Below, piece after piece: positions 1 to 64,000 of a stretch of 64,000 nt of DNA. Origin of the DNA: Brachybacterium sacelli (GTDB lineage Bacteria; Actinomycetota; Actinomycetes; Actinomycetales; Dermabacteraceae); the NCBI RefSeq assembly GCF_017876545.1, contig NZ_JAGIOD010000001.1:2046001-2110000 (forward strand), written 5' to 3'. Positions within the stretch are counted from its first letter, which is position 1. Every line of letters begins with the position of its first letter. The notes beneath the pieces are model-generated. The model had not been told where the DNA came from, ran no database searches, and saw only the letters and a program-made list of their open reading frames with translations. Position numbers and translations under genes: made by a program.

Positions 1-456
1 CTCGTGATCCTCCTGGTCGCAGGCGCCGCCTCCCTGCTCGCCACGGCCCTGGGGAATGGCAGCTCCCTCGCCGGGACCATGGCCTCCACCGCGATCCCTT
101 CCGGCGCCGCTCTCGTCCTGGAGAGCGTGATCACCACGCTGGGAGCGGCGGTGATCCTGCTGCTGGTCGGGATCTGGGTCGGCGGTGATTGCCTCACGCA
201 TCGGCCGGGACGGTCGATGGCGGTGCTCAGCGTGCTGCTGTTCGGCCTCACCGCCGTGCTCGGGGGCTCCGTGCTCTCCCTCCCGCTCGTGGTGCTCACG
301 ACGTTCGGGGTCGATGAGACCGTGCCGAGTCTCCTGGCGCCGCTGGGTCTTCTCGTCGTGGTCGTCCTGCTGGCGCTGCTGCTGCGCGCCCGGATGCACG
401 CGTGGATCCGTCAGCTGGACTCCGGGGCCCGCCAGCGGCTCGAGCCGTCGGCCTGA
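1..456 (+). CDS. Small multi-pass membrane protein, 5' end uncertain
   Basis: The reading frame is open to the left edge, so the GTG at 4 may be internal and the gene may begin outside the window. The visible 150 residues form about four hydrophobic segments (near residues 1-20, 35-60, 72-95 and 108-128), followed by a short basic C-terminus. No family motif was recognised. It ends 19 bp before the alcohol dehydrogenase on the same strand, so the two may be co-transcribed. Function unknown. Confidence 0.6.
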   Translation, partial: LVILLVAGAASLLATALGNGSSLAGTMASTAIPSGAALVLESVITTLGAAVILLLVGIWVGGDCLTHRPGRSMAVLSVLLFGLTAVLGGSVLSLPLVVLTTFGVDETVPSLLAPLGLLVVVVLLALLLRARMHAWIRQLDSGARQRLEPSA

Positions 457-475
457 ACTGAGCGAGGATGGCCCC

Positions 476-1510
476 ATGAGAGCAGTCCGCTACGACGACT
501 TCGGCGAGCAGCCCCGTCTGGTCGAGGCCCCCGACCCCCTGTGCCCGCCGCGCGGTGCGGTGGTGACCGTGCACGCGACCGGGGTGTGCCGCAGTGACTG
601 GCATGCCTGGCAGGGGCACGACGAGTCCGTGCAGCTTCCCCATATCCCGGGCCACGAGTTCGCCGGTGTGGTCGAGGCCGTGGGCGAGGAGGTCACGCGC
701 TTCGTGCCCGGGGACCGGGTGACCGCGCCGTTCATCCTCTCCTGCGGGCGCTGCGCGCAGTGCCGTGCCGGTGCGCCCCAGGTGTGTCCCGACCAGCAGC
801 AGCCGGGATTCGACCTGCCCGGCGCCTGGGCCGAGCAGGTGGTGGTGATCGAGGCGGACCACAACCTCGTTGCGCTGCCCGAGGGGATCGACATGGCCCT
901 CGCCGCCGGGCTCGGATGCCGTGTCGGTACCGCGTATCACGCCGTGAAGGTGCAGGCAGCGGTCGCGGCGGGGGAGACGGTCGCCGTGTTCGGCTGCGGC
1001 GGGCTCGGGCTGGCCGGCGTGATGGTCGCTCTCGCCGCCGGCGCCCGGGTGATCGCGGTCGACGTCTCCGAACAGGCGCTCGCCGCCGCCGCGCAGCTCG
1101 GCGCCACCGCCCTCGCCTCCGGCCCCGACATCGTCGAGCGGGTGCGCGAGATGACCGGAGGAGGTGCCCACGTCACGCTCGACGCGCTGGGATCCGCGGC
1201 GACGGCCCGCGCGGCCCTCGAGTCCCTGCGTCCCCGTGGCCGCCACGTGCAGGTGGGCCTGCTGCTGGGTGAGGATGCCGACCCCTCCCTGCCGATGGGC
1301 CGCGTGATCGCCCAGGAGCTGCAGATCCTCGGCAGCCACGGCCTCGCCGTCGAGGAGTATCGCGAGCTGCTGGCCGATGTCGCCGAAGAGCGGCTGGACC
1401 TCGGCTCCACCGTTGGCTGCCTGCTCACCCTCGAGGAGCTGCCGGCCGCGATGCGCGCCATGGACCACCCGCCCACCACCGCCGGGATGACCGTCGCACG
1501 CCTGCGATGA
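476..1510 (+). CDS. Zinc-dependent alcohol dehydrogenase, MDR family
   Basis: A 344-residue medium-chain dehydrogenase/reductase that oxidises an alcohol with NAD(P); the substrate cannot be read from sequence. Catalytic zinc ligands are visible in GVCRSDWHAW and GHEF near residue 60. A structural-zinc Cys cluster (SCGRCAQCRAGAPQVC) follows, and a Rossmann motif (FGCGGLGLAG) lies near residue 170. Length is normal for the family. The ATG at 476 is chosen because GAGG sits about 8 nt upstream; the frame extends further upstream, but only in antisense-like sequence over the previous gene. It is followed by a 133-bp gap. Confidence 0.9.
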   Translation: MRAVRYDDFGEQPRLVEAPDPLCPPRGAVVTVHATGVCRSDWHAWQGHDESVQLPHIPGHEFAGVVEAVGEEVTRFVPGDRVTAPFILSCGRCAQCRAGAPQVCPDQQQPGFDLPGAWAEQVVVIEADHNLVALPEGIDMALAAGLGCRVGTAYHAVKVQAAVAAGETVAVFGCGGLGLAGVMVALAAGARVIAVDVSEQALAAAAQLGATALASGPDIVERVREMTGGGAHVTLDALGSAATARAALESLRPRGRHVQVGLLLGEDADPSLPMGRVIAQELQILGSHGLAVEEYRELLADVAEERLDLGSTVGCLLTLEELPAAMRAMDHPPTTAGMTVARLR

Positions 1511-1643
1511 ATACCGTGCCCGCGGATCGGTGCGCCGGGTGCCGGCGGACTGACCCGGTGACTCGAGGAGAGGTACCCCGCATCGCCCGACGTGCGACGG
1601 CGGCCCGTCCGGAGCGGACGATCGGCTGTGGAACGATTGCCCC

Positions 1644-2705
1644 ATGACCCTCACTGCTGCTGCCGACGGCTCCGCCCTGGGCAATCCCGGTCCGGCCGGC
1701 TGGGCCTGGTACATCGACGAGACGACCTGGCGCGCCGGCGGCTGGCCCCACGGCACCAACAACATGGGCGAGCTGAAGGCGGTGCTGGACCTGCTGGAGG
1801 CGACCGCGGTCGATGCCGATCAGCACCTGAAGATCCTGTGCGACAGCCAGTACGTCATCAACTCGGTCACCACGTGGATGCCGGGATGGAAGCGCAAGGG
1901 CTGGCGCAAGAAGGACGGCAAGCCGGTGCTGAACGTCGAACTGCTGCAGGCGATCGACCGTGCTCTGGCGGGCCGCAGCGTCGAGTTCGAGTGGGTCAAG
2001 GGCCACTCCGGCCACGCCATGAACGAGGCTGCCGACCGGCGCGCCAATGCTGCGGCGACGGCCTACTCAAAGAAGCAGGACCCGCAGGTCGGCCCCGGAT
2101 ACCGGGCGGCCGACGGCGGCTCCTCGACCAGCTCGTCCACGACACCCGTCACCGCACCCATCCCCCGCGGCACCGACGCGCTGCCCGAGTCCCCGTCGGC
2201 AGCGGGCCCGTCGACCCGGTCCTCGTCGGCCGAGCCCTCATCGGCCACGGCGCCGACCACCCCCGCCGACGACCTCTTCAGCCTCTTCGACCAGCCGGCA
2301 TCGACCCCGGTCGGCTGCTCCACGGCCTCCGAGGAGACCGTGCTGGCCGCCGATGCCCCCGGGGCGACAGACTTCGAGCAGGTCACCGCGCGCGAACAGG
2401 CACTTCTCTCCGACGCCCTGCGCGCCGACGCGCCCAGCGCCGCCGAGCTGCTGCACCCCTCCTTCACCGAGATCGGCGCGAGCGGGCGCACCTACGACCG
2501 CGACGCGCTCCTCGCCCACCTCGCGCCCGTCCCCGGCGTGCGGGCCGAGGAGTTCGTCGCCGAGGAGATCGCGCCCGGTGTGGTGTTGCTGCGGTACACG
2601 ACGACAAGACCACGGGGCACCGCCGCCCGCAGTTCCCTGTGGGTGCGCGAGAAGGGCCGCTGGCTCCTGCGCCATCACCAGGGCACCCCGACCGACGGGC
2701 ACTGA
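1644..2705 (+). CDS. rnhA: Ribonuclease HI fused to an NTF2-like (DUF4440) domain
   Basis: Residues 1-145 are an RNase HI domain that would cleave the RNA strand of RNA-DNA hybrids. The metal-binding carboxylates are visible as D8 (ADGS), E43 (MGEL), D67 (CDSQ) and D131 (EAAD), with H121 in KGHSGH. Residues 150-235 are a Ser/Thr/Pro-rich linker. Residues 240-350 resemble a DUF4440/SnoaL-type NTF2 fold (EREQ-like start, LLHPSFTEIG, DRDALLAHL, LWVREKGRWLLRHHQGTP). At 353 residues the protein is more than twice the size of a simple RNase HI. The stop overlaps the start of the DUF418 gene by one base (TGATG). Confidence 0.88.
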   Translation: MTLTAAADGSALGNPGPAGWAWYIDETTWRAGGWPHGTNNMGELKAVLDLLEATAVDADQHLKILCDSQYVINSVTTWMPGWKRKGWRKKDGKPVLNVELLQAIDRALAGRSVEFEWVKGHSGHAMNEAADRRANAAATAYSKKQDPQVGPGYRAADGGSSTSSSTTPVTAPIPRGTDALPESPSAAGPSTRSSSAEPSSATAPTTPADDLFSLFDQPASTPVGCSTASEETVLAADAPGATDFEQVTAREQALLSDALRADAPSAAELLHPSFTEIGASGRTYDRDALLAHLAPVPGVRAEEFVAEEIAPGVVLLRYTTTRPRGTAARSSLWVREKGRWLLRHHQGTPTDGH

Positions 2706-3952
2706 TGGCATCGATCCCGGCAGTCGGCTCCGTCCCGCTGACCCGCCGCGCGGGTGGACCCGACTTCGCACGCGGCCTCGCGCTGCTCGGCATCGCCCTG
2801 GCCAACACCGTCGGCTGGCTGCACGGCTCGCAGTGGACCGTGCTGCTGAAGCAGCAGGACGCCGCCGGGTGGGACCGGGCGGCCGACGTGCTGATCGCCT
2901 TGACGGCCGACAACCGCGGCTTCCCCCTGTTCGCGATGCTCTTCGGCTACGGCCTCGGCATCCTGTACCGCCGCTCCCGCGAGCACGGAGAGCGCACCGG
3001 CCGCTTCCTGATGCGCATGCTGCGACGTCACGTGGTGCTGCTGGCGATCGGGGTGGCTCACGCGATCCTGCTGTTCCAGGGAGACATCCTCGTCTCCTAC
3101 GCCCTGGTGGGGATGCTCTGCGTGCTGCTGATGACCCGCCATCGCGCGGCGCTGCCGCTGGCGGGCGTGCTCGCCCTGCCTGCGCTGGGCGTGTGGGGCT
3201 GGGCCGACGGGATCATCGGTCTGTCCTCCGGGGACGGCTACGCGGCGGCCGCCGCCGATGACTACCTGAGCGGTCTGCGTCTGCGCACCGAGTCCGCGGC
3301 ATCGGAGGTGGCCACCGGCCTGCTGACCGATATCGGACTGCTCGCCCCGATGGCGATCGGAGCGCTCGCGGCGCGGGTGCGCCTGTTCGAGGAGGCCGCC
3401 GCCAACCATGACGTGCTGGTGCCCCTGGCCCGCTGGGGGCTCGGGATCGGCCTCGTGGGCGCGGTGCCCCTGACCGCCGTGCTCGTCGTCGACCCCGCGC
3501 ACCAGATCCTGGACTCCGAGACCGTCCTCGGCCTCCTCGGGCTCGTCCACCAGTACACGGGTCTCCTCGGCGGGCTCGGCCTCGCCGCGGCCGCGGCGCT
3601 GCTCGCCGAGCACGTCCGGAACCGGGAGGCACGACCGCTGGCCGGCGTGGTGCACGGCATCGAGGCCCTGGGGGCGGTCTCGCTGAGCGCCTACGTGGGA
3701 CAGTCCGTCGTCTTCCACGCCCTGTTCCCGCCCTACACCCTGGACCTCGGCGAACGCTCCGGCATCGCAGGCGCAGCGGTGATCGTGGTGGTGACCTACC
3801 TGGTGATGATCCCGCTCGCCGTCGCCCTGCGTCGCGGCGAGCACCGCGGACCGCTCGAGGTGGTGCTGCGACGTCTGGCAGGCTCGAGCACGCCTCGCCG
3901 CGGGACCGTCCCGACCAGCGCGGCGCGCCGAGCACCCGGAGGCCGCCCGTGA
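2705..3952 (+). CDS. DUF418 multi-pass membrane protein
   Basis: A 415-residue integral membrane protein with about eight to ten hydrophobic helices. The N-terminal segment 'RAGGPDFARGLALLGIALANT' (residues 15-35) and the later 'GALSLSAY'-like 'LGAVSLSAYVGQSV' are typical of DUF418 proteins, whose biochemical role is unknown. Its ATG overlaps the rnhA stop and its TGA overlaps the GTG of the DUF4031 gene, so rnhA, this gene and the next are almost certainly one translationally coupled operon. The C-terminal 40 residues are basic and probably cytoplasmic. Confidence 0.85.
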   Translation: MASIPAVGSVPLTRRAGGPDFARGLALLGIALANTVGWLHGSQWTVLLKQQDAAGWDRAADVLIALTADNRGFPLFAMLFGYGLGILYRRSREHGERTGRFLMRMLRRHVVLLAIGVAHAILLFQGDILVSYALVGMLCVLLMTRHRAALPLAGVLALPALGVWGWADGIIGLSSGDGYAAAAADDYLSGLRLRTESAASEVATGLLTDIGLLAPMAIGALAARVRLFEEAAANHDVLVPLARWGLGIGLVGAVPLTAVLVVDPAHQILDSETVLGLLGLVHQYTGLLGGLGLAAAAALLAEHVRNREARPLAGVVHGIEALGAVSLSAYVGQSVVFHALFPPYTLDLGERSGIAGAAVIVVVTYLVMIPLAVALRRGEHRGPLEVVLRRLAGSSTPRRGTVPTSAARRAPGGRP

Positions 3953-4506
3953 CCGTCTACGCCGACACCCCGCGCTGGCCGCGCCACGGCATGCTCTGGG
4001 GTCACCTGATCTCCGACACCTCGCTCGCCGAGCTGCACGAGACCGCGGCACGCGCCGACCTCCCCCTGCGCTCCTTCGATCTCGACCACTACGACTGGCC
4101 CGGAACCGCTCGGGAACGGCTGGTCGCTGCCGGGGTCACATTCGTCGGCAACCGGGAGCTGACCCGGGCCCTGATCGGCTCCGGCCTGCGGATCCCGCTG
4201 GTCGACCGGCCCGCTGCCCGGGTTCGCCGCAGCGCCGAGCACGCGGCGCAGCTGGGTCTGGCCGAGGTGCCGCGGGATCTCATCGTCGGGCTGCTCGGTC
4301 ACGTCGATCCGCTGCCGGCGCCGGGACGAGCTCGCCCCGGCGCCTTCCGCATGACCCGGGACGACCTCTCCGCCCCGCCGCGCATCGAGGCGCACGACGA
4401 GAGCGGACGCCGTGCCGCGATCGCGCTGCTGACGCAGTTGGACGAGCTCGCGCGGGCCGCGGGCGCTGCGGGCTTCACCGGCCAGGTCCTGGAGCTCGGC
4501 ACCTGA
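3949..4506 (+). CDS. DUF4031 domain protein
   Basis: A 185-residue protein opening with VYADTPRWPRHGMLWGHL and SFDLDHYDWP. These match the conserved N-terminus of the small DUF4031 family, common in actinobacteria and of unknown function. The GTG start overlaps the previous TGA by 4 nt (GTGA). A rho-independent hairpin follows at 4514, so this is the last gene of the operon. No signal peptide or membrane segment is visible. Confidence 0.82.
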   Translation: MTVYADTPRWPRHGMLWGHLISDTSLAELHETAARADLPLRSFDLDHYDWPGTARERLVAAGVTFVGNRELTRALIGSGLRIPLVDRPAARVRRSAEHAAQLGLAEVPRDLIVGLLGHVDPLPAPGRARPGAFRMTRDDLSAPPRIEAHDESGRRAAIALLTQLDELARAAGAAGFTGQVLELGT

Positions 4507-4513
4507 GTGACCC

Positions 4514-4536
4514 ACTGGGGCCGCGTTGGCCCCAGT
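4514..4536 (+). terminator. Hairpin terminator after the rnhA-DUF418-DUF4031 operon
   Basis: Perfect 9-bp inverted repeat ACTGGGGCC / GGCCCCAGT with a 5-nt loop, followed by TCCCTT. It lies 8 bp after the DUF4031 stop and faces the convergent histidine kinase gene. Confidence 0.6.
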
Positions 4537-4590
4537 TCCCTTCGGTGCCGGAATCGATGCGCGATGACGTGTCGCCGGGCCACGCCGCCC

Positions 4591-6243
4591 TCAGGTCCGT
4601 GTGGGCCCGCGGGGGGAGTCGGGCTCGCTGGGTGACCCGGGCCCGCGAGGGGAGTCGGGCCCGCCGGGGGTGTCGGGGGAGCCGTTCGGGGTCTGCCGGC
4701 TCGTCAGCGCGCGCAGCTGGTCGGGCTGCGAGCGGTGCTCCGCCTCGACCTCGCTGCCGGGCAGCTCGGCCCAGAACGTGGCACCGCCGCCGGGGGTGTG
4801 CGTCACTCCGATGGAGCCGCGGTGCTGCTGGATGATGGTGGCCGCGATCGACAGGCCCAGGCCCGCGCCGCCGCCCTGGGTGGCCGAGCGCACCCGCGAG
4901 GAGTCCGTGCGGTAGAAGCGCTCGAAGACCTTCTCGCGCTGGTCCTCGTCGATGCCGTCACCGTGGTCGCGGATCTCGATGCGCACCGTCCCCTCTCCGG
5001 TGTAGCCCACAGCGATCTCGACCGGCGAGCCCTTGGGGGTGTGCCGGTTCGCATTGCCCACCAGGTTGAGGATGACCTGGCGCAACGAGGCCTCGTCGCC
5101 GAGGACGCCGAGCGAGAGGTGGGGGTGGACCGGCACCGGGGTCCCCGAGAGGGAGACCACCATGACCTGCCGGTCCGGGTCCAGGGCGCGCAGGTCCTGA
5201 GCGGCGTCGAAGACGGCGTCGGTGAGGTCGATCGGTTCGAGGACGAGGTCCGGGTTCTCGTCGAGACGGGCCAGTCGTAGGAGGTTCTCCACCAGTGAGC
5301 CCATGCGTCGGGCCTCGTCCTCGATCCGACGCATCGCCGAGGCGACGTCGTCGTCGGAACCCAGTGCCCCCATCCGGTACAGCTCCCCGAAGCCGCGGAT
5401 CGCGGCCAGCGGGGTACGCAGCTCATGGGAGGCATCGCCGACGAAACGGCGCATCCGTGCCTCGGAGCGGGTGGCATGCTCCTCGGAGGCCGACTGCGCG
5501 GCGAAGGACTGCTCGATCCGCACCAGCATCTCGTTCAGCGACAGCGCGAGGGCGTGCACCTCGAGGCTGGTGTCGGTGACCGGGACGCGGCGGGAGAGAT
5601 CACCGCCGGCGATCTGGGAGGCCGTGGCCTCCACGTCCTGCAGCGGCTCGAGGGCGCGGTGGGTCATGTAACCGCCCAGCCCCATCCCGACCAGCACCAC
5701 GAGGGTGCCGACCAGGACGATGATCAGCGCCATCTCGTGCATCGTGCGGTCCACGCCGGTCAGCGGCAGCGCCACGTACACGCTGCCTTTGTCCGGGCCC
5801 GAGTTGAGCATGGCGACCACTCGCCAGCGGTTCTCCGAGGAGTCCAGTACGGTGAAGGGCTTCCCGCCGCGCTGGAGGATCTGCTCGTCGGAGAGGTCCG
5901 GGAACGGGAGCTTCACGTCGCTGTTGCCGTAGTGGACGACCACCTGCTCGATCGCGACGCCCTGCTCGTCGCGGATCTCCACGGCGTACTCCACCGGGGT
6001 GTAGACGCTGCCGCGGACGTCGTCCTCCTCGTCCCCGGCGAGCTCGTGCTGCGCCAGCGAGAGCATCTCGCCCATGCCCGAGTGGAGGTTGTTGTCGACG
6101 GACTGGATCAGGGTCCGGTTGAGCAGGAACAGCGAGAGGCTCCCGGTGATGACGACGCCGACGACCAGCAGCAGGGAGATGAGCGCGACGATCCGTGTCC
6201 ACAGGGACACGGGCCGTTCGGTGCGCAGGGTCGGCAACGCCAA
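4591..6243 (-). CDS. Sensor histidine kinase, HAMP/HisKA/HATPase, with Gly-Pro-rich tail
   Basis: A 550-residue membrane sensor. Transmembrane helices lie near residues 16-41 and 172-195, enclosing an extracytoplasmic sensor region of about 130 residues. A HAMP linker follows to about residue 250, then HisKA with phospho-acceptor H273 in DASHELRTPLA, then a HATPase domain with N-box (NLVGNANRHTP) and G-boxes (DHGDGI, GAGLGLSIAA). The last ~45 residues are a collagen-like run of PDSPRGPGSP repeats with no known domain. The stimulus is unknown. The start lies 3 bp downstream of the response regulator stop, so regulator and kinase form one operon. Confidence 0.93.
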   Translation of the reverse strand: MALPTLRTERPVSLWTRIVALISLLLVVGVVITGSLSLFLLNRTLIQSVDNNLHSGMGEMLSLAQHELAGDEEDDVRGSVYTPVEYAVEIRDEQGVAIEQVVVHYGNSDVKLPFPDLSDEQILQRGGKPFTVLDSSENRWRVVAMLNSGPDKGSVYVALPLTGVDRTMHEMALIIVLVGTLVVLVGMGLGGYMTHRALEPLQDVEATASQIAGGDLSRRVPVTDTSLEVHALALSLNEMLVRIEQSFAAQSASEEHATRSEARMRRFVGDASHELRTPLAAIRGFGELYRMGALGSDDDVASAMRRIEDEARRMGSLVENLLRLARLDENPDLVLEPIDLTDAVFDAAQDLRALDPDRQVMVVSLSGTPVPVHPHLSLGVLGDEASLRQVILNLVGNANRHTPKGSPVEIAVGYTGEGTVRIEIRDHGDGIDEDQREKVFERFYRTDSSRVRSATQGGGAGLGLSIAATIIQQHRGSIGVTHTPGGGATFWAELPGSEVEAEHRSQPDQLRALTSRQTPNGSPDTPGGPDSPRGPGSPSEPDSPRGPTRT

Positions 6244-6246
6244 TCG

Positions 6247-6978
6247 TCAGGAACCTTCGGCAGCTCGCAGCACGTAGCCGATGCCGCGCTTGGTGTGGAT
6301 CATCGGGTCGCCGATGACGTCGATCTTCCTGCGCAGGTAGGAGATGTAGGACTCGACGATGCCGACCTCTCCGGACCAGTCGTAATCCCACACGTGATCG
6401 AGGATCTGCGTCTTGGAGACGACCCGACCCGCGTTGAGCATGAGGTAGCGCAGGAGCTTGAACTCGGTGGGGGAGAGCTCGATGGTCACGTCCGCGCGGT
6501 AGACCTCGTGGGAGTCCTCGTCCAGCCGCAGGTCGCCCACCACCAGGGAGCTGTCGACCGTCGCGTCGTGGCCGCCGTGGGTGCGGCGCAGCACGGCCCG
6601 GATGCGGGCGACGACCTCTTCCAGGCTGAACGGCTTGGTGACGTAGTCGTCGCCACCGACGGTGAGGCCTGCCACCTTGTCCTGGGTCTCGTCCCGAGCG
6701 GTGAGGAAGAGGATCGGGTACTGCTCGCCGCGGTCGCGCAGCCGCCGGGTCACGGTGAAGCCGTCCATGTCCGGCAGCATCACGTCGAGGACGACGAGAT
6801 CGGGCTGGTGGTCGGTGGCCTCGCGGATCGCCTCGTTGCCGGTGGAGGCGGTGAACACCTCGAAGCCGGCGAAGCGCAAGGAGGTCGCGAGGAGGTCGCG
6901 GATGTTCGGCTCATCGTCGACGACGAGCAGCCGGGCCTCGAATTCCTGATCGTCAGTCGTAGCGTTCGTAGTCATCAC
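6247..6978 (-). CDS. OmpR/PhoB-family response regulator
   Basis: A 243-residue DNA-binding regulator. The receiver domain (residues 15-130) has the acidic pair D21/D22, phospho-acceptor D65 in VLDVMLPD, and the conserved T/K (FLTARD, VTKPFS). The C-terminal winged helix (residues 145-238) ends with ESYISYLRRKID and RGIGYVLR, the usual recognition and wing segments. Two ATGs occur in tandem at 6978 and 6975, so the start is uncertain by one codon. It is the partner of the kinase immediately downstream. Confidence 0.94.
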   Translation of the reverse strand: MMTTNATTDDQEFEARLLVVDDEPNIRDLLATSLRFAGFEVFTASTGNEAIREATDHQPDLVVLDVMLPDMDGFTVTRRLRDRGEQYPILFLTARDETQDKVAGLTVGGDDYVTKPFSLEEVVARIRAVLRRTHGGHDATVDSSLVVGDLRLDEDSHEVYRADVTIELSPTEFKLLRYLMLNAGRVVSKTQILDHVWDYDWSGEVGIVESYISYLRRKIDVIGDPMIHTKRGIGYVLRAAEGS

Positions 6979-7029
6979 CCCACAGTGCTCCTGATGCTTG
7001 GGAATCGCCTGGACGTCACCTGGGTGAGA

Positions 7030-7578
7030 TCAGCGGGCCGCGCGCTGGATCTTCTCCTGCTGCTTGCGCAGCTTGCGGATGGTCCAACCCATCTGGATCA
7101 TCCGCACCGAGCCGACCAGGGCCATCACCAGGGCGCCCGCGATCGCCGCCAGCAGCATCGCGACTCCCAGGGGCAGGTCGAAGGTGGCGTTGAAGTACTC
7201 GAAGCGAGCTGTCTCACTGTTCTGGATCACGAAGATCAGCAGCAGCACCAGCACGATCGCGCCGAGGATCAGGGAGATCCAGATCCCGGCGGTCCGCCCG
7301 CCACCGGTGGGCTCGGGTTCGGTCCGGGGCTGCTCCGGTCGCTGAGCGGTCCGCCGGCCGGTGCCGTCGGCGCCCTCGTCCGTGGGCTCGGCGGCGCGGC
7401 GGCCGCGGGCCGACTCGGCGGGACGGTCCTGACCAGCCGGTCGGTCCTGGCCGGCAGGGGAACTGGAGGCACGGTCCTGCTCGGCGGCATCGTCCTGCCC
7501 GGCGGGGCCGCCGGCGCCGGGGGCGTCCTGGGGCGTGCGGCCGGTGGGCTGATCCGGGTTCTCGGGTCCGGTGCTCAT
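7030..7578 (-). CDS. LapA-domain (DUF1049) membrane protein
   Basis: A 182-residue protein. Residues 1-95 are a disordered, charged Pro/Gln/Asp-rich tail. The rest has two transmembrane helices separated by the LapA signature (IFVIQNSETARFEYFNATFDLPLG), then a basic coiled tail (IRKLRKQQEKIQRAAR). LapA proteins are small inner-membrane assembly factors of uncertain role in actinobacteria. The ATG at 7578 is preferred because GAGGAG lies just upstream; an upstream in-frame start would add 38 residues that look like non-coding translation. Confidence 0.83.
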   Translation of the reverse strand: MSTGPENPDQPTGRTPQDAPGAGGPAGQDDAAEQDRASSSPAGQDRPAGQDRPAESARGRRAAEPTDEGADGTGRRTAQRPEQPRTEPEPTGGGRTAGIWISLILGAIVLVLLLIFVIQNSETARFEYFNATFDLPLGVAMLLAAIAGALVMALVGSVRMIQMGWTIRKLRKQQEKIQRAAR

Positions 7579-7747
7579 GTTCGCTCCTCGGTGTGGGGTG
7601 CCGGGATGTCTCCCGTGCGGCCTTCGGGGGAAGGTCGCCGCTGAGCACACTGTAACGATTCGGAGAACGCCCAGGCCGGAGGCTCCCCGCACGGCACGGC
7701 CGGGACGTCCTCTTCCGGGAACCGGGCACGTCGTCCGCCGGCGACGG

Positions 7748-9403
7748 TCAGCTGCCCTCGAGCGCGGCCTCCAGCTCCTCGGCGTCCACGATCGTGTAGG
7801 CGTACCCCTGTTCGGCCAGGAAGCGCTGGCGGTGGGCCGCGTAGTCCTGGTCCTGGGTGTCGCGCATGACCACGGTGTAGAAGTGCGCGGCCCGTCCGTC
7901 GGCCTTGGGGCGCAGCAGGCGTCCCAGCCGCTGGGCCTCCTCCTGGCGCGAGCCGAAGGCGCCGCTGACCTGCACGGCGACCGACGCCTCCGGCAGGTCG
8001 ACGGAGAAGTTGGCGACCTTGGAGACGACCAGGCGGGAGACCTCCCCGGTGCGGAAGGCGGCGAACAGCTCCTGGCGCCGCCTGACCGGGGTCTGGCCGG
8101 TGATGAGATCGGCCTCGAGCTGGGTGGCGATCTCCTCGAGCTGGTCGAGGTACTGCCCGATCACCAGCATCGGCTCGCCCTGATGGCGCTGCGCGACGGA
8201 CCTGACCACGCCGATCTTCGCCGGATGCGCCGCGCCCAGGCGGGGTCGGTCCTCGGCCTCGGCCATCGCGTACGCCATGCGGTCGTCGGCCGGCATGGCC
8301 ACCCGCACCTCGGTGCAGTCGGCCGGGGCGATGTAGCCCTGCGCCTCGATGTCCTTCCAGGGGGCGTCGTAGCGCTTGGGCCCGATCAGCGAGAACACCT
8401 CGCCCTCGCGGCCGTCCTCGCGCACCAGCGTCGCGGTCAGTCCGAGTCGCCGCCGGGCCTGCAGGTCGGCGGTCATGCGGAAGACCGGGGCGGGCAGCAG
8501 GTGCACCTCGTCGTAGATGATCAGTCCCCAGTCACGGGCGCTCATCAGCTCCAGGTGCGGGTGGACGCCGTTGCGCTTCATGGTCAGCACCTGATAGGTG
8601 GCGATCGTGACCGGGCGGACCTCCTTGGTCGCCCCCGAGTACTCGCCGATCTCGTCCTCGGTCAGCGTGGTGCGTGCCAGCAGCTCGTCCTTCCACTGCC
8701 GGGCCGAGACCGTCGAGGTCACCAGGATCAGCGTGGTGCGCCCCATCGCCGCCATCGCCCCGGCGCCGACCAGCGTCTTGCCGGCACCGCAGGGGAGGAC
8801 GACGACGCCGCTGCCGCCGTGGCGGAATCCGTCGACCGCCTCGTTCTGGTAGGGCCGCAGCGACCAGTCGTCCTCGCGCAGGGCGATGGCATGGGCCTCA
8901 CCGTCGACGTAGCCGGCCTGGTCCTCGGCCGGCCAGCCCAGCTTCAGCAGCGCCTGCTTGAGGGCGCCGCGCTCGGAGGGATGGACCACCACGGTCTCCT
9001 CGTCGAGGCGGGCGCCGAGCATGCCCTGGATGCGCCGGGTACGGGAGATCTCCTCGAGCACGGCCGGGTCCAGGGCATGCAGCACGAGCCCGTGGGTGGG
9101 GTCCGAGAGCAGCTGCAGACGCCCGTAGCGGTCCATCGTGTCCGCCACGTCGATCAGCAGCGAGTGCGGGACCGGATAGCGGGAGTGGTCCACGAGCGCC
9201 GCGACCACGGACTCGGCGTCGTAGCCCGCGGCGCGCGCGTTCCACAGCCCCAGATCCGTGATCCGGTAGGTGTGGACGTGCTCCGGGGCCCGCTCCAGCT
9301 CCGCGAAGGCGGCGATCGCGGCGCGAGCGGCCTGCGCTCGGGGATGGGAGACCTCGAGCAGGAGGGACTTGTCGCTCTGGACGATGAGGGGGCCGTCGCT
9401 CAT
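7748..9403 (-). CDS. XPB-type DNA repair helicase
   Basis: A 551-residue superfamily-2 helicase of the bacterial XPB/ERCC3 type, a 3'-5' ATP-dependent DNA helicase implicated in repair. Residues 1-170 are the bacterial XPB N-terminal domain. Walker A GAGKT is at 206-210, the DEAH-box variant DEVH at 298-301, the XPB-specific RED motif at 328-330, and motif VI (QRLGRLLRPK) is near residue 500. Length is typical of actinobacterial homologues. In mycobacteria this gene sits next to a helicase-associated partner; here that partner lies at 13009-15171, beyond three other genes. Confidence 0.94.
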   Translation of the reverse strand: MSDGPLIVQSDKSLLLEVSHPRAQAARAAIAAFAELERAPEHVHTYRITDLGLWNARAAGYDAESVVAALVDHSRYPVPHSLLIDVADTMDRYGRLQLLSDPTHGLVLHALDPAVLEEISRTRRIQGMLGARLDEETVVVHPSERGALKQALLKLGWPAEDQAGYVDGEAHAIALREDDWSLRPYQNEAVDGFRHGGSGVVVLPCGAGKTLVGAGAMAAMGRTTLILVTSTVSARQWKDELLARTTLTEDEIGEYSGATKEVRPVTIATYQVLTMKRNGVHPHLELMSARDWGLIIYDEVHLLPAPVFRMTADLQARRRLGLTATLVREDGREGEVFSLIGPKRYDAPWKDIEAQGYIAPADCTEVRVAMPADDRMAYAMAEAEDRPRLGAAHPAKIGVVRSVAQRHQGEPMLVIGQYLDQLEEIATQLEADLITGQTPVRRRQELFAAFRTGEVSRLVVSKVANFSVDLPEASVAVQVSGAFGSRQEEAQRLGRLLRPKADGRAAHFYTVVMRDTQDQDYAAHRQRFLAEQGYAYTIVDAEELEAALEGS

Positions 9404-9564
9404 CCCGCCAGGCTACGCTGGGGCCGACGGTGCGGGGCCGGGCGGGGGAGTGAGCCGGGCCTCGTCCGTCGGTCGCACGCGGCGGGAACGGAACGGGAGC
9501 GGCACCCGCCGAGCCCATGGCTCAGCGCGTGCCGCTCCCGTCACGGTCCGGTCTACGGGGCTCC

Positions 9565-10545
9565 TCAGCCGCGCGCCGGCTCGGGCAGCGCGCGCCCGCT
9601 CAGGCGCTCGTACATCCCGAACTGGGTCAGGATGACGAAGGGGAACAGGACGAGGTACGGAAGGATCAGGGTGCCGGCGACCGAGCCGATCACGCCGACC
9701 ACCAGGAACAGCACGATCGAGGTCCCGAGGTTGGTCTTGACCAGGGAGAAGCTCTCCTTGATCGCCTCGACCGGGGAAGCGCCCCGCACCGCCGCCGGGA
9801 TCGAGTACATCAGCGCCACTGAGGCGATGAGCCCGGGGACGTAGAGCAGCAGGAACCCGACGACGGTGATCACCAGGACGAGCAGCACCGTCAGGATGAC
9901 GCGCATCGGTCCGGCCATGGCCTGCCCGATGCGCGGGCGACCGCCCTCGAGGACGACCCCGCCTGCGCGGCCCGAGCCTGCTTGCCACAGCACCGAGAAC
10001 GGGATGCACAGCAGCATGGCTCCGAGCATGATCGCGTACATGCGCAGAAGCGGCCCGATCGGCGGCGCCTCGGAGACGGCCGCCGCTTCCATCTGCGGGA
10101 AGGTGATCGCGACGGCGGCAGCGGTACCGCCGGCGATCAGCACGACCGAGATGATGCTGTAGATCAGTCCCACGACCAGGAAGGTTACCGGGTTGCGCAG
10201 CAGGGAATTGCTAGCGAACTTCAGGGCTGCGCCGAGATCGGAGGCCAGGTCCGTGCCCGGGGGCGGCCCGGCGGCCCCGGGGGCCGTTGCTGCGGCAGGG
10301 GCGGAGGTCGGTCCGCCCCAGGCCTCCTGTCCGGCGCCGGGGGCCGGCTGGCTGTAGGGCCCGGACGGCGACGGCTGGCCGTAGGACGACGAGGGCTGAC
10401 CGTAGGACGGCGACGGCTGCCCGTAGCTCCCGGATGGGGAGGGCTGGCCGTAGGGCCCCGGCTGAGGCGGCGGAGAGTGCTGCCCCGGGGCCGGTGCCGG
10501 GGTCGGCTGGGAGTACGGATCATGCGGGGGCGGGGGAACAGTCAT
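9565..10545 (-). CDS. Proline-rich N-terminal, multi-pass membrane protein
   Basis: A 326-residue protein. Residues 1-95 are low-complexity Pro/Ser/Gly/Tyr/Gln with repeated YGQPSPS units. Residues 105-320 contain about six hydrophobic segments with the pattern of the glycerophosphodiester phosphodiesterase membrane-domain-like proteins common in actinobacteria (for example GGVVLEGGRPRIGQA and SFSLVKTNLGTSIVLF). There is no catalytic domain, so a scaffold or membrane-organising role is only a guess. Confidence 0.75.
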   Translation of the reverse strand: MTVPPPPHDPYSQPTPAPAPGQHSPPPQPGPYGQPSPSGSYGQPSPSYGQPSSSYGQPSPSGPYSQPAPGAGQEAWGGPTSAPAAATAPGAAGPPPGTDLASDLGAALKFASNSLLRNPVTFLVVGLIYSIISVVLIAGGTAAAVAITFPQMEAAAVSEAPPIGPLLRMYAIMLGAMLLCIPFSVLWQAGSGRAGGVVLEGGRPRIGQAMAGPMRVILTVLLVLVITVVGFLLLYVPGLIASVALMYSIPAAVRGASPVEAIKESFSLVKTNLGTSIVLFLVVGVIGSVAGTLILPYLVLFPFVILTQFGMYERLSGRALPEPARG

Positions 10546-10947
10546 CAGATGGCTCTACTCTCGCGAGGGCGGGCCGCGTGCTCGGCGACGCTTCTCCGGC
10601 GGTCGATGGGTGCCCCCTCGTGGGGACGGCACCACGGTACGTGCCGGGCGCCCCGGTGTGGCATCCGACCACCGGTGAGAACGCAGGAGCCCTGCCCCGG
10701 ACCTTCGTCGGATCCGGCGTCGCGCGGTGCCGGTCCGAGTCGGCGAGCGCGCGCTCCCCACCCTGGCACCACCTCGGCGAGCACCCGGTGACGCCGCCTC
10801 CAGGCGGCAAGGACTGGCACACCCGGTCGCGACGGGCCCGACTTCCCTAGAATGGTCCGTGATGGGCCGGGATCCCGCCCTCGGCCGGCACCACCGGCTC
10901 GGCGATCCGACGCCCGGCTCGACAGTCACCTGACCTGAGGAGAACCC
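10546..10947. promoter_or_regulatory. Divergent intergenic region with candidate gnd promoter
   Basis: A 400-bp gap between the minus-strand membrane protein and gnd, holding no convincing gene. On the plus strand, TAGAAT at 10848-10853 is a good -10 candidate, with only a weak -35 (GGTCGCG) about 17 nt before it. A strong Shine-Dalgarno (TGAGGAG, about 10934-10940) precedes the gnd ATG. Frames in this gap are GC-rich shadows. Confidence 0.4.
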
Positions 10948-12411
10948 ATGGCAAGCTTCGCTCCGTCCCCCGCTGATGTCGCGGACATCGGCGTCACCGG
11001 AATGGCGGTGATGGGCTCCAACCTGGCCCGCAACCTCGCCCGCAACGGCTTCAAGGTCGCCATCCACAACCGCAGCGTCGGCAAGACCGAGAAGGTCATC
11101 GCCGATCACGGCAGCGACGGCGAGTTCTATCCCTCCGAGTCGATGTCGGACTTCGTCGCCTCGCTGCAGAAGCCGCGCGTCGCGATCATCATGGTCAAGG
11201 CCGGCGGCCCCACCGACGCCGTCGTCGACGAGCTCTCCTCCCTGATGGAGGAGGGCGACATCATCGTCGACGCCGGCAACGCGCTGTTCACGGACACCCG
11301 TCGTCGTGAGGCCGCGCTGCGGGAGCAGGGTCTGCATTTCGTCGGCGCCGGCGTCTCCGGTGGAGAGGAGGGCGCGCTGAACGGCCCCTCGATCATGCCG
11401 GGCGGCACCAAGGCGTCCTACGACCGCCTCGGCCCGATGTTCGAGAAGATCTCCGCGGAGGCGGAGGACGGCCTGCCCTGCTGCACCCATGTGGGTGCCG
11501 ACGGTGCCGGGCACTTCGTGAAGATGGTCCACAACGGCATCGAGTACGCGGACATGCAGGTCATCTCCGAGGCGTACGACATGATGTCGAAGGCTCTGGG
11601 CATGGAGGCCTCCGCGATCGGCGACGTCTTCGCCGACTGGAACAAGGGCGACCTGGAGTCCTTCCTCATCGAGATCACCGCCGAGGTGCTCCACCACACC
11701 GACGCCACCTCGGGCAAGCCCTTCGTCGACGTCATCCTCGACCAGGCCGCCCAGAAGGGCACCGGCGCCTGGACCGTGCAGACGGCCCTCGACCTCGGCG
11801 TCCCCGTCACCGGCATCGCCGAGGCGACCTTCGCCCGCTCCACCTCCGGCTCCGTGCCGCAGCGGGAAGCCGGCCGCAGGACCCTCTCCGCCGAGGCGCA
11901 GACGCTCGAGATCGCCGATCCCGCCCAGTTCATCGACGACCTGCAGAAGGCGCTGTACGCCGCGAAGCTGGTCTCCTACTCGCAGGGCTTCGACGAGATC
12001 GCCGCCGGCGCCGAGGAGTACGGCTGGGACATCGACCTGGGTGCGATGGCGCGTATCTGGCGCGAGGGCTGCATCATCCGTGCCCGCTTCCTCGACCGCA
12101 TCACCGAGGCCTACGGCCGCGACGCGAAGCTGCCCCTGCTGCTGAGCGACGAGTACTTCTCCTCCGAGATCGCCAAGTGCATCCCGGCGTGGCGGCGCGT
12201 GGTGGCCTTCGCCGCCGCCAGCGGCTACCCGGTCCCGGTGTTCGCCTCGACCCTGTCGTACTACGACGCGGTCCGGGCCGAGCGTCTGCCCGCCGCCCTG
12301 GTCCAGGCCCAGCGCGACTACTTCGGCGCCCACACCTACCAGCGCGTCGACGCCGCGGGCACCTTCCACGTGGAGTGGTCCGAGGACCGTCGCGAGACCG
12401 AGCAGGACTGA
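10948..12411 (+). CDS. gnd: 6-phosphogluconate dehydrogenase, decarboxylating
   Basis: A 487-residue enzyme of the oxidative pentose phosphate pathway. It converts 6-phosphogluconate to ribulose 5-phosphate and CO2 with NADP reduction. Visible features are the N-terminal dinucleotide motif (GVTGMAVMGSNLARN), the substrate motif (GAGVSGGEEGALNGPSIMPGG), the catalytic Lys/Asn segment (GHFVKMVHNGIEY), and the C-terminal all-helical domain ending with the Tyr-rich dimer tail (SYYDAVRAERLPAALVQAQRDYFGAHTY). Length matches the long (about 470-490 residue) form. It is monocistronic, bounded by a strong terminator at 12482. Confidence 0.96.
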   Translation: MASFAPSPADVADIGVTGMAVMGSNLARNLARNGFKVAIHNRSVGKTEKVIADHGSDGEFYPSESMSDFVASLQKPRVAIIMVKAGGPTDAVVDELSSLMEEGDIIVDAGNALFTDTRRREAALREQGLHFVGAGVSGGEEGALNGPSIMPGGTKASYDRLGPMFEKISAEAEDGLPCCTHVGADGAGHFVKMVHNGIEYADMQVISEAYDMMSKALGMEASAIGDVFADWNKGDLESFLIEITAEVLHHTDATSGKPFVDVILDQAAQKGTGAWTVQTALDLGVPVTGIAEATFARSTSGSVPQREAGRRTLSAEAQTLEIADPAQFIDDLQKALYAAKLVSYSQGFDEIAAGAEEYGWDIDLGAMARIWREGCIIRARFLDRITEAYGRDAKLPLLLSDEYFSSEIAKCIPAWRRVVAFAAASGYPVPVFASTLSYYDAVRAERLPAALVQAQRDYFGAHTYQRVDAAGTFHVEWSEDRRETEQD

Positions 12412-12481
12412 CACCGCCCGGGGTCGTCCCTCACGGGGCGACCTCGCGGCCTCTCGGCGCGCCGCGTCCTCGCGCGGACAG

Positions 12482-12519
12482 GAAGAAGGCCCGGCCCCTT
12501 CGGGGTCCGGGCCTTCTTC
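12482..12519. terminator. Strong bidirectional hairpin between gnd and the CD225-like gene
   Basis: Arms GAAGAAGGCCCGG and CCGGGCCTTCTTC are perfectly complementary. The stem extends through CCCC/GGGG to a TTCG tetraloop. The two genes converge here, so the hairpin can terminate both. Confidence 0.8.
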
Positions 12520-12531
12520 GGCGCTGGGTGC

Positions 12532-12849
12532 TCAGTACTCGGTCGGAGCGTTCGCGATCATGGCGCCGACGAAGACGAAGTAGAGGATGATCCCGATGAC
12601 CCACAGGACCGCGAGGATGGCGTAGACGATCCAGCCCCACTTGTAGTACTTGTTCGCGCTCTCGAGATCGGTGTCGGCCTTCACCAGCCCGAGGATCGCC
12701 AGGATCAGCGTGATGGGGTTGCCGAGGCAGAGGACCGACACGACCAGCTGCACGATCCACTTGGTCTTGGACACCGGCTGGTTGCCGCCGAAGCCTCCGG
12801 CCTGCCCGCCGACGCCGCCGCCGGGGGCGTTGAAGTTCATGTCGGTCAT
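12532..12849 (-). CDS. Small CD225/dispanin-like two-helix membrane protein
   Basis: A 105-residue protein with a Gly-rich N-terminus and two hydrophobic helices (residues 30-55 and 72-100). The segment LGNPITLILAILGLVKADTDLESANKYYKWGWIVY resembles CD225/dispanin-type proteins, which bring a membrane-embedded helix and a transmembrane helix. Bacterial members have no established function. It is convergent with gnd. Confidence 0.65.
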   Translation of the reverse strand: MTDMNFNAPGGGVGGQAGGFGGNQPVSKTKWIVQLVVSVLCLGNPITLILAILGLVKADTDLESANKYYKWGWIVYAILAVLWVIGIILYFVFVGAMIANAPTEY

Positions 12850-13008
12850 GGTGATTCCCTCCGAAAGTCCCGCGGATCTGTTCCCCTGGGTGCTGTCGAC
12901 GCCGCAGGCTTGACCCGCGCGGCGTCGGGGACAGCATAACGGGACGCCACCCTGGTGGCGCCATGGGGAGGACTCCCCATGGCGCGTCGGGTACGTCGCG
13001 CGGGACCG

Positions 13009-15171
13009 CTATCCCAGGGTCACCCGATGCACGAGCACCGTGAACTCCTCGTCGTGGCCCAGCTCGCGGGCGCGCAGCCGCCCGCCCTCGAGGGAGAGGG
13101 GCCGCACCTGCTTGACGACCACGCCGCCGCGGCCGTCGACGATGCCCAGCGGCAGCTCGCCCTCCTGGGCGATCGCATCCAGCAGCCGATCGGTCACCGA
13201 CAGGTCCGTCGCGCCCTCCTCCGCCGCCCGGATCCGGGCCACGGCCTCGGCGGCCGGCACGCGCAGCTCGGGGCCGTCGACGGTGACGAGATCCGGGTCG
13301 ACCGGTCCGCCGGGCAGCGAATGCGCCAGCTCGGGCCCCGCCGGGCGACCATCGGGCCCCACGGCCTGCGGGGAGAGTCCCGCCTGCCGTGCCACCTGCA
13401 GGGCGAAGCCGGGGTCGGAGAGGGTCACCGCGACGGTCGGGGCCAGGCGGTGCAGTGTCAGGGCCGACGCCTCGGGCGCCACCTGCAGCAGATCCAGGAC
13501 CTCCGACTCGGCGGTCAGCACCGTCGTCGCCCGGGAGACCTGGACCCGGCCGTGACGACGCTGCTCGTCACGCAGCAGGTACCGCAGGGCCTGCGGGACC
13601 GGGGAGCGGGAAGCCTCCTCGAGCAGCACCAGCAGCGCCTCGGCGTCGCGTCCGGCGCCCAGCGCGCGGCGCACCGAGGTGGTGCTGAAGCGCAGGGTGA
13701 GGGCTCCCCCGCGGGAGACGACCTCGGCCCAGTCCAGCAGCGGCAGCAGGCGCTCGGCCGGCCTGCCGGGGACGACGGCGGTCAGATCCGCATCCAGCAG
13801 CACCTCGTCGACCGGGGACGGGGCCGCCGCGCGCAGCGCCCCGGTGAGACGGGCGTCGGCCTCGGTGACGTCCTCGTCCAGCGCGAGCACCAGATCCTGG
13901 CCGAGCACGGTCAGCGCCCCGCCGTCGAGCACGCCGAGGGCCTCGCCCTCCGTCAGCAGCGCCCCGGTCTCCTCCTCGATGACCTCGGCCGGGACCAGCG
14001 GGAAGGCCCAGGCCAGGCACAGTGCAAGGGACTCCCGCGTGGCGTGGATGCCCGGGCACGTGCGCAGGGTGCGCAACAGGCTGCCGCGCCGGGTGCGCAC
14101 CCCGTCGCGTCGCGTGAGGTCCGACAGCAGGGCGCGACCGGTTCCGGAGGAGTCCGGAGTGCCCACCACGGCGGCGAGATGGTGCCCGAGCGCCCAGGCG
14201 AGTACGAGCTCTGCCCAGCGCTGCTCGGGAGCCTGGACGCGATGGGCGTCCCAGTCCCGGGTGGGATGCCATTCCTGGCCGTCGTGGCCGATCAGCCCGG
14301 CCTGCCAGGCGGACTGCAGGACGGTCGCACAGGTGAGCAGGGGAGCGCCGGCACGCTCGGCGAGTCGCCGGAGGTCGCGCTGGGGCAGCCCACCGCGGCG
14401 CAGCACCCCTGGGGGATCCTCGTCGAAGCCGCGGACGGTGCCCAGCAGACGCAGGGCCTCGAAAGCCTGCTCGACGGCCTGGGCGGAGCGGGAGCCGGGG
14501 ATCCGCTCGGTGACCGCCGGTCCCTCGGGCTCGGGGCACCGGGCGGCGTGAGTCCGGCGCACCCGTCCACCGCGCAGCGCCAGGTGCACGCTGCGGGGCA
14601 GGTGCAAGGTGCCGTCCTCGCCGGTCACCACGATGCCGGCCTCCCGGAGCTCGAGGGCCAGGCGCCCCTGGCCCTCCACGGCCGCGGGGCCCCAGGCCAG
14701 GGTCTCGAGCACCTCGGGCACCGACGCCCGTGCGGCGGCCACCCGACGCTCGGCGGTCTCGGCCGAGGGGTCCTCGGCGGAGGCGGGAGCGAGCCCGGCC
14801 GGGGCGCGCAGCCCGTCGCGCAGTGGGCGGATCAGGTGCAGGGAGTCCTCACCCCAGACCAGGGCGAGCGTGGTCAGTCGCTCGAGGCCGGGGGAGATGG
14901 TCGCAGGTTCCGAGGAGACCGCCTCGGCCAGGTCCGACGGGGAGGTGCCGTCCTCGAGCACGGCGAGGGCCTCGACGAGGTGGAGCTCCGGCAGCCGCAG
15001 CGCCCCGAGCGCACGACGGGCGGAGGTGGCACCGGCGGCACGGGCCGCGAGCGGGCCCAGCCCCTTGGGCAGCGGCGAGGCGAGGTCCGGTCGGGCGACG
15101 AGCAGCGCCTCCAGGCGATCGTCGCCGAACCGTCGCAGGGAGTCCGCGAGGGACCGGATCACAGCGGCCAT
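13009..15171 (-). CDS. Helicase-associated (XPB partner) protein
   Basis: A roughly 720-residue protein of the actinobacterial family usually annotated 'helicase C-terminal domain' and encoded beside XPB helicases. It has repeated winged-helix-like segments but no Walker motifs, so it is not itself a helicase. The C-terminal part (LLDADLTAVVPGRPAERLLPLLDWAEVVSRGGALTLRFS onward) is the conserved domain. The ATG at 15171 is chosen because longer frames run into the tRNA and because TATGCT, read on the minus strand at 15183-15188, could be a -10 for a nearly leaderless transcript. It is separated from the XPB gene by three genes. Confidence 0.8.
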   Translation of the reverse strand: MAAVIRSLADSLRRFGDDRLEALLVARPDLASPLPKGLGPLAARAAGATSARRALGALRLPELHLVEALAVLEDGTSPSDLAEAVSSEPATISPGLERLTTLALVWGEDSLHLIRPLRDGLRAPAGLAPASAEDPSAETAERRVAAARASVPEVLETLAWGPAAVEGQGRLALELREAGIVVTGEDGTLHLPRSVHLALRGGRVRRTHAARCPEPEGPAVTERIPGSRSAQAVEQAFEALRLLGTVRGFDEDPPGVLRRGGLPQRDLRRLAERAGAPLLTCATVLQSAWQAGLIGHDGQEWHPTRDWDAHRVQAPEQRWAELVLAWALGHHLAAVVGTPDSSGTGRALLSDLTRRDGVRTRRGSLLRTLRTCPGIHATRESLALCLAWAFPLVPAEVIEEETGALLTEGEALGVLDGGALTVLGQDLVLALDEDVTEADARLTGALRAAAPSPVDEVLLDADLTAVVPGRPAERLLPLLDWAEVVSRGGALTLRFSTTSVRRALGAGRDAEALLVLLEEASRSPVPQALRYLLRDEQRRHGRVQVSRATTVLTAESEVLDLLQVAPEASALTLHRLAPTVAVTLSDPGFALQVARQAGLSPQAVGPDGRPAGPELAHSLPGGPVDPDLVTVDGPELRVPAAEAVARIRAAEEGATDLSVTDRLLDAIAQEGELPLGIVDGRGGVVVKQVRPLSLEGGRLRARELGHDEEFTVLVHRVTLG

Positions 15172-15264
15172 GATGGGATCCAGCATAAAGTGGCGATGCT
15201 GCCCGGGACACCACGGGCCGCTCGCCACCGGGTGGGCCGCGGCATCGGTGTCGTCCCGCGGCAC

Positions 15265-15338
15265 GCCCCCATAGCCCAATCGGCAGAGGCGGCCGCCTTA
15301 AAAGCGGCACAGTGCGGGTTCGAGTCCCGCTGGGGGCA
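15265..15338 (+). tRNA. tRNA-Leu (UAA anticodon), class-I fold with short variable loop
   Basis: A 74-nt cloverleaf: acceptor GCCCCCA / TGGGGGC, D-stem GCCC..AGGC, anticodon stem GCCGC / GCGGC around loop CTTAAAA (anticodon TAA), T-stem GCGGG / CCCGC with TTCGAGT loop, discriminator A. Genomic CC follows but no A. The variable loop is only 5 nt (ACAGT), whereas leucine tRNAs normally carry a long variable arm. The Leu call therefore rests on the anticodon and A73 only. Confidence 0.8.
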
Positions 15339-15384
15339 CCGGGGCGGTCGGCCCGTGATGCGCGTCCGGGCCACAATGGAGAGC

Positions 15385-16131
15385 ATGACCCGGACCTCCG
15401 CCGCCGACCAACTCCCTGCCGACCAGCTCGCCGCCCGCCTCGACGACGTGCTCGCCCGCCTCGATGCCGCCGCCGCCCGCGCCGGCCGGGACGGCCGCGA
15501 GATCACCCTGCTGCTGGCCACCAAGACCCGCACGCCTCAGGAGGTCGCCGTCGTCGTCGACCTGCTGCGCGCACGGGATCGACGGATCGCCGTGGGGGAG
15601 AACCGCGCCCAGGAGATCGCCAAGCACGCCGACCCGATGCTCGCGGACAACGGGGTCCCGCGCCACTTCATCGGACGCCTGCAGACCAACAAGGCCCGCG
15701 ACGTCATCGCCTTCGCGCAGACGATACACAGCGTGGACCGCGAGGACATCGCCGACGCCCTCGAGCGTCGGGCCGCCCTGGCCGGCCTCGTGCGGGAGGT
15801 GCTGGTGCAGGTCAACACCTCCGGTGAGGAGTCCAAGGGCGGCTTCGCCCCGACCCTCGAGGCCGTGGGCCCGATCCTCGAGCGGCTGCGGGGGAGTGGG
15901 ACCCTGCGACCCGTGGGCCTGATGACGATCGGTGCCAACACCTCCGACGCGACGGCGGTGCGCGCCTCCCTGCGCGGCCTGCGCGAGCTCCGCGACCAGG
16001 TGCGCACCGAGCTCGAGCTCCCTGAGCTGGAGCACCTCTCGATGGGGATGAGCGGCGACCTCGAGATCGCGGTCGAGGAAGGCGCGACGATCGTCCGCGT
16101 CGGCTCGGCCCTCTTCGGCGCCCGCCCCTGA
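15385..16131 (+). CDS. YggS/PROSC-family PLP-binding protein
   Basis: A 248-residue pyridoxal-phosphate carrier/homeostasis protein with the single TIM-barrel domain of alanine-racemase type. Visible motifs are the PLP lysine in LLLATKTRTP, GENRAQE, the HFIGRLQTNK signature, LVQVNTSGEESKGG, and the phosphate loop SMGMSGDLEIAVEEGATIVRVGSALFG. The ATG at 15385 is used; in-frame ATGs at 15358 and 15376 would add up to nine residues. In many actinobacteria yggS sits in the division cluster; here it follows a tRNA gene and stands alone, so it may be a second copy. Confidence 0.9.
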   Translation: MTRTSAADQLPADQLAARLDDVLARLDAAAARAGRDGREITLLLATKTRTPQEVAVVVDLLRARDRRIAVGENRAQEIAKHADPMLADNGVPRHFIGRLQTNKARDVIAFAQTIHSVDREDIADALERRAALAGLVREVLVQVNTSGEESKGGFAPTLEAVGPILERLRGSGTLRPVGLMTIGANTSDATAVRASLRGLRELRDQVRTELELPELEHLSMGMSGDLEIAVEEGATIVRVGSALFGARP

Positions 16132-16135
16132 ACCC

Positions 16136-17227
16136 TCAGGCCGGACCGACCAGCGCCTGCGGCAGGCCGTACTCGTGCTCGAGCACCTCGCAGGCCGAGC
16201 CCACCGCGATCAGGTCGGTGCCCCGGGTGGAGAGCATGACCTCGACATGCACCCAGGGCTCGGCACGCAGGCCCTCCTCGAGCGCGGCGCGGATCGCATC
16301 CATGGTGCGCTCGTGATGGGCGTAGACCGTCCGTCCGCCCAGCACCACCCGATCCACGTCGACCACCCGCACCAGATCGACCACGACCGTGGCCAGCACC
16401 TGGGCGGCCAGCTCCTCGTCGCCGGCCTCCAGGGCGGCCCGATGCTCGGCCTGGGCGCAGCCCCGTCGTCCGCAGGTGCAGGGGACCCCGCCCATCCGCA
16501 CCACGGTGTGCCCGGCCTCGCCGGCGTGGGAGTGCGCACCCCGCACGATCATCCCGTCCAGGCACAGGGCCGCTCCCAGGCCGTCCTCGACGAGCACGAG
16601 CGCGGCGTCGTCCAGCAGCCCGGGCTGGGACCAGGCCTCGCCCACCAGTGCGGCCCGGGAGTCGTGGTCCAGCAGCACCGGGACGGACAGCTCCTGGGCG
16701 AGCAGGGAACGGATCGGTGCACCGCGCCACGGGTCCGGCTGGGAGGTGCCGCGGTAGACGCCCTCCGACCAGTCGACCGGCCCCGGCATCCCGACCCCTA
16801 CCCCGAGCAGCTCACCGGGGCCCACATCGACGAGGGCACGGGTCTGGTCGGCGAGGGTCGCGATCAGCTGGTCGATCGGTTGCAGCCGGCCGGTCTCGAT
16901 CTCGCGCCGCGCGAGGATCTCCCCGGTGAGGTCCACCACCACCGCGTGGACGCGGGAGCGGGTGAGGTGCAGCCCGATCGCCCGGCGCGAGGAGGGGACG
17001 ATGCGGTAGAAGGTGGTCGGCTTGCCGGGCCCGGCGGCGACGGTGCCCATCTCGGCGATCAGCCCGCGGTCCATCAGCCGCCCCAGGATCTTCGAGATCG
17101 CCTGCGGTGTGACCTGCAGGGCCTGGGCCAGCCCCGCCCGTGAAACGGGTTCGCCCCGGCGCGCCACGGCGAGGACGGCGGCATCGTGCGCGCCTGCCAC
17201 ACGGTCCAGGGGGGAGCTCGTTCTCAC
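16136..17227 (-). CDS. ROK-family transcriptional regulator
   Basis: A 363-residue protein. The N-terminal winged HTH (residues 8-65; SRAGLAQALQVTPQAISKILGRLMDRGLI) is fused to a ROK sugar-kinase-like domain with the zinc motif CTCGRRGCAQAE. Such proteins are NagC/XylR-like sugar-responsive repressors. The start is taken as GTG at 17227 (VRTSSPLDRV), preceded by GAGG. It is divergent from the MFS exporter at 17434, suggesting it regulates that gene through the palindrome at 17349-17371. The inducer is unknown. Confidence 0.87.
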   Translation of the reverse strand: MRTSSPLDRVAGAHDAAVLAVARRGEPVSRAGLAQALQVTPQAISKILGRLMDRGLIAEMGTVAAGPGKPTTFYRIVPSSRRAIGLHLTRSRVHAVVVDLTGEILARREIETGRLQPIDQLIATLADQTRALVDVGPGELLGVGVGMPGPVDWSEGVYRGTSQPDPWRGAPIRSLLAQELSVPVLLDHDSRAALVGEAWSQPGLLDDAALVLVEDGLGAALCLDGMIVRGAHSHAGEAGHTVVRMGGVPCTCGRRGCAQAEHRAALEAGDEELAAQVLATVVVDLVRVVDVDRVVLGGRTVYAHHERTMDAIRAALEEGLRAEPWVHVEVMLSTRGTDLIAVGSACEVLEHEYGLPQALVGPA

Positions 17228-17343
17228 CTGCTCATCCTCGCACGCACCCTGTACGTGACGGCACCGCCCGTCGACCCGCCCGTCCGTCGACCCGCCGGCG
17301 TTCCTCGCCCCGCGATGTGATGCGGATCGTCCCGTCCCCACCC

Positions 17344-17376
17344 TTGACGTAACGCAACAGCGTTTGCTTACCTTGT
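17344..17376 (+). promoter_or_regulatory. Candidate promoter and operator for the MFS exporter gene
   Basis: TTGACG at 17344-17349 is a good -35 and TTACCT lies 18 nt later. Between them, GTAACGCAAC and GTTTGCTTAC (17349-17358 and 17362-17371) form an imperfect inverted repeat. That is the right position for a repressor such as the divergent ROK protein. The assignment to that regulator is inference. Confidence 0.5.
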
Positions 17377-17433
17377 TGTCGGGTCGATGGAGCCCGCCCG
17401 CCTCTGCACGCTCCGACCAGTCGAGGACCACCT

Positions 17434-18741
17434 ATGACCATCGTCGACGACACCCGTACCTCTCCTGCGACCCTCAGCCCCGCTCGCCGCCGCCTGGCGC
17501 TGTTCGCCCTCGCCCTGGGCGGCTTCGGCATCGGCGCCTCCGAGTTCGTCTCCATGGGCCTGCTGCCCGACATCGCCGGCGGCCTGCTGAGCGAGCAGAT
17601 GGCGACCGACCCCGAGGGCGGCATCGCCCGGGCCGGCCTGGCCATCTCCGCCTACGCCCTCGGCGTCGTCGTCGGCGCCCCGGTGCTCGCCCTGCTCTCG
17701 GTGCGCTGGAGCCGCTCGACGATGATCGTCGGGCTCGCCGTCGCGCTCGCGGCCGGCGCCGTGCTCTCGGGGATCATGCCCACCTTCGAGCTCACCATCC
17801 TCGCCCGCTTCCTCGCGGGCGTCCCCCACGGCGCCTACTTCGGCGTCGCCTCCCTGCTCGCCGCCTCGCTGATGGGTCCCGGCAACCAGGGCAAGGGCGT
17901 GGCGCTGGCCCTGTCCGGCCTCACCGTCGCCAACCTCATCGGCGTGCCCGTCCTGACCGCGGTCGGCCAGGCCGCCGGCTGGCGCGCGGTGTACCTGCTG
18001 ATCGCCCTGATCTTCGTCGGCACCGTCACCGCACTGCGCCTGACGGTGCCGCGGGAGGAGAAGGTGCTCGGGCGCCGTATGGCCGACGAGATCGTCGCCC
18101 TGCGCCGCGTGCAGCTGTGGATCATCATGGGGATCGCCGCGGTCGGCTTCGCCGGTGCCTTCGCCGTCTTCAGCTACGTCGCCGACATCACCACCAACGT
18201 CACCGGCGCCTCCGCGAGCGCGGTCCCGTGGGTGCTCGCCGCAGCCGGGCTGGGCATGACCGTCGGCAACGTCATCGGCGGCGCCACCACCGACCGCTCC
18301 GTGAGCGCCACCCTGATGGTCGGCTTCCCGCTGTACATCGCGGCGCTGGTGGGGCTGTTCCTGGTCGCGGACGTCTCCCTGGTCGCCCTGCTGATCGCCT
18401 TCTTCCTGATGAACGCGGCCAACGCCTCGCTGAACCCCGCGATGCAGACCTGGCTGATCCGGGTCGCGCACCGCTCCGAGGTGCTCGGGGCCTCCCTGAA
18501 CCATGCGGCCTTCAACGTCGCCAACGCTCTCGGTGCCGCCCTCGGCGGCGCGGTGATCGCGGCGGGCTTCGGCTACGAGGCCCCGATGGTGGTCGCGATC
18601 GTGCTGGCGAGCGCCGGCTTCGCGATGGTCGCTGTCACGCTGATCGCCCTGCGGGTGCGCGCCCGCCGCACCCTGGCGATGCTGGCCCGCCACGAGGACA
18701 CCCTCACCGGCCAGATCCCGAAGGTCCCCGCGGGCGTCTGA
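17434..18741 (+). CDS. MFS transporter, DHA1/AraJ-like
   Basis: A 435-residue 12-helix drug:proton antiporter-type exporter. The N-terminal GGFGIGASEFVSMGLLPDIA and the motif around ALGVVVGAPVLALLSVRWSR (loop 2-3 motif A) are typical of AraJ/CmlA-like DHA1 members, as is LAGVPHGAYFGVASLLA. The substrate is not predictable. A short hydrophilic N-terminus (residues 1-20) and a basic C-tail are cytoplasmic. Divergently transcribed from a ROK repressor with a shared regulatory region. Confidence 0.9.
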   Translation: MTIVDDTRTSPATLSPARRRLALFALALGGFGIGASEFVSMGLLPDIAGGLLSEQMATDPEGGIARAGLAISAYALGVVVGAPVLALLSVRWSRSTMIVGLAVALAAGAVLSGIMPTFELTILARFLAGVPHGAYFGVASLLAASLMGPGNQGKGVALALSGLTVANLIGVPVLTAVGQAAGWRAVYLLIALIFVGTVTALRLTVPREEKVLGRRMADEIVALRRVQLWIIMGIAAVGFAGAFAVFSYVADITTNVTGASASAVPWVLAAAGLGMTVGNVIGGATTDRSVSATLMVGFPLYIAALVGLFLVADVSLVALLIAFFLMNAANASLNPAMQTWLIRVAHRSEVLGASLNHAAFNVANALGAALGGAVIAAGFGYEAPMVVAIVLASAGFAMVAVTLIALRVRARRTLAMLARHEDTLTGQIPKVPAGV

Positions 18742-18910
18742 GTCCGGGAGGCCCACCCGAGCGGTCGCGCGGCCCTCCGACTTGTGGCGTCATAATCCGC
18801 ATCCTCCGGCCCCCGGGGGAGCTTAGGCTCTCCCTCGGGGCCCCTGGGGAGTCCCGGTGGCCGCCGGAGCCGGGCGCGCCATCGACCAGCGCCGAGGACC
18901 GGAGGACGAC

Positions 18911-20047
18911 GTGCACATCCAGACCGCAGCCGTGCAGGCTCTGAGGGAGCAGGAGCACGGCGCCGTCGTTCCGCCTGTGCACCTCGCCTCGACCTTCGAG
19001 CTGGACCCCGCGAGCGAGGACGGGGCCTACGCCTACCAGCGCGGCTCCAACCCCACCCGGGCGCAGCTGGAGACCGTGCTGGCCACTCTCGAGGGCGCCG
19101 CGCACGGCTTCGCCTTCGCCTCCGGCATGGCCGCCACGGCCGCCTCCCTGTCCACCCTCGAGGTGGGCGACGAGGTGATCCTGCCGGCGAGCGTCTACGG
19201 CGGCACCTACCGGTTCGTGGACCTGGTGCTGCCCGGCCGCGGGATCACGGGGCGCTTCGTCGACGATCTCGGGGCGCTCACCGACGCGGACTTCACGCCC
19301 TCCACCAAGGCGATCTTCATGGAGACCCCCGCGAACCCGACGCTGCGGATCACCGATCTGCGCCGCCTCGTCGAGCTCGCCCACCGCCACGGCGCGCTCG
19401 TGATCGTGGACAACACCTTCATGACCCCGGTGCTGCAGCGGCCGCTCGAGCTGGGGGCCGACATCGTCGTCCAGTCCGCCACCAAGTACCTCGCCGGGCA
19501 CTCGGATCTGCTGGCCGGCACCGTCACCACCGACGACGACCGCCTCGCCGACGCCTTCGCCCTCGCCCAGAAGGCACAGGGCGGGGTGCTCGCCCCCGGT
19601 GACTCCTTCCGACTGATCCAGGCGATCAAGACCCTCCCGCTGCGCCTGGAGCGCCAGCAGGACTCCGCGATCGCGATCGTCGAGCACCTGCGCGCCCACG
19701 ACGCCATCTCCCAGGTCCGGTACCCGGGGTCCCACAGCGAGGAGGAGGCACGGATCCATGCCTCCCAGGCCAGCGGCACCGGCGCGGTGCTCTCCTTCGA
19801 GCTCGCCCCCGAGCTGGACCGGGTCGCGTTCCTGCGGGCGCTGCGCTATCCCGCCTATGCGGTCAGCCTGGGCGGCGTGGAGTCGCTCATCTGTCGGCCG
19901 TCGACCATGACCCACGAGGCCATGACCCCGCAGGCGCGCGCGAACGCGGGGATCTCCGACGAGCTGCTGCGGCTCTCCGTCGGCATCGAGGACGTCCGGG
20001 ACCTGCTCGAGGACCTCGACCAGGCACTGCGCTCCGCGTCCCGCTGA
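18911..20047 (+). CDS. Trans-sulfuration PLP enzyme (cystathionine gamma-lyase/synthase type)
   Basis: A 378-residue Cys/Met-metabolism PLP enzyme. It has the N-terminal R-x-N-P-T substrate loop (YQRGSNPTRAQLE), the ring-stacking region (FASGMAATAA), the VDNTFMTP aspartate segment, and the PLP lysine in SATKYLAGHSD. The C-terminal VSLGGVESLICRPSTMTHEAM is the family signature. Lyase and synthase cannot be separated by eye. The GTG at 18911 is chosen because GGAGG precedes it by 5 nt. It lies 29 bp upstream of an amino-acid ABC importer, suggesting the importer brings in cystine or a sulfur amino acid. Confidence 0.9.
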   Translation: MHIQTAAVQALREQEHGAVVPPVHLASTFELDPASEDGAYAYQRGSNPTRAQLETVLATLEGAAHGFAFASGMAATAASLSTLEVGDEVILPASVYGGTYRFVDLVLPGRGITGRFVDDLGALTDADFTPSTKAIFMETPANPTLRITDLRRLVELAHRHGALVIVDNTFMTPVLQRPLELGADIVVQSATKYLAGHSDLLAGTVTTDDDRLADAFALAQKAQGGVLAPGDSFRLIQAIKTLPLRLERQQDSAIAIVEHLRAHDAISQVRYPGSHSEEEARIHASQASGTGAVLSFELAPELDRVAFLRALRYPAYAVSLGGVESLICRPSTMTHEAMTPQARANAGISDELLRLSVGIEDVRDLLEDLDQALRSASR

Positions 20048-20076
20048 CCCTCCCCACCCCCCGAAGGACGACCCTC

Positions 20077-20925
20077 ATGACTCGCATGACTCGCTCCAGC
20101 AGCACTCCTCGACCGAGCCGTCGCCTCGCGCTCGCCACCGGCGGCGCGGGCCTCACCGCGCTCCTGGCCGCCTGCGGGGCCGGGGGCGGGTCCTCCGCGG
20201 GAGGCTCCGGCGACGAGGACTTCCTCGCGCGCATCCAGGAGGCCGGGACCGTCCGGGTCGGGCTGGAGGGCACCTACCGCCCCTACGCCTTCCACGACGT
20301 CAGCGGTGAGCTGGTCGGCTTCGAGAAGGACATCGCCGATGTCATCGCCGAAGGACTCGGCGTCGAGCCCGAGTACATCGAGACCGAATGGGACTCCCTG
20401 ATCGCCGGGCTCGACGTCGACCGCTACGACCTGGTCATCAACAACGTCGGGATCACGCCGGAGCGCGAGGAGAAGTACGCGTTCACCGCGCCGTACGCGC
20501 AGTCCATCGGGCGTATCGCCGTCCCGGAGGACTCCGACCTCGAGGTCGTCGAGGACCTGGACGGCAAGCGCGCCGCCCAGACCGCCACCAGCAACTGGGC
20601 CCAGCAGATGGAGGAGCTCGGCGCGGAGGTGGTGCCGGTCCAGGGATTCGCCGAAGCCATCGACCTGGTCCTCCAGGGACGCGTCGACGCGACCGCCAAC
20701 GACTTCATCTCCTTCCAGACCTACCAGGAGGAGCACCCCGATGCCGCCTTCCGGATGCTGGATGCGGAGCTGCCCTCCGACGTGACCGTCGGCGTGATCA
20801 TGCAGAAGGGGCAGGAGCAGCTGCTCGCCGCGGTCGACGAGATCCTGGCCGACATGAAGGCCGACGGCTCGCTGACCACCATCTACGAGGAATGGGTGGG
20901 CCAGGACATCACCCCGGAGGGCTGA
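20077..20925 (+). CDS. Amino-acid ABC transporter substrate-binding lipoprotein
   Basis: A 282-residue periplasmic-binding-protein type II lipoprotein of the polar amino-acid family. The signal peptide carries twin arginines (SRRLALA) and a lipobox ending in C33 (LLAAC). The mature protein shows GTVRVGLEGTYRPYAFHD, LVGFEKDIADVIAEGLG and LVINNVGITPEREEKYAFTAPY, the standard ligand-binding core of cystine/glutamine-type receptors. First gene of the ABC trio, 29 bp after the PLP enzyme. Confidence 0.93.
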   Translation: MTRMTRSSSTPRPSRRLALATGGAGLTALLAACGAGGGSSAGGSGDEDFLARIQEAGTVRVGLEGTYRPYAFHDVSGELVGFEKDIADVIAEGLGVEPEYIETEWDSLIAGLDVDRYDLVINNVGITPEREEKYAFTAPYAQSIGRIAVPEDSDLEVVEDLDGKRAAQTATSNWAQQMEELGAEVVPVQGFAEAIDLVLQGRVDATANDFISFQTYQEEHPDAAFRMLDAELPSDVTVGVIMQKGQEQLLAAVDEILADMKADGSLTTIYEEWVGQDITPEG

Positions 20926-20932
20926 GCACCAG

Positions 20933-21601
20933 ATGTCCCACGTCCTCGAGCTGTGGATCGACTCGCTGCCGCGCATGCTCGCGGCGCTGGTCGAGGTCAC
21001 GGTCCCGCTGTCGCTGATCTCCTTCGCGATCGCCCTGGCCCTCGCCGTCGCGGTGGCACTGCTCCGGCTGTACTCGCCCGCACCCCTGAAGCTCCTGGCC
21101 TGGGCGTACGTGCAGGTGTTCCGCGGCACGCCCCTGGTGGTGCAGCTGTTCATCGTGTTCTTCGGCCTGCCGAACCTGGGGGTCAGCCTGCCGGCCTTCA
21201 CCGCGGCGGTGATCACGCTCGCGCTGAACACGGGGGCCTATGCGTCCGAGGCGGTGCGCGCTTCGATCCTCTCGATCCCGCGCGGGCAGTTCGAGGCCGC
21301 GCAGACCCTGAACCTCTCGCGCTCGACGACCTTCCGCAAGGTCGTCGCCCCGCAGGCGGTGCGGATCGTGCTGCCGCCGCTGGCGAACGACTTCATCGAC
21401 CTGGTCAAGGGCACCAGCCTGGTCTTCGCGATCACCCTGATCGACCTGTTCCAGGTGGGACGGCAGGTGGCGGCCACGACCTACGAACCCCTGATCATGT
21501 ACACACTGGTCGCCCTGATCTACCTCGCCCTGGTCTCGTTGCTGAGCCTCGGGCAGAACGTCCTGGAGAAGAAGGTGTCCGCCCATGTCCGTGCCGGCTG
21601 A
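20933..21601 (+). CDS. Amino-acid ABC transporter permease
   Basis: A 222-residue permease of the His/Glu/Gln/Arg/opine family with about five transmembrane helices. The N-terminal QVFRGTPLVVQLFIVFFGLP and the EAA loop (EAAQTLNLSRSTTFRKVVAPQAVRIVLPPLAN) that docks to the ATPase are clear. It begins 7 bp after the receptor gene and overlaps the ATPase start by 17 nt, so expression is coupled. Confidence 0.95.
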   Translation: MSHVLELWIDSLPRMLAALVEVTVPLSLISFAIALALAVAVALLRLYSPAPLKLLAWAYVQVFRGTPLVVQLFIVFFGLPNLGVSLPAFTAAVITLALNTGAYASEAVRASILSIPRGQFEAAQTLNLSRSTTFRKVVAPQAVRIVLPPLANDFIDLVKGTSLVFAITLIDLFQVGRQVAATTYEPLIMYTLVALIYLALVSLLSLGQNVLEKKVSAHVRAG

Positions 21602-22340
21602 GCCCCTCCGGCTCCTCGGGGTCCGCAAGACCTTCGGCGACCTGGTCGCTCTCGACGACATCTCCTTCGAGGTCGGCCGGGGCAGCACGACCGTGCTGCT
21701 GGGGCCCTCCGGCTCCGGGAAGTCCACGCTGCTGCGCTGCATCAACCTGCTGGAGAAGCCCGATGCCGGGCAGATCGACCTCGGCGACGGACCGATCGAC
21801 GTGGGCGGGAAGCTCTCCGGCCGCACGGTGCGCACCATCCGTTCGCGCTCGACGATGGTCTTCCAGCAGTTCAACCTGTTCCCGCACCTGACGGCGCTGG
21901 GCAATGTGGTCCTGGCACCGATCGAGTCGCGCGGGCTGCCCCGCCCCGCGGCCGAGGAACGGGGACGTGAGTTGCTGGAGAAGGTGGGGCTCGGGGACAA
22001 GACCGACGCCTACCCCGACCGGCTCTCAGGAGGCCAGCAACAGCGGGTCGCCATCGCCCGCGCCCTCGCCATGGACCCGGACTTCCTGCTGTTCGACGAG
22101 CCGACGTCGGCCCTGGATCCCGAGCTCGCCGCCGAGGTGGTGGCGGTCCTCGCCGATCTCGCCGCCGAGAACCGCACCCTCGTCGTGGTCACCCACTCGC
22201 TGGCCTTCGCCCGTCGGGTCGCCGACCGCGTCGTGTTCCTCGAGGACGGACGGATCCTCCAGGACGGCACCCCCGAGGAGTTCTTCGGGAGCGAGGACGC
22301 GCGCCTGCGTCGTTTCCGCGATGTCATCGGTTCCGTGTGA
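21585..22340 (+). CDS. Amino-acid ABC transporter ATP-binding protein
   Basis: A 251-residue ATPase. Walker [10 protein letters not shown] is near residue 42, the Q-loop is FQQFNLFPH, the signature [16 protein letters not shown] and Walker [12 protein letters not shown] follow, and the H-loop is VVTHS. It completes a receptor-permease-ATPase importer. Being next to a trans-sulfuration enzyme, the substrate is probably cystine or a related amino acid (inference). Confidence 0.95.
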
Positions 22341-22461
22341 GGTCACGGGCAGCTTCCAGCCCGGGCACGGGAAACCCCGTTAGAGTGGAGGGGTCGGCGC
22401 GCCGAGGACCGTCCTACGCGCTCCTCGACGTCGGCCAACCATTTCTCTCGTGAGGAGCGCC

Positions 22462-23391
22462 ATGGCACGCCACAACATCGTGTTCGGCCGTGACCAGGCC
22501 GTGCAGGGGCGGAACTATCACGCCCCCCAGTTCGGTCAGTCGCAGGACGGACCGCCCCCCGGGACCCAGTGGTCCTCCGACTTCGGACAGCCCGCCGCCG
22601 GCCGGCAGGCCGCCGGCCAGCAGACCCTCGGCCAGCAGGGCGGCGACCCGCTCGAGGCCATGTACGCCCGGCCCGCCGCGACCGGCCACGACACCGGCCG
22701 GATGTCGATGCGGGACGCCCTGAACGCGATCACGGCGACCCTCGGCACCATCGTGGTCGTCGGCTTCGCGGTCGGCGTGACCCCGGCCGCGCTGGGGCTC
22801 GTCGCCGGCGAGCAGGGCCTCGCCCTCGGCATGGTGGTCACCATGGCGGCGCTGGTGATCGGCCTCGTCGGCGGTCTGGTCACCGCACTGGTCAACATCT
22901 TCAAGAAGAAGCCGTCGCCGATCCTGGTGCTGGCCTACGCCGCCTTCGAGGGCCTGCTCCTGGGCGGTCTCAGCGCCATGCTCGGCCAGCAGTTCCCCGG
23001 CATCGGCCTCCAGGCCGTGGTCGGGACCCTCGCGGTCGCGGGCGCCGTGCTCGTCATGTTCCGCCTCGGCGTGCTGCGCACCTCGCCGGTGCTCAACAAG
23101 ATCTTCATGGTCGCGATGGTGGCCTACCTGCTGTTCGGCATCGTCAACATCGGGTACGTGTTCCTGACCGGCGGAAGCCTCCGTGACGGGGTCGTCGGCC
23201 TGATCATCGGCGGTCTGGCCGTGGTCATGGCCTCGTATTCGCTGGTGATGGATTTCGAGGACGTCCAGCGGGCGGCGGACTCCGGGATGCCGCGGGTGTA
23301 CGCCTGGCGCTGCGCCTTCGGGCTCGCGGTCACCATGGTGTGGCTGTACGTCGAGATCCTGCGGATCCTCGCGATCCTGCGCGGCGACTGA
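22462..23391 (+). CDS. Bax inhibitor-1/YccA family membrane protein
   Basis: A 309-residue protein. A hydrophilic Gln/Pro/Gly-rich N-terminus (residues 1-80) precedes seven transmembrane helices. YAAFEGLLLGGLS is the hallmark segment of actinobacterial BI-1 homologues, as is SLVMDFEDVQRAADSGMPRVYAWRCAFGL with its helix-6/7 acidic residues. The family is linked to cation leak and stress adaptation. The ATG at 22462 is preferred because GAGGAG is just upstream; a TAGAGT -10-like box lies about 80 bp upstream. Confidence 0.9.
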   Translation: MARHNIVFGRDQAVQGRNYHAPQFGQSQDGPPPGTQWSSDFGQPAAGRQAAGQQTLGQQGGDPLEAMYARPAATGHDTGRMSMRDALNAITATLGTIVVVGFAVGVTPAALGLVAGEQGLALGMVVTMAALVIGLVGGLVTALVNIFKKKPSPILVLAYAAFEGLLLGGLSAMLGQQFPGIGLQAVVGTLAVAGAVLVMFRLGVLRTSPVLNKIFMVAMVAYLLFGIVNIGYVFLTGGSLRDGVVGLIIGGLAVVMASYSLVMDFEDVQRAADSGMPRVYAWRCAFGLAVTMVWLYVEILRILAILRGD

Positions 23392-23434
23392 CGGGCGCAT
23401 CACGCGCCGCCTCGGCGGCGCCCGTATGCTGACA

Positions 23435-23463
23435 CGGCGGGTCCCCTCCTCGGGGGCCCGCCG
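23435..23463. terminator. GC-rich hairpin between BI-1 and cls genes
   Basis: CGGCGGG and CCCGCCG arms around a CCCC/GGGG inner stem, 44 bp after the BI-1 stop. There is no T-run, so termination efficiency is uncertain. Confidence 0.4.
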
Positions 23464-23492
23464 CTGCGTATTCGGGAGAGAGGGGCTCTGCG

Positions 23493-24980
23493 ATGGCCGA
23501 GGTGTGGCAGTGGCTGCTCGACCACGGGGTCGTCGTGATCACCTACCTCTTCCTGGCGATCGACGTGATCTTGAGGATCCTCGGGCTGATCCTGGTCCCG
23601 CGCAACCGCCGGCCCGGTTCCGCGCTGGCCTGGCTGATGGCGATCATGGTGCTTCCGATCGTCGGGTTCCCGCTGTACCTCCTGCTGGGCAAGGCCGAGC
23701 TGCCGCGCAAACGTCGCGAGAAGCAGAAGGTCGTCAATCGTCTGATGCATGCGCGGGCGCAGGACATCCCCGACAGCGAGCTCGACGAGGACGCCCCCAG
23801 CTGGCTGCAGTCCGCGGTGAGACTCAATCGCGAGCTCGGCGCGTTCCCGCTGACGGGCAACAACGTCGCCGATCTCGAGATCGACTACGACACCTCGCTC
23901 GCGCGCATGGCCGCCGACATCCGCACCGCCCAGCACGAGGTCCACGTGCTCTTCTACATCATGGCCCTCGACGCGGTCACCGAGGACTTCTTCGCGGCCC
24001 TCGCGGAAGTCGCGGACCGCGGCGTGAAGGTGCGGGCCCTCTACGACCACCTGGGATCGCTCACCCACGGTTCCGTGTACCGGGCCATGCGGCGGCACTT
24101 CGACGCCCACGGCATCGAGCACTACCCCATGATGCCGGTCAAGCTGTTCCGCGACGGGGCCTTCCAGCGTCCCGACCTGCGCAACCACCGCAAGCTGCTG
24201 ATCGTGGACGGGCAGATCGGCTGGCTGGGCAGCCAGAACATGATCGCCGCGCACTACAACAAGAGAGCGAACATCCGGCGCGGCCTGCACTGGCAGGAGA
24301 CGATGGCACGGCTGCGCGGCCCGATCGTCTCGGAGATGAACCTGCTGTTCTCCACGGACTGGTACTACGAGTCCTCCGAGCAGCTGCCGATGGAGACCGT
24401 GGTGACCACTCCGGAGGACACCTCCGGCACCTACGAGTGCCAGCTCGTGCCCAGCGGTCCGGGTTTCGTGTTCGAGAACAACCTGCTGCTGTTCAACCAG
24501 CTGTTCTACTCGGCCGGCCAGCGCATCAGCGCCGTCAGTCCCTACTTCGTGCCCGACGAGTCGATGCTCGCGGCGCTCGTGACCGCCGCACGCCGCGGGG
24601 TCGACGTCGAGCTGTTCGTCTCGGAGATCGGGGACCAGTTCCTGGTGTTCCACGCCCAGCGCTCCTACTACACGGCGCTGCTGCAGGCCGGGGTGCGGAT
24701 CTGGCTCTACCAGGCGCCCACGATCCTGCACGCCAAGCACGTGACCATCGACGACTCGGTGACCGTGATCGGTTCCTCGAACATGGACATCCGCTCGTTC
24801 CTGTTGGACATGGAGAGCTCGATGATGATCGGCGGCACCGACTTCATGGCCAAGATGCACGAGGTCGAGAACGCCTACCGCTCCCGCAGCCGGGAGCTCA
24901 CCCTGGAGGAATGGGAGCAGCGCCCGGTGCCCATGAGGCTGCTGGACAACCTCTGCCGTCTCGCCTCCTCGGTCGTCTGA
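23493..24980 (+). CDS. cls: Cardiolipin synthase, phospholipase D type
   Basis: A 495-residue membrane enzyme that condenses phospholipids to cardiolipin. Two N-terminal transmembrane helices (residues 15-37 and 42-68) precede two PLD domains with HKD motifs H232-K234-D239 (NHRKLLIVDG) and H413-K415-D420 (HAKHVTIDD). GSxN segments follow each (GSQN, GSSN). Length and layout are standard for bacterial Cls. Monocistronic. Confidence 0.95.
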   Translation: MAEVWQWLLDHGVVVITYLFLAIDVILRILGLILVPRNRRPGSALAWLMAIMVLPIVGFPLYLLLGKAELPRKRREKQKVVNRLMHARAQDIPDSELDEDAPSWLQSAVRLNRELGAFPLTGNNVADLEIDYDTSLARMAADIRTAQHEVHVLFYIMALDAVTEDFFAALAEVADRGVKVRALYDHLGSLTHGSVYRAMRRHFDAHGIEHYPMMPVKLFRDGAFQRPDLRNHRKLLIVDGQIGWLGSQNMIAAHYNKRANIRRGLHWQETMARLRGPIVSEMNLLFSTDWYYESSEQLPMETVVTTPEDTSGTYECQLVPSGPGFVFENNLLLFNQLFYSAGQRISAVSPYFVPDESMLAALVTAARRGVDVELFVSEIGDQFLVFHAQRSYYTALLQAGVRIWLYQAPTILHAKHVTIDDSVTVIGSSNMDIRSFLLDMESSMMIGGTDFMAKMHEVENAYRSRSRELTLEEWEQRPVPMRLLDNLCRLASSVV

Positions 24981-25001
24981 TCCGGCGGCAGCGGCGGTCC
25001 C

Positions 25002-25820
25002 TCAGCCGGACAGGCCCGTCAGGGAGGAGTACCCCTCGTCGGCCGCCTTCTCGTGCTCGGTGACGCCCACCGCGGTCTCCGTGACGAAGGCGCTGGGGCC
25101 CTCCTCGGTCTCCAGCACCACCACCACGATCTCGCTGGCGTCGGTCTTCTCGAGGTCGTCGGATCCGAAGTTCACCACCGCCCGGGTCTCGTACCCGGGC
25201 ATCCCGCCGATCGTCACGGGCTTGGTGGTCTCCTCGTCCCAGGTGCGCTCGCGCGCCTGATCGCCCCAGTTGCCGTCGGTGAAGAAGCACTTCGCGATCT
25301 TCTGCGAGGCGATCTCGGGGCCGGGGTACTCGACGCCGGGCTGCCACTGGACCTGGCCGACGGTCATCGTCGAGACCCAGCTGTCCTCGACCTCGCCGTA
25401 GGCGGTCTGGCTGTCGCCCAGGAAGTAGACGAAGCCGCCGGTCTCGCGCCCGCCGTAGGCCGCCGGGGGGATGAACTCGAGGCCGCCGCCACGGAGCTTG
25501 CCCGAGGGGTTCTTCGAGGTCCGCTCGGACTCCGGCGCCCAGCACCGCTCCTCGTCCACGTCGGTCGGCTCCCCGGAGGTCGGCTCGTCGGTGGCGGTGG
25601 CCTCGGGGTCCTGCGGGGTCTCGGGACCCGCCGCCGTGGTCTCCTCGCCGGAGCCGCCGGTGAGGGTCGGGCGCAGCACGAGGTAGCCCACCGTGGCCCC
25701 CACGATCAGCAGGAACACGATGGCGAAGGCGATGGCTCCGATCAGCAGCGCGCCGCCGCGCCCGCCGCCCGGGCCGGGGCTCTGCGGCTGGGTCGAGGTG
25801 AACTGCGGTCCGGTGCTCAC
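25002..25820 (-). CDS. Single-pass anchored extracytoplasmic protein, paralogue 1
   Basis: A 272-residue protein. A short Pro/Gln-rich cytoplasmic stretch precedes one transmembrane helix (about residues 22-48), a Thr/Glu/Pro linker (about 55-85) and a globular C-terminal domain of about 180 residues with two cysteines (ERCWAPE and AKCFFTD). No named domain recognised. GTG at 25820 has GAAGGAG upstream. It lies directly downstream of a paralogue with the same layout, sharing the final VxxTxxxVVxETEEGPSAFV-type strand. Duplication followed by divergence is likely. Confidence 0.75.
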   Translation of the reverse strand: MSTGPQFTSTQPQSPGPGGGRGGALLIGAIAFAIVFLLIVGATVGYLVLRPTLTGGSGEETTAAGPETPQDPEATATDEPTSGEPTDVDEERCWAPESERTSKNPSGKLRGGGLEFIPPAAYGGRETGGFVYFLGDSQTAYGEVEDSWVSTMTVGQVQWQPGVEYPGPEIASQKIAKCFFTDGNWGDQARERTWDEETTKPVTIGGMPGYETRAVVNFGSDDLEKTDASEIVVVVLETEEGPSAFVTETAVGVTEHEKAADEGYSSLTGLSG

Positions 25821-25854
25821 GGTCTGCTCCTTCGGGGGCGGGGGCGCCTCGTCA

Positions 25855-26793
25855 TCACTCGACGACCTCGAGGCTGGCGATGATGTCCTCGAGATCCTGG
25901 ACGTGCTCGGGCTGATCGGCGGCGACGTCGCTGACCAGGGCACTGGGGCCGTCAGGTCCGTCCACGACGATCGAGGTCACGACCGAGGCCTGGGTGGTGG
26001 CGAGGGTCTCGGGGTCCTCGAAGTGGTAAGTGGCCTGCACGATCCATCCCGACTGACCGTCGATGGTCCTTGCCTCGGAGCGGTAGTCGGTGACCTGCGG
26101 CTCCTCGCCGAAGTAGTCGATGACGCCCGACGTCGTCGCGTAGCACTGGAACAGCGCGACCGCGGCGTTCTCCGTCCCGGGGTAGCCGCCCTCGTCCTCC
26201 GGCCAGGTGACCTTCCCGAGGTTGACGACGCTGTACCAGTTGCCCTCGACGTTGCGCGCCTGGGCGTCGACCTCCGTGAGGTACGGCAAGGAGGAGGGGC
26301 CCCAGGCGAACTGCCAGCTCTCGGGGATCGTGTACTGCAGGTCGCCACCGCGGATGGTGCCGGGGTCGGCCGGTTCCGCCGAGGCGTTGTCGGAGGGCAT
26401 CGTGCACTCGGTGGTGGGCTTCTCGGTGAAGATCGGCGGCGGCGGGGCGATGTCGGGATCCTGCGGGTCCGGCACGTACTCCGACTGCCCCTCGGCGGAG
26501 CGTTCCCCGGTCTTGTACGCCTGGGGGTCGCCCTCTTCCAGGACCGAGCGGAACACCGTCTGGGAGAGGACCAGGGCGATCACGGCGAGCAGCACGACAC
26601 CGGAGCCGACGACGGCCAGCACCGTGGTGAGGGTGCGGTGACGCGCGCGCTCGCCGGGCTCGCCGGTGGAGGCGCCGTGCTCGGCCGTCTCGTAATCCGG
26701 CAGCGACCTGGGGTCGTCGGAGCTGAAACTGGGCAAACTGGGCAAGGAGGAGCCCGTCGGCTGCTCATCGCTGCCGTGCGGATCCTGTGTCAT
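25855..26793 (-). CDS. Single-pass anchored extracytoplasmic protein, paralogue 2
   Basis: A 312-residue paralogue of the next gene. The cytoplasmic N-terminus is about 52 residues. A transmembrane helix follows (TVLAVVGSGVVLLAVIALVL, about residues 56-78), then a Pro-rich linker and an extracytoplasmic domain with paired cysteines (TTECTMPSD and LFQCYATT). Motifs shared with paralogue 1 include PESWQFAWG/EFIPPAAYGG, VNLGKVTWPE/MTVGQVQWQP and DGPDGPSALVSDVAAD/TEEGPSAFVTETAVG. The start at 26793 has GGGGAGG upstream. It ends 34 bp before paralogue 1, so the two form an operon. Function unknown. Confidence 0.75.
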   Translation of the reverse strand: MTQDPHGSDEQPTGSSLPSLPSFSSDDPRSLPDYETAEHGASTGEPGERARHRTLTTVLAVVGSGVVLLAVIALVLSQTVFRSVLEEGDPQAYKTGERSAEGQSEYVPDPQDPDIAPPPPIFTEKPTTECTMPSDNASAEPADPGTIRGGDLQYTIPESWQFAWGPSSLPYLTEVDAQARNVEGNWYSVVNLGKVTWPEDEGGYPGTENAAVALFQCYATTSGVIDYFGEEPQVTDYRSEARTIDGQSGWIVQATYHFEDPETLATTQASVVTSIVVDGPDGPSALVSDVAADQPEHVQDLEDIIASLEVVE

Positions 26794-27023
26794 CGCCACC
26801 TCCCCGGCGCGGAGGGCCCCGTGCCCCCGTCGGGGACCCTCGTCCCCGGGTGATTCTCGCACGCCCCGTCCGATGCGTGCCCACCCAGGATAGGGATTCG
26901 CACCCGTCCCGAGTGGGACCTGCCAGGGGGCGTCCGGCGCCCCTTGATACTCTCCCGGCACACGCTCACGGGAGCCCGCCGCCCCGTTGCGCAGCGCCGA
27001 GAGCCCCGAGAGATGGAGTCCGC

Positions 27024-27899
27024 ATGCGCCCACCCCTGGTCCTCACGATCGCCGGCTCCGATGCGGACGGTGCCTCCGGCATCCAGGCGGACCTGAAGAC
27101 GTTCACCGCCCTGGGCGTCTACGGGGCCGGTGCGGTCACCATGGTCTCCGCGGTGAACACGCATGAGCTCACGGGGATCCACTATCTCCCGGGCGACGTG
27201 GTCCGCAGCCAGATCGACGCCGTCGCCGCGGACCTGCTGCTGGACGTCACCAAGATCGGCGCCCTGGGCAGTGCCGCCGTGGTCGAGGCGGTCGCCGGGG
27301 CGGTGCGCGAGCACCGGGGGCACCTGGGACGTCTGGTCCTCGATCCGGTGATGGTCTCCAGCGACGGGACGCCGCTGATCTCCGCCGAGGGTGCCCGGGC
27401 GCTGCGCGAGGACCTGGTGCCGCTGGTCGACCTGCTGACGCCGAACCTGGCCGAGGCCGCCCAGCTGCTGGGCAGGCCGCTGGCCACCTCGATCGACGAG
27501 ATGCGGGAGCAGGCGCTCGCGCTGCAGGCGCTGGGCCCGTCCGCGGTGCTGGTCACCGGGGGACGGCTGGAGGCCGAGGACGCGGTCGACGTACTGGTCC
27601 ATCCCGGCGGCACAGATCTGCTGCGCGCGGACCGGGTGCCGGGGCGGCACGTGCGCGGGGCCGGGGCGACGCTGTCGGCCGCGATCGCCGCGCAGCTGGC
27701 CCGCATCGAGGAGTTCGGGCGCGCCGGGGAGCTGGGCGAGATCGGCGAGAAGGGGGCCGACGACGACCTGGTCACGATCGTCGCCTCGGCCCGTGAGTTC
27801 CTCGCCAGCGCGATCGAGAACGCCGGGGAGTGGAAGGTCTCCCGCGACGGCGGCGGGTACCGCCCCCTCAACCACCTCATCACCCTCGACAAGAAGTAG
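27024..27899 (+). CDS. thiD: Hydroxymethylpyrimidine/phosphomethylpyrimidine kinase
   Basis: A 291-residue ribokinase-fold enzyme of thiamine synthesis that phosphorylates HMP and HMP-P. Visible are LTIAGSDADGASGIQADLKTF (substrate motif, residues 5-25), the LDPVMVSSDG segment and TPNLAEAAQLLG. The C-terminal anion-hole motif that is usually GTGCTLSAAI appears here as RGAGATLSAAI, so the usual Cys of GTGC is Ala. ATG at 27024 has GGAG upstream. No other thiamine genes are nearby, so it probably acts in salvage or with distant partners. Confidence 0.88.
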   Translation: MRPPLVLTIAGSDADGASGIQADLKTFTALGVYGAGAVTMVSAVNTHELTGIHYLPGDVVRSQIDAVAADLLLDVTKIGALGSAAVVEAVAGAVREHRGHLGRLVLDPVMVSSDGTPLISAEGARALREDLVPLVDLLTPNLAEAAQLLGRPLATSIDEMREQALALQALGPSAVLVTGGRLEAEDAVDVLVHPGGTDLLRADRVPGRHVRGAGATLSAAIAAQLARIEEFGRAGELGEIGEKGADDDLVTIVASAREFLASAIENAGEWKVSRDGGGYRPLNHLITLDKK

Positions 27900-27914
27900 A
27901 GGCCGGCACACCGC

Positions 27915-29126
27915 TCAGCGGGACAGCATCCCCAGGTGCTCCTTGAGCGCGAGCATGCGGGCAGCGGACTCGCGCACCCGCTGTTCGTGCTCCGGGTCCT
28001 GGGCGGCCCAGGCCTCGACGGCGTCGACCAGCTGCCCCGTGAGCGAGGGGTCGGCGGTGACGACCGCATCGCCGCCCGCCTCGAGCAGACGGGTGATGCG
28101 CTCGGCGACGGGGACGGAGGCGACCGCCTCCGCGTTGCCGATGTCGTCGGTGACCACGAGCCCCTCGAAGCCGAGCCGGTCCCGCAGCAGATCCTCTATC
28201 GCGACGGAGGAGAACATCGCGGGGACGTCCGCCTCGAGCTGCGGGTAGATCGCCGAGGACATCATCACCAGGCCCGCCCCGGCCTCTATGCCGGCGGCGA
28301 AGGAATCGAGGAAGGGGTCCTCCATCCCGGTGACCGGGTCCTCGATGCCCTCGGCCGAGAAGTCGGTGTTCTCCTCCACCCGTCCCAGACCGGGGAAATG
28401 CTTGAGGGTGGCGGCCACTCCCTGGGCCTCGAGCGCCTCGACCGCCGCGGTGACGCACTGGCCCACCTGCTCGGGGTCCGTGCCGAAGCCGCGGTCGAGC
28501 CCGCCGACCGGCTCGTTGGCGTCTGCGAGGTCGGGATCGACGACGTCGGCGACGGGGGAGAGGGCCACCTGGATGCCGTGCGCGGCGAGGTCCTCCCCGA
28601 TGGTGGTGTACGCCTCGGTGACGGCATCGGGCCCCTCGGCGCCGAGCTCCTCCGCCGACGGGGTCGACCGGGCGGCGTTCCCGCGCAGCATCCGCACCTC
28701 GCCACCCTCCTGGTCGACGGCGATCAGCGGCGGGAGATCCTCTCGGGAGCCCACGCGCGCGGCGGCCACGGTGTCCTCCACCGCGGTGGCGCTGCGCCAC
28801 ACCTGCAGCAGGAAGATCCCGCCGGCGTGATGCTCGGTGAGCACCTCGGTGGGGATCTCGGTGCCGGCGGCGATGCCGACCAGCACCAGCTGCCCGGCCA
28901 GTTCACGGGAAGAGAGGTCCTTCAGCAGGAGCTCCGCCGCCGTGGGGGGTTCGGTGGTGGGCTCGGTCGTCGCCTCCTCGGACGACTCCTCCGCCGTTTC
29001 CTCGCGGGTGTCCTCCGGATCGCCCGCGCCGGTCCGCTCCGGGTCGGTCCGCGGCTCCTCGCCCTGCTCGGTGCAGGCGGCGAGTGCGGCCGCTGGGGCC
29101 AGGGCCAGGAGATGTCGTCGGCGCAT
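27915..29126 (-). CDS. Glycoside hydrolase family 3 lipoprotein
   Basis: A 403-residue secreted lipoprotein. The signal peptide begins MRRRHLL and ends in a lipobox (ALAAC), followed by an acidic Thr/Glu linker (residues 20-65). A GH3 TIM barrel follows with IAVDQEGGEV, ATLKHFPGLG and the putative nucleophile Asp in LVVTDDIGNA. The closest well-known relatives are NagZ-type beta-N-acetylhexosaminidases, but the Asp-x-His dyad after HFPGHG is replaced by an Asn-Thr-Asp segment, so substrate and mechanism are open. Convergent with thiD, 15 bp apart. Confidence 0.85.
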   Translation of the reverse strand: MRRRHLLALAPAAALAACTEQGEEPRTDPERTGAGDPEDTREETAEESSEEATTEPTTEPPTAAELLLKDLSSRELAGQLVLVGIAAGTEIPTEVLTEHHAGGIFLLQVWRSATAVEDTVAAARVGSREDLPPLIAVDQEGGEVRMLRGNAARSTPSAEELGAEGPDAVTEAYTTIGEDLAAHGIQVALSPVADVVDPDLADANEPVGGLDRGFGTDPEQVGQCVTAAVEALEAQGVAATLKHFPGLGRVEENTDFSAEGIEDPVTGMEDPFLDSFAAGIEAGAGLVMMSSAIYPQLEADVPAMFSSVAIEDLLRDRLGFEGLVVTDDIGNAEAVASVPVAERITRLLEAGGDAVVTADPSLTGQLVDAVEAWAAQDPEHEQRVRESAARMLALKEHLGMLSR

Positions 29127-29202
29127 GGCGTCAGTGTTCCACGCGGGAAGGACCTCCAGGAACCGGTGACCTGGCGCACCACCGGGCCCGTAGGCTGGCC
29201 TC

Positions 29203-29787
29203 ATGAGCACCGAGAACCCGTCCCACGAGCATCCGCGGGCGGCGGCGATCGAGACCGCGACCGGCACCACGCTCGAGACCTGGGTCCAGCGGATCGACGA
29301 GGCCGGAGGCCGGGACCTCGACCACACCGCGATCGCGTCCCTGCTGCCCGTGCGCTGGGAGATCACCGAGTGGTGGGCGCAGAGCGTCACCGTCGCCTAC
29401 GAGCAGGTCATCGGCCGTCGCGTCGTCGGGCAGAGCAGTGAGGGCGATTTCGCGGCCTCCGCCTCCCGTACCGTCGTCGGGGACATGGACCGCGTGCGCG
29501 ACCTGTGGGACGCGTTCATGACCGCGCACCGTCGCGCGGAGCTGGGACTTAAGGAGCCGGCCCTGACCGACACCGAGCGGTGGCGGTACTGGCGCGCCGC
29601 GGTGGCGGACGGGACCAGCCTGAGCGTCAACATCACCGCCAAGGACCGCTCGGGCCGGGCTGATCGCAGTGCTCTCGCGATCGAGCACAAGAGGATCGCG
29701 ACCGCCGCGGCGCGCGATGCCTGGAAGACCACGTGGAAGTCGGTCTTGACCGACTTCTCCGCCACCGCCGAGAAGGAGACCCGATGA
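29203..29787 (+). CDS. DUF4287-type protein
   Basis: A 194-residue soluble protein. The N-terminal half (residues 18-80: TGTTLETWVQRIDEAGGRDLDHTAIASLLP, WWAQSVTVAYEQVIGRR) matches the DUF4287 pattern; the rest may be an SRPBCC-like remnant. Biochemical role unknown. Its TGA overlaps the ATG of the S9 peptidase (ATGA), so it is first in a tightly coupled four-gene operon. Confidence 0.7.
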   Translation: MSTENPSHEHPRAAAIETATGTTLETWVQRIDEAGGRDLDHTAIASLLPVRWEITEWWAQSVTVAYEQVIGRRVVGQSSEGDFAASASRTVVGDMDRVRDLWDAFMTAHRRAELGLKEPALTDTERWRYWRAAVADGTSLSVNITAKDRSGRADRSALAIEHKRIATAAARDAWKTTWKSVLTDFSATAEKETR

Positions 29788-31967
29788 ACGACTCCGCCCC
29801 GCAGGATCCCGCGACCGTGTCCCTGCCCGCGCCCGACGGCAGCACCGATCCTCACCAGTGGCTCGAGGAGGTCACCGGCGAGGACGCCCTGGCCTGGGTG
29901 CACGAGCGCAACGACCGCGCGGAGTCCGAGCTGGACCAGGTGGTCGACCCTCGGGATGCGGGCGGGGGACCGCTCACCGCGGCGCTGCAGCGGGAGATCC
30001 GCGAGATCCTCGACGCCAAGGACAGGATCCCCGGCGTGGTGATGCGCGGTGAGTACCTCTACAACTTCTGGACCGATGCCGAGCACGAGCGCGGGCTGTG
30101 GCGCCGCACGACGCTGGAGTCCTACCGCCTGGAGGAGCCCGACTGGGAGATCCTGCTGGACGTCGACGCTCTCAACGAGGCGGAGGGCGAGGACTGGGTG
30201 TGGCACGGGGCGAGCCTGCTGCGTCCGGCAGGCCTCGCCGAGGGGGAGCCCTACCGGCACGCCCTGGTGGATCTCTCCCACGGCGGCTCCGATGCCGACG
30301 TCTCCCGCGAGTTCGACCTCGAGACGCTCTCCTTCGTGCCCGAGTCCGAGGGGGGCTTCGTCCGCCCCGAGGCCAAGGGCGGCCTCAGCTGGATCGACGT
30401 CGATACCGTCTGGGTCTCCACGGACTTCGGCGAGGGCACGATGACCACCTCCGGGTACGCGCGGCAGGCGCGGCTGTGGAGGCGTGGCACACCATTGGCC
30501 GAGGCGCAGCTGGTCCACGAGATCGCCGAGGACGACATGGCCGTCTTCGCCGCCCACGACTCCACGCCCGAGTGGGAGCGGGACTGGATCATCGAGGCGC
30601 ACGCGTTCTACGACACCACCCTCCACGTCGTGGACCGCAGCGCGCAGGAGCCGACGCTGCGCACCGTCGAGGTGCCCCGCGACCTGGAGGCGAACGCGCA
30701 CCGCGACCTGGGCATCTTCAGTCCACGCAGCGACTGGGAGGTCGAGGGGACGACGTTCCCCGCCGGATCGCTCGTGGTCGGCGACTTCGCCCGCTTCCAA
30801 GCGGGCGAGCCCGAGCTGCACATGCTGTTCGAGCCCACCGACTCCACCTCCCTGGCGGACATGACCATCACGCGCTCCACGATCGTGTTGTCGATCCTCG
30901 AGGACGTGGTGCACCGACTCGAGGTCTACCATCGCGACGAGCACGGGAACTGGGTGCGGCGCGACCTCTACCCCGAGCTACGTGGCTCGATCGGGGTGGC
31001 GGCGGTCGACGCCGACGTCGACGACCGGGTCTGGGTGACGGTCACCGGCTTCCTCGAGCCCACCACGTTGCACCTGGGCGACCTCGCGGAGGTCCCCGCG
31101 GGCGGCGAGCCGGGCGATCTCGAGGTCATCAAGTCCACCCCCGCCCGCTTCGACGCGGAGGGCCTGGACGTCAGCCAGCACTTCGCCACCAGCGATGACG
31201 GCACCCGCATCCCGTACTTCGAGATCTCGCGGGTGGACCGGGCCGAGAGCGAGGAGCCGGTGCCCACGCTGCTGTACGGCTACGGCGGCTTCGAGATCTC
31301 CCTGACCCCCGGGTACCTGGGAGCGATCGGCAAGGCCTGGCTGGAACGCGGCGGCACCTACGTGCTGGCCAACATCCGCGGCGGCGGCGAGTACGGTCCC
31401 CGCTGGCACCAGGCGGCGCTGACCGAGAACCGCCACCGGGCCTACGAGGACTTCTCCTCGGTGGCCCGGGACCTCCTCGAGCGCGGTGTCACCGACCGCG
31501 ACCATCTCGCCGTGCGCGGCGGCTCCAACGGCGGACTGCTCACCGGCAACATGGTCACCCGGTACCCGGAGCTGTTCGGCGCGGTCGTCATCCAGGTGCC
31601 GCTGCTGGACATGAAGCGGTACTCGCACTTGCTCGCCGGGGCGTCCTGGATGGCCGAGTACGGGGATCCGGACACCGAGGACTGGGAGTTCGTGCGCACC
31701 TTCAGCCCGTACCACCTGCTGCGCGAGGACGTGCGGTACCCGCCGACGTTCCTGCTCACCTCCACCCGGGACGACCGCGTCCATCCCGGCCACGCGAGAA
31801 AGTTCGCCGCCGCCATGGAGTCGCTGGGCGCCGATGTGCGCTCCTGGGAGAACACCGAGGGCGGGCACGGCGGTGCGGCCACCAATGAGCAGGCCGCCCG
31901 CATGAACGCCCTGATGTACGCGTTCCTGTGGAGCACCATCGGCGACGCCGGCGGGACCAGCTCATGA
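29784..31967 (+). CDS. S9 family serine peptidase (prolyl oligopeptidase/oligopeptidase B type)
   Basis: A 727-residue cytoplasmic peptidase that cleaves short peptides. The beta-propeller occupies roughly residues 80-430. The alpha/beta-hydrolase domain carries S581 in GGSNGG, D664 in STRDDRVHP and H695 in EGGHGG. NIRGGGEYGPRWHQAAL is a family signature. No signal peptide. The ATG overlaps the upstream TGA and the TGA overlaps the next ATG, so all four genes 29203-34050 are translationally coupled. Confidence 0.94.
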   Translation: MNDSAPQDPATVSLPAPDGSTDPHQWLEEVTGEDALAWVHERNDRAESELDQVVDPRDAGGGPLTAALQREIREILDAKDRIPGVVMRGEYLYNFWTDAEHERGLWRRTTLESYRLEEPDWEILLDVDALNEAEGEDWVWHGASLLRPAGLAEGEPYRHALVDLSHGGSDADVSREFDLETLSFVPESEGGFVRPEAKGGLSWIDVDTVWVSTDFGEGTMTTSGYARQARLWRRGTPLAEAQLVHEIAEDDMAVFAAHDSTPEWERDWIIEAHAFYDTTLHVVDRSAQEPTLRTVEVPRDLEANAHRDLGIFSPRSDWEVEGTTFPAGSLVVGDFARFQAGEPELHMLFEPTDSTSLADMTITRSTIVLSILEDVVHRLEVYHRDEHGNWVRRDLYPELRGSIGVAAVDADVDDRVWVTVTGFLEPTTLHLGDLAEVPAGGEPGDLEVIKSTPARFDAEGLDVSQHFATSDDGTRIPYFEISRVDRAESEEPVPTLLYGYGGFEISLTPGYLGAIGKAWLERGGTYVLANIRGGGEYGPRWHQAALTENRHRAYEDFSSVARDLLERGVTDRDHLAVRGGSNGGLLTGNMVTRYPELFGAVVIQVPLLDMKRYSHLLAGASWMAEYGDPDTEDWEFVRTFSPYHLLREDVRYPPTFLLTSTRDDRVHPGHARKFAAAMESLGADVRSWENTEGGHGGAATNEQAARMNALMYAFLWSTIGDAGGTSS

Positions 31968-32635
31968 GCCCGAACCACCGGGCGGAGCCGGAGGGCGCCG
32001 AGGTGACGGCCGACCGGGCGGCGGCCGAGGCACCGGGTGCGCCGGACCAGCTCGACGTCCTGGTGGACCGGCTCGCCGACGAGCAGGCCGCACTCGAGAC
32101 GGCGAGCGACGATGACGCCTTCGGAACGCTCCCGGGGGACCGCCCCGAACCCCCGGCCGTCGCCGGCGAGATGGAAACCCTCCAGGGGTTCCTCGACGTC
32201 CAGCGCGCCACCGTCGTCCGGAAGGTGACGGGTCTCAGCGACGAGCAGGCGGCGAGGCGTCTGGTCGGATCCGCGACGACGGTCACGGGAGTTGTCCGGC
32301 ACCTGGCCACTTCCGAACGCTTCTGGTTCTGCCAGATCGTGGGCGGGGTCCCGCCGGAGGAGGTCGGCTACACCCGGTACGAGCAGTCCGGGCCGCACGG
32401 CGAGTGGGCCGTGGCGCAGGGCGCCTCCCTCGAGGCCGCGCTCACCGACTACGCGGCCGCGATCGACCTGTCCCGCTCCCAGCTTCACGGCAGGGATCCC
32501 GACGAGGAGCTTCATGCCGGTGAGCACCTCCGCAGCCTGCGCTGGGTGCTCATCCACATGGTGGAGGAGACCGCCCGCCACGCCGGCCAGCTCGACGTGC
32601 TCGCGGAACTGCTGGACGGCCGGACCGGCGAGTGA
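31964..32635 (+). CDS. DinB-family (DUF664) putative metalloenzyme
   Basis: A 223-residue protein. About 55 acidic, low-complexity residues precede a DinB four-helix-bundle domain. Putative metal histidines are in VVRHLATSERFW and HMVEETARHAGQLD. DUF664 members include mycothiol- and bacillithiol-dependent transferases, so a mycothiol S-transferase-like role is plausible but not shown. It overlaps the gene on each side by 4 nt. Confidence 0.82.
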   Translation: MSPNHRAEPEGAEVTADRAAAEAPGAPDQLDVLVDRLADEQAALETASDDDAFGTLPGDRPEPPAVAGEMETLQGFLDVQRATVVRKVTGLSDEQAARRLVGSATTVTGVVRHLATSERFWFCQIVGGVPPEEVGYTRYEQSGPHGEWAVAQGASLEAALTDYAAAIDLSRSQLHGRDPDEELHAGEHLRSLRWVLIHMVEETARHAGQLDVLAELLDGRTGE

Positions 32636-34050
32636 CCCGCGCCGCCGTGCGATCCGTCGACCTCTTCGACCGCCCCGCGCAGGACGACCTCCTGCAGATC
32701 CGCAACGACCTCATGACGGTCTACCGCGAGTTCTCCGCCGAGGACCGACGGCTGTTCCCGCTGCGCTACGCCCGCACCGTCGCCCGGGGGCCCCGCCGCC
32801 CTCACCCGGGCGTCCGGCGCCGGAACGGGCACCCCGAGGCGACGGATCCCGCGGCCCGCCTGGCCGCTCCGCCGCAGGTGCCCGTGCTGCTGATCCCCGA
32901 CGGGCCGGGACGGGGCTCGGTGCTGCCCTATGACGTGCTGCGCCGCTCGCTCGCGGGACGAGGCCTCGACGTGCTGATGATGGAGCACCGCGGCGTCGGG
33001 CTCTCCCGCCTGGACGCCACGGGGGAGGACCTCCCGGCCTCCGTGATCACTCTGCGCGAGGTGCTCGGCGACCTGCTCGCGGTGCTGGACCATGCGCGTC
33101 TCGACCAGGTCAGCGTCTACGGCGTCGGCTACGGCGCCTATCTCGCGCAGGCCCTCGCCGCCCTCCACCCCGACCGGGTGCATTCACTGGTGCTCGACTC
33201 GCCGCTGACCGGTGCCGACGACGAGCGCGTGGCCCAGGCCGCCCTGCGCGCCCTGTACTGGGACGGCACCGAGTCGTCGACCTCCACCATCGCCTCCACG
33301 CTGCGGCGACTGGCCGCCGAGGGCGAGGTCGACGCCCGTCGTGCCGGCCCCGTGGTGCTCGCGGTGCACGAGCACGGCGGTCCTTCGGCGGTGCGCGATC
33401 TGGTGGACCTGCTCGCCCTGGGCCGCGGGCAGCTGACCTGGAACAGCGTGAGGCAGGTGCTGAACCAGGGCTGGCTGCAGAACACGCCCTACGCGATGGA
33501 GTACGACCTCACCGCTCGGATCGCCCACAGCGAGCTCGGCCGCGGCCATCATGCCGACGGTGGAGCGCTGGATCCACTGGTCATCATCGGTGAGCAGGCC
33601 CGTGCGGTGCCGCGGTTCACCGGTGAAGCGTTCGATCTGCACGAGCTCGCCCCGGCGATCACCGCGCCGACCCTCGTGCTCACGGGCGGCCAGGACCTGG
33701 TCTCCCCGCCGGTGATCGCCCGTGACCTGGTCGCGCGGATCCCGGGGGCGGACCTGGTGGAGGTGCCCGGTGGGGGCCATTCGATGCTCGACACCCGCAG
33801 TCAGATCACGCAGGTCGCCGCGCGCTGGAGCGCCTGCGGTGCGGCGCATCTGCTGCCCGCCCGCGCCGAGGAGCTCACGGCACTGCCGGCGACGCCGACG
33901 GACCAGGCACTCTCGCGTGGATTGCAGATAGCCCTGGCCGCGGAGCGCTACTCGCCGTGGCGGCTGTGGGTGGAGTCGGCGAAGGCGAAACGCGAGCAGG
34001 CCCAGGTCGACCCGCGGGCCCGCCGCACCCGCCACGTGAAGATGGACTGA
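32632..34050 (+). CDS. Alpha/beta-hydrolase fold protein lacking the nucleophile Ser
   Basis: A 472-residue protein resembling proline iminopeptidase/TAP-like hydrolases. The oxyanion region is VPVLLIPDGPGRGS. At the nucleophile elbow, where GxSxG is expected, the sequence reads YGVGYGAYLAQ, placing Gly at residue 166. The acid (TGGQDLVSP) and histidine (GGGHSMLD) positions look conserved. It may therefore be non-catalytic or use another residue. Last gene of the four-gene operon; GTG start overlaps the DinB stop (GTGA). Confidence 0.82.
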   Translation: MTRAAVRSVDLFDRPAQDDLLQIRNDLMTVYREFSAEDRRLFPLRYARTVARGPRRPHPGVRRRNGHPEATDPAARLAAPPQVPVLLIPDGPGRGSVLPYDVLRRSLAGRGLDVLMMEHRGVGLSRLDATGEDLPASVITLREVLGDLLAVLDHARLDQVSVYGVGYGAYLAQALAALHPDRVHSLVLDSPLTGADDERVAQAALRALYWDGTESSTSTIASTLRRLAAEGEVDARRAGPVVLAVHEHGGPSAVRDLVDLLALGRGQLTWNSVRQVLNQGWLQNTPYAMEYDLTARIAHSELGRGHHADGGALDPLVIIGEQARAVPRFTGEAFDLHELAPAITAPTLVLTGGQDLVSPPVIARDLVARIPGADLVEVPGGGHSMLDTRSQITQVAARWSACGAAHLLPARAEELTALPATPTDQALSRGLQIALAAERYSPWRLWVESAKAKREQAQVDPRARRTRHVKMD

Positions 34051-34207
34051 TGCCTCCGCGCTCACGCACCGGCTGAACTGACAGGCGGACGGGGGTATCC
34101 ATCTCCTGAGCTGGCCGCTTATCCTTGCCCCTGGGAGAACCTGCCGGTGCCTCGTGCACCGGTCGCGAGCCACTGCGCTCGCCCGGAAGAACGGTCGGAG
34201 GGGACAG

Positions 34208-35242
34208 ATGCGCAAGCGACTGACAGGCATCCGCAGCACGGAGCCGGTACGGACTCGGCCGCGAACGACCGTGGCCCTGGCGGCGGGGAGCGTCGCCGTG
34301 GTCGGCGCTCTGACAGGGTTCGGCATCGGGGGAGTCGGTCCACTGGCCGCACTCGCGCAGGTCACGGGATCCTCCGTGATGAGCCCGCTGCGCGGGGCCG
34401 GCCCGTCCGACGGCGGCGGGACGCCGGCAGCGACGGCCGAGGACGTCGAGACGGAGCGGCCCAGCACCGAGGCGACCTCGACGGAGGACACTGCCACGGA
34501 AGAGCCCGGCACCGAAGAGACCGCCGCGGAGGAAACCCCCGAGACCACGTCGCCGGCCACCGACCCCGCCACGTCCGCGGAGAAGGACCCCTCGACCGGC
34601 GCCCCCGAGACGTCCCAGCCCACCGAAGCACCGGTGACCGACGACCCCGGCCAGGTCCCGCCGGCCCCGAACCCCGGGAACCCGCCGGAGGAACCGAATC
34701 CGCCGGTCGAGGACCCGACAGGGCCCCCGACCACCCCCGGCGACGGCTCCACCGAACCCACGCAGCCCACAGAGGACCCGTCGGACCCGACCGAGGAGCC
34801 CACGGACCCGACCGAGGAGCCGACCGATCCGTCGGAGGACCCCACGGACCCGACCGAGGAGCCGACCGATCCGTCGGAGGAGCCGACCGACCCGACGGAA
34901 GAGCCCACGGACCCGTCGGAGGAGCCGACCGACCCGACGGAAGAGCCCACGGACCCGTCGGAGGAGCCGGCCGACCCGACGGAAGAGCCCACGGAGCCGA
35001 CCGAGGAGCCCACGGACCCGTCGGAGGAGCCCACGGAGCCGACCGAGGAGCCCACGGACCCGTCGGAGGAGCCCACGGACCCGTCGGAGGAGCCGACCGA
35101 CCCGGCCGAGGACCCCACGGACCCGTCGGAGGAGCCCACCGAGCCGACAGAAGAGCCGACGGACGCTCCCACTGAACCGACGAGCGCTCCTGCCGATCCC
35201 ACCGAGCCCACGGAGGAGTCGGAAACCCCGACGCAGCCGTAG
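34208..35242 (+). CDS. Exported protein with long acidic Pro-Thr repeat
   Basis: A 344-residue protein. A basic N-terminus and a hydrophobic segment (about residues 20-48; TVALAAGSVAVVGALTGFGIGG) form a signal or anchor. Residues 75-190 are Thr/Glu/Pro-rich. Residues ~188-340 are a near-perfect repeat built from EEPTDP(S/T) units. No globular domain and no LPxTG motif. It could be a cell-wall-spanning stalk whose functional head is missing or never existed. ATG at 34208 has GGAGGGG upstream. Repeat number is likely to vary between strains. Confidence 0.75.
   Translation: MRKRLTGIRSTEPVRTRPRTTVALAAGSVAVVGALTGFGIGGVGPLAALAQVTGSSVMSPLRGAGPSDGGGTPAATAEDVETERPSTEATSTEDTATEEPGTEETAAEETPETTSPATDPATSAEKDPSTGAPETSQPTEAPVTDDPGQVPPAPNPGNPPEEPNPPVEDPTGPPTTPGDGSTEPTQPTEDPSDPTEEPTDPTEEPTDPSEDPTDPTEEPTDPSEEPTDPTEEPTDPSEEPTDPTEEPTDPSEEPADPTEEPTEPTEEPTDPSEEPTEPTEEPTDPSEEPTDPSEEPTDPAEDPTDPSEEPTEPTEEPTDAPTEPTSAPADPTEPTEESETPTQP
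34775..35165 (+). repeat. In-gene tandem repeat encoding EEPTDP(S/T)
   Basis: Roughly twenty imperfect copies of a 21-nt unit (gaggagccgaccgacccg-type) with codon-level variation such as GACCCG/GATCCG and GAGGAG/GAAGAG. Such repeats are prone to slippage in steps of 21 nt, which preserves the frame. Confidence 0.85.
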
Positions 35243-35408
35243 ACCCCGGCAGAGCCGGACGCCGACTGAATCCCTCCCGAGCCAGTCCGATGCCGACCCT
35301 CGACCCGGCACGACCGGACGGCGATGGCCGGGCCCCGGCACGACCGGGCGATGACGACCGGACCCCGGGACGGCCGGACCACGCTGAGGACTGACCCTCA
35401 GCGGCCGG

Positions 35409-36845
35409 TCATTCCCGGCAGGCCACCGTGAACCCGCCGTCGTCGAACACGGTCTCGTAGCTCCTGCCCCAGGTCTGCTCCGCCCATACCGCGATGTCCG
35501 GGGGTGGGCGTCCGTCCCAGGAGAAGGCGTACTCGTCGCCGAGCACGCAGTCGGGGACCCGCTGGTTGGGGCCGTGGATCCACTGCACGTCGTGGTCCGG
35601 GACGGCCTGGGCCATCAGGGTGATGTCCACGGCGAGCACCGTGTCGTCGGGTACGGCCTCCAGGGCCGCGGCGGCGGGTTCGGCTCGCCAGGTGGGCTCC
35701 CACTTCGCGGGCCGGACGACGTCGAGCACCGGCATCGCCGTCCCCAGCAGCAGCGTGACCGCGGCGCCGGCGGCGACCGCCAGGACTCGGATCCGGCGCC
35801 GCGGCCGGGGGACGTCCCGGCGCAGCGCGGAGGTGGCGCGTCCCGTGCGGCGATCCCCGAGGGCATCCAGCAGGGCTGCCAACGCGATCGGCATCAGCAC
35901 GGCGTCGTAGTGCCAGCCCCACTCCCAGTAGAACTCGACGGTGCCGGTGAATCGCCAGGCCAGCGTGGGCAGCATGAGCAGGATCAGCGGGGAGCGGGCG
36001 CCGATCACGCCGGCAGCGAGCAGCAGCATCGCCACGGTCACCCACTTCACCGGCGGCCAGAACACCTCCAGCGCGGATCCGAGGTTGTCCGTGTAGTCGT
36101 ACTGCCCGCCGTTGTTCAGCAGCGGCAGGAGCACGAAGGTGGACAGCACGAACCATCCCGCACCCCATGCCGCCAGTCCGAGCCCCTCCCGGCGGTGCGC
36201 GCGGTCCCGCAGCGCGATCAGGCCCCCCAGCAGGGCGACGGTCAGCCCCAGGTCCTCCTTGACCAGCACCAGCGGCGCCGCCCAGAGGACGGCGGCCATC
36301 GGGCGGTCGCGCAGCAGGGCGGTCAGGGACAGTGCGAGCAGGGGCACCGCGAACGCGATCTCGTGGAACTGCACCGAGGCGGCGGACTGGAGGCCGAAGG
36401 AGAACACGTAGGCCGCGCCGGCGAGGGACCCGAGGCCGGGGCCGAGCCGATCGATCGCGAGGCGGGTCAGCGGGATCGCCGAGAGCCCCAGCAGCATCGC
36501 CTGGGTCCACAGCAGCGCCTCCCCGGAGGGCCAGACCCACCACACCGGAGCCAGCAGCACCAGGATCGGATGGAAGTGATCCCCGAGCAGGTTCACGGCG
36601 TCGCCCTTGATGGGGATGATCGGGGCACGCAGCTCGCCGTAGGCTCGCGCCAGCTGCGTGAAGATCCCCAGGTCCCAGGACCGCGTGACGAGGCGGTGGA
36701 ACTGTTGGCTGCCCATCAGCCCGTAGGCGAGGGCGGCCAGTGCTGCCAGCACCGGCGGGACCAGGCGCCGCACGGCGGTGGGATCGCGCACGGGGCGGCG
36801 CTCGACCTCCGGCGGCGTCGAGGGGGCGTCGGCGGCGGGAGTCAC
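35409..36845 (-). CDS. DUF2079 multi-pass membrane protein
   Basis: A roughly 478-residue integral membrane protein with about ten helices and a C-terminal extracytoplasmic domain of about 120 residues (EPTWRAEPAAAALEAVPDDTVLAVD to the end). The segments RSWDLGIFTQLARAYG, GDHFHPILVLLAPVW and EFYWEWGWHYDAVLMPIALAAL are characteristic of DUF2079, a GT-C-like superfamily whose substrate is unknown. The start is taken as GTG at 36845 with TATACC immediately upstream, suggesting a near-leaderless mRNA. Longer frames extend into the neighbouring pseudogene. Confidence 0.8.
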   Translation of the reverse strand: MTPAADAPSTPPEVERRPVRDPTAVRRLVPPVLAALAALAYGLMGSQQFHRLVTRSWDLGIFTQLARAYGELRAPIIPIKGDAVNLLGDHFHPILVLLAPVWWVWPSGEALLWTQAMLLGLSAIPLTRLAIDRLGPGLGSLAGAAYVFSFGLQSAASVQFHEIAFAVPLLALSLTALLRDRPMAAVLWAAPLVLVKEDLGLTVALLGGLIALRDRAHRREGLGLAAWGAGWFVLSTFVLLPLLNNGGQYDYTDNLGSALEVFWPPVKWVTVAMLLLAAGVIGARSPLILLMLPTLAWRFTGTVEFYWEWGWHYDAVLMPIALAALLDALGDRRTGRATSALRRDVPRPRRRIRVLAVAAGAAVTLLLGTAMPVLDVVRPAKWEPTWRAEPAAAALEAVPDDTVLAVDITLMAQAVPDHDVQWIHGPNQRVPDCVLGDEYAFSWDGRPPPDIAVWAEQTWGRSYETVFDDGGFTVACRE

Positions 36846-36930
36846 GGAGGCGAGGGTATACGTCCGACCCGAACCCGACCGCGCCCGGGCAATCCCGCGA
36901 TACAGCCGACGCGGTCGGGATCCGCATGGT

Positions 36931-37704
36931 GGAATGCGTGATGCCGGTGTGCACCGGATCCCCGGGCGCGATGATGCGTGGCACACCTATGACGTCGGTG
37001 TCCGACATGGCATCGCCACCGGCGCACCGACCTACGACCCGATGTTCTACACGGCCGATGGCATCGCCGAACCCACCTCGCAGACCGTGACCGTCCCCGC
37101 AGGCGGCAGCTCCGAGGTGGCCGTGACGCTCGGGGAGGATCTCGGCGAGAACGGCCTCATCTACGGCGGCTGGATCACCCTGACCGGCCCGGGCGAGGAC
37201 CTCGCAGTCCCCTACGCCGGGCTCTCCGGGGACTACCAATCGCTGCCGGTGCTCGATGACCAGGGGATGGGACTGCCCGCTCTCGGCGTGAGCGACGGCG
37301 CCGGCGGCGTGCTGCTGGACCCGGACGGCGGCCACACCTACACCATGCAGGGCGGCGACGTCCCCTATCTCGCGTACTACCTGGAGTACCCCGCCGAGCG
37401 GCTCGAGATGCGTGCCCATCGGGTCAACCCGGCCGGGACGATGACGATCGTCAACCCCTCGGTGGGGCTGATCGACGCCTCCGACCACCTCGGCCGCTCG
37501 GCCCAGCCGGAGGTGTTCGGCTGGGACGGCAACTACTCGCTGAAGAACCAGAAGTCCAAGACCGTCGGGAACGGCGACTACGTCCTGGAGATGCGGGTGC
37601 TGAAGCCCCTGGGCGATCCGCAGGACCCGGACCACTGGGAGACCTTCTCCTCCCCGCAGTTCACGATCGCCGATCCGGAACCGCCAAGGCCCGGGGTCCA
37701 CTGA
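36931..37704 (+). pseudogene. C-terminal remnant of a secreted subtilase with Fn3-like domains
   Basis: An open frame of about 255 residues without a convincing start, RBS or signal peptide. VTVPAGGSSEVAVTLGED, IYGGWITLTGPGEDLAVPYAGLSGDY and GDYVLEMRVLKPLGDP match the Fn3-like/DUF1034 region that follows the protease domain in lactocepin/C5a-peptidase-type S8 proteases. The protease domain itself is absent. It converges on the sialidase 3' fragment, 6 bp away, so it belongs to the pre-island locus. A decayed gene is the simplest reading. Confidence 0.7.
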
Positions 37705-37710
37705 GGGAGA

Positions 37711-37887
37711 TCATCGCGAGAGGATCCAGTCCAGGTCGAGGCAAGCGAAGGTGATGGCCTCGTCCGGCCCCTCGTACAGGAGCGCGTATTCGTCACGACC
37801 GATCGCGAGGAGGGCGGAGTACTGACAGGCGCCGGGCTGGAAGGCGCGCTTGCGCACCCAGGTGGCGCCGTCGTCGGTGGCGCGCAA
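37711..37887 (-). pseudogene. nanH: Sialidase 3' fragment (C-terminal ~57 residues)
   Basis: Reading the minus strand down to the TGA at 37711 gives a segment with ATDDGATWV (an Asp box), FQPGACQYSALLAIG and LLYEGPDEAITFACLDLDWILSR, the canonical C-terminus of a bacterial exo-alpha-sialidase. There is no start. The missing N-terminal 346 codons lie at 59782-60819 in the same orientation. Together they give about 404 residues, the normal size for the family. The frame breaks at the lsr2 start region, marking the left island junction. Confidence 0.85.
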
Positions 37888-38197
37888 GACTCAGGTAATC
37901 CTCACCGACGATATCGACGGCTCCGAAGCCACCAGCACGGTGAGCTTCGCGCTGGATGGCGTCGCGTACGAGATCGACCTCAGCGAGGACAATGCCCAGC
38001 GGATGCGCGATCAGATGGGCGAGTGGGCTGGTAAAGCACGCCGGGTCGGAGGTCGGCGCATCAGCGGCACCCGAGGCGCGAGCTCCTCGAGCGACGCTGG
38101 CAAGATTCGCGCTTGGGCGAACGAGAACGGTTACGAGGTCAGCGAGCGGGGTCGCATCCCCACGGAGATTCGTGACGCGTACAGCGCCGCGCACTGA
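37877..38197 (+). CDS. lsr2: Lsr2-like nucleoid-associated xenogeneic silencer
   Basis: A 106-residue protein starting VARKTQVILTDDIDGSEA. It has the N-terminal dimerisation domain and the C-terminal DNA-binding domain with the AT-hook-like RGR in SERGRIPTEI, so it binds AT-rich DNA in the minor groove and silences it. The GTG start at 37877 lies inside sequence shared with the sialidase fragment, and the upstream DNA is sialidase coding sequence. The native promoter and RBS therefore appear to have been lost at the junction; expression would need read-through. A terminator follows. Confidence 0.93.
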   Translation: MARKTQVILTDDIDGSEATSTVSFALDGVAYEIDLSEDNAQRMRDQMGEWAGKARRVGGRRISGTRGASSSSDAGKIRAWANENGYEVSERGRIPTEIRDAYSAAH

Positions 38198-38212
38198 GCC
38201 CATTGCATGAGG

Positions 38213-38244
38213 AAGGGGCTGGTGACGCCGTCACCAGCCCCTTT
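38213..38244 (+). terminator. Rho-independent terminator after lsr2
   Basis: Perfect 14-bp stem AAGGGGCTGGTGAC / GTCACCAGCCCCTT with a GCC loop and a following TTT, 15 bp after the lsr2 stop. Confidence 0.85.
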
Positions 38245-38305
38245 GCTGTCTCGCGATAACTCGGGCCGGTACGCGCCGGCGTCCAAGGCGCTCTGGCGAG
38301 AGCCG

Positions 38306-39259
38306 TCATGTCAGCTTGCTGGCAAGCAGGCGAGCCGCTGACGGTGCCGCGGACGCTGTCCTGAGGTGGGAGGCGGAGGCTTTGAGGTAGATGCCGGTGG
38401 TGGCGATGCTCTCGTGACCGAGCAGTTGCTGCACCTCTGAGATTGGGATGCCGACGTCGACCATCGACACGGCGTAGGTGTGGCGGAGGGCGTGGGCTGC
38501 TTCGCCCTCGGGTTTGGCGATGCCGGCCCGCGCGTAGAGCCGGGTCACCCGATAGGAGATCGTGTCCCGGGTCAGCGCTCTGCCGTCCGGCCGGATGAGC
38601 AGGGGTGACATGCCGTCATCGTCCACGGCGTGTTCTGCCCGCCAGGGCAGGTAGGTGTCGATCTGCGCAGCGATGCCCGGATCCAGCGGCACGGTGCGAG
38701 CCTTGCGACCCTTGCCGACAACGCGCAGCGAGGGCTCATTACCGGGCCGGTAATCGAGAAGGCGGAGCCCGGCCGCCTCGCTGGCCCGCAGTCCGCCGGC
38801 AGCCAGGATCACCACGATCGCCACATCCAGCAGGGGCGCCGCCGGGCGTGCCTGGGGATCTTCCGTTTGCGCTGTCTCCAGGAGGGCGGAGATCTGCCCG
38901 TCGGTGAACGCCACCGGCAGACGCGAGGGGGCGCGCGGGGCCTGGATCCCGGCCGTGGGGTCCGCGGGGAGCCGGGATTCGAGAACGAGGTATCGGCACA
39001 GTCCTCGCAGCGTCGTCACCAGTCGCCGGCGGCTGGCCGGCGCGAGCCCAGCGTTGTTCATCTCGGCCAGCGCGGCCTTGATGACGGGCCCCGTCAGGTC
39101 CTGCACCCTCGCGGGTGCGCCCGTTTGGGCCTCGAGGTAGCGCTGCCATAAGGCCAGATCCCCGCGGTAGGCCTTGGCCGTTTCGGCACTGATGGTGCGT
39201 CCGACGGCGCGGCGTTCTGCGATCCAGTCCCGCGCCGCATCTTGGAAGAGCTCGCTCAT
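38306..39259 (-). CDS. Tyrosine recombinase/integrase, XerC/D-like
   Basis: A 317-residue site-specific recombinase. The N-terminal SAM-like DNA-binding domain covers residues 1-105. The catalytic domain has R158 (GLRASEA), K183 (GKGRKAR), H256 and R259 (HALRHTY), H282 (LLGHESI) and nucleophile Y291 (TTGIYLKAS), so all catalytic residues are present. No large AP2-like N-terminal arm-binding domain is seen, making it closer to Xer/simple recombinases than to phage integrases. Fifty bases upstream of its start lies a dif-like palindrome that is a natural candidate substrate. Confidence 0.93.
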   Translation of the reverse strand: MSELFQDAARDWIAERRAVGRTISAETAKAYRGDLALWQRYLEAQTGAPARVQDLTGPVIKAALAEMNNAGLAPASRRRLVTTLRGLCRYLVLESRLPADPTAGIQAPRAPSRLPVAFTDGQISALLETAQTEDPQARPAAPLLDVAIVVILAAGGLRASEAAGLRLLDYRPGNEPSLRVVGKGRKARTVPLDPGIAAQIDTYLPWRAEHAVDDDGMSPLLIRPDGRALTRDTISYRVTRLYARAGIAKPEGEAAHALRHTYAVSMVDVGIPISEVQQLLGHESIATTGIYLKASASHLRTASAAPSAARLLASKLT

Positions 39260-39310
39260 TCCACCACGGTAGGTCGCAGTCGGTGCTCAACCGTGGCGAC
39301 ATCCCGCGCT

Positions 39311-39338
39311 AGTGCGCATAATTTTGATTATGCGCACT
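39311..39338. other. dif-like recombination site (11-6-11 bp)
   Basis: Arms AGTGCGCATAA and TTATGCGCACT are perfect inverted repeats around the 6-bp centre TTTTGA. The palindrome extends to 39309-39340. The 11-6-11 layout and the GTGCGCATAA arm match the XerC half of Escherichia coli dif. It lies between the recombinase gene and the toxin-antitoxin operon. It could equally be the recombinase's own operator. Confidence 0.6.
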
Positions 39339-39412
39339 AGATGGACGGCTCCCCCAAGGCGGCTCCGCCCGTGCGCCCACTCCGGGGCTGCCGGCACCGC
39401 GGCGGACTCGCA

Positions 39413-39652
39413 TTACGAGATGAGCGTGAGGTACTGCTTGCGGGCGCGCATCGAGTGGATGATCTCCTCGGTGCCGTCATCCCAGATCAACACCACCAGC
39501 TCGAGAAGACGGGCGTGGGTGTCGAAGCCCAGGCGCAGCTCGCGTTGCGGGTTCTCCTCATCCAGTGGCGCTACGTACACCGCAGTGCTGGCCGCATGAA
39601 TGGACTCCTCGCGGGCGATGTCGTGCGTGAGTGCTGAGGGTCGAACCCTCAC
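39413..39652 (-). CDS. BrnT-like toxin of a type II toxin-antitoxin pair
   Basis: A 79-residue basic protein. SALTHDIAREESIHAAS and the C-terminal ELVVLIWDDGTEEIIHSMRARKQYL resemble BrnT/RelE-fold RNase toxins, whose tails end in a similar ISARK motif. GTG at 39652 overlaps the antitoxin TGA by 4 nt (GTGA), the usual coupling. An alternative GTG at 39664 adds four residues. Family assignment is by pattern only. Confidence 0.65.
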   Translation of the reverse strand: MRVRPSALTHDIAREESIHAASTAVYVAPLDEENPQRELRLGFDTHARLLELVVLIWDDGTEEIIHSMRARKQYLTLIS

Positions 39653-39900
39653 GCGGTCGTCCACTCACGAACGGCTCGACGGATCGCCTCGGAGCGATTC
39701 AGGTGCTCACGATCAGCGCGCTGCATCAGCGAGGAAATCTCTTCGTCGGTGAATCGCACCGGCACCACCTGCGCCGCTTGCTCACCACGAGTAGGCCGCC
39801 CGCGCTTGCGCAGCTGCTCCACGTCGTAGCCGGCCTCGGCCTCAGCAACCCAGGCGTCGACCTGCTCCTCGGGGACCTCACTACCTTGCATCTTCCTCAT
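39649..39900 (-). CDS. Ribbon-helix-helix (CopG-like) antitoxin
   Basis: An 83-residue protein. The acidic N-terminus (residues 1-40) would bind the toxin, and the C-terminal half is a ribbon-helix-helix motif (AAQVVPVRFTDEEISSLMQRADREHLNRSEAIRRAVREW). First gene of the pair, presumably autoregulating through the palindromic region just upstream. ATG at 39900 is used; a TTG two codons earlier is possible. Confidence 0.8.
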   Translation of the reverse strand: MRKMQGSEVPEEQVDAWVAEAEAGYDVEQLRKRGRPTRGEQAAQVVPVRFTDEEISSLMQRADREHLNRSEAIRRAVREWTTA

Positions 39901-39904
39901 GCTC

Positions 39905-39924
39905 AATATCGTAATACGTATACC
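39905..39924 (-). promoter_or_regulatory. Candidate operator of the toxin-antitoxin operon
   Basis: An AT-rich stretch just upstream of the antitoxin start with the palindrome ATACGTAT (39914-39921) and overlapping CGTAATACG, typical of ribbon-helix-helix autoregulation sites. AT content is unusual for the window. Confidence 0.4.
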
Positions 39925-40071
39925 GGCGACATGGCGAGCTCAACACCCTCCGACCTGGGTGTAGCGGGGCGCCTATAGCCCTGTTCGTCGACCTCCGTAG
40001 CGAGGAGCACCAAGGGGATGTTCAGCCCTGCCGCAGGGCAGTTGCGGCGCCCAGGAGGAACCAATCCAAGG

Positions 40072-40098
40072 CTGGCACTCTCCTAGTGAGAGTACTAA
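40072..40098 (+). promoter_or_regulatory. CIRCE-like element (HrcA operator) upstream of hsp20
   Basis: CTGGCACTC (40072-40080), exactly 9 nt, then GAGTACTAA (40090-40098). The CIRCE consensus TTAGCACTC-N9-GAGTGCTAA is matched at 15 of 18 positions. The site lies 80 bp upstream of the hsp20 start. Confidence 0.7.
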
Positions 40099-40108
40099 TC
40101 TGCTCGTA

Positions 40109-40129
40109 GTTGAGTCGAAGGGACTCAAG
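40109..40129 (+). promoter_or_regulatory. HAIR element (HspR operator) upstream of hsp20
   Basis: GTTGAGT, seven bases, ACTCAAG. This matches the HAIR consensus CTTGAGT-N7-ACTCAAG at 13 of 14 positions. It lies 10 bp downstream of the CIRCE-like site and 49 bp before the ATG. Confidence 0.75.
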
Positions 40130-40178
40130 GTTGGGAGGCCACCGATCCAGGAGGTGGCCGCGACAGGAAGGAGACACC

Positions 40179-40604
40179 ATGGCTATCTACGACCCGTTCC
40201 GTGAGATGGAGCGTCTCGCGAGCAACTTCCTCGACACCGGGCGACGGGGCCCTCGGCAGATGCCGATGGACCTGTATCGCGCTGGCGATCACTATGTTCT
40301 CTCCGCTGACCTGCCGGGCATCGATCCAGGATCCGTCGACGTCGACGGCCAGCTGCTGACCATTCGCGCCGAGCGGACCCTCGCGACCGATGAACAGGCG
40401 CAGTGGATCACTCGCGAGCGCACGGGAGGAACCTTCCTGCGCCAGCTCAGCCTCGGACAGGGACTGGACACCGAGCACATCTCCGCGAGCTACAACAACG
40501 GTGTGCTCAGCGTGACGATCCCGATCAGCGAGAAGGCCAAGCCCCGCAAGATCGAGATCACCACGCAGAACACTCCCCAGCAGATCGAGTCCTCAGCAAC
40601 CTGA
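40179..40604 (+). CDS. Hsp20/alpha-crystallin small heat shock protein
   Basis: A 141-residue holdase chaperone. The N-terminal YDPFREMERLASNFL and an alpha-crystallin domain (residues 30-130) are present with DLPGIDPGSVDVDGQLLTIRAER and the closing ASYNNGVLSVTIPISEKAKPRKIEI motif; the conserved I-x-I in the tail is only partly visible. AAGGAGACACC provides the RBS. Two heat-shock operators (CIRCE and HAIR) precede it and a terminator follows, so it is a self-contained stress unit on the island. Confidence 0.93.
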   Translation: MAIYDPFREMERLASNFLDTGRRGPRQMPMDLYRAGDHYVLSADLPGIDPGSVDVDGQLLTIRAERTLATDEQAQWITRERTGGTFLRQLSLGQGLDTEHISASYNNGVLSVTIPISEKAKPRKIEITTQNTPQQIESSAT

Positions 40605-40625
40605 TCACTCGATCACCCTCACCGA

Positions 40626-40658
40626 AGGCCCCCGGCTCCCCCGTGAAGCCGGGGGCCT
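40626..40658 (+). terminator. Terminator after hsp20
   Basis: 12-bp perfect stem AGGCCCCCGGCT / AGCCGGGGGCCT with a 9-nt loop, 21 bp after the stop. No T-run follows. Confidence 0.65.
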
Positions 40659-41099
40659 ACCGGCGGGAGTATCAATGCACGGCCGTAGGTGCCGCCGTCT
40701 ACGTCTTCGGATCCGCGGGGGTGGACCATCGAGACGAACCTTCAACCCCTGCCACTCACGCTCCCGCGCATGACGAGAGGTTCAGCAGTGCGCACCGCAT
40801 TCCCAGGCGGCCACCTGGGGCCCCGTGCCGCGGATCCTGGAACGAATCCCTCTTCATTGCTTGCGTCTCACCGGACGCACCGGGTGCCTTGGGACTGCCG
40901 CGCGAATAGGTGACATCTTGACCTGATCGTGCGACAGTCCCAATCAGGAGGCTTCAGACCCCTGCTACACGCTCAAATGCGATGAGCCATGTTGACCTCC
41001 TGGCACACAAGAGCAGAAACCGCGAAGCTCGCAGTCTCATGCTTCGCCCACGCGATGACGAGTGGAGGCATCTCACTTCGAACGGGGCTGGCGCTGACG
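40659..41099. other. Gene-free interval with an IS-end-like remnant
   Basis: About 440 bp without a credible coding frame. It contains one copy of the 21-bp repeat described at 40921. Short frames here have no RBS and look random. Confidence 0.5.
40921..40941. repeat. Imperfect 21-bp direct repeat, copy 1
   Basis: ACCTGATCGTGC-GA-CAGTCCC; it differs from copy 2 at 42355-42375 at two positions. Outside the core, both copies also have TGAC a few bases upstream. The pair brackets the isomerase gene and copy 2 coincides with the point where argS homology ends, so both look like ends of a lost or degraded mobile element. Confidence 0.6.
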
Positions 41100-42113
41100 T
41101 CACTGACCCCTATGGGTGGAGAACGCCGCGTCGAAGGCTGCCTCGGAAGGCTCGTACTTACTCATCTTACGTACGAATTCCAGCGCTTCGGGCGCGCCCA
41201 CGAGGCGGTCCATACCGGCGTCTTCCCACTCCACCGACAGCGGGCCGTCGTATCCGATGTGGTTGAGCGCGCGGAACGCGTTCTCCCAAGGCACGTCCCC
41301 GTGACCGGTGGAGATAAAGTCCCACCCGCGCCGCGGGTCAGCCCACGGCAGGTGGGAAGACAGCCGCCCGTTACGGCCGTTACCCACGCGCACTTTGGTG
41401 TCCTTGCAATGCACGTGGAAGATCTTGTTGGAGAAGTCCAGCAAGAACCCCACCGGGTCGAGCTGCTGCCAAACCATATGAGAGGGGTCCCAGTTCAAGC
41501 CGAAGGAGTCGCGGTCGATCACCTCGAGAGTCTTCTTCGTGGTCCAGTAGTCGTATGCGATTTCGCTGGGGTGGACCTCGAGAGCGAACCGAACGCCCTC
41601 TTCATCGAAGACGTCCATGATCGGATTCCAGCGGTCGGCGAAGTCCTGGTATCCGGCCTCGATCAACTCATCGCTGACCGGGGGGAACATCGCGACGTAC
41701 TTCCAGATCGCCGATCCGGTGAAGCCAGTGACGGTCTTAACGCCTAAGCGTTTGGCAGCGCGAGCAGTGTTCTTCAACTCTTCCGCGGCGCGCTGGCGCA
41801 CTCCTTCAGGGTCACCGTCGCCCCACACCGAGTCCGGGAGCATGTCGCGGTGACGCTGATCGATCGGGTCATCACAAACGGCCTGGCCCTTGAGGTGGTT
41901 CGAGATCGCGAATACCTGCAAACCGTGCTTTTCAAGGACTTCTTTTTTCTGAGCCACATAGTCATCGTCAGTGGCCGCGCGGTTAGGGTCGAGGTGGTCG
42001 CCCCAGCAGGCGATCTCAAGGCCGTCATAGCCCCACTCGCCAGCCCGCTGGGCGAGTTCCTCGAACGGCATATCGGCCCACTGGCCGGTGAACAGTGTAA
42101 TCGGTCGTGCCAT
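41100..42113 (-). CDS. Sugar phosphate isomerase/epimerase (xylose isomerase-like TIM barrel)
   Basis: A 337-residue AP-endonuclease-2-superfamily barrel. Candidate metal ligands are in [13 protein letters not shown] (E/H), [11 protein letters not shown] (D/H), [10 protein letters not shown] (H) and the late SVEWEDAGM (E). The usual N-terminal [14 protein letters not shown] is present. Members act on sugars or inositol derivatives; the exact substrate is not deducible. GGAG lies before the ATG at 42113. Codon usage is less GC-extreme than the chromosome, in line with transfer. Confidence 0.85.
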
Positions 42114-42266
42114 GGCTTTCTACTCCTCAGTTCATAGGAGGGTCAGTCGGAATGCTGACCCAAAGTTTGCAGTACCAGGTACAGAGAGAACGCTGCAAGC
42201 AGAGCATCGTGATCGAGGCCGACCAAGGCTTCCAAGGGCGTCACACACCGCGATGCCGCTGTCCGC

Positions 42267-43976
42267 TCAGAATCCACCGGTCCAGGTGGAACCCGGGGCC
42301 CATCCGAGCGGATCGGACCCCAGCCCTGCCCGACGACGCCACAGATCATGTGACACCTGATCGTGCATCAGTCCCTCATTCAGCCAGAGCCGAGTGCGGT
42401 GCACGGGTTCGATCGGTGCGTTGCCCTTCGGCATCACACGACAATTTCCGTACCAGCGGTGGTACAACCCCGCAAGCTCTTCAAGGTAGTGGGCGACGCG
42501 GTACGGTTCGCGAGATTCCGCGGCGAACCTAACAACGCGGGGAAACTCTTGGAGGGCACCGAGCAAGGCGGCCTCGGTCTCGTGCTCGAGCAGCTCGGGC
42601 CGGAATCCCGCGAGCGTGACGCCCCCTTCGGCCGCTTTTCGCGCAACATTGCTCGTGCGCGCGTGAGCGTACTGAACATAGAAGACTGGATTATCGTTCG
42701 AGCGCTTCTCGAGGATGCCCAGATCGATATCAAGATTCGTATCAGCGGAGCTGCGCACGAGGGCATATCTCGCTGCGTCAACGCCGACCACCTCGACGAG
42801 GTCCTCGAGCGTGACGACGGTTCCGGCCCGCTTTGACATGCGTACGGGGTGGCCGTCGCGCACCAGATTCACCATCTGGCCGATGAGCACTTGGAGATTC
42901 GTTCCTGGCTCATCTCCAAAGGCTGAGCACATCGCCATGAGTCGCTGCACATAACCGTGGTGATCGGCCCCGAGCATGACGAGACAACGGTCAAATCCGC
43001 GCTCACGCTTATTTAGATAATACGCAATGTCACCCGAGATGTATGCGGGCTGGCCGTCAGACTTTATGACAACACGATCCTTGTCGTCGCCAAACTCGGT
43101 AGTGCGCAACCATACGGCGCCATCCTTTTCGAAGATCTGCCCCAGGTCGCGCAGTCTTTCAACGGCACGCGCGACAGCACCCGACTCATGCAGCTGGTTC
43201 TCGTGAAAAAATACGTCGAAGTCGACACCGAAGTTGCGCAGGCTGTTCTTGATATCGCTGAACATGAAGTCGACTCCAGTCGCGCGGAACGTCTCCTGTA
43301 GTGCTTCGGGCGTCAAGTCTTCGAGGCACCCTGGCTCGTGTACGCGAACGACGCGCTGCGCGATGTCGTCGATGTACGAGCCGCCGTAGCCATCCTCCGG
43401 GGTTGGCTCACCCTTATAGGCGGCGACCAAACTTCGAGCAAATCGATCAATCTGCGTCCCATAGTCATTGAAATAGTACTCACGGGTGACATCGCCCTTT
43501 TGCGCAGAAAGGAGTCGCGCGAGAGAATCACCAACGGCGGCCCATCTTGTTCCGCCAAGATGGATCGGTCCCGTCGGGTTCGCCGAAACGAACTCGAGAT
43601 TGATCCTTTGGCCTTCAAATGCGTCACCATTCCCGTACTCGCATCCCAAGTCCACGATCGTCTTCGCCAATTGCCCCGCCGCAGCAGCATTGAGGCGCAC
43701 GTTGACGAAACCGGGCCCTGCGATTCCCGCCGATGCGACGCCGTTGACTTGGGATAGACCGTCGGCGATCTCCTGCGCGAGTTCACCAGGATTCAAGTCC
43801 AGCCTCTTGGCGAACTTCATCGCGGCATTAGTCGACCAATCACCGTGGGCGCGGTCGCGGGGTCGTTCAATGGTGACCTCAGTCGCTCGAATGTCGAAAC
43901 GCTCGCCGTCGCATCGTCGCTCAGCAATTTCCGTCAGGATATTGATTACCGAGTTTCCGAGAGCGTCCTGGTTCAT
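42267..43976 (-). pseudogene. argS: Arginyl-tRNA synthetase, 3' end replaced
   Basis: Codes for 569 residues, of which about the first 534 are a good class-I ArgRS. The HIGH motif is in [10 protein letters not shown] and the KMSKS equivalent is RMSKRAG. The N-terminal Add1 domain and the DALR-type anticodon-binding helices are also visible. After RTRLWLNE the expected tail (about 20 residues, usually ending GVSAPERM) is gone and the frame runs 35 codons into an IS-end-like repeat. The tail helps shape the anticodon domain, so activity is doubtful. Probably an accessory second argS; the essential copy should be elsewhere. ATG at 43976 lacks a strong RBS. Confidence 0.75.
42355..42375. repeat. 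Imperfect 21-bp direct repeat, copy 2, at the argS truncation point
   Basis: Same 21-bp unit as 40921-40941 with two mismatches. On the minus strand it begins GGGACTG right after the argS codons for RLWLNE. Confidence 0.6.
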
Positions 43977-44183
43977 AGCCGTCGATTCTAGTCTTCTTGC
44001 GGCCAGGGTGCGAGCCTGGTCGGCCAAGTGTGAGATCCGGGCCTTGTGCCCTGACGAAGAACGGATCACCAGGACCGATGAGCAGATCCCGTCTCCCGCA
44101 CGGACCGCCCCCGGGATCGCCACCGTGAGCAACGAGCCTGCCGCCACGCGCGATGTGACCGGTGCCTGGATGACGAACATGGG

Positions 44184-44804
44184 CTAGGGCGTGCCTTTTA
44201 GTAGGCGGGTCCAGGTGAGGATGGCGCAGAGGGTGATGCCGGCGCGGTAGGTGATGGCGAGTTTGTCGTAGCGGGTGGCGATGCCGCGCCATTGCTTGGC
44301 CAGGGCGAAGAACCTCTCGATCACGTTGCGGCCACGGTAGGCGTCGGTATCGAGTGCGGGCGGGCGTCCTCCCTGGCTACCACGCCGCTTGCGTGCGGCG
44401 ATCTGGTCTCGCTTGTCGGGGATGACTGCTTTGATGCCGCGGCGGCGCAGCTGCCTGCGGATCACACCGGTCGCGTATGCACGGTCAGCGATCACGGCGT
44501 CCGGTCGAGTCCGTGTCCGGCCCGGGCCGACCCGGGGAACGTGGATCTCGCCGAGCACGTCGGCGAGCATTGCGCCGTCGTTGCGCTGCCCTCCGGTGAG
44601 GACCATCGCCAGGGGCCTGCCATGCCCATCGACGGCCTGATGGATCTTCGTCGTCAACCCGCCGCGAGAGCGGCCGATGCCATGGCCGGGCGGTTCGACC
44701 TCATCGAGTGGGAGGTTCTTGTGATTCGACGCGGCCCCCTGTGTCCTGCTCGGGGCGGGTCGTGTTCGTCGCGTGCTGATGCGCACGCGCGATCGTCGCG
44801 TCAA
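44184..44804 (-). CDS. IS5-family transposase, C-terminal part (orfB)
   Basis: The useful part begins near GHGIGRSRGGLTTKIHQAVDGHG. It contains the second Asp (DAVIADRAYAT) and the Glu region (GRNVIERFFALAKQWRGIATRYDK). No separate strong start is visible, consistent with frameshift expression from orfA. It ends exactly at the element border. Confidence 0.85.
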   Translation of the reverse strand: MTRRSRVRISTRRTRPAPSRTQGAASNHKNLPLDEVEPPGHGIGRSRGGLTTKIHQAVDGHGRPLAMVLTGGQRNDGAMLADVLGEIHVPRVGPGRTRTRPDAVIADRAYATGVIRRQLRRRGIKAVIPDKRDQIAARKRRGSQGGRPPALDTDAYRGRNVIERFFALAKQWRGIATRYDKLAITYRAGITLCAILTWTRLLKGTP

Positions 44805-45144
44805 TCGACACTGCCCAGTCGATCTTCCCGGCAGCGTCGGCCTCGGCGAGCATCTGGGTCAGCACGCGATCCCAGGTGCCGTCACCGGCATACCGGCGAT
44901 GTCGCTTCCACACCGTCTGCCACGGCCCGAATTGATCGCGAGGCAGATCCCGCCACGGAATCCCAGTCCGGAACCGATACGCGATGCCCTCCACGATCCG
45001 CCGGTCATCACCGAACGGATGACCTCGCCTGCCCGCGTTCGAGGGCAGCAACGGCTCGATTCGTCCCCACTGCTCGTCCGTGAACACCCGATACCGCGAA
45101 CCCGTCGACCTCACCACACCAGCATCTCGCGCACCCCACTCCAC
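44701..45144 (-). CDS. IS5-family transposase, N-terminal part (orfA)
   Basis: A 147-residue first frame with the DUF4096-type helix-turn-helix (FTDEQWGRIEPLLPSNAGRRGHP, FRTGIPWRDLPRDQFGPWQTVWKRHRRYAGDGTWDRVL) and the first catalytic Asp region (WAVSIDATIARAHQHA). orfB overlaps it in another frame by about 100 nt, as in elements that use a programmed frameshift to make the full transposase. Its upstream region is cut by IS3-A, so transcription from its own promoter may be lost. Confidence 0.85.
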   Translation of the reverse strand: MEWGARDAGVVRSTGSRYRVFTDEQWGRIEPLLPSNAGRRGHPFGDDRRIVEGIAYRFRTGIPWRDLPRDQFGPWQTVWKRHRRYAGDGTWDRVLTQMLAEADAAGKIDWAVSIDATIARAHQHATNTTRPEQDTGGRVESQEPPTR

Positions 45145-45187
45145 ATATGGGAGACACGCTGAAGCGCCCTGGGTTCCGTTCCGGCTT

Positions 45188-46099
45188 CTATGTGGGGGCC
45201 GTTGAGGGCTCCCGGGTCTGAGCGTAGGCCTTCTCGACCTCGATCGGAGTCGAGTAGTCCAGGGCCTGGTGGAGCCGCTGGTGGTTCCACCAGTGGACCC
45301 AGTTCATCGTCGCGAATTCGACCTCGGTGACCGACGGCCAAGCGGGCCGGGCGTGGATGAGCTCGGCTTTGTAGAGCCCGTTGACCGTCTCTGCCAGGGC
45401 ATTGTCATAGCTGTCGCCGCGGGAGCCGACAGAGGCAGCGATGCCCGCTTCGGCCAGGTGCTCGGTGTATCGAACGCTGACGTACTGACTGCCACGGTCG
45501 CTGTGGTGGATCAAACCCCCGATGGCCTGGTCTTTTGCTGCGATCAAAGCGTGTTCGAGGGCCTCGAGCGGGAGGTCCTCTGTCCGCATCGTCGCCCTTG
45601 TTGCCCAGCCCGCGATCCGGCGGGAGAACGCATCGATCACGAAAGCCGTGTAGCAGAATCCGCTGGTCGTGCGGACGTAGGTGATGTCTGCGACCCAGAG
45701 CCGGTTCGGTGCGGGAGCCTCGAAGTTCCTCTCCACGAGATCCGGCCGTCCATCGGGCAGCGGCGAGGGCTGCGTGGTGCGGGGCGTCCGCCCGCGGATC
45801 ACACCGTGCAACCCGGCTTTGCGCATCAGCCGAGCGCACTGATCACGACCGATGTCCCAGCCCTCACGCCGCATCGCGTGCCAGATCTTCCGCGCCCCAT
45901 AGACCCCGTAGTTCTCGGCATGGATGCGCCTGATCTCTTCGATAAGCACGCGATCGCGCAGGTCACGGTCGCTTGCCGGTCGAGTCTTCGCGGCGCGGTA
46001 GCCGCGTGAAGTGATGAATCCACCCTCGGTCGCCGCGAGGGTGCGGCAGATGAGCTCGACCCCGAACTGATCGCGATACATATCGATGTAGGCGATCAT
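45188..46099 (-). CDS. IS3-A transposase orfB (DDE integrase domain)
   Basis: A 303-residue protein. The N-terminal HTH_21 region (RRIHAENYGVYGARKIWHAMRREGWDIGRDQCARLMRKAGLHG) precedes an rve domain with D in LWVADITYV, D in HHSDRGSQYVS and E in NALAETVNGLYKAEL. The C-terminal WVHWWNHQRLHQALDYSTPIEVE is standard. All catalytic residues are intact. Confidence 0.94.
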   Translation of the reverse strand: MIAYIDMYRDQFGVELICRTLAATEGGFITSRGYRAAKTRPASDRDLRDRVLIEEIRRIHAENYGVYGARKIWHAMRREGWDIGRDQCARLMRKAGLHGVIRGRTPRTTQPSPLPDGRPDLVERNFEAPAPNRLWVADITYVRTTSGFCYTAFVIDAFSRRIAGWATRATMRTEDLPLEALEHALIAAKDQAIGGLIHHSDRGSQYVSVRYTEHLAEAGIAASVGSRGDSYDNALAETVNGLYKAELIHARPAWPSVTEVEFATMNWVHWWNHQRLHQALDYSTPIEVEKAYAQTREPSTAPT

Positions 46100-46416
46100 C
46101 TCGTCGAGGGGCGGTCGAGCTCCGCGGCGAAAAACGCTGACGCTGACTTCAGGATCTCGTTCGCCCTGCGCAGCTCCGCGTTCTCACGCTTGAGCCGGCG
46201 AATCTCGGCCTGGGCCTCGCTCGAGAGCCCAGTTTTGGCCCCTGCGTCGATCTGAGACTGCTCGATCCAGCGCCGCAGCGACTCCGTCGAGATGTTCAGC
46301 TTCGGCGCGATCTCCTTGATCGCCTGATACTGCGTAAGGCCTTCATCGGCCTCCATACGGTCCACGACCATGCGCATGGCACGGTCGCGGAACGACTGTG
46401 GGTACTTGCTCGGCAT
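46096..46416 (-). CDS. IS3-A transposase orfA (HTH and leucine zipper)
   Basis: A 106-residue protein. The HTH_Tnp_1 domain is residues 1-60 (YPQSFRDRAMRMVVDRM, ISTESLRRWIEQSQ) and a coiled coil follows (AQAEIRRLKRENAELRRANEILKSASAFFAAEL). It overlaps orfB by 4 nt, and a run of T in the coding strand near 46130 could support -1 frameshifting. Confidence 0.92.
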   Translation of the reverse strand: MPSKYPQSFRDRAMRMVVDRMEADEGLTQYQAIKEIAPKLNISTESLRRWIEQSQIDAGAKTGLSSEAQAEIRRLKRENAELRRANEILKSASAFFAAELDRPSTR

Positions 46417-46470
46417 GTTCCAATCCTCCTCGTATCAGGATCGGAACGGAACCCAGGGCGCTTCACGCCC

Positions 46471-46830
46471 TAGTTCGTGGTGGACGCGTAGTGAAGTCGC
46501 GCGGAGCGAGCGCAGCACATCTTCGTATGCAGAGAGCCTTTCGGAACCACAAGCTTGGAGAGCTGTTTGTGCGGGAGTCTCAAGCTGTGGCAACGCATCT
46601 GGCTCGAGGTGGCGCCCTCGGGGCAGTCCTTGGTGGCGACGAGAGGCTTCTACGTGTTCGTCAGGGACTGCCGCACGGATCGCGGACGGGGCTGCCCCCG
46701 TGACTCCGTCGGGCGCAGCACGCCTGATGTCCGCCATGCACGGCGTGCCGCCGCGCAGGCCGGGGGGCCTCCTCGCCGTCCCCGACATAAGATCCCTTGA
46801 AGCGACAAGACTGACGCAAAGGAGCACGCG
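46471..46830. other. 360-bp interval between IS5 and glutaminase
   Basis: Frames are open on both strands, but none has a recognisable domain, and starts and RBSs are poor. A Shine-Dalgarno AAAGGAG at the far right belongs to the glutaminase. A decayed gene remnant is possible. No promoter motif stands out. Confidence 0.4.
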
Positions 46831-48114
46831 ATGAGATCACCTATTCTCGGTTATCTCGACACGGTCATCGAGGAGACCGCTCACATCAGCGCCGGTGATG
46901 TTGCCGGTTACATCCCCGAACTCGCGGCCGCCGACCCGGATCGCGTGGCCATCGCCCTGTGCACGGTCAACGGTACGGTCTATTCCAGCGGCGACGTCGA
47001 CCATCGTTTCAGTATCCAATCGATGTCCAAGCCGTTCGCGTATGCCCTGGCGATCGAGGACCACGGCCTGGGCGCGGTGCTCGACAACGTCGGTGTCGAA
47101 CCCAGCGGTGAGGCCTTCAACGAGCTCTCCCTTGATCCAGAGACCGGCAAACCGCGCAACCCGATGATCAACGCCGGTGCCATTGCGACCCACGCGCTGC
47201 TAAAGAGCGACGAGGAGTCGTCGGTCGAGCGGATGCTCAAGTTGTTCTCGCAGCTGACGGGTCGACAGATCGACATCGAGGAGGCAGTCGCTGCATCGGA
47301 GCTTGGTGCGGGCGATCGCAATCTCGGGCTCGCTCATCTCTTGCGCGCGGCCGGGGCGCTCGCGCAGGAGCCTGGGCCTGCGGTCGAGGGGTACATCCGC
47401 CAATGCGCGGCCTCTGTCACCGTGCGTGACCTTGCCCTAATGGCGGCAACCCTTGCCAACGCCGGCGTGCAACCTGAAACGGGCGAGCAGGTGTTGCGTC
47501 GACAGACGACCAGACAGGTGCTCAGCGTCATGGCGTCCTGCGGCATGTACGACGCGGCGGGAGACTGGCTCTCCACAGTTGGCATCCCCGCCAAGAGCGG
47601 AGTCGCCGGAGGCATCATCGGCGTCCTGCCCGGGCAGATCGGGGTAGCAGTCTTCTCTCCCCGGCTCGACCCACACGGCAACAGTGCCCGTGGGATCGAG
47701 ATGATGAAACGGCTCTCAGAAGACCTCGGTCTGCATCTCATGGACACGGGAAGACCAGCGCGCTCCTCACTGCGCGAGACACGGACCGTCATCGTCGAAG
47801 GACAACCAGCGACGATCTATGTCCTCCAAGGTGACCTGGTGCTCAGCTCCATCGAATCCCTCGTGCACGAGATTATCGAGCATCCTCCGCAGACCGACCT
47901 CATCATCTTCGACATGAGCCGAGTCGACGAAGTGCATGCCGTCGCCCGGCGCACGTCGTCCGACATGGCAACGAAGCTCGTCGAAGAGGGACACCAGATC
48001 ATCCTCATTGATCCAGACGAGACCGTCACCGACTTCCAAGACAGTCAAGGACGCCCCGTCGAACGGTGGAGCCCTCATCGACTGGAACAAGCAACCGAAG
48101 GTCCGGAACGGTGA
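46831..48114 (+). CDS. glsA: Glutaminase with C-terminal STAS domain
   Basis: A 427-residue serine-dependent glutaminase converting glutamine to glutamate and ammonia. The beta-lactamase-like fold has the S-x-x-K motif in FSIQSMSKPFAYALA, ELSLDPETGKPRNPMINAGAI, and the late GIPAKSGVAGGIIGVLPGQIGVAVFSPRLD. Residues ~330-420 are a STAS domain (VLQGDLVLSSIESLVHEII, LIIFDMSRVDEVH), a known fusion in actinobacterial glutaminases. The RBS AAAGGAG is well placed. It converges with the tetR gene. Confidence 0.93.
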   Translation: MRSPILGYLDTVIEETAHISAGDVAGYIPELAAADPDRVAIALCTVNGTVYSSGDVDHRFSIQSMSKPFAYALAIEDHGLGAVLDNVGVEPSGEAFNELSLDPETGKPRNPMINAGAIATHALLKSDEESSVERMLKLFSQLTGRQIDIEEAVAASELGAGDRNLGLAHLLRAAGALAQEPGPAVEGYIRQCAASVTVRDLALMAATLANAGVQPETGEQVLRRQTTRQVLSVMASCGMYDAAGDWLSTVGIPAKSGVAGGIIGVLPGQIGVAVFSPRLDPHGNSARGIEMMKRLSEDLGLHLMDTGRPARSSLRETRTVIVEGQPATIYVLQGDLVLSSIESLVHEIIEHPPQTDLIIFDMSRVDEVHAVARRTSSDMATKLVEEGHQIILIDPDETVTDFQDSQGRPVERWSPHRLEQATEGPER

Positions 48115-48117
48115 CCC

Positions 48118-48684
48118 TCAAGCACGGGCCCTCGCGGCGCTGACGAGCGCCTCGACGGAAACGATCAGCAGGGCGCGGTGCCGCTGGAGGCGGTCATCAG
48201 ACCAGGGCCCCTCTGATGCGTGCGCGCGAAGCCCAGACGATGCGAACTGCCACGCCGTGATCTGGCCAAGCAGCAAGGCGAGCACATCGACCGCCGCACC
48301 ATCGAAATGCTCTGACAGCTCTCGCACCTTGGGCTCGTACGCCTGGACCTCGCCCGGCGATGCATCCTCCCGCTCAAGTCCAGCCCAGGATGTTAAGCGC
48401 AGGATCTCTGGTCGCTCTGTCAGGTAGTCGAACAGCGCCGCGGCGTACGAAGGGAGGTCCTCAGCAGTGAATGGCACCTCGTCTGCCATCTCGGCCAGCG
48501 CGGCCGACACCACAAGATCGAACAGCTGGCCCTTGGGTCCGAAGTGAACGTAGATGGAGCGCTTGTTGACCCGCCCAGTCTCAGCGATTCTGTCCACGCG
48601 CGCGCCAGCAAGGCCGAACTGCGCGAACTCGGCCCGCGCCGCGTCGAGGATCCGACGTTTGGTCTCCGTGGCATCGGGTGGCAT
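48118..48684 (-). CDS. TetR-family transcriptional repressor
   Basis: A 188-residue repressor. The N-terminal HTH is ETKRRILDAARAEFAQFGLAGARVDRIAETGRVNKRSIYVHFGPKGQLFDLV; residues 75-185 form an unassigned ligand domain. Divergent from the SDR/GlcG operon, with a palindromic operator in the gap, so it most likely represses itself and that operon. Confidence 0.9.
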   Translation of the reverse strand: MPPDATETKRRILDAARAEFAQFGLAGARVDRIAETGRVNKRSIYVHFGPKGQLFDLVVSAALAEMADEVPFTAEDLPSYAAALFDYLTERPEILRLTSWAGLEREDASPGEVQAYEPKVRELSEHFDGAAVDVLALLLGQITAWQFASSGLRAHASEGPWSDDRLQRHRALLIVSVEALVSAARARA

Positions 48685-48698
48685 CCCCTCAGCCTATA

Positions 48699-48716
48699 GG
48701 TAACCACCTGGTTATT
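48699..48716. promoter_or_regulatory. Candidate TetR operator overlapping the SDR promoter
   Basis: TAACCA-CC-TGGTTA (48701-48714) is a 6+2+6 palindrome lying 15 bp from the tetR start. TTGACC at 48715-48720 abuts it as a -35 for the plus-strand operon, so a bound repressor would block RNA polymerase. Confidence 0.65.
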
Positions 48717-48783
48717 GACCTGTCTGTCCTGGCGTGGCAGGCTCCCTGTCGTAAGCATCCAGATAGTTACCCAAGGAGTGCCC

Positions 48784-49560
48784 ATGTCCCAGAAGATCTT
48801 GATCACCGGTGCCAGCAGTGGATTCGGGCAAGGAGCAGCGCTCGAGCTTGCCCGTCAGGGCCACGATGTGATTGCCGCTGCCGAGACGTGGCCCCAGGTC
48901 CGCAGCCTTCGAGCGGATGCCGACGCAGCCGGCGTCGAACTCAACGTCATCAAGCTCAACCTGCTCGACCCCATCGACATCGCTCACGCCGGCTCCTTCG
49001 ACGTGGACGTTCTGGTCCTCAACGCCGGAGTCATGGAGGGCGGGTCCGTGGTCGATATCCCGCTGCAGAGAGTGCGGGAGTCGTTCGACATCAACCTGTT
49101 CGGGCACCTCGAACTGGTCCAGGCCATCGCACCGAAGATGATCGCTCGCAAGAGCGGACGCATCATCTGGACCTCCTCGATGGGCGGGATCCTCGTCGTC
49201 CCGTTCCTAGGCGCCTACTGCGCGACCAAGCACGCGATCGAAGCGGTCGCCGGGTCGATGAAGGCCGAGCTGGAGCAGTTCGGCATCAAGGTCGCCACCA
49301 TCAACCCCGGAGTGTTCGGGACCGGGTTCAACGACACCGGCGCCGAGAGCTACGTGCAGTGGTACGACGGCGAGACCGCGCATGTCCCGATGCCTGACTT
49401 CGGTCCATCGCTGGCCGACCAGGCCGACCCCCAGGAGATGGTCGACGCGATGGTGGAGACCATCACCGCCGACAATCCCGACTACCGGACCATGCGGCCA
49501 CTGGAGACCATCGACGCTGCCAAGCAGTGGCAGGAAACCGAGTGGACCCAGAAGGCCTGA
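48784..49560 (+). CDS. Short-chain dehydrogenase/reductase
   Basis: A 258-residue classical SDR. The NAD(P) motif is ITGASSGFGQGAA (residues 7-19), followed by LVLNAGVM and the catalytic Ser/Tyr/Lys as SSM...GAYCATKHA. The Gly-rich motif has no basic residue typical of strong NADPH preference. Substrate unknown. RBS AAGGAG. It heads an operon with a GlcG/HbpS protein, controlled by the divergent TetR. Confidence 0.91.
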   Translation: MSQKILITGASSGFGQGAALELARQGHDVIAAAETWPQVRSLRADADAAGVELNVIKLNLLDPIDIAHAGSFDVDVLVLNAGVMEGGSVVDIPLQRVRESFDINLFGHLELVQAIAPKMIARKSGRIIWTSSMGGILVVPFLGAYCATKHAIEAVAGSMKAELEQFGIKVATINPGVFGTGFNDTGAESYVQWYDGETAHVPMPDFGPSLADQADPQEMVDAMVETITADNPDYRTMRPLETIDAAKQWQETEWTQKA

Positions 49561-49590
49561 CACCAAGAGAGAAGGAAAGGACAGAACCAC

Positions 49591-49992
49591 ATGTCACACC
49601 CCACAATCACTCTTGAAACGGCCAGCCGCATCATCGACGCCGGCCAGGAGAAGGCCCATGATCTCGGCCTGAACGCCGTCTTCGCCGTCCTCGACGCCGG
49701 GGCGAACCTTGTCGCCTTCGAGCGCATGGATGGCGCCTGGCTGGCCTCTAATGATCTGGCGCTGGCGAAGTCACGTACCTCCGTCATGTTCGAAGCACCA
49801 AGCGAAGCGTTGAACGCGCCCTTACAGCTCGGTGAGCCGGTCGCTCACTTCGATCACACCAACGGCGGTCTGCTCCTCATGGGCGGCGGCGTTCCGATCA
49901 CTGATGACACAGGTCGACTCCTCGGTGCGCTAGGTGTCTCAGGAGGAACCCCAGAACAGGACGCCGAGATCGCTCGGGCAGCGATCAGCTAA
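49591..49992 (+). CDS. GlcG/HbpS (DUF336) family protein
   Basis: A 133-residue protein with the GlcG signature (ITLETASRIIDAGQEKAHDLGLNAVFAVLDAGANLVAFERMDGA, then GGLLLMGGGVPI and LLGALGVSGGTPEQDAEIARAAI). Family members include haem-binding HbpS and accessory proteins of many oxidoreductase operons. Role here is probably accessory to the SDR. It starts 30 bp after the SDR stop. Confidence 0.88.
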   Translation: MSHPTITLETASRIIDAGQEKAHDLGLNAVFAVLDAGANLVAFERMDGAWLASNDLALAKSRTSVMFEAPSEALNAPLQLGEPVAHFDHTNGGLLLMGGGVPITDDTGRLLGALGVSGGTPEQDAEIARAAIS

Positions 49993-50006
49993 ACGACTCG
50001 GGTCAC

Positions 50007-50072
50007 GGAACGGGCCTCGTCCGGCGAGATGGGCGAACCCAGCCCCCACCGCTCCGGCCAGAGGCCCGTTCC
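50007..50072. repeat. 12-bp inverted repeat downstream of the GlcG gene
   Basis: GGAACGGGCCTC (50007-50018) and GAGGCCCGTTCC (50061-50072) with a 42-nt loop; the inner bases CCGG also pair. It could be a terminator for the SDR-GlcG operon or a leftover IS end. A short minus-strand frame through here resembles nothing recognisable. Confidence 0.5.
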
Positions 50073-50173
50073 CCACCCAGGCGCCGCGTCGACCACGTCG
50101 TAACGGTGCGCAGCAGCTGTCGCACTCACGGAGCCGAACGACCAGAATCTCCACCGCGTGAACCACACTTCCC

Positions 50174-51319
50174 TCACGAAACCCCTGCCCTTGCCGTGAC
50201 CAAGAACGTCAGTGCGGCGGTGAGAACCAGAGCAGCGCTCACTACGAGTGGCCCCGTGGCTCCGGCTGTTGCGTAAGCGATCCCGCCGAGGATGGGGCCT
50301 GCAGCAGCGCCGATGTTGAGGGATGCTGTCGCGAACGAGCCCGACATAGTTGGGGCAGATGCCGCCGCGCGGATCGAGGCGGCGATGAGGGTGCTTCCGA
50401 CGGCGAACGACAGCGCTCCTTGAAGAAGTGCGAGGGTGAACACCGCGGCAGGGACCGTGGCGAACACCGCGAGGGATCCCCATCCGACAAACAAAGCCGC
50501 TCCGCCTGCGACGAGGATGAGGGTGGAGTGAGCGTCGCCGTGCCGTCCCGCTGTCCATACTCCGACGCATGATCCGACGCCGAAAACCGCCAACACAGCA
50601 GGCACTGCGGGCGCGGCGAGGCCAGCGGACTCAGTGATCACTGGCGCGAAGTAGGTGAAGGCGCAGAACGTAGCACCGTTGATCAGTGCCCCGAGCCCCA
50701 ACGGGATCAAGAGTCCCGGTCGGCGCAGAACTCGGATCTCCGCCACCAGCGACACAGGGCGCTGCCTGCCAACCGCTCGCTGAGGGGTCGCCACCATCAC
50801 GGCGACCAGAGCCGGCACAGAGATGGCAGCTACCGCCCACATGGCTGCTCGCCAACCGAGCAGAGATCCAATCACGGCGCCGCCGGGGACACCTGCGATC
50901 AGTGCCAAGGTGGTCCCACCAAGGATCACGGCCAGCGCACGCGCAATGCGGCCGGGAGGTACCAGCGCCGAGACTGTGGAGAGCGTGACGGCGAGAAAGC
51001 CTGCATTGGTCAAGGCGGCCACGATGCGCGTGGCGAGGAGGAGTACGAAGCTGTCAGTCACGGCTCCGATCGCATGCATCGCGATAAAAACGACGAGGAA
51101 GACCGAGAGGGCAAGCCTCGGCGACCAGCGGCGACTGACGGCGGCCATGGCAGGAGCGCCGACGATCATGCCGAGGGCGAAGGCTGAGGTCAGTAGGCCC
51201 GCCTGAGGGATGCTGATTGCGAGGTCTTCCGCGATCTCCGGCAGAAGACCGGCGAGCATGAACTCGGAGGTTCCCTGGGCGAAGACCGCTACAGCGAGCA
51301 GGACGATAACGAGTGGCAT
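50174..51319 (-). CDS. cmx: Cmx/CmrA-family chloramphenicol exporter (MFS)
   Basis: A 381-residue 12-helix transporter. The N-terminal LAVAVFAQGTSEFMLAGLLPEIAEDL, TSAFALGMIVGAPAMAAVSRRWSPR, TNAGFLAVTLSTVSALVP, the motif-C-like LIAGVPGGAVIG and QGALSFAVGSTLIAASIRAA follow corynebacterial Cmx closely. Chloramphenicol efflux is the expected activity. ATG at 51319 has no obvious RBS; in-frame GTG at 51373 would add 18 residues, and a translated leader may control expression as in other cmx genes (inference). Accessory location fits a resistance gene. Confidence 0.85.
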   Translation of the reverse strand: MPLVIVLLAVAVFAQGTSEFMLAGLLPEIAEDLAISIPQAGLLTSAFALGMIVGAPAMAAVSRRWSPRLALSVFLVVFIAMHAIGAVTDSFVLLLATRIVAALTNAGFLAVTLSTVSALVPPGRIARALAVILGGTTLALIAGVPGGAVIGSLLGWRAAMWAVAAISVPALVAVMVATPQRAVGRQRPVSLVAEIRVLRRPGLLIPLGLGALINGATFCAFTYFAPVITESAGLAAPAVPAVLAVFGVGSCVGVWTAGRHGDAHSTLILVAGGAALFVGWGSLAVFATVPAAVFTLALLQGALSFAVGSTLIAASIRAAASAPTMSGSFATASLNIGAAAGPILGGIAYATAGATGPLVVSAALVLTAALTFLVTARAGVS

Positions 51320-51602
51320 GGTGAGTCTTTCGAAGTGAGGTGGCGGTCGGGTTAGACCGGCACGCGTGCTCACTGACCGCGATCAACGTCGCGCAGTCGC
51401 ACCCACTCGAAGAGGAAGGCGTCGAAGTAGTGAGCTACCGGCGTACCGGCAGCTCGACCTTGGACGCTTCGGGAGAACTCACTGAACCACCATAACCGAG
51501 CCCCGGACTGACACGCACAGCGGTGTCACGCGCAGCGTCGCCAGGTACGTCTCGAACTAGGGAACCCCACCAGGACAGCTACTCGCAGGTCGTTTACGGT
51601 TC

Positions 51603-51673
51603 CCAATAGGGCCCGAGAACGCATTTTTGCGACACTTCTGTCGGGCTGGGTATACCTCAACGGAGCAGTTCCA
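51603..51673 (+). repeat. Repeat R1 copy 1: promoter-like box with internal palindrome
   Basis: Reads CCAATAGGG, then CGAGAACG, then TTGCGA-N18-TATACC, with CGACA/TGTCG arms between the two boxes, then CTCAACGGAGCAG. A close relative lies at 53752-53810, continued at 57932 after IS3-B. This copy is uninterrupted and shows what the IS3-B target looked like. Confidence 0.65.
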
Positions 51674-51687
51674 CCCGTCCACATAAG

Positions 51688-51712
51688 ACGGTGGTCTCAA
51701 CCGGTCAACGCA
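51688..51712 (+). repeat. Repeat R2 copy 1 (25 bp)
   Basis: A 25-bp sequence starting ACGGTGGTCTC and ending GGTCAACGCA, identical to 52660-52684. The two copies lie in direct orientation on either side of the HAD gene. Confidence 0.75.
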
Positions 51713-51880
51713 CCACTCACCGGATGATGCTGGCCGGAGGTGGTCGTGACGTTTTCAACGGGGCAGATCGACGGGGCCAGCTCCAGCGGAACTCCCAAGG
51801 CCGCCCGGCAGAGCAGGCCGACCCGGCGTGACCCGCGGGGAACGCCGGGTCGGCATGCTCTGCTCTGGCAACGTGGAGAC

Positions 51881-52588
51881 TCACTCGGACATGACGATCG
51901 GGAGCACGTCAACCAGCCTGGTAATACGTCGTGGGGACCTCGGCAGCCGTTCCGCACGGTCGAGGTGGAGGCCGTGGAGCCCTGCCTGCGTTGCTCCACG
52001 GAGGTCGAGGTCTTCGTTGTCGCCCACGTGGAGCACATAAGAAGGGTCTACCTCCAATGCCTCGCACACCGCCCGGTACGTGGAGGGCCTCGGCTTTGCG
52101 GCACCGAGAGCCTCACTCGTCCACACCCCGGACACGTACTCACGGATTCCGAGGTGGTGGGCTTTTCGCTGCTGCCTCGCCTCCGGCCCATTGGTCAGGA
52201 TCGCCAAACGTACGCCCTGGCGGTGCAACTCGCGCAGCACGGGTACAGCGTCATCGAAACCTATCCACTCGCGCTCGTACAGCTCCACGAATCGCGCATA
52301 GATCCGATCGCACTCTGGGTCACTGATGCTCTGAGCAGGACCGAGGCTCTCCAGTAGTCCTCGAACTCGAAGCCTCCGGTACTGGGGTCCATCGATCTCC
52401 CCTAGGCCGCGCCGTTCAGCCAGACGCTCGGCGTGGCGCTCCCACGCAGCGACGACCGTGGGGGTCGCCTCGGCACCCATCTCTTCGACGAGGCGAGCAA
52501 CCCCTAGGCGTGCGGAGCTGGCGTGATCGAACAAGGTGTCATCGAGGTCAAAAATCACGGCGCGGAACACGAGACCAGCATGTCGCAC
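51881..52588 (-). CDS. HAD-superfamily hydrolase
   Basis: A 235-residue subfamily IA phosphatase. Motif I is FDLDDTLFD with nucleophile and acid Asp residues, motif II is ILTNGPEARQ, the motif III Lys is in GAAKPRPSTY, and motif IV is VGDNEDLDLRGA. An alpha-helical cap lies between motifs I and II. Substrate unknown. Start is GTG at 52588, or GTG at 52570 giving VFRAVIFDLDDT. Flanked by the 25-bp R2 direct repeats. Confidence 0.9.
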   Translation of the reverse strand: MRHAGLVFRAVIFDLDDTLFDHASSARLGVARLVEEMGAEATPTVVAAWERHAERLAERRGLGEIDGPQYRRLRVRGLLESLGPAQSISDPECDRIYARFVELYEREWIGFDDAVPVLRELHRQGVRLAILTNGPEARQQRKAHHLGIREYVSGVWTSEALGAAKPRPSTYRAVCEALEVDPSYVLHVGDNEDLDLRGATQAGLHGLHLDRAERLPRSPRRITRLVDVLPIVMSE

Positions 52589-52659
52589 GCGCAGCCCTAC
52601 GTCCTAAGATCACGAAGGCCTGCCGACCTCGTCGCACCATGTCCACCCTGCCGCAAACT

Positions 52660-52684
52660 ACGGTGGTCTCAACCGGTCAACGCA
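52660..52684 (+). repeat. Repeat R2 copy 2 (25 bp)
   Basis: Identical to 51688-51712. The 972-bp period from copy to copy contains only the HAD gene. Confidence 0.75.
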
Positions 52685-52787
52685 GCACCCGTGTAGATTC
52701 TCGCTCGATCTGTCAGACGTGCAGCACTGTGAACAGCGGTTCGACGGCCGTGGCGAGTGCGCGGTTTCTCGCTATGTCGTCAGGTTC

Positions 52788-53501
52788 CTAGCGGGGCGGA
52801 GGAAGCGCCCGGTCCTTGGAAGCGAGAATGGTGATGGAGACCGGGACGTCCTTCTCACCCGGTTCCGTGACCCTGTCGATCCGAAGGCCAGCGTCGACGA
52901 AGGCGTTCAGAAACTCCGCGAGGGGAACTTGGCGCATGCCGCCGACTTTGTACCGTATGCCACCCTCTCCCCACCAGGGGGCAGACTCATGTCGTCGTGC
53001 CTCGCGATAGGTCGTGTGTACGACCAACTCTCCTGCGGGGAGGCTGTGTACATGTGGTCCGTTGAAGCACGGGTGCACTCCGTAGAACATAAACATCCCC
53101 GTGGGGCGCAGAACTCGTGCGGCTTCCCTGACCATGCGGCTGAAATCGTCGACGTCCGTGGACGTCCAGGCGCTCATGACCAGATCGAAGGACTCGGAGT
53201 CGAATGGGAGGTCCTGGGCGTCGCCCTGGTGTACTCGGGGGCATCGCTGACGCGCCAGGCGAAGCTGGTCCTCAGAGATGTCGACGCCGGTTGCGGTCCA
53301 GCCGAGTTCTTCGATGATGGCGAGGTTCCTGCCTGTGCCGCACCCGATGTCCAGGCACGTGCCGGATCCTCGCGGGAGGGTCTCGCGCAAGACCGCGTCT
53401 CTGTGGGGACCTTCCGCCATCTGGGCGTCATACCAGTCTGCGAGGCCGTCGTAGCGAGCTCGGCTATCTGGGATGTTCGGTGACCTCGTCGGCGAGTTCA
53501 T
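52788..53501 (-). CDS. Class I SAM-dependent methyltransferase
   Basis: A 237-residue Methyltransf_11-type enzyme. Motif I is CLDIGCGTGRNLA (residues 49-61), the motif II acidic residue is in TGVDIS, and DAQDLPFDSESFDLVMSAW and VREAARVLRPTGMFMFYG complete the core. The HPCFNGPHVH segment is distinctive. Substrate unknown, possibly a small molecule. Stands alone between R2 and R1 repeats. Confidence 0.9.
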   Translation of the reverse strand: MNSPTRSPNIPDSRARYDGLADWYDAQMAEGPHRDAVLRETLPRGSGTCLDIGCGTGRNLAIIEELGWTATGVDISEDQLRLARQRCPRVHQGDAQDLPFDSESFDLVMSAWTSTDVDDFSRMVREAARVLRPTGMFMFYGVHPCFNGPHVHSLPAGELVVHTTYREARRHESAPWWGEGGIRYKVGGMRQVPLAEFLNAFVDAGLRIDRVTEPGEKDVPVSITILASKDRALPPPR

Positions 53502-53810
53502 GCAAGAAGCCTATCGAAGTCCTCGCCTGCCAGACCGGTACAACTCTGCCCCACGCCGTCGAGAACTCGTCGTCGGCGACGATGCAGCACTGGAGGACGA
53601 ACCGTCCCGGGATTGATGCCGCCGCTGTTGGAGTCGAGGTGCATCAGCAACACCCCAAAGAAGGACGCGCCTCAGCTGACCGCACGAGGCCGCCAGCGGA
53701 CGTGTCCGGAAGATGGGTACCCCAGCGGTACAGTTGCGGCCGAGTGACGTGCGGTTGCCAATAGGGTTCGAACGTGTACTTTTGCGACACATCTGTCGCA
53801 CGGGGTATAC
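53502..53810. other. Gene-free interval ending in repeat R1 copy 2
   Basis: Nothing codes convincingly between the methyltransferase start and IS3-B. The right 60 bp are R1 copy 2. Confidence 0.45.
53752..53810 (+). repeat. Repeat R1 copy 2, left part, cut by IS3-B
   Basis: CCAATAGGG, CGAACG, then TTGCGA (53782-53787), 18 nt, TATAC (53806-53810). GCGACA and TGTCGC (53784-53789, 53794-53799) form a 6-bp-arm palindrome between the boxes. IS3-B inserted after TATAC; the right part resumes at 57932 with the duplicated TAC and CTCAATGG. Confidence 0.65.
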
Positions 53811-53819
53811 TGAATCGCC

Positions 53820-54121
53820 TGTAAGTGTTCGTGGTGGCCGGCCCGGGGCTGGCTGGCAGGGTTGGTGCTGGTAGCCCGGCGCCCGTCGTGACTCCTGAAT
53901 CGGCTGACCCCTACGGGGTGTCATTCCCGGGATCTGTCCGGCGGGGGCCGGGTGCCGGCGCCAGCCCTGGCCCACCACGATGGCTTGATCAGAAGCATGT
54001 CCACCGCCGGAATCACGATCCCGGCGGCGTGGCTCATTACAGGCCCGCCTCGTAGTGACTCTCATCCTGGGCCGACGCCGGCAACGACGTCCCGTCCCAG
54101 CGATTCGAGAGGAACATCGTC
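53820..54121 (+). ncRNA. Putative IS110 bridge RNA region, left copy
   Basis: 302-nt non-coding 5' region with two loop systems. Target loop: TGAATCG (53896-53902), then a hairpin CCCC-TAC-GGGG (53908-53918), then CCCGGG (53926-53931). These equal or pair with the two halves of the IS3-B terminal repeat. Donor loop: AGAAGCAT (53991-53998), then a hairpin built on CCAC.GCCGG / CCGGC.GTGG (about 54002-54032), then TTACAGG (54037-54043). The first equals the IS110 right end and the second is the reverse complement of its left end plus core (CCTGTAA). Confidence 0.75.
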
Positions 54122-55204
54122 ATGAACAGTCTGCCTGCCACCGTAGGGGACTTCTACCGATATGTCGTCGGAGTCGACACCCACGCCGCAACCCACTCCT
54201 ACGCGATCATCAAGGCCCCGAACGGCGGTCTCATCGATCAGAACGTCTTCCCGACCAGCCCTGCAGGGCTGCGACGCGCACGAGACTGGATCTCACGCCG
54301 AACCGAAGGCGACCTCGACGATGTGCTGATCGCCGCGGAAGGAACTGGCTCCTACGGGGCAGTTCTCAGCGACGTGCTGCAACAAGCGGGGTACCGAGTC
54401 GTCGAGGCACCGACCCCGCGTCGTGCACGAGCCCGAAGCAAGACTGACGCCCTCGACGCGATGCTCGCCGCCCGATCGAGTCTCGTCATGCCGTTGACGA
54501 AGTTGCGAGATCGTCGCGCCGGTGAGCTGCAGTCGGCGCTTCAGGTGCTCACGGGTGCCCGCGACCAGCACAACGCCGACAGATTGCGGTGCATCAACGC
54601 GCTCACCGCCCTCGTTCGGACCCACGACCTCGGCATCGGCGCCCGCCGAGCCTTGACCGGAACGCAGATCGCGACGATCGTGAGCTGGCGTCGCCGCGAG
54701 GAAACACTCGGCGCAGCAACCGCCCGCGCTGAAGCGACACGCCTCGCGAAGCGGATCACGACGCTCGAGAACGACCTCGCCGAGAACCGTGAACAGATCA
54801 CTCGCATCGTGGAGACCACGGCTCCCGAGTTGCTGGACTTGCCAGGAGTCGGCGCGGTTACCGCAGCCGTGATCTTGACGGTCTGGTCGCACCCCGGGCG
54901 AATACGCAACGAGGCCGCATTCGCCATGATCGGAGGAATCTGTCCGATCCCGGCTTCCTCGGGCAACACCACGAGGCATCGCCTCAACCGCGGTGGGGAC
55001 CGACGGCTGAACCGCGCGCTGAACACCATCGTGCTCACCAGGATGCGCACCGACCCTGCCACCCGCGCCTACATCGAACGGCGCCAAAGCGAGGGCAAGA
55101 CATCCAGAGAGATCCGACGCTGCCTCAAGCGCTACATCAGCCGCCAGATCTTCCGATCGCTCGCAGTTGCCCACCCCGCCCCGGACGCCGCCGCCGCGGC
55201 TTGA
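54122..55204 (+). CDS. IS110-family transposase/recombinase, left copy
   Basis: A 360-residue DEDD recombinase guided by a bridge RNA. The RuvC-like N-terminal domain has D19 (VVGVDTH), E73 (AAEGTGSY) and D109/D112 (KTDALDA). A coiled-coil middle follows, then the C-terminal Tnp domain with LPGVGAVTAAVIL and the candidate nucleophile Ser at 279/280 (PIPASSGNTTRH), followed by RGGDRRLNRAL. Length is slightly below typical. Identical to the right copy. The TGA stop is 16 bp from the element end. Confidence 0.95.
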   Translation: MNSLPATVGDFYRYVVGVDTHAATHSYAIIKAPNGGLIDQNVFPTSPAGLRRARDWISRRTEGDLDDVLIAAEGTGSYGAVLSDVLQQAGYRVVEAPTPRRARARSKTDALDAMLAARSSLVMPLTKLRDRRAGELQSALQVLTGARDQHNADRLRCINALTALVRTHDLGIGARRALTGTQIATIVSWRRREETLGAATARAEATRLAKRITTLENDLAENREQITRIVETTAPELLDLPGVGAVTAAVILTVWSHPGRIRNEAAFAMIGGICPIPASSGNTTRHRLNRGGDRRLNRALNTIVLTRMRTDPATRAYIERRQSEGKTSREIRRCLKRYISRQIFRSLAVAHPAPDAAAAA

Positions 55205-55230
55205 CACAACATAGAAGCATCCCGGGTTTG

Positions 55231-56163
55231 TTAGAGGCTCGCAAGTGCCGCGTCGGCGGGTGCCGGTGCGGGGTGGTTGTGATGGTAGGTGTCCTCGAGC
55301 TCGACGGGCGGGATCATGCCGATCTCGCCGTGCAGACGCCGGTGGTTGAACCAGTCGATGTACTCTGCGGTCGCGATCTCGAGGTCGTCGATGTTCTTCC
55401 AGGGCCCGCGGTTGCGGACCAGTTCGGCCTTGAACAGCGAGTTGAAGGCCTCGGCCAGGGCGTTGTCATACGAGTCGCCGGTGGAACCGACCGAGGCGAC
55501 CGCGCCGGCCTCGGCAAGTCGCTCGGTGTAGCGGATGGCGACGTATTGAACGCCCTTATCGCTGTGATGCGTGAGCCCGGTGACGGCCTGGCCTGCGTGA
55601 TCGCGGGTCCAGATGCCCATCTCCAACGCGTTCAGCGCAAGATCTGTCCGCAGCGATTTCGACAGCTGCCAGCCGACCACGCGGCGGGAGAACACGTCGA
55701 TGATGAACGCCGCATACACCCAGCCGGCGAAGGTTCGGCAGTAGGTGATGTCCGCGACCCACAACTGGTTCGGAGCGGTTGCCGTGAAGTCCCGTTCGAC
55801 CAGGTCAGGACGACAATCCGGACCGCGACCGGGGATCGTGGTGCGCGGGCCTTTGGACCGGCTGATCCCACGTAGCCCTGCGACGCGCATGAGTCGCTCG
55901 ACCGTGCAGCGCGCCACCGAGATGCCCTCCCGCCGCAACTGCGCATGGACCTTCTTTGCCCCGTAGACGCTGAAGTTCGCGGAGTGGACCCGGCCGATAT
56001 CGACCAGTAGCTCCTCGTCGCGCAGTGCTCGCTTCGAGGGCGGGCGGGCCTTGCTCGCGTAGTACGTGCTCGGCGCGATCTGCGTACCCGCTGCGGTCAG
56101 CGTCCGACAGATCGGCTCGACGCCGAACTCATGCTTGTGCTGGTCTATGTACTCCACGATCAA
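55231..56163 (-). CDS. IS3-B transposase orfB (DDE integrase domain)
   Basis: A 310-residue protein. The HTH_21 region is IGRVHSANFSVYGAKKVHAQLRREGISVARCTVERLMRVAGLRG. The rve domain has D in LWVADITYC, D in THHSDKGVQYVAIR and E in NALAEAFNSLFKAEL, all catalytic residues present. YIDWFNHRRLHGEIGMIPPVELEDTYH closes it. Although the reading frame is intact, both element ends are split by IS110, so this IS3 is probably immobile. Confidence 0.94.
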   Translation of the reverse strand: MIVEYIDQHKHEFGVEPICRTLTAAGTQIAPSTYYASKARPPSKRALRDEELLVDIGRVHSANFSVYGAKKVHAQLRREGISVARCTVERLMRVAGLRGISRSKGPRTTIPGRGPDCRPDLVERDFTATAPNQLWVADITYCRTFAGWVYAAFIIDVFSRRVVGWQLSKSLRTDLALNALEMGIWTRDHAGQAVTGLTHHSDKGVQYVAIRYTERLAEAGAVASVGSTGDSYDNALAEAFNSLFKAELVRNRGPWKNIDDLEIATAEYIDWFNHRRLHGEIGMIPPVELEDTYHHNHPAPAPADAALASL

Positions 56164-56486
56164 CGCTGTGGGCGGTCGAGCTCCGCCGCGAAAAAAGCCG
56201 AGGCCGACCTCAGGATCGAGTTCGCCCGGCGCAGCTCACGCACTTCCTTCTCCAGTTCGATCAAGCGCTGGGACTCGCTAGTCGTGGTTCCGGGACGGTA
56301 TCCCTCGTCGACCTCGGCCTGCACGACCCAGTTCCTCAGAGTCTCGGGATTGATCCCGAGCTGCTCGCCCACACGACGGAACGTGCCCGACCTCGTCGAT
56401 GGATCCCGTCGCGCCTGAACAGCCATCCTCGTGGCTCTTTCCCGAAGCTCGTCCGGGTACTTCCTCGGTGCTGCCATGTTCCTCAT
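56160..56486 (-). CDS. IS3-B transposase orfA
   Basis: A 108-residue HTH_Tnp_1 protein (KYPDELRERATRMAVQARRD, GINPETLRNWVVQAEVDEG) with a leucine-zipper region (RLIELEKEVRELRRANSILRSASAFFAAEL). It overlaps orfB by 4 nt, with a T-rich slip site near 56190 on the coding strand, as in frameshift-using IS3 elements. Confidence 0.92.
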   Translation of the reverse strand: MRNMAAPRKYPDELRERATRMAVQARRDPSTRSGTFRRVGEQLGINPETLRNWVVQAEVDEGYRPGTTTSESQRLIELEKEVRELRRANSILRSASAFFAAELDRPQR

Positions 56487-56537
56487 CCTCCCGTGGATTC
56501 AGAGCCTCCACCAGACCCGGGATGCTTCTATGTTGTG

Positions 56538-57620
56538 TCAAGCCGCGGCGGCGGCGTCCGGGGCGGGGTGGGCAACTGCGAGCGATCGGAAGATCTGGCG
56601 GCTGATGTAGCGCTTGAGGCAGCGTCGGATCTCTCTGGATGTCTTGCCCTCGCTTTGGCGCCGTTCGATGTAGGCGCGGGTGGCAGGGTCGGTGCGCATC
56701 CTGGTGAGCACGATGGTGTTCAGCGCGCGGTTCAGCCGTCGGTCCCCACCGCGGTTGAGGCGATGCCTCGTGGTGTTGCCCGAGGAAGCCGGGATCGGAC
56801 AGATTCCTCCGATCATGGCGAATGCGGCCTCGTTGCGTATTCGCCCGGGGTGCGACCAGACCGTCAAGATCACGGCTGCGGTAACCGCGCCGACTCCTGG
56901 CAAGTCCAGCAACTCGGGAGCCGTGGTCTCCACGATGCGAGTGATCTGTTCACGGTTCTCGGCGAGGTCGTTCTCGAGCGTCGTGATCCGCTTCGCGAGG
57001 CGTGTCGCTTCAGCGCGGGCGGTTGCTGCGCCGAGTGTTTCCTCGCGGCGACGCCAGCTCACGATCGTCGCGATCTGCGTTCCGGTCAAGGCTCGGCGGG
57101 CGCCGATGCCGAGGTCGTGGGTCCGAACGAGGGCGGTGAGCGCGTTGATGCACCGCAATCTGTCGGCGTTGTGCTGGTCGCGGGCACCCGTGAGCACCTG
57201 AAGCGCCGACTGCAGCTCACCGGCGCGACGATCTCGCAACTTCGTCAACGGCATGACGAGACTCGATCGGGCGGCGAGCATCGCGTCGAGGGCGTCAGTC
57301 TTGCTTCGGGCTCGTGCACGACGCGGGGTCGGTGCCTCGACGACTCGGTACCCCGCTTGTTGCAGCACGTCGCTGAGAACTGCCCCGTAGGAGCCAGTTC
57401 CTTCCGCGGCGATCAGCACATCGTCGAGGTCGCCTTCGGTTCGGCGTGAGATCCAGTCTCGTGCGCGTCGCAGCCCTGCAGGGCTGGTCGGGAAGACGTT
57501 CTGATCGATGAGACCGCCGTTCGGGGCCTTGATGATCGCGTAGGAGTGGGTTGCGGCGTGGGTGTCGACTCCGACGACATATCGGTAGAAGTCCCCTACG
57601 GTGGCAGGCAGACTGTTCAT
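56538..57620 (-). CDS. IS110-family transposase/recombinase, right copy
   Basis: 360 residues, identical in sequence to the left copy with all catalytic positions retained, indicating a recent duplication. Confidence 0.95.
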   Translation of the reverse strand: MNSLPATVGDFYRYVVGVDTHAATHSYAIIKAPNGGLIDQNVFPTSPAGLRRARDWISRRTEGDLDDVLIAAEGTGSYGAVLSDVLQQAGYRVVEAPTPRRARARSKTDALDAMLAARSSLVMPLTKLRDRRAGELQSALQVLTGARDQHNADRLRCINALTALVRTHDLGIGARRALTGTQIATIVSWRRREETLGAATARAEATRLAKRITTLENDLAENREQITRIVETTAPELLDLPGVGAVTAAVILTVWSHPGRIRNEAAFAMIGGICPIPASSGNTTRHRLNRGGDRRLNRALNTIVLTRMRTDPATRAYIERRQSEGKTSREIRRCLKRYISRQIFRSLAVAHPAPDAAAAA

Positions 57621-57922
57621 GACGATGTTCCTCTCGAATCGCTGGGACGGGACGTCGTTGCCGGCGTCGGCCCAGGATGAGAGTCACTACGAGGCGGGCC
57701 TGTAATGAGCCACGCCGCCGGGATCGTGATTCCGGCGGTGGACATGCTTCTGATCAAGCCATCGTGGTGGGCCAGGGCTGGCGCCGGCACCCGGCCCCCG
57801 CCGGACAGATCCCGGGAATGACACCCCGTAGGGGTCAGCCGATTCAGGAGTCACGACGGGCGCCGGGCTACCAGCACCAACCCTGCCAGCCAGCCCCGGG
57901 CCGGCCACCACGAACACTTACA
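57621..57922 (-). ncRNA. Putative IS110 bridge RNA region, right copy
   Basis: Mirror copy of the left one. The target guides are at 57840-57846 (TGAATCG on the minus strand) and 57811-57816 (CCCGGG). The donor guides are at 57744-57751 (AGAAGCAT) and 57699-57705 (TTACAGG). Confidence 0.72.
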
Positions 57923-58007
57923 GGCGATTCATACCTCAATGGCGCAGCAGATCCATCTAGCACTCGAGCGCCGGCGACAGACAAGGTTGGGACGGTAGAT
58001 TGCTTGG

Positions 58008-58724
58008 ATGACACACAACGGAGTAGGTCGAAACGGAGCGCCGGAGTCTCTACGGGTCGGCCACGACGATCTCGAGCCCGGGCCCCATCCGGTCGGGAGC
58101 GAGGTGACGATCCGCAGTGTGGAAGGTGTCCCCGGGCGACGCGCGGTGGGGTTCGCCGTTGCCGGGGTCGTCCTGCACGACGATGATGAAATGACGGTGG
58201 TCGCGTCGATCTCAGGCTCGGACAAAGCTGAGAGAGCTGGGGAGCGCGCGGGGCCGCGAGGTCGCAACATCATCGATTCGCTCTGGAATGGTTCCTACAC
58301 CCTCGGGGTCTGGGACGGCGAGTCCGTGGTCAGGATTCATCAACGCGGACAGTGCTGGTCGATCTGGCGGTTCCATGACGGCCATGACTGGAGTCGAGCC
58401 TGGTACGGAAATCTGGAGGCGCCATGGAGGCGAACTGAGATGGGCTACGACACCCAGGACTGGACGCTCGACGTCGTTGCTGACGGCATGCCCGGAACCG
58501 ACGACTGGGAAGTGAAGCTCAAGGATGAGGACGAGCTTGATTGGTTCGTCGACCAGGGGGTCTACACCATTGAGCAAGCCGAGAGCATTCGCGAGGTCGG
58601 GCAAACTTTGTCGGAGGCAATGAGCTCGGCCGGACTCGACGAAGAGAGGAAATGGAGCACCTGGGCTCCCCCACGCGATGCGCAACCCTCCTCACTGGCG
58701 GATGGCTGGCGACACCTGACTTAG
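58008..58724 (+). CDS. DUF402 (FomD-like) protein
   Basis: A 238-residue protein. The C-terminal two-thirds match DUF402: WSIWRFHDGHDWSRAWYGNLEAPWRRTEMGYDTQDWTLDVV and EVKLKDEDELDWFVDQGVYT, with the conserved Asp/Glu/Lys cluster that binds metal and nucleotide in FomD-type phosphatases. Substrate unknown. Its presumed promoter (R1 copy 2) lies about 75 bp upstream in the ancestral arrangement and is now separated by IS3-B. Confidence 0.85.
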   Translation: MTHNGVGRNGAPESLRVGHDDLEPGPHPVGSEVTIRSVEGVPGRRAVGFAVAGVVLHDDDEMTVVASISGSDKAERAGERAGPRGRNIIDSLWNGSYTLGVWDGESVVRIHQRGQCWSIWRFHDGHDWSRAWYGNLEAPWRRTEMGYDTQDWTLDVVADGMPGTDDWEVKLKDEDELDWFVDQGVYTIEQAESIREVGQTLSEAMSSAGLDEERKWSTWAPPRDAQPSSLADGWRHLT

Positions 58725-59140
58725 CAGCACCTCGACAGGAACATCAACTGCACAAATAGGCGTGGGCGACGAGTACGAGCACTCTCTCCTGAAGAGGCTG
58801 TTGCGAACCTTCTCGCGCGACTTGCTGGAGGACGGGCTCAGGGGATCTGGCAGTGGCTGAGGCCGCAGGCGCCTCCTGCTACCGACCGTTCATGACGCAC
58901 TCGCTCATGCGAGGTACAGGTGCCCTGTGGTGATAGCTCACTGTTCAGTGCGTGATGATTGTCAGACCTTCATCGATTGATGGCTCCTCGAGCAGCTCGG
59001 CCAGATGTTCATTGCCGGCTCGGTCCACCGGATGGGAGAATGCCGACTCCGACTCCATGCGGATCTCGGCCCGTCGGGAGGATTCGTCGATGGATGTGGT
59101 CAGGTGATGTAGGAAGACGTCAGCTCCGATGCGGCGCGCG
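58725..59140. other. 415-bp interval with a minus-strand gene remnant
   Basis: A frame on the minus strand from 59140 to the TGA at 58945 encodes about 65 residues (ending EHLAELLEEPSIDEGLTIITH). It is open into the IS256 end, so it may be the 3' part of a gene cut by IS256. No domain recognised. Nothing else is seen. Confidence 0.4.
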
Positions 59141-59781
59141 GGGCCTGTCAATTTGTTTGTGTAAGCGGGGTGGTCACAGGTAGGGGTTGATTCGGTCGGG
59201 GTAGGCCGCGGCGAGTTGGGCGAGGGCTTGATTCCAGTTCGTGACGATCTGGCCCTCGACGAGTCGGCCCTGGGCTTTGCGCTGGCCGGCGGGCTTGCCG
59301 TGGTCCCGAGCGCGTTCGGCAGCGCGTTTGTCTTCGATGTTGCAGATCGCTAGCCAGAGCAGCTTCACCGCCGCGTCCGTGGAGGGGAAGTGGCCGCGGT
59401 TCTTGGTCACCTTCCGTAGTTGGAAGTTCAGCGACTCGATGCTGTTGGTCGTGTAGATGACCTTGCGGAGCATCGGCGGGAACTGCAGGAACGGAATGAA
59501 CCGCTCCCACGAGTTTGCCCAGGTCGCAGCGGTTGAGGGGTACTTCTGTCCGAGGTTGGAGGCTTCGAACTCGGCCAGCGCCTGCCGGGCGACGTCCTCG
59601 CTGGGCGCGGTGTAGATCGGCTTGAGCGCAGCGGCGACTTTCTTGCGGTCCTGGTAGGCGACGAACCGCATCGAGGCTCGGATCAGGTGGACCACGCAGG
59701 TTTGGACCATCGAGTCCGGCCAGGTCGCCTCGATCGCCTCGGGGAGGCCTTTCAGCCCGTCGCAGCACACGATCAGCGCTC
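59141..59781 (-). mobile_element. IS256-family remnant, 3' half
   Basis: Its terminal repeat begins GGGCCTGTCAATTTGTTTGT at 59141, and the transposase frame follows. The other end is missing: the element stops abruptly against sialidase codons near 59781, forming the right junction of the island. Confidence 0.8.
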
Positions 59782-59786
59782 GATCG
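59174..59786 (-). pseudogene. IS256-family transposase, C-terminal half
   Basis: About 200 residues of a mutator-type transposase. CCDGLKGLPEAIEATWPDSMVQTCVVHLIRAS contains the second Asp and C-x2-H region; NSIESLNFQLRKVTKNRGHFPSTDAAVKLLWLAI has the catalytic Glu in the NSIE motif. The first ~200 residues, including the first Asp, are absent, so it is inactive. Confidence 0.9.
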
Positions 59787-60819
59787 TGCCGTTCACACGC
59801 TCGTCGGGCGGGTTGTCCGCGTGCGACAACAGCAGCCACCCTGCCGTGTCCGAACCCTGCGGGGCGTCCGGGTACGCGCGGGTGATGTGCGCGTTGTTAC
59901 CCGGGTCCTGGAGCGACGGGTCACGATGCAGGCCCTCCCAGGTCTTGCCGCCGTCGTCGCTGAGCGCCACCCAGCGGTGTCCGGTGCGCACGTGCTCGCG
60001 GGAGTTCATCATGAGCGTCCCGTCGGAGAGCTCGACGACCTTGTTCTCGTCCATCTCGGTGCCGACGGGGGTGCCCATGGTCCAGGTCGCGCCGTGGTCG
60101 TCGGAGTAGACGGAGTACGCCTGGACGATCTCGTCGGCCCCGGTGCCGCGGAAGAACCCGGCGTACTGCTGGACCAGGCGACCGGCATGCTTCCCGAAGC
60201 GCAGTTGGATACCGGCACCGGAGGTGGCGAAGGTCGCCCGGCAGTCCGCGGGCTTGACGACCTCTGTGAGACAGCGGTGCTCCCAGGTCTCGCCGCTGTC
60301 GTGGCTGACCGAGAGCGCGGCGCTGAGCACCTGGCGGTCCTCGTCGTCGTTGCCGTAGGCGGAGTTCCACACGCCGGTGTCCTTGGAGAACACGTGGAAG
60401 TTGTAGATGATCCCGGCCTCGGTGTCCACGACGTAGGAGGGGTCGGAGTAGCCGAGCTTCTCCGCGGGGACGTCGGATTCGTTGCCCTGGTGGACGACGG
60501 TGGGCTCGTCCCAGGTGCGCCCGCCGTCCCGGGAGCGGCGCTGCCAGATGGAGTTCGGGGCGGGCGCATCCCCGTGGACGGGACGCTTGTCGTACCCGAC
60601 GAGCAGATCGCCGTTGGGGACCACGGCGAGGGCGGGGATGCGGAAGTTGGCCACGCCGTAGTCGCCGGGGGCGGCGAGGACCTGCTCCTCGTAGACGCCG
60701 TGGCGGCGGCCGTTCTGCTTCGGCGGGGGCAGGGCACCGGCGGTGGCGGTGCCGGCGCCGAGTGCGGTCATGGCAGCGGCCGTGCCGAGCAGGCCGCGTC
60801 GGGTCAGGGGGTTCTCCAT
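59782..60819 (-). pseudogene. nanH: Sialidase 5' fragment (N-terminal ~346 residues)
   Basis: A secreted exo-alpha-sialidase cut before its last Asp box. The Tat signal is TRRGLLGTAAAMTALGAG. The arginine-triad start is NFRIPALAVV. Asp boxes are SRDGGRTW, SHDSGETW, SDDHGATW and SDDGGKTW. The frame ends NPPDERVNGTI at the IS256 junction, followed by a stop at 59773. The C-terminus is at 37711-37887. The fragment lacks the last propeller blade and is presumably inactive. RBS AAGGAG before ATG 60819. It is the last gene of the nan operon. Confidence 0.9.
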
Positions 60820-60848
60820 CGAATGCTCCTTCGTCGATCCTTCGGGTC

Positions 60849-61532
60849 TCAGGCTCGGGTGATGGCGTCGTGGAACCAGGTGGTGAGGGTGGTGGGGTGG
60901 GTGATGGCGGTGCCGACGGTGATGGCGAATGCTCCGGCTTCGCGGCAGGCGGCGGCCTGGGTGGGGGTGTGGATGCGGCCTTCGGCGATCAGGGCGGAGG
61001 TTTCTGGGAGGTGTTCGGCGAGGGCGGTGAGGAGTTCGAGGTCGGGTCCGGTGGTCTTGGGGCGGGTGGTGGTGTATCCGGCGAGGGTGGTGCCGATGAG
61101 TTCGATGCCGGCGTTGGCTGCGGCGAGGGCGGAGTCGAGGGAGTCGCAGTCGGCCATGAGGGGGCCGTCGAAGTGTTCGCGGAGGGCGTGGACGGTTTCG
61201 GTGAGGGTGCGGCCGTCGGGGCGGGGACGGGTGGTGCCGTCGAGGGCGAGGATGTCGGAGCCGGCGTCGAGGACGGCGAGGCAGTGTTCGAGGGTGGGGG
61301 TGATGAACACTTCGTCGGTGCCGTCTTTCCAGATGCCGATGACGGGGACGTCGACGGCGTTCTTGACGGCGTGGATGTCTTCGAGGCCTTGGGCGCGGAT
61401 GGCGGTGGCGCCGCCGGTCTGGGCGGCGGTGGCGATCTGGGCCGTGGTGGCCGGGTCGCGCAGGGGTTCGCCGGGGTAGGCCTGGCAGGAGACGATCAGC
61501 GTGCCCTCGAGCGGGGCGATCAGAGGATGCAT
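60849..61532 (-). CDS. nanE: N-acetylmannosamine-6-phosphate 2-epimerase
   Basis: A 227-residue TIM-barrel enzyme converting ManNAc-6-P to GlcNAc-6-P. The motif VPVIGIWKDGTDEVFITPT carries the catalytic Lys. LMADCDSLDSALAAANAGIELIGTTLAGYT, ALIAEGRIHTPTQA and AFAITVGTAITHPT are family signatures. Codon choice is unusually repetitive (gcggtg/gaggtg runs) compared with its neighbours. It lies between nanK and nanH in the sialic-acid operon, 95 bp after nanK with a tandem repeat in the gap. Confidence 0.93.
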   Translation of the reverse strand: MHPLIAPLEGTLIVSCQAYPGEPLRDPATTAQIATAAQTGGATAIRAQGLEDIHAVKNAVDVPVIGIWKDGTDEVFITPTLEHCLAVLDAGSDILALDGTTRPRPDGRTLTETVHALREHFDGPLMADCDSLDSALAAANAGIELIGTTLAGYTTTRPKTTGPDLELLTALAEHLPETSALIAEGRIHTPTQAAACREAGAFAITVGTAITHPTTLTTWFHDAITRA

Positions 61533-61550
61533 GGGGGACCTTTCGCGACG

Positions 61551-61604
61551 ACGAAGGACGACGAAGGACGACGAAGGACGACGAAGGACGACGAGGACGA
61601 GGAC
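61551..61604. repeat. 10-bp tandem repeat between nanK and nanE
   Basis: ACGAAGGACG occurs four times in a row (61551-61590), followed by degenerate ACGAGG copies. It separates two genes of one operon, directly upstream of the nanE Shine-Dalgarno. Copy number could alter spacing or mRNA structure. Confidence 0.85.
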
Positions 61605-61627
61605 GAGCGGACGGTCGGACGGGCGGG

Positions 61628-62575
61628 TCAGGACGGGTGCTGCGCGTCGATGGCGCGGGCAGCGGCACCGAGCAGCGCGGCGTGGGTACCGGCACGAGCG
61701 GACAGGACCGGAGTGTCCGCCACGACGTCCATGGCATCGTGGGCGAGGCCGTCCGCGACGGCATCGCGCCACGGGCTCTCGGCTTCGCTCACCCCACCGG
61801 TCAGGGCCACGACTTCTGCGTCCAGCACGTTGAGCAGCCCGCCGAGGGCACGACCGGTCGCGAAGCCGGCCAGGCGATAGGCCTCCCGCGCCGCCTCGCC
61901 GCCCTCTCGCGCGGCCCGCGCGAGGCCGTGCCCATCGGTGATCGCGACGTCGGCCCCGAGACGTCCGGCCAGGCCCACGATGCCCGGACCGGAGGCGAGG
62001 CCCTCCAGGTGGCCGACGCGGCCGCAGGGGCAGGGCACGCCCTCGGCCTCGGGCACGGCCAGATGACCGATGTGCCCCGCGGCGCCGCGGGAGCCCAGCA
62101 CGGGGGAGCCGCCGATCAGGTGACAGCCGCCGATCCCGGTGCCGACGGCGACCAGCAGCAGGGAACCGCGGTCGCGGCCGACCCCGAAGCGGGCCTCGCC
62201 GATCCCGTGGGCGTGCACGTCGTTCAGCACGCCGACCGGCACCGCGAAGTGCTCGGAGAAGACCGGGGCGAGCGCCGTCCCGGCCCAGCCGGCCAGCGAT
62301 CCGGTGGCGTGGGTGACGCTGCCGCGTAGGGTGTCGATCACCCCGGCCGAGGAGATCCCCACGGCCTCGATCGCTGCCCCGTCGCGCACCTGCTCGGCGA
62401 GGCCGAGGGCGGCACCGAGGATCGCTGCGGAGCCGTCGGCCGCGGGTGTGGGCACGGTGGCGACGCGCTCGAGGCGCGGGGTCGCCGTCGCTCCGTCGAC
62501 GGTGCCCGCCCCGGTGACCAGGGCGGCACGGATCTTGGTGCCCCCGAGGTCGAGAGCGAGGACCGGATCAGGCAT
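61628..62575 (-). CDS. nanK: ROK-family kinase, probable N-acetylmannosamine kinase
   Basis: A 315-residue sugar kinase. The ATP motif is LALDLGGTKIRAAL, the catalytic Asp is in VLNDVHAHG, VAVGTGIGGCHLI follows, and the zinc motif is CPCGRVGHLEG, in which the third Cys of the usual CxCGxxGCxE is His. No HTH domain, so it is a kinase rather than a repressor. Position between nanA and nanE supports ManNAc as substrate. Its ATG overlaps the nanA stop by 8 nt. Confidence 0.9.
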   Translation of the reverse strand: MPDPVLALDLGGTKIRAALVTGAGTVDGATATPRLERVATVPTPAADGSAAILGAALGLAEQVRDGAAIEAVGISSAGVIDTLRGSVTHATGSLAGWAGTALAPVFSEHFAVPVGVLNDVHAHGIGEARFGVGRDRGSLLLVAVGTGIGGCHLIGGSPVLGSRGAAGHIGHLAVPEAEGVPCPCGRVGHLEGLASGPGIVGLAGRLGADVAITDGHGLARAAREGGEAAREAYRLAGFATGRALGGLLNVLDAEVVALTGGVSEAESPWRDAVADGLAHDAMDVVADTPVLSARAGTHAALLGAAARAIDAQHPS

Positions 62576-63503
62576 CGGCGCCGTCCCGCAGCCCCGTCTG
62601 CGCGAGGATCGCGCGGATCCGCTCGACGGCTTCTCCCTCGATCGGCGACATCGGGGAGGTCATGACATTGCTCGAGAACACAGCGAGCTCGCGCAGCGCG
62701 GTCTTGAAGGCACCCACGCCCGCGGCCGGGCCCACCTTGCCGGTGGGCTGAAAGACGATCTCGAACAGCGCGGCCAGACGGTCCTGCTCCCGGCGCACCT
62801 GCTCCCAGTCGCCCTCGCCGGCGGCACGATGCATCCGCACGTACCCGGCCGGATCGACGTTGCCCAGGCCGGGCACGCAGCCGTCGGCCCCGGCGAGGTA
62901 GGCGCCGTCGGCGACGACCTCGTGCCCGGTCATCAGGGTCAGCGGGGAGCCGGCCGCCCGGTTCGAGGCCGTCAGGCGACGGAAGGAGACGTCGTCCCCG
63001 CTGGAGTCCTTGACCCCGGCGATCACGCCGTCCTGTCCGAGCCGCAGCAGCTGCGTGGGATCGAGCTTGGTGTGCACGCACACGGGGATGTCGTAGGCCC
63101 AGATCGGAGCGTCCGCGGCGGCCGCGACCTCCCGGAAGTGGGTGTCGATCTCCTGGGGCCCGGTGATCGCGTAGAACGGCGCGGTGACGACGTACCCGGC
63201 GAGGTCGAAGCGCGCGGCCGCGCTCAGGTGCTGGATCACGCGATGGGTCTGCATGTCGATGACGCCGGCGATGACCGGCACCTGCCCGGCGACGAGGCCG
63301 GTGACCGCCTCGAGTACCCGGGCGCGGAGGGCGTCGTCGAAGAAGGCCACCTCGCCGCTGGAGCCGAGGGCGAAGAGACCGTCGACGCCCGCGTCGAGCA
63401 GACGCGAGACCAGTCGCTCGAGCGAGGGGAGGTCGAGGTCCCCGTCGGCGGTCAGCGGGGTGAGCAGCGGCGGGACGACGCCGGAGAGAGTGGGGGTGGT
63501 CAT
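62568..63503 (-). CDS. nanA: DapA/NanA-family lyase, probable N-acetylneuraminate lyase
   Basis: A 311-residue Schiff-base aldolase. GVVPPLLTPLTADGDLDL, the GSSGE substrate loop, the catalytic Tyr in WAYDIPVCVHTKLD and the Schiff-base Lys in VIAGVKDSSGDDVSF are visible. DapA and NanA cannot be separated on motifs alone; the nanK-nanE-nanH neighbours favour sialic-acid cleavage to ManNAc and pyruvate. ATG at 63503 has AAGGAG upstream. Confidence 0.88.
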   Translation of the reverse strand: MTTPTLSGVVPPLLTPLTADGDLDLPSLERLVSRLLDAGVDGLFALGSSGEVAFFDDALRARVLEAVTGLVAGQVPVIAGVIDMQTHRVIQHLSAAARFDLAGYVVTAPFYAITGPQEIDTHFREVAAAADAPIWAYDIPVCVHTKLDPTQLLRLGQDGVIAGVKDSSGDDVSFRRLTASNRAAGSPLTLMTGHEVVADGAYLAGADGCVPGLGNVDPAGYVRMHRAAGEGDWEQVRREQDRLAALFEIVFQPTGKVGPAAGVGAFKTALRELAVFSSNVMTSPMSPIEGEAVERIRAILAQTGLRDGADA

Positions 63504-63570
63504 GACTGGGGTGCTCCTTCGGTGGACGGGTGCGGGATCGGGGGAGGTGCGGACGGGGCGGTCGGACCGG

Positions 63571-64000
63571 TCACAGCAATGACGGCGCGGCGGCGAGCAG
63601 GGAGCGGGTGTACTCGTCCTGCGCATCGGTGAAGATCCGTTGCGCGGAGTCGTGCTCGAGGACCTTCCCGTGGTTCATGACGATGATCGAGTCGGAGACG
63701 AAGCGGACGGTGCTGATGTCGTGCGAGATGAACACCAGACCCAGCCCGAGCTCGCGTTTGAGGTCCATCAGCAGGTTCAGAACCTGGGCGCGCACCGACA
63801 CGTCGAGGGCACTGGTGGGCTCGTCGGCGACGATGATCTGCGGCTCCAGGGCCAGCGCGCGGGCGATCGCGACGCGCTGGCGCTGCCCACCGGAGATCTG
63901 CCGCGGCAGCACCTCGAGGGCGGACTGGGGCAGGCCCACCAGGTGCAGCAGCTCCTGGACGCGGGCGAGCCGTTCCCGCTCGGTGCCGATGCCGTGCACA
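63571..64000 (-). CDS. Oligopeptide/dipeptide-type ABC transporter ATPase, 5' end outside window
   Basis: The C-terminal ~143 residues of an Opp/Dpp-type ATPase. Signature [19 protein letters not shown], Walker [14 protein letters not shown]-loop VFISHDIST, and the tail EYTRSLLAAAPSLL (end of the oligo_HPY-type region). Walker A lies beyond the right edge. Directly upstream of nanA, so it probably belongs to a sialic-acid importer. Confidence 0.9.
   Translation of the reverse strand, partial: VHGIGTERERLARVQELLHLVGLPQSALEVLPRQISGGQRQRVAIARALALEPQIIVADEPTSALDVSVRAQVLNLLMDLKRELGLGLVFISHDISTVRFVSDSIIVMNHGKVLEHDSAQRIFTDAQDEYTRSLLAAAPSLL

Follow-up and report, generated by a model that had tools for sequence, protein, structure and literature searches.

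What brings two identical insertion sequences into the two ends of a third? In the stretch of DNA analysed here (64,000 nucleotides of Brachybacterium sacelli, hereafter the window, in a genome of 4.87 Mb in two contigs), both terminal repeats of one intact-looking IS3-family element are occupied by identical elements of the IS110 group. We are highly confident that these IS110-group elements carry, at their left end, a bridge RNA that guides their insertion into IS3-type ends.

The whole IS3-family element spans positions 53811-57931 of the window and carries OrfA, OrfB and an ALIL pseudoknot. Copy 1 of the IS110-group element (53820..55221, forward strand), delimited by comparing its junctions with element-free IS3 ends, extends from the TGTAAG of the right donor part to position 55221, where the shared core C lies; the counterpart of this C is at 53819. 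Copy 2 occupies the other end of the same IS3 (56521..57922, reverse strand) and was found as the inverted repeat I1; the two copies, each of about 1.4 kb, thus lie in inverted orientation, and within the compared 1430 nt they differ in three bases, all located in the IS3 end. The body of the IS3 between the insertions (55222..56520, reverse strand) matches the Pfam domains HTH_Tnp_1, HTH_21 and rve; OrfA (56160-56486) and OrfB (55231-56163), both on the reverse strand, were assigned by Pfam, and the ALIL pseudoknot (RF01497; 56071..56199, reverse strand) scores 71.2 bits (gathering score 50). Full-length copies of this IS3 are present in relatives, the nearest ones being 92% and 91% identical.

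The left part of the target, TGAATCGC plus the shared C (53811..53819, forward strand), is the outer tip of the IS3 terminal repeat. It is preceded by TAC (53808..53810), and TAC also follows the right end (57932..57934, both read on the forward strand); a 3-bp target duplication is expected of IS3 elements. When an empty insertion site was sought in the genus, the left flank was found uninterrupted in one genome (G016), but the sequence diverges after GTATAC; because that flank continues differently past this point, the case for IS3 insertion rests on the TAC duplication. The insertion point coincides with the exact GTATAC end of an intergenic repeat some 60-70 bp long (CCAATAGGG..TTTTGCGACACNTCTGTCG..GGGTATAC), which occurs in dispersed copies at 51597-51668 and 53752-53810 and again on contig 2 at 94447. 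A 256-base query that contains this repeat has matches in 9 of the 37 other genomes of the genus; the repeat is possibly a recombination or cassette boundary. In the same region, GGTGGTCTCAACCGGTCAACGCA occurs as an exact repeat at 51690-51712 and 52662-52684, 972 bp apart, bracketing a HAD-hydrolase gene, and five more sites in the genome match it with 3 mismatches.

The recombinase of 360 amino acids (54122..55204, forward strand) matches DEDD_Tnp_IS110 (E 4.6e-17) and Transposase_20 (E 1.7e-18) in Pfam and aligns to the solved IS621 recombinase 8wt6 (E 2.8e-8), with E73, D109, D112 and S280 numbered via this alignment. D19, which lies outside the printed alignment, was assigned by motif and is presumably part of the same set. 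The DEDD (RuvC-like) domain, together with Transposase_20 and its predicted catalytic serine, places the element in the IS110 family. The non-coding sequence amounts to 302 nt 5' of the recombinase gene as against 17 nt 3' of it, so that the element shows the arrangement of the IS110 group, in which a long left end holds the RNA ahead of the gene and the right end is short. We rejected the IS1111 group, in which the RNA is at the right end: the right end here is only 17 nt long and the RNA model matches the left end only. There is no target-site duplication beyond the core, both junctions giving the IS3 end of the relatives with one shared C. Assignment to the IS621 subgroup, with its CT core common to donor and target, was likewise rejected, given that only C is shared here.

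A first-pass annotation had proposed that the 302-nt region is a bridge RNA with a target loop followed by a donor loop, on the strength of four segments, and all four are present: TGAATCG at 53896, CCCGGG at 53926, AGAAGCAT at 53991 and TTACAGG at 54037 (a further CCCGGG at 53842 is unrelated to the guide). In 20,000 dinucleotide-preserving shuffles of 53820-54121, TGAATCG recurred in 1.9%, CCCGGG in 46%, AGAAGCAT in 0.08% and TTACAGG in 0.27%, and all four together in none. The proposed two-loop layout is borne out by the fold, by covariation in relatives and by the placement of the guides. RNAalifold applied to an alignment of the upstream regions of 15 relatives (alignment A1) predicts two stem-loops with internal loops, comprising 36 pairs, 15 of these with compensatory changes; shuffled alignments yielded 10.1 such pairs on average and reached 15 in 1 of 500 cases, in a comparison where the structure was predicted from the same 15-sequence alignment. 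A covariance model (R1) built on this fold matches copy 1 at 53882..54058 (forward strand) with 192.7 bits, the window sequence being part of the training set of the model, and copy 2 at 57684..57860 (reverse strand); at E up to 1e-6, 58 genomes out of 396 in the order contain matches. In two larger alignments, which were fitted to the predicted structure, 92.2% and 89.9% of the cells are paired, and compensatory change is seen at 28 and 27 pairs, respectively.

The alignment folds place the target guides on either side of inner hairpin 1 and the donor guides on either side of inner hairpin 2, as in IS621 (PMC11208160). The first-pass annotation had named a covariance fold with its segments in stems rather than loops as one result that would refute it; in the folds obtained, internal loops hold the donor guides and the greater part of the target guide. 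Only one helix would bury target-guide bases (A1 columns 12-16 with 54-59). Although 88% paired in A1, it is the least conserved helix of the larger alignments, with 70.7% and 64.5% of cells paired compared to 86.7-98.9% for the other helices. The minimum-energy folds of the window sequence by itself (z -5.85 and z -2.36) pair parts of the guides; the loop layout rests on the alignments. An Rfam search of window positions 53000-58800 at E up to 1 recovered no bridge-RNA family, the IS3 ALIL pseudoknot being the sole match, and a scan of genome contigs gave one locus only.

In the window element (copy 1, forward strand throughout), the left target guide UGAAUCGGC, corresponding to target positions 1-9, is at 53896..53904, with G at position 8 mismatching the C of the window IS3, and the right target guide CCCGGG at 53926..53931 is complementary to the shared C plus CCGGG. 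The adjoining AU (53932..53933) is complementary to donor A7T8. In the second loop, the left donor guide AGAAGCAU (53991..53998) is followed, beyond the hairpin, by the right donor guide UUACAG (54037..54042), which, judged from the letters, is complementary to C-TGTAA, and by GC (54043..54044), complementary to target G7C8.

The junctions define what donor and target have in common. Element-free IS3 termini in the relatives read TGAATCGCCCCGGG, with four C, in 13 of 14 cases and TGAATCGCCCGGG in one, in a scripted scan of 10 loci that counted only ends fitting TGAATCG.CC+GGG. The left TGAATCGC-C and the right C-CCGGG together yield this common IS3 end, and therefore a single base, C, is shared. 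The first-pass annotation had seen guide, target, donor, core dinucleotide and product together at this locus; guide, target, donor and product stand, and the core dinucleotide CC gives way to one C. A CC core was rejected, as the element-free IS3 ends show only one C common to donor and target. Accordingly, the proposed target TGAATCG-CC-CGGG is one C short of the prevalent end, TGAATCGC-C-CCGGG, and in place of a donor junction with CC, both junctions imply AGAAGCAT-C-TGTAAG, the extra C of the proposed donor being the base where the donor loop matches the target.

If the loops are guides, they should change together with the flanks of the insertions, and they do. We compared guides and flanks in 113 of the 115 model matches (L039:191-357 and L041:70-221 were left out), 100 of which yielded a left junction and 79 a right junction; guides were taken by alignment column, left junctions were located by the donor guide and right junctions by the conserved donor end, so that the target guides were not used. 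In a coarse test with one random representative from each of 20 clusters of similar guides, the left guide matches its own flank in 6.65 of 9 positions, compared to 2.45 under permutation (sd 0.37, highest 3.8 of 2000), and 7.46 as against 3.59 (highest 5.0) when the best of three registers is taken. The right guide matches in 4.0 of 6 positions as against 1.65 (sd 0.38, highest 3.07), among the approximately 12 clusters with a right end. With finer clusters (30, from 74 unique rows, L157 left out), eight left positions match at 0.72-0.84 compared to 0.26-0.31 under permutation, and five right positions at 0.73-0.91 compared to 0.25-0.33 (22 clusters); for these eight and five positions, none of the 5000 permutations is as high. 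The ninth, outermost left position matches at 0.28 as against 0.24, and two further right positions show nothing in the 22 clusters. The left donor guide follows the donor of the right end at position 6 (0.95 vs 0.36) and position 3 (0.95 vs 0.73), with no match to the donor at position 7 (0.09, permuted 0.11); the right donor guide has no independent covariation figure, having served to locate the left junctions in the relatives. Thus, both target guides covary with the target, and the left donor guide covaries with the donor. These elements are related, and permutation among clusters corrects only partly for their kinship. In the fixed left register, low scores of 1-4 of 9 were obtained, among the matches listed (at most three per guide), for L035, the L088 type (L088, L089, L112), L039, L082, L040, L043, L114, L125, L126, L150, L163 and L169; some of these appear to carry a shift or a deletion of one to three bases.

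The bases next to the guides show a different pattern. In the numbering of IS621, as given in the sections of the IS621 study available to us (PMC11208158), the core consists of positions 8-9 and the cut follows position 9. In the present lineage, position 9 is C in both donor and target. In the donor, 79 of 80 right ends have T at position 8 and one (L150) has C, and target position 8 can be any base (T 26, A 23, G 13, C 12 in 74 unique left junctions). The right-end search first required T and was then relaxed; among the 88 elements with a readable gene end, nine lacked a right end by the first rule, and the relaxed search of these nine identified C for T in L150 and TC kept behind an altered motif in L042 and L135, and none in the other six. 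The donor loop matches the target, at position 8 (0.75 vs 0.28) as well as at position 7 (0.77 vs 0.25), with 0 of 5000 permutations as high across the 30 clusters; its position-8 base is identical with that of the left junction in 52 of the 74 unique rows and with the T of the donor in 22. Conversely, at position 7 the target loop agrees with the donor (0.93 vs 0.47, no permutation as high; 22 clusters). At position 8 the target loop is nearly invariant and shows no covariation with the donor (0.86, permuted 0.86), its base being complementary to the T of the donor in 45 of 49 unique rows and to C in 4; it slightly follows the target there (0.42 vs 0.28, 0.12% of permutations as high). At position 6, the donor loop shows nothing against the target (0.23, permuted 0.25), and the signal of the target loop against the donor is weak (0.37, permuted 0.21). 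Covariation thus demonstrates crosswise encoding at position 7 for both loops, and at position 8 for the donor loop but not for the target loop. In the window element, all four bases fit, the target-loop AU pairing with donor A7T8 and the donor-loop GC with target G7C8.

Both junctions were counted for 49 unique insertions. All of these have T at the right end, as the search required, with one exception added by the relaxed search, and in 32 of the 49 the left base is other than T. T on the right and the target base on the left is the arrangement that a top-strand cut after C9 would leave. We cautiously favour the view that this lineage recombines DNAs sharing a single obligatory base, C9, with the loops encoding the recombined strands crosswise rather than the substrates, which would extend the IS621 handshake into the core, and that several branches guide to other insertion sequences (IS3 ends, and rve-type and ISL3 transposase genes). 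A two-base overlap was rejected at other targets: with exactly one base shared, the joined frame is open and a Pfam match spans the junction (ISL3 in L088, rve_3 in L084 and L130). If the core were instead C plus the next base (CT in the donor, C plus a variable base in the target), this would suit the letters of IS621; the guide lengths and the handshake covariation at position 7 fit such a core less well than N-C. The parts of the IS621 accounts available to us describe covariation of the non-cognate loops at position 7, named handshake pairing, and a CT core in both DNAs (PMC11208158; PMC11208160); handshake at position 8 with differing cores was not met in those parts, and we make no claim for the literature as a whole.

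How closely is the element tied to IS3? The target motif TGAATCGNCCCGGG occurs 49 times in the 38 genomes of the genus, in 20 of these genomes, and the reversed control pattern 0 times; the window genome contains no exact unoccupied TGAATCGNCCCGGG. Thirty of the 49 places were taken as loci, giving 35 site rows, with two sites represented by two rows each. In 27 rows the locus contains a match to IS3 OrfA/B, in another 3 the sequence runs on as an IS3 end that lacks an ORF, 2 reach the contig end just past the motif, and 3 are without sign of IS3. Two IS3 types are found at these sites, one of them with proteins about 42% identical. Within the guide class of the window element (23 rows, 11 of these cut off or unreadable at the right end), the IS3 terminal repeat, matched at 19-25 of 25 bases, adjoins 9 of the 12 copies with a readable right end, including the two in the window; one of the other three has an IS3-type orfB alongside, and two have neither. 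The IS3 repeat is therefore the commonest but not the sole site of the guide class. The first-pass annotation had named relatives with the same guides in unrelated targets as another observation that would count against it; relatives with the same guide are mostly in the same target, and other guides go with correspondingly different targets.

The genome of the window contains four copies of the element (and one weak 41-base match): the two in the window, a complete copy on contig 2 (L003; 72949-74364) with a tRNA-Pro gene alongside, and a shortened copy on the other contig (L004). All four are preceded by TGAATCG, followed by C in the window copies, T in L003 and G in L004. No IS3 was seen beside L003, in its right flank, or beside L020. 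L003 sits in TGAATCGTC..CCGGG and has on its other side an ORF that, by eye, resembles a peptidoglycan hydrolase. Since L003 is located at TGAATCG without an IS3, the element homes to a sequence, of which IS3 ends are the commonest carriers.

Other branches of the lineage enter other genes. Among 27 joined sites viewed, 8 were chosen for Pfam: L088 lies in an ISL3 transposase gene (E 1.9e-35 across the junction), and L084 and L130 lie in rve-type transposase genes, with rve_3 across the junction (E 1.9e-15 and 1.3e-14). L041 (rve_3) and L138 (HTH_29) fell below the Pfam cut-off, and no Pfam match was obtained for the joined sites of L152, L118 and L170. Copies of the L096 type (L096-L101 and L104-L110), several in each of two genomes (G166 and G153), are apparently inserted in palindromic repeats with a REP-like pattern, as seen by eye. 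A plasmid of Rhodococcus sp. WAY2 carries a bridge-RNA match (L044, 2562-2729) without an annotated IS110 gene behind it, directly upstream of an annotated IS3-family transposase (2882-4113). An Arthrobacter plasmid (L039, 191-357) contains a second bridge-RNA match of 69 bits about 1.2 kb upstream of the studied copy, overlapping an annotated transposase.

These targets bear on an account in which the recombinase itself recognises IS3 ends and the likeness of the non-coding region to target and donor reflects inherited sequence rather than a guide. Among the closest relatives such an account is hard to tell from guiding, as they keep both the donor and the TGAATCG target, so that covariation is invisible among them; across 20-30 guide clusters, however, the loop changes with the target, including targets other than IS3 (the ISL3 gene of L088 and the rve-type genes of L084 and L130), and we consider recognition by the recombinase itself extremely unlikely. 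A separate issue is the number of guided insertions at the window locus. Both copies could have arrived as one composite (an IS110-IS3-IS110 unit), or the second by recombination, with a single guided insertion, and the identity of the copies over the element and the intact outer target-site duplication are compatible with such a history. However, each copy has an IS3 end of its own, which it splits exactly where its guide would place it, and the two ends are not alike in their IS3 parts. Moreover, double occupancy recurs in a second genome (G021; L078 and L033 around IS3 pieces, 1297216-1300195) with other outer flanks; that locus, where no matching 3-bp duplication was found outside on reading by eye, may be rearranged. 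On balance, a composite or recombinational origin appears unlikely.

It is also conceivable that the host benefits from the insertions, in that they would inactivate IS3 copies in a guided manner. In favour of this, the IS3 looks intact apart from the splitting of its two ends, and the genome retains no exact free target; nevertheless, selfish homing to multicopy, harmless sites gives the same pattern, and we regard host benefit as very unlikely, though less so than recognition of the ends by the recombinase.

Insertion guided by the bridge RNA would, by analogy with IS621, proceed as follows. The left end would be transcribed into the bridge RNA, whose internal loop 1 would pair with the IS3-family terminal repeats, TGAATCG-N-C-CCGGG, and internal loop 2 with the joined ends of the element itself, AGAAGCAT-C-TGTAA. 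The donor would be AGAAGCATCTGTAAG, the joined ends with the one-base core reading AGAAGCATC-TGTAAG. Recombination would be RNA-dependent and involve a circular intermediate: the DEDD/serine recombinase would hold both DNAs, cut the top strands after the shared C and exchange the strands, presumably aided by the handshake of the target-loop AU with the donor AT and of the donor-loop GC with the target GC. As to the order of events, the IS3 probably inserted first, with TAC as its target-site duplication, and was then entered by two identical copies, one per end; the copies are inverted because the IS3 ends are inverted. With both ends split, the IS3 is likely to be immobile.

Homing of elements of this family to the ends of other transposons has precedents. 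IS4321 and IS5075, of the IS1111 group, are reported by Partridge and Hall (2003) to occupy terminal repeats of the Tn21 family, and IS1383 is said by Muller et al. (2001) to insert into the inverted repeats of IS1384 in Pseudomonas putida. As far as the accessible parts of these accounts go, IS4321/IS5075 resemble the window element in being same-family elements that home to the terminal inverted repeats of another transposon and differ from it in having the RNA at the right end, subterminal inverted repeats and another target; IS1383, which is of IS1111 type judging from where it is cited, also has the inverted repeats of an insertion sequence as its specific target, with another host and another target. 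Among the titles and abstract openings in the part of the literature searched, we found no IS110-group element in IS3 ends. According to the sections of the IS621 papers available to us (PMC11208160; PMC11208158), the window element shares with IS621 the recombinase domains, the left-end RNA with the target loop preceding the donor loop, the left guide corresponding to the top strand and the right guide to its complement, the guide lengths and the position-7 handshake. In contrast, IS621 has a CT core in both DNAs and inserts in REP elements, whereas the window element shares one C with its target, position 8 differing (T in the donor), and inserts in an IS3 end. ISEc21, also of the IS110 group, has an upstream non-coding RNA and a natural target in IS3-family elements; unlike the window element, it is described in the available part of the source (PMC11187229) as hitting not the terminal repeat but the transposase gene, in the region of the second D of DDE. 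Both the mechanism class (PMC11208160; PMC11208158; PMC11187229) and homing to transposon ends are thus known, to the extent covered by these partial sources.

The locus described here brings guide, target, donor and product together in nature, and the lineage supplies many guide-target pairs. The way in which guide RNAs of IS110 elements choose their targets can be seen with unusual clarity at this site and in its relatives. An IS110-group element homes to IS3 ends and probably immobilises the IS3 that it enters. If the crosswise encoding of the core is true, the requirement for an identical core dinucleotide would relax to one base in this lineage, and the strand that determines the product could be read from natural insertions with differing cores.
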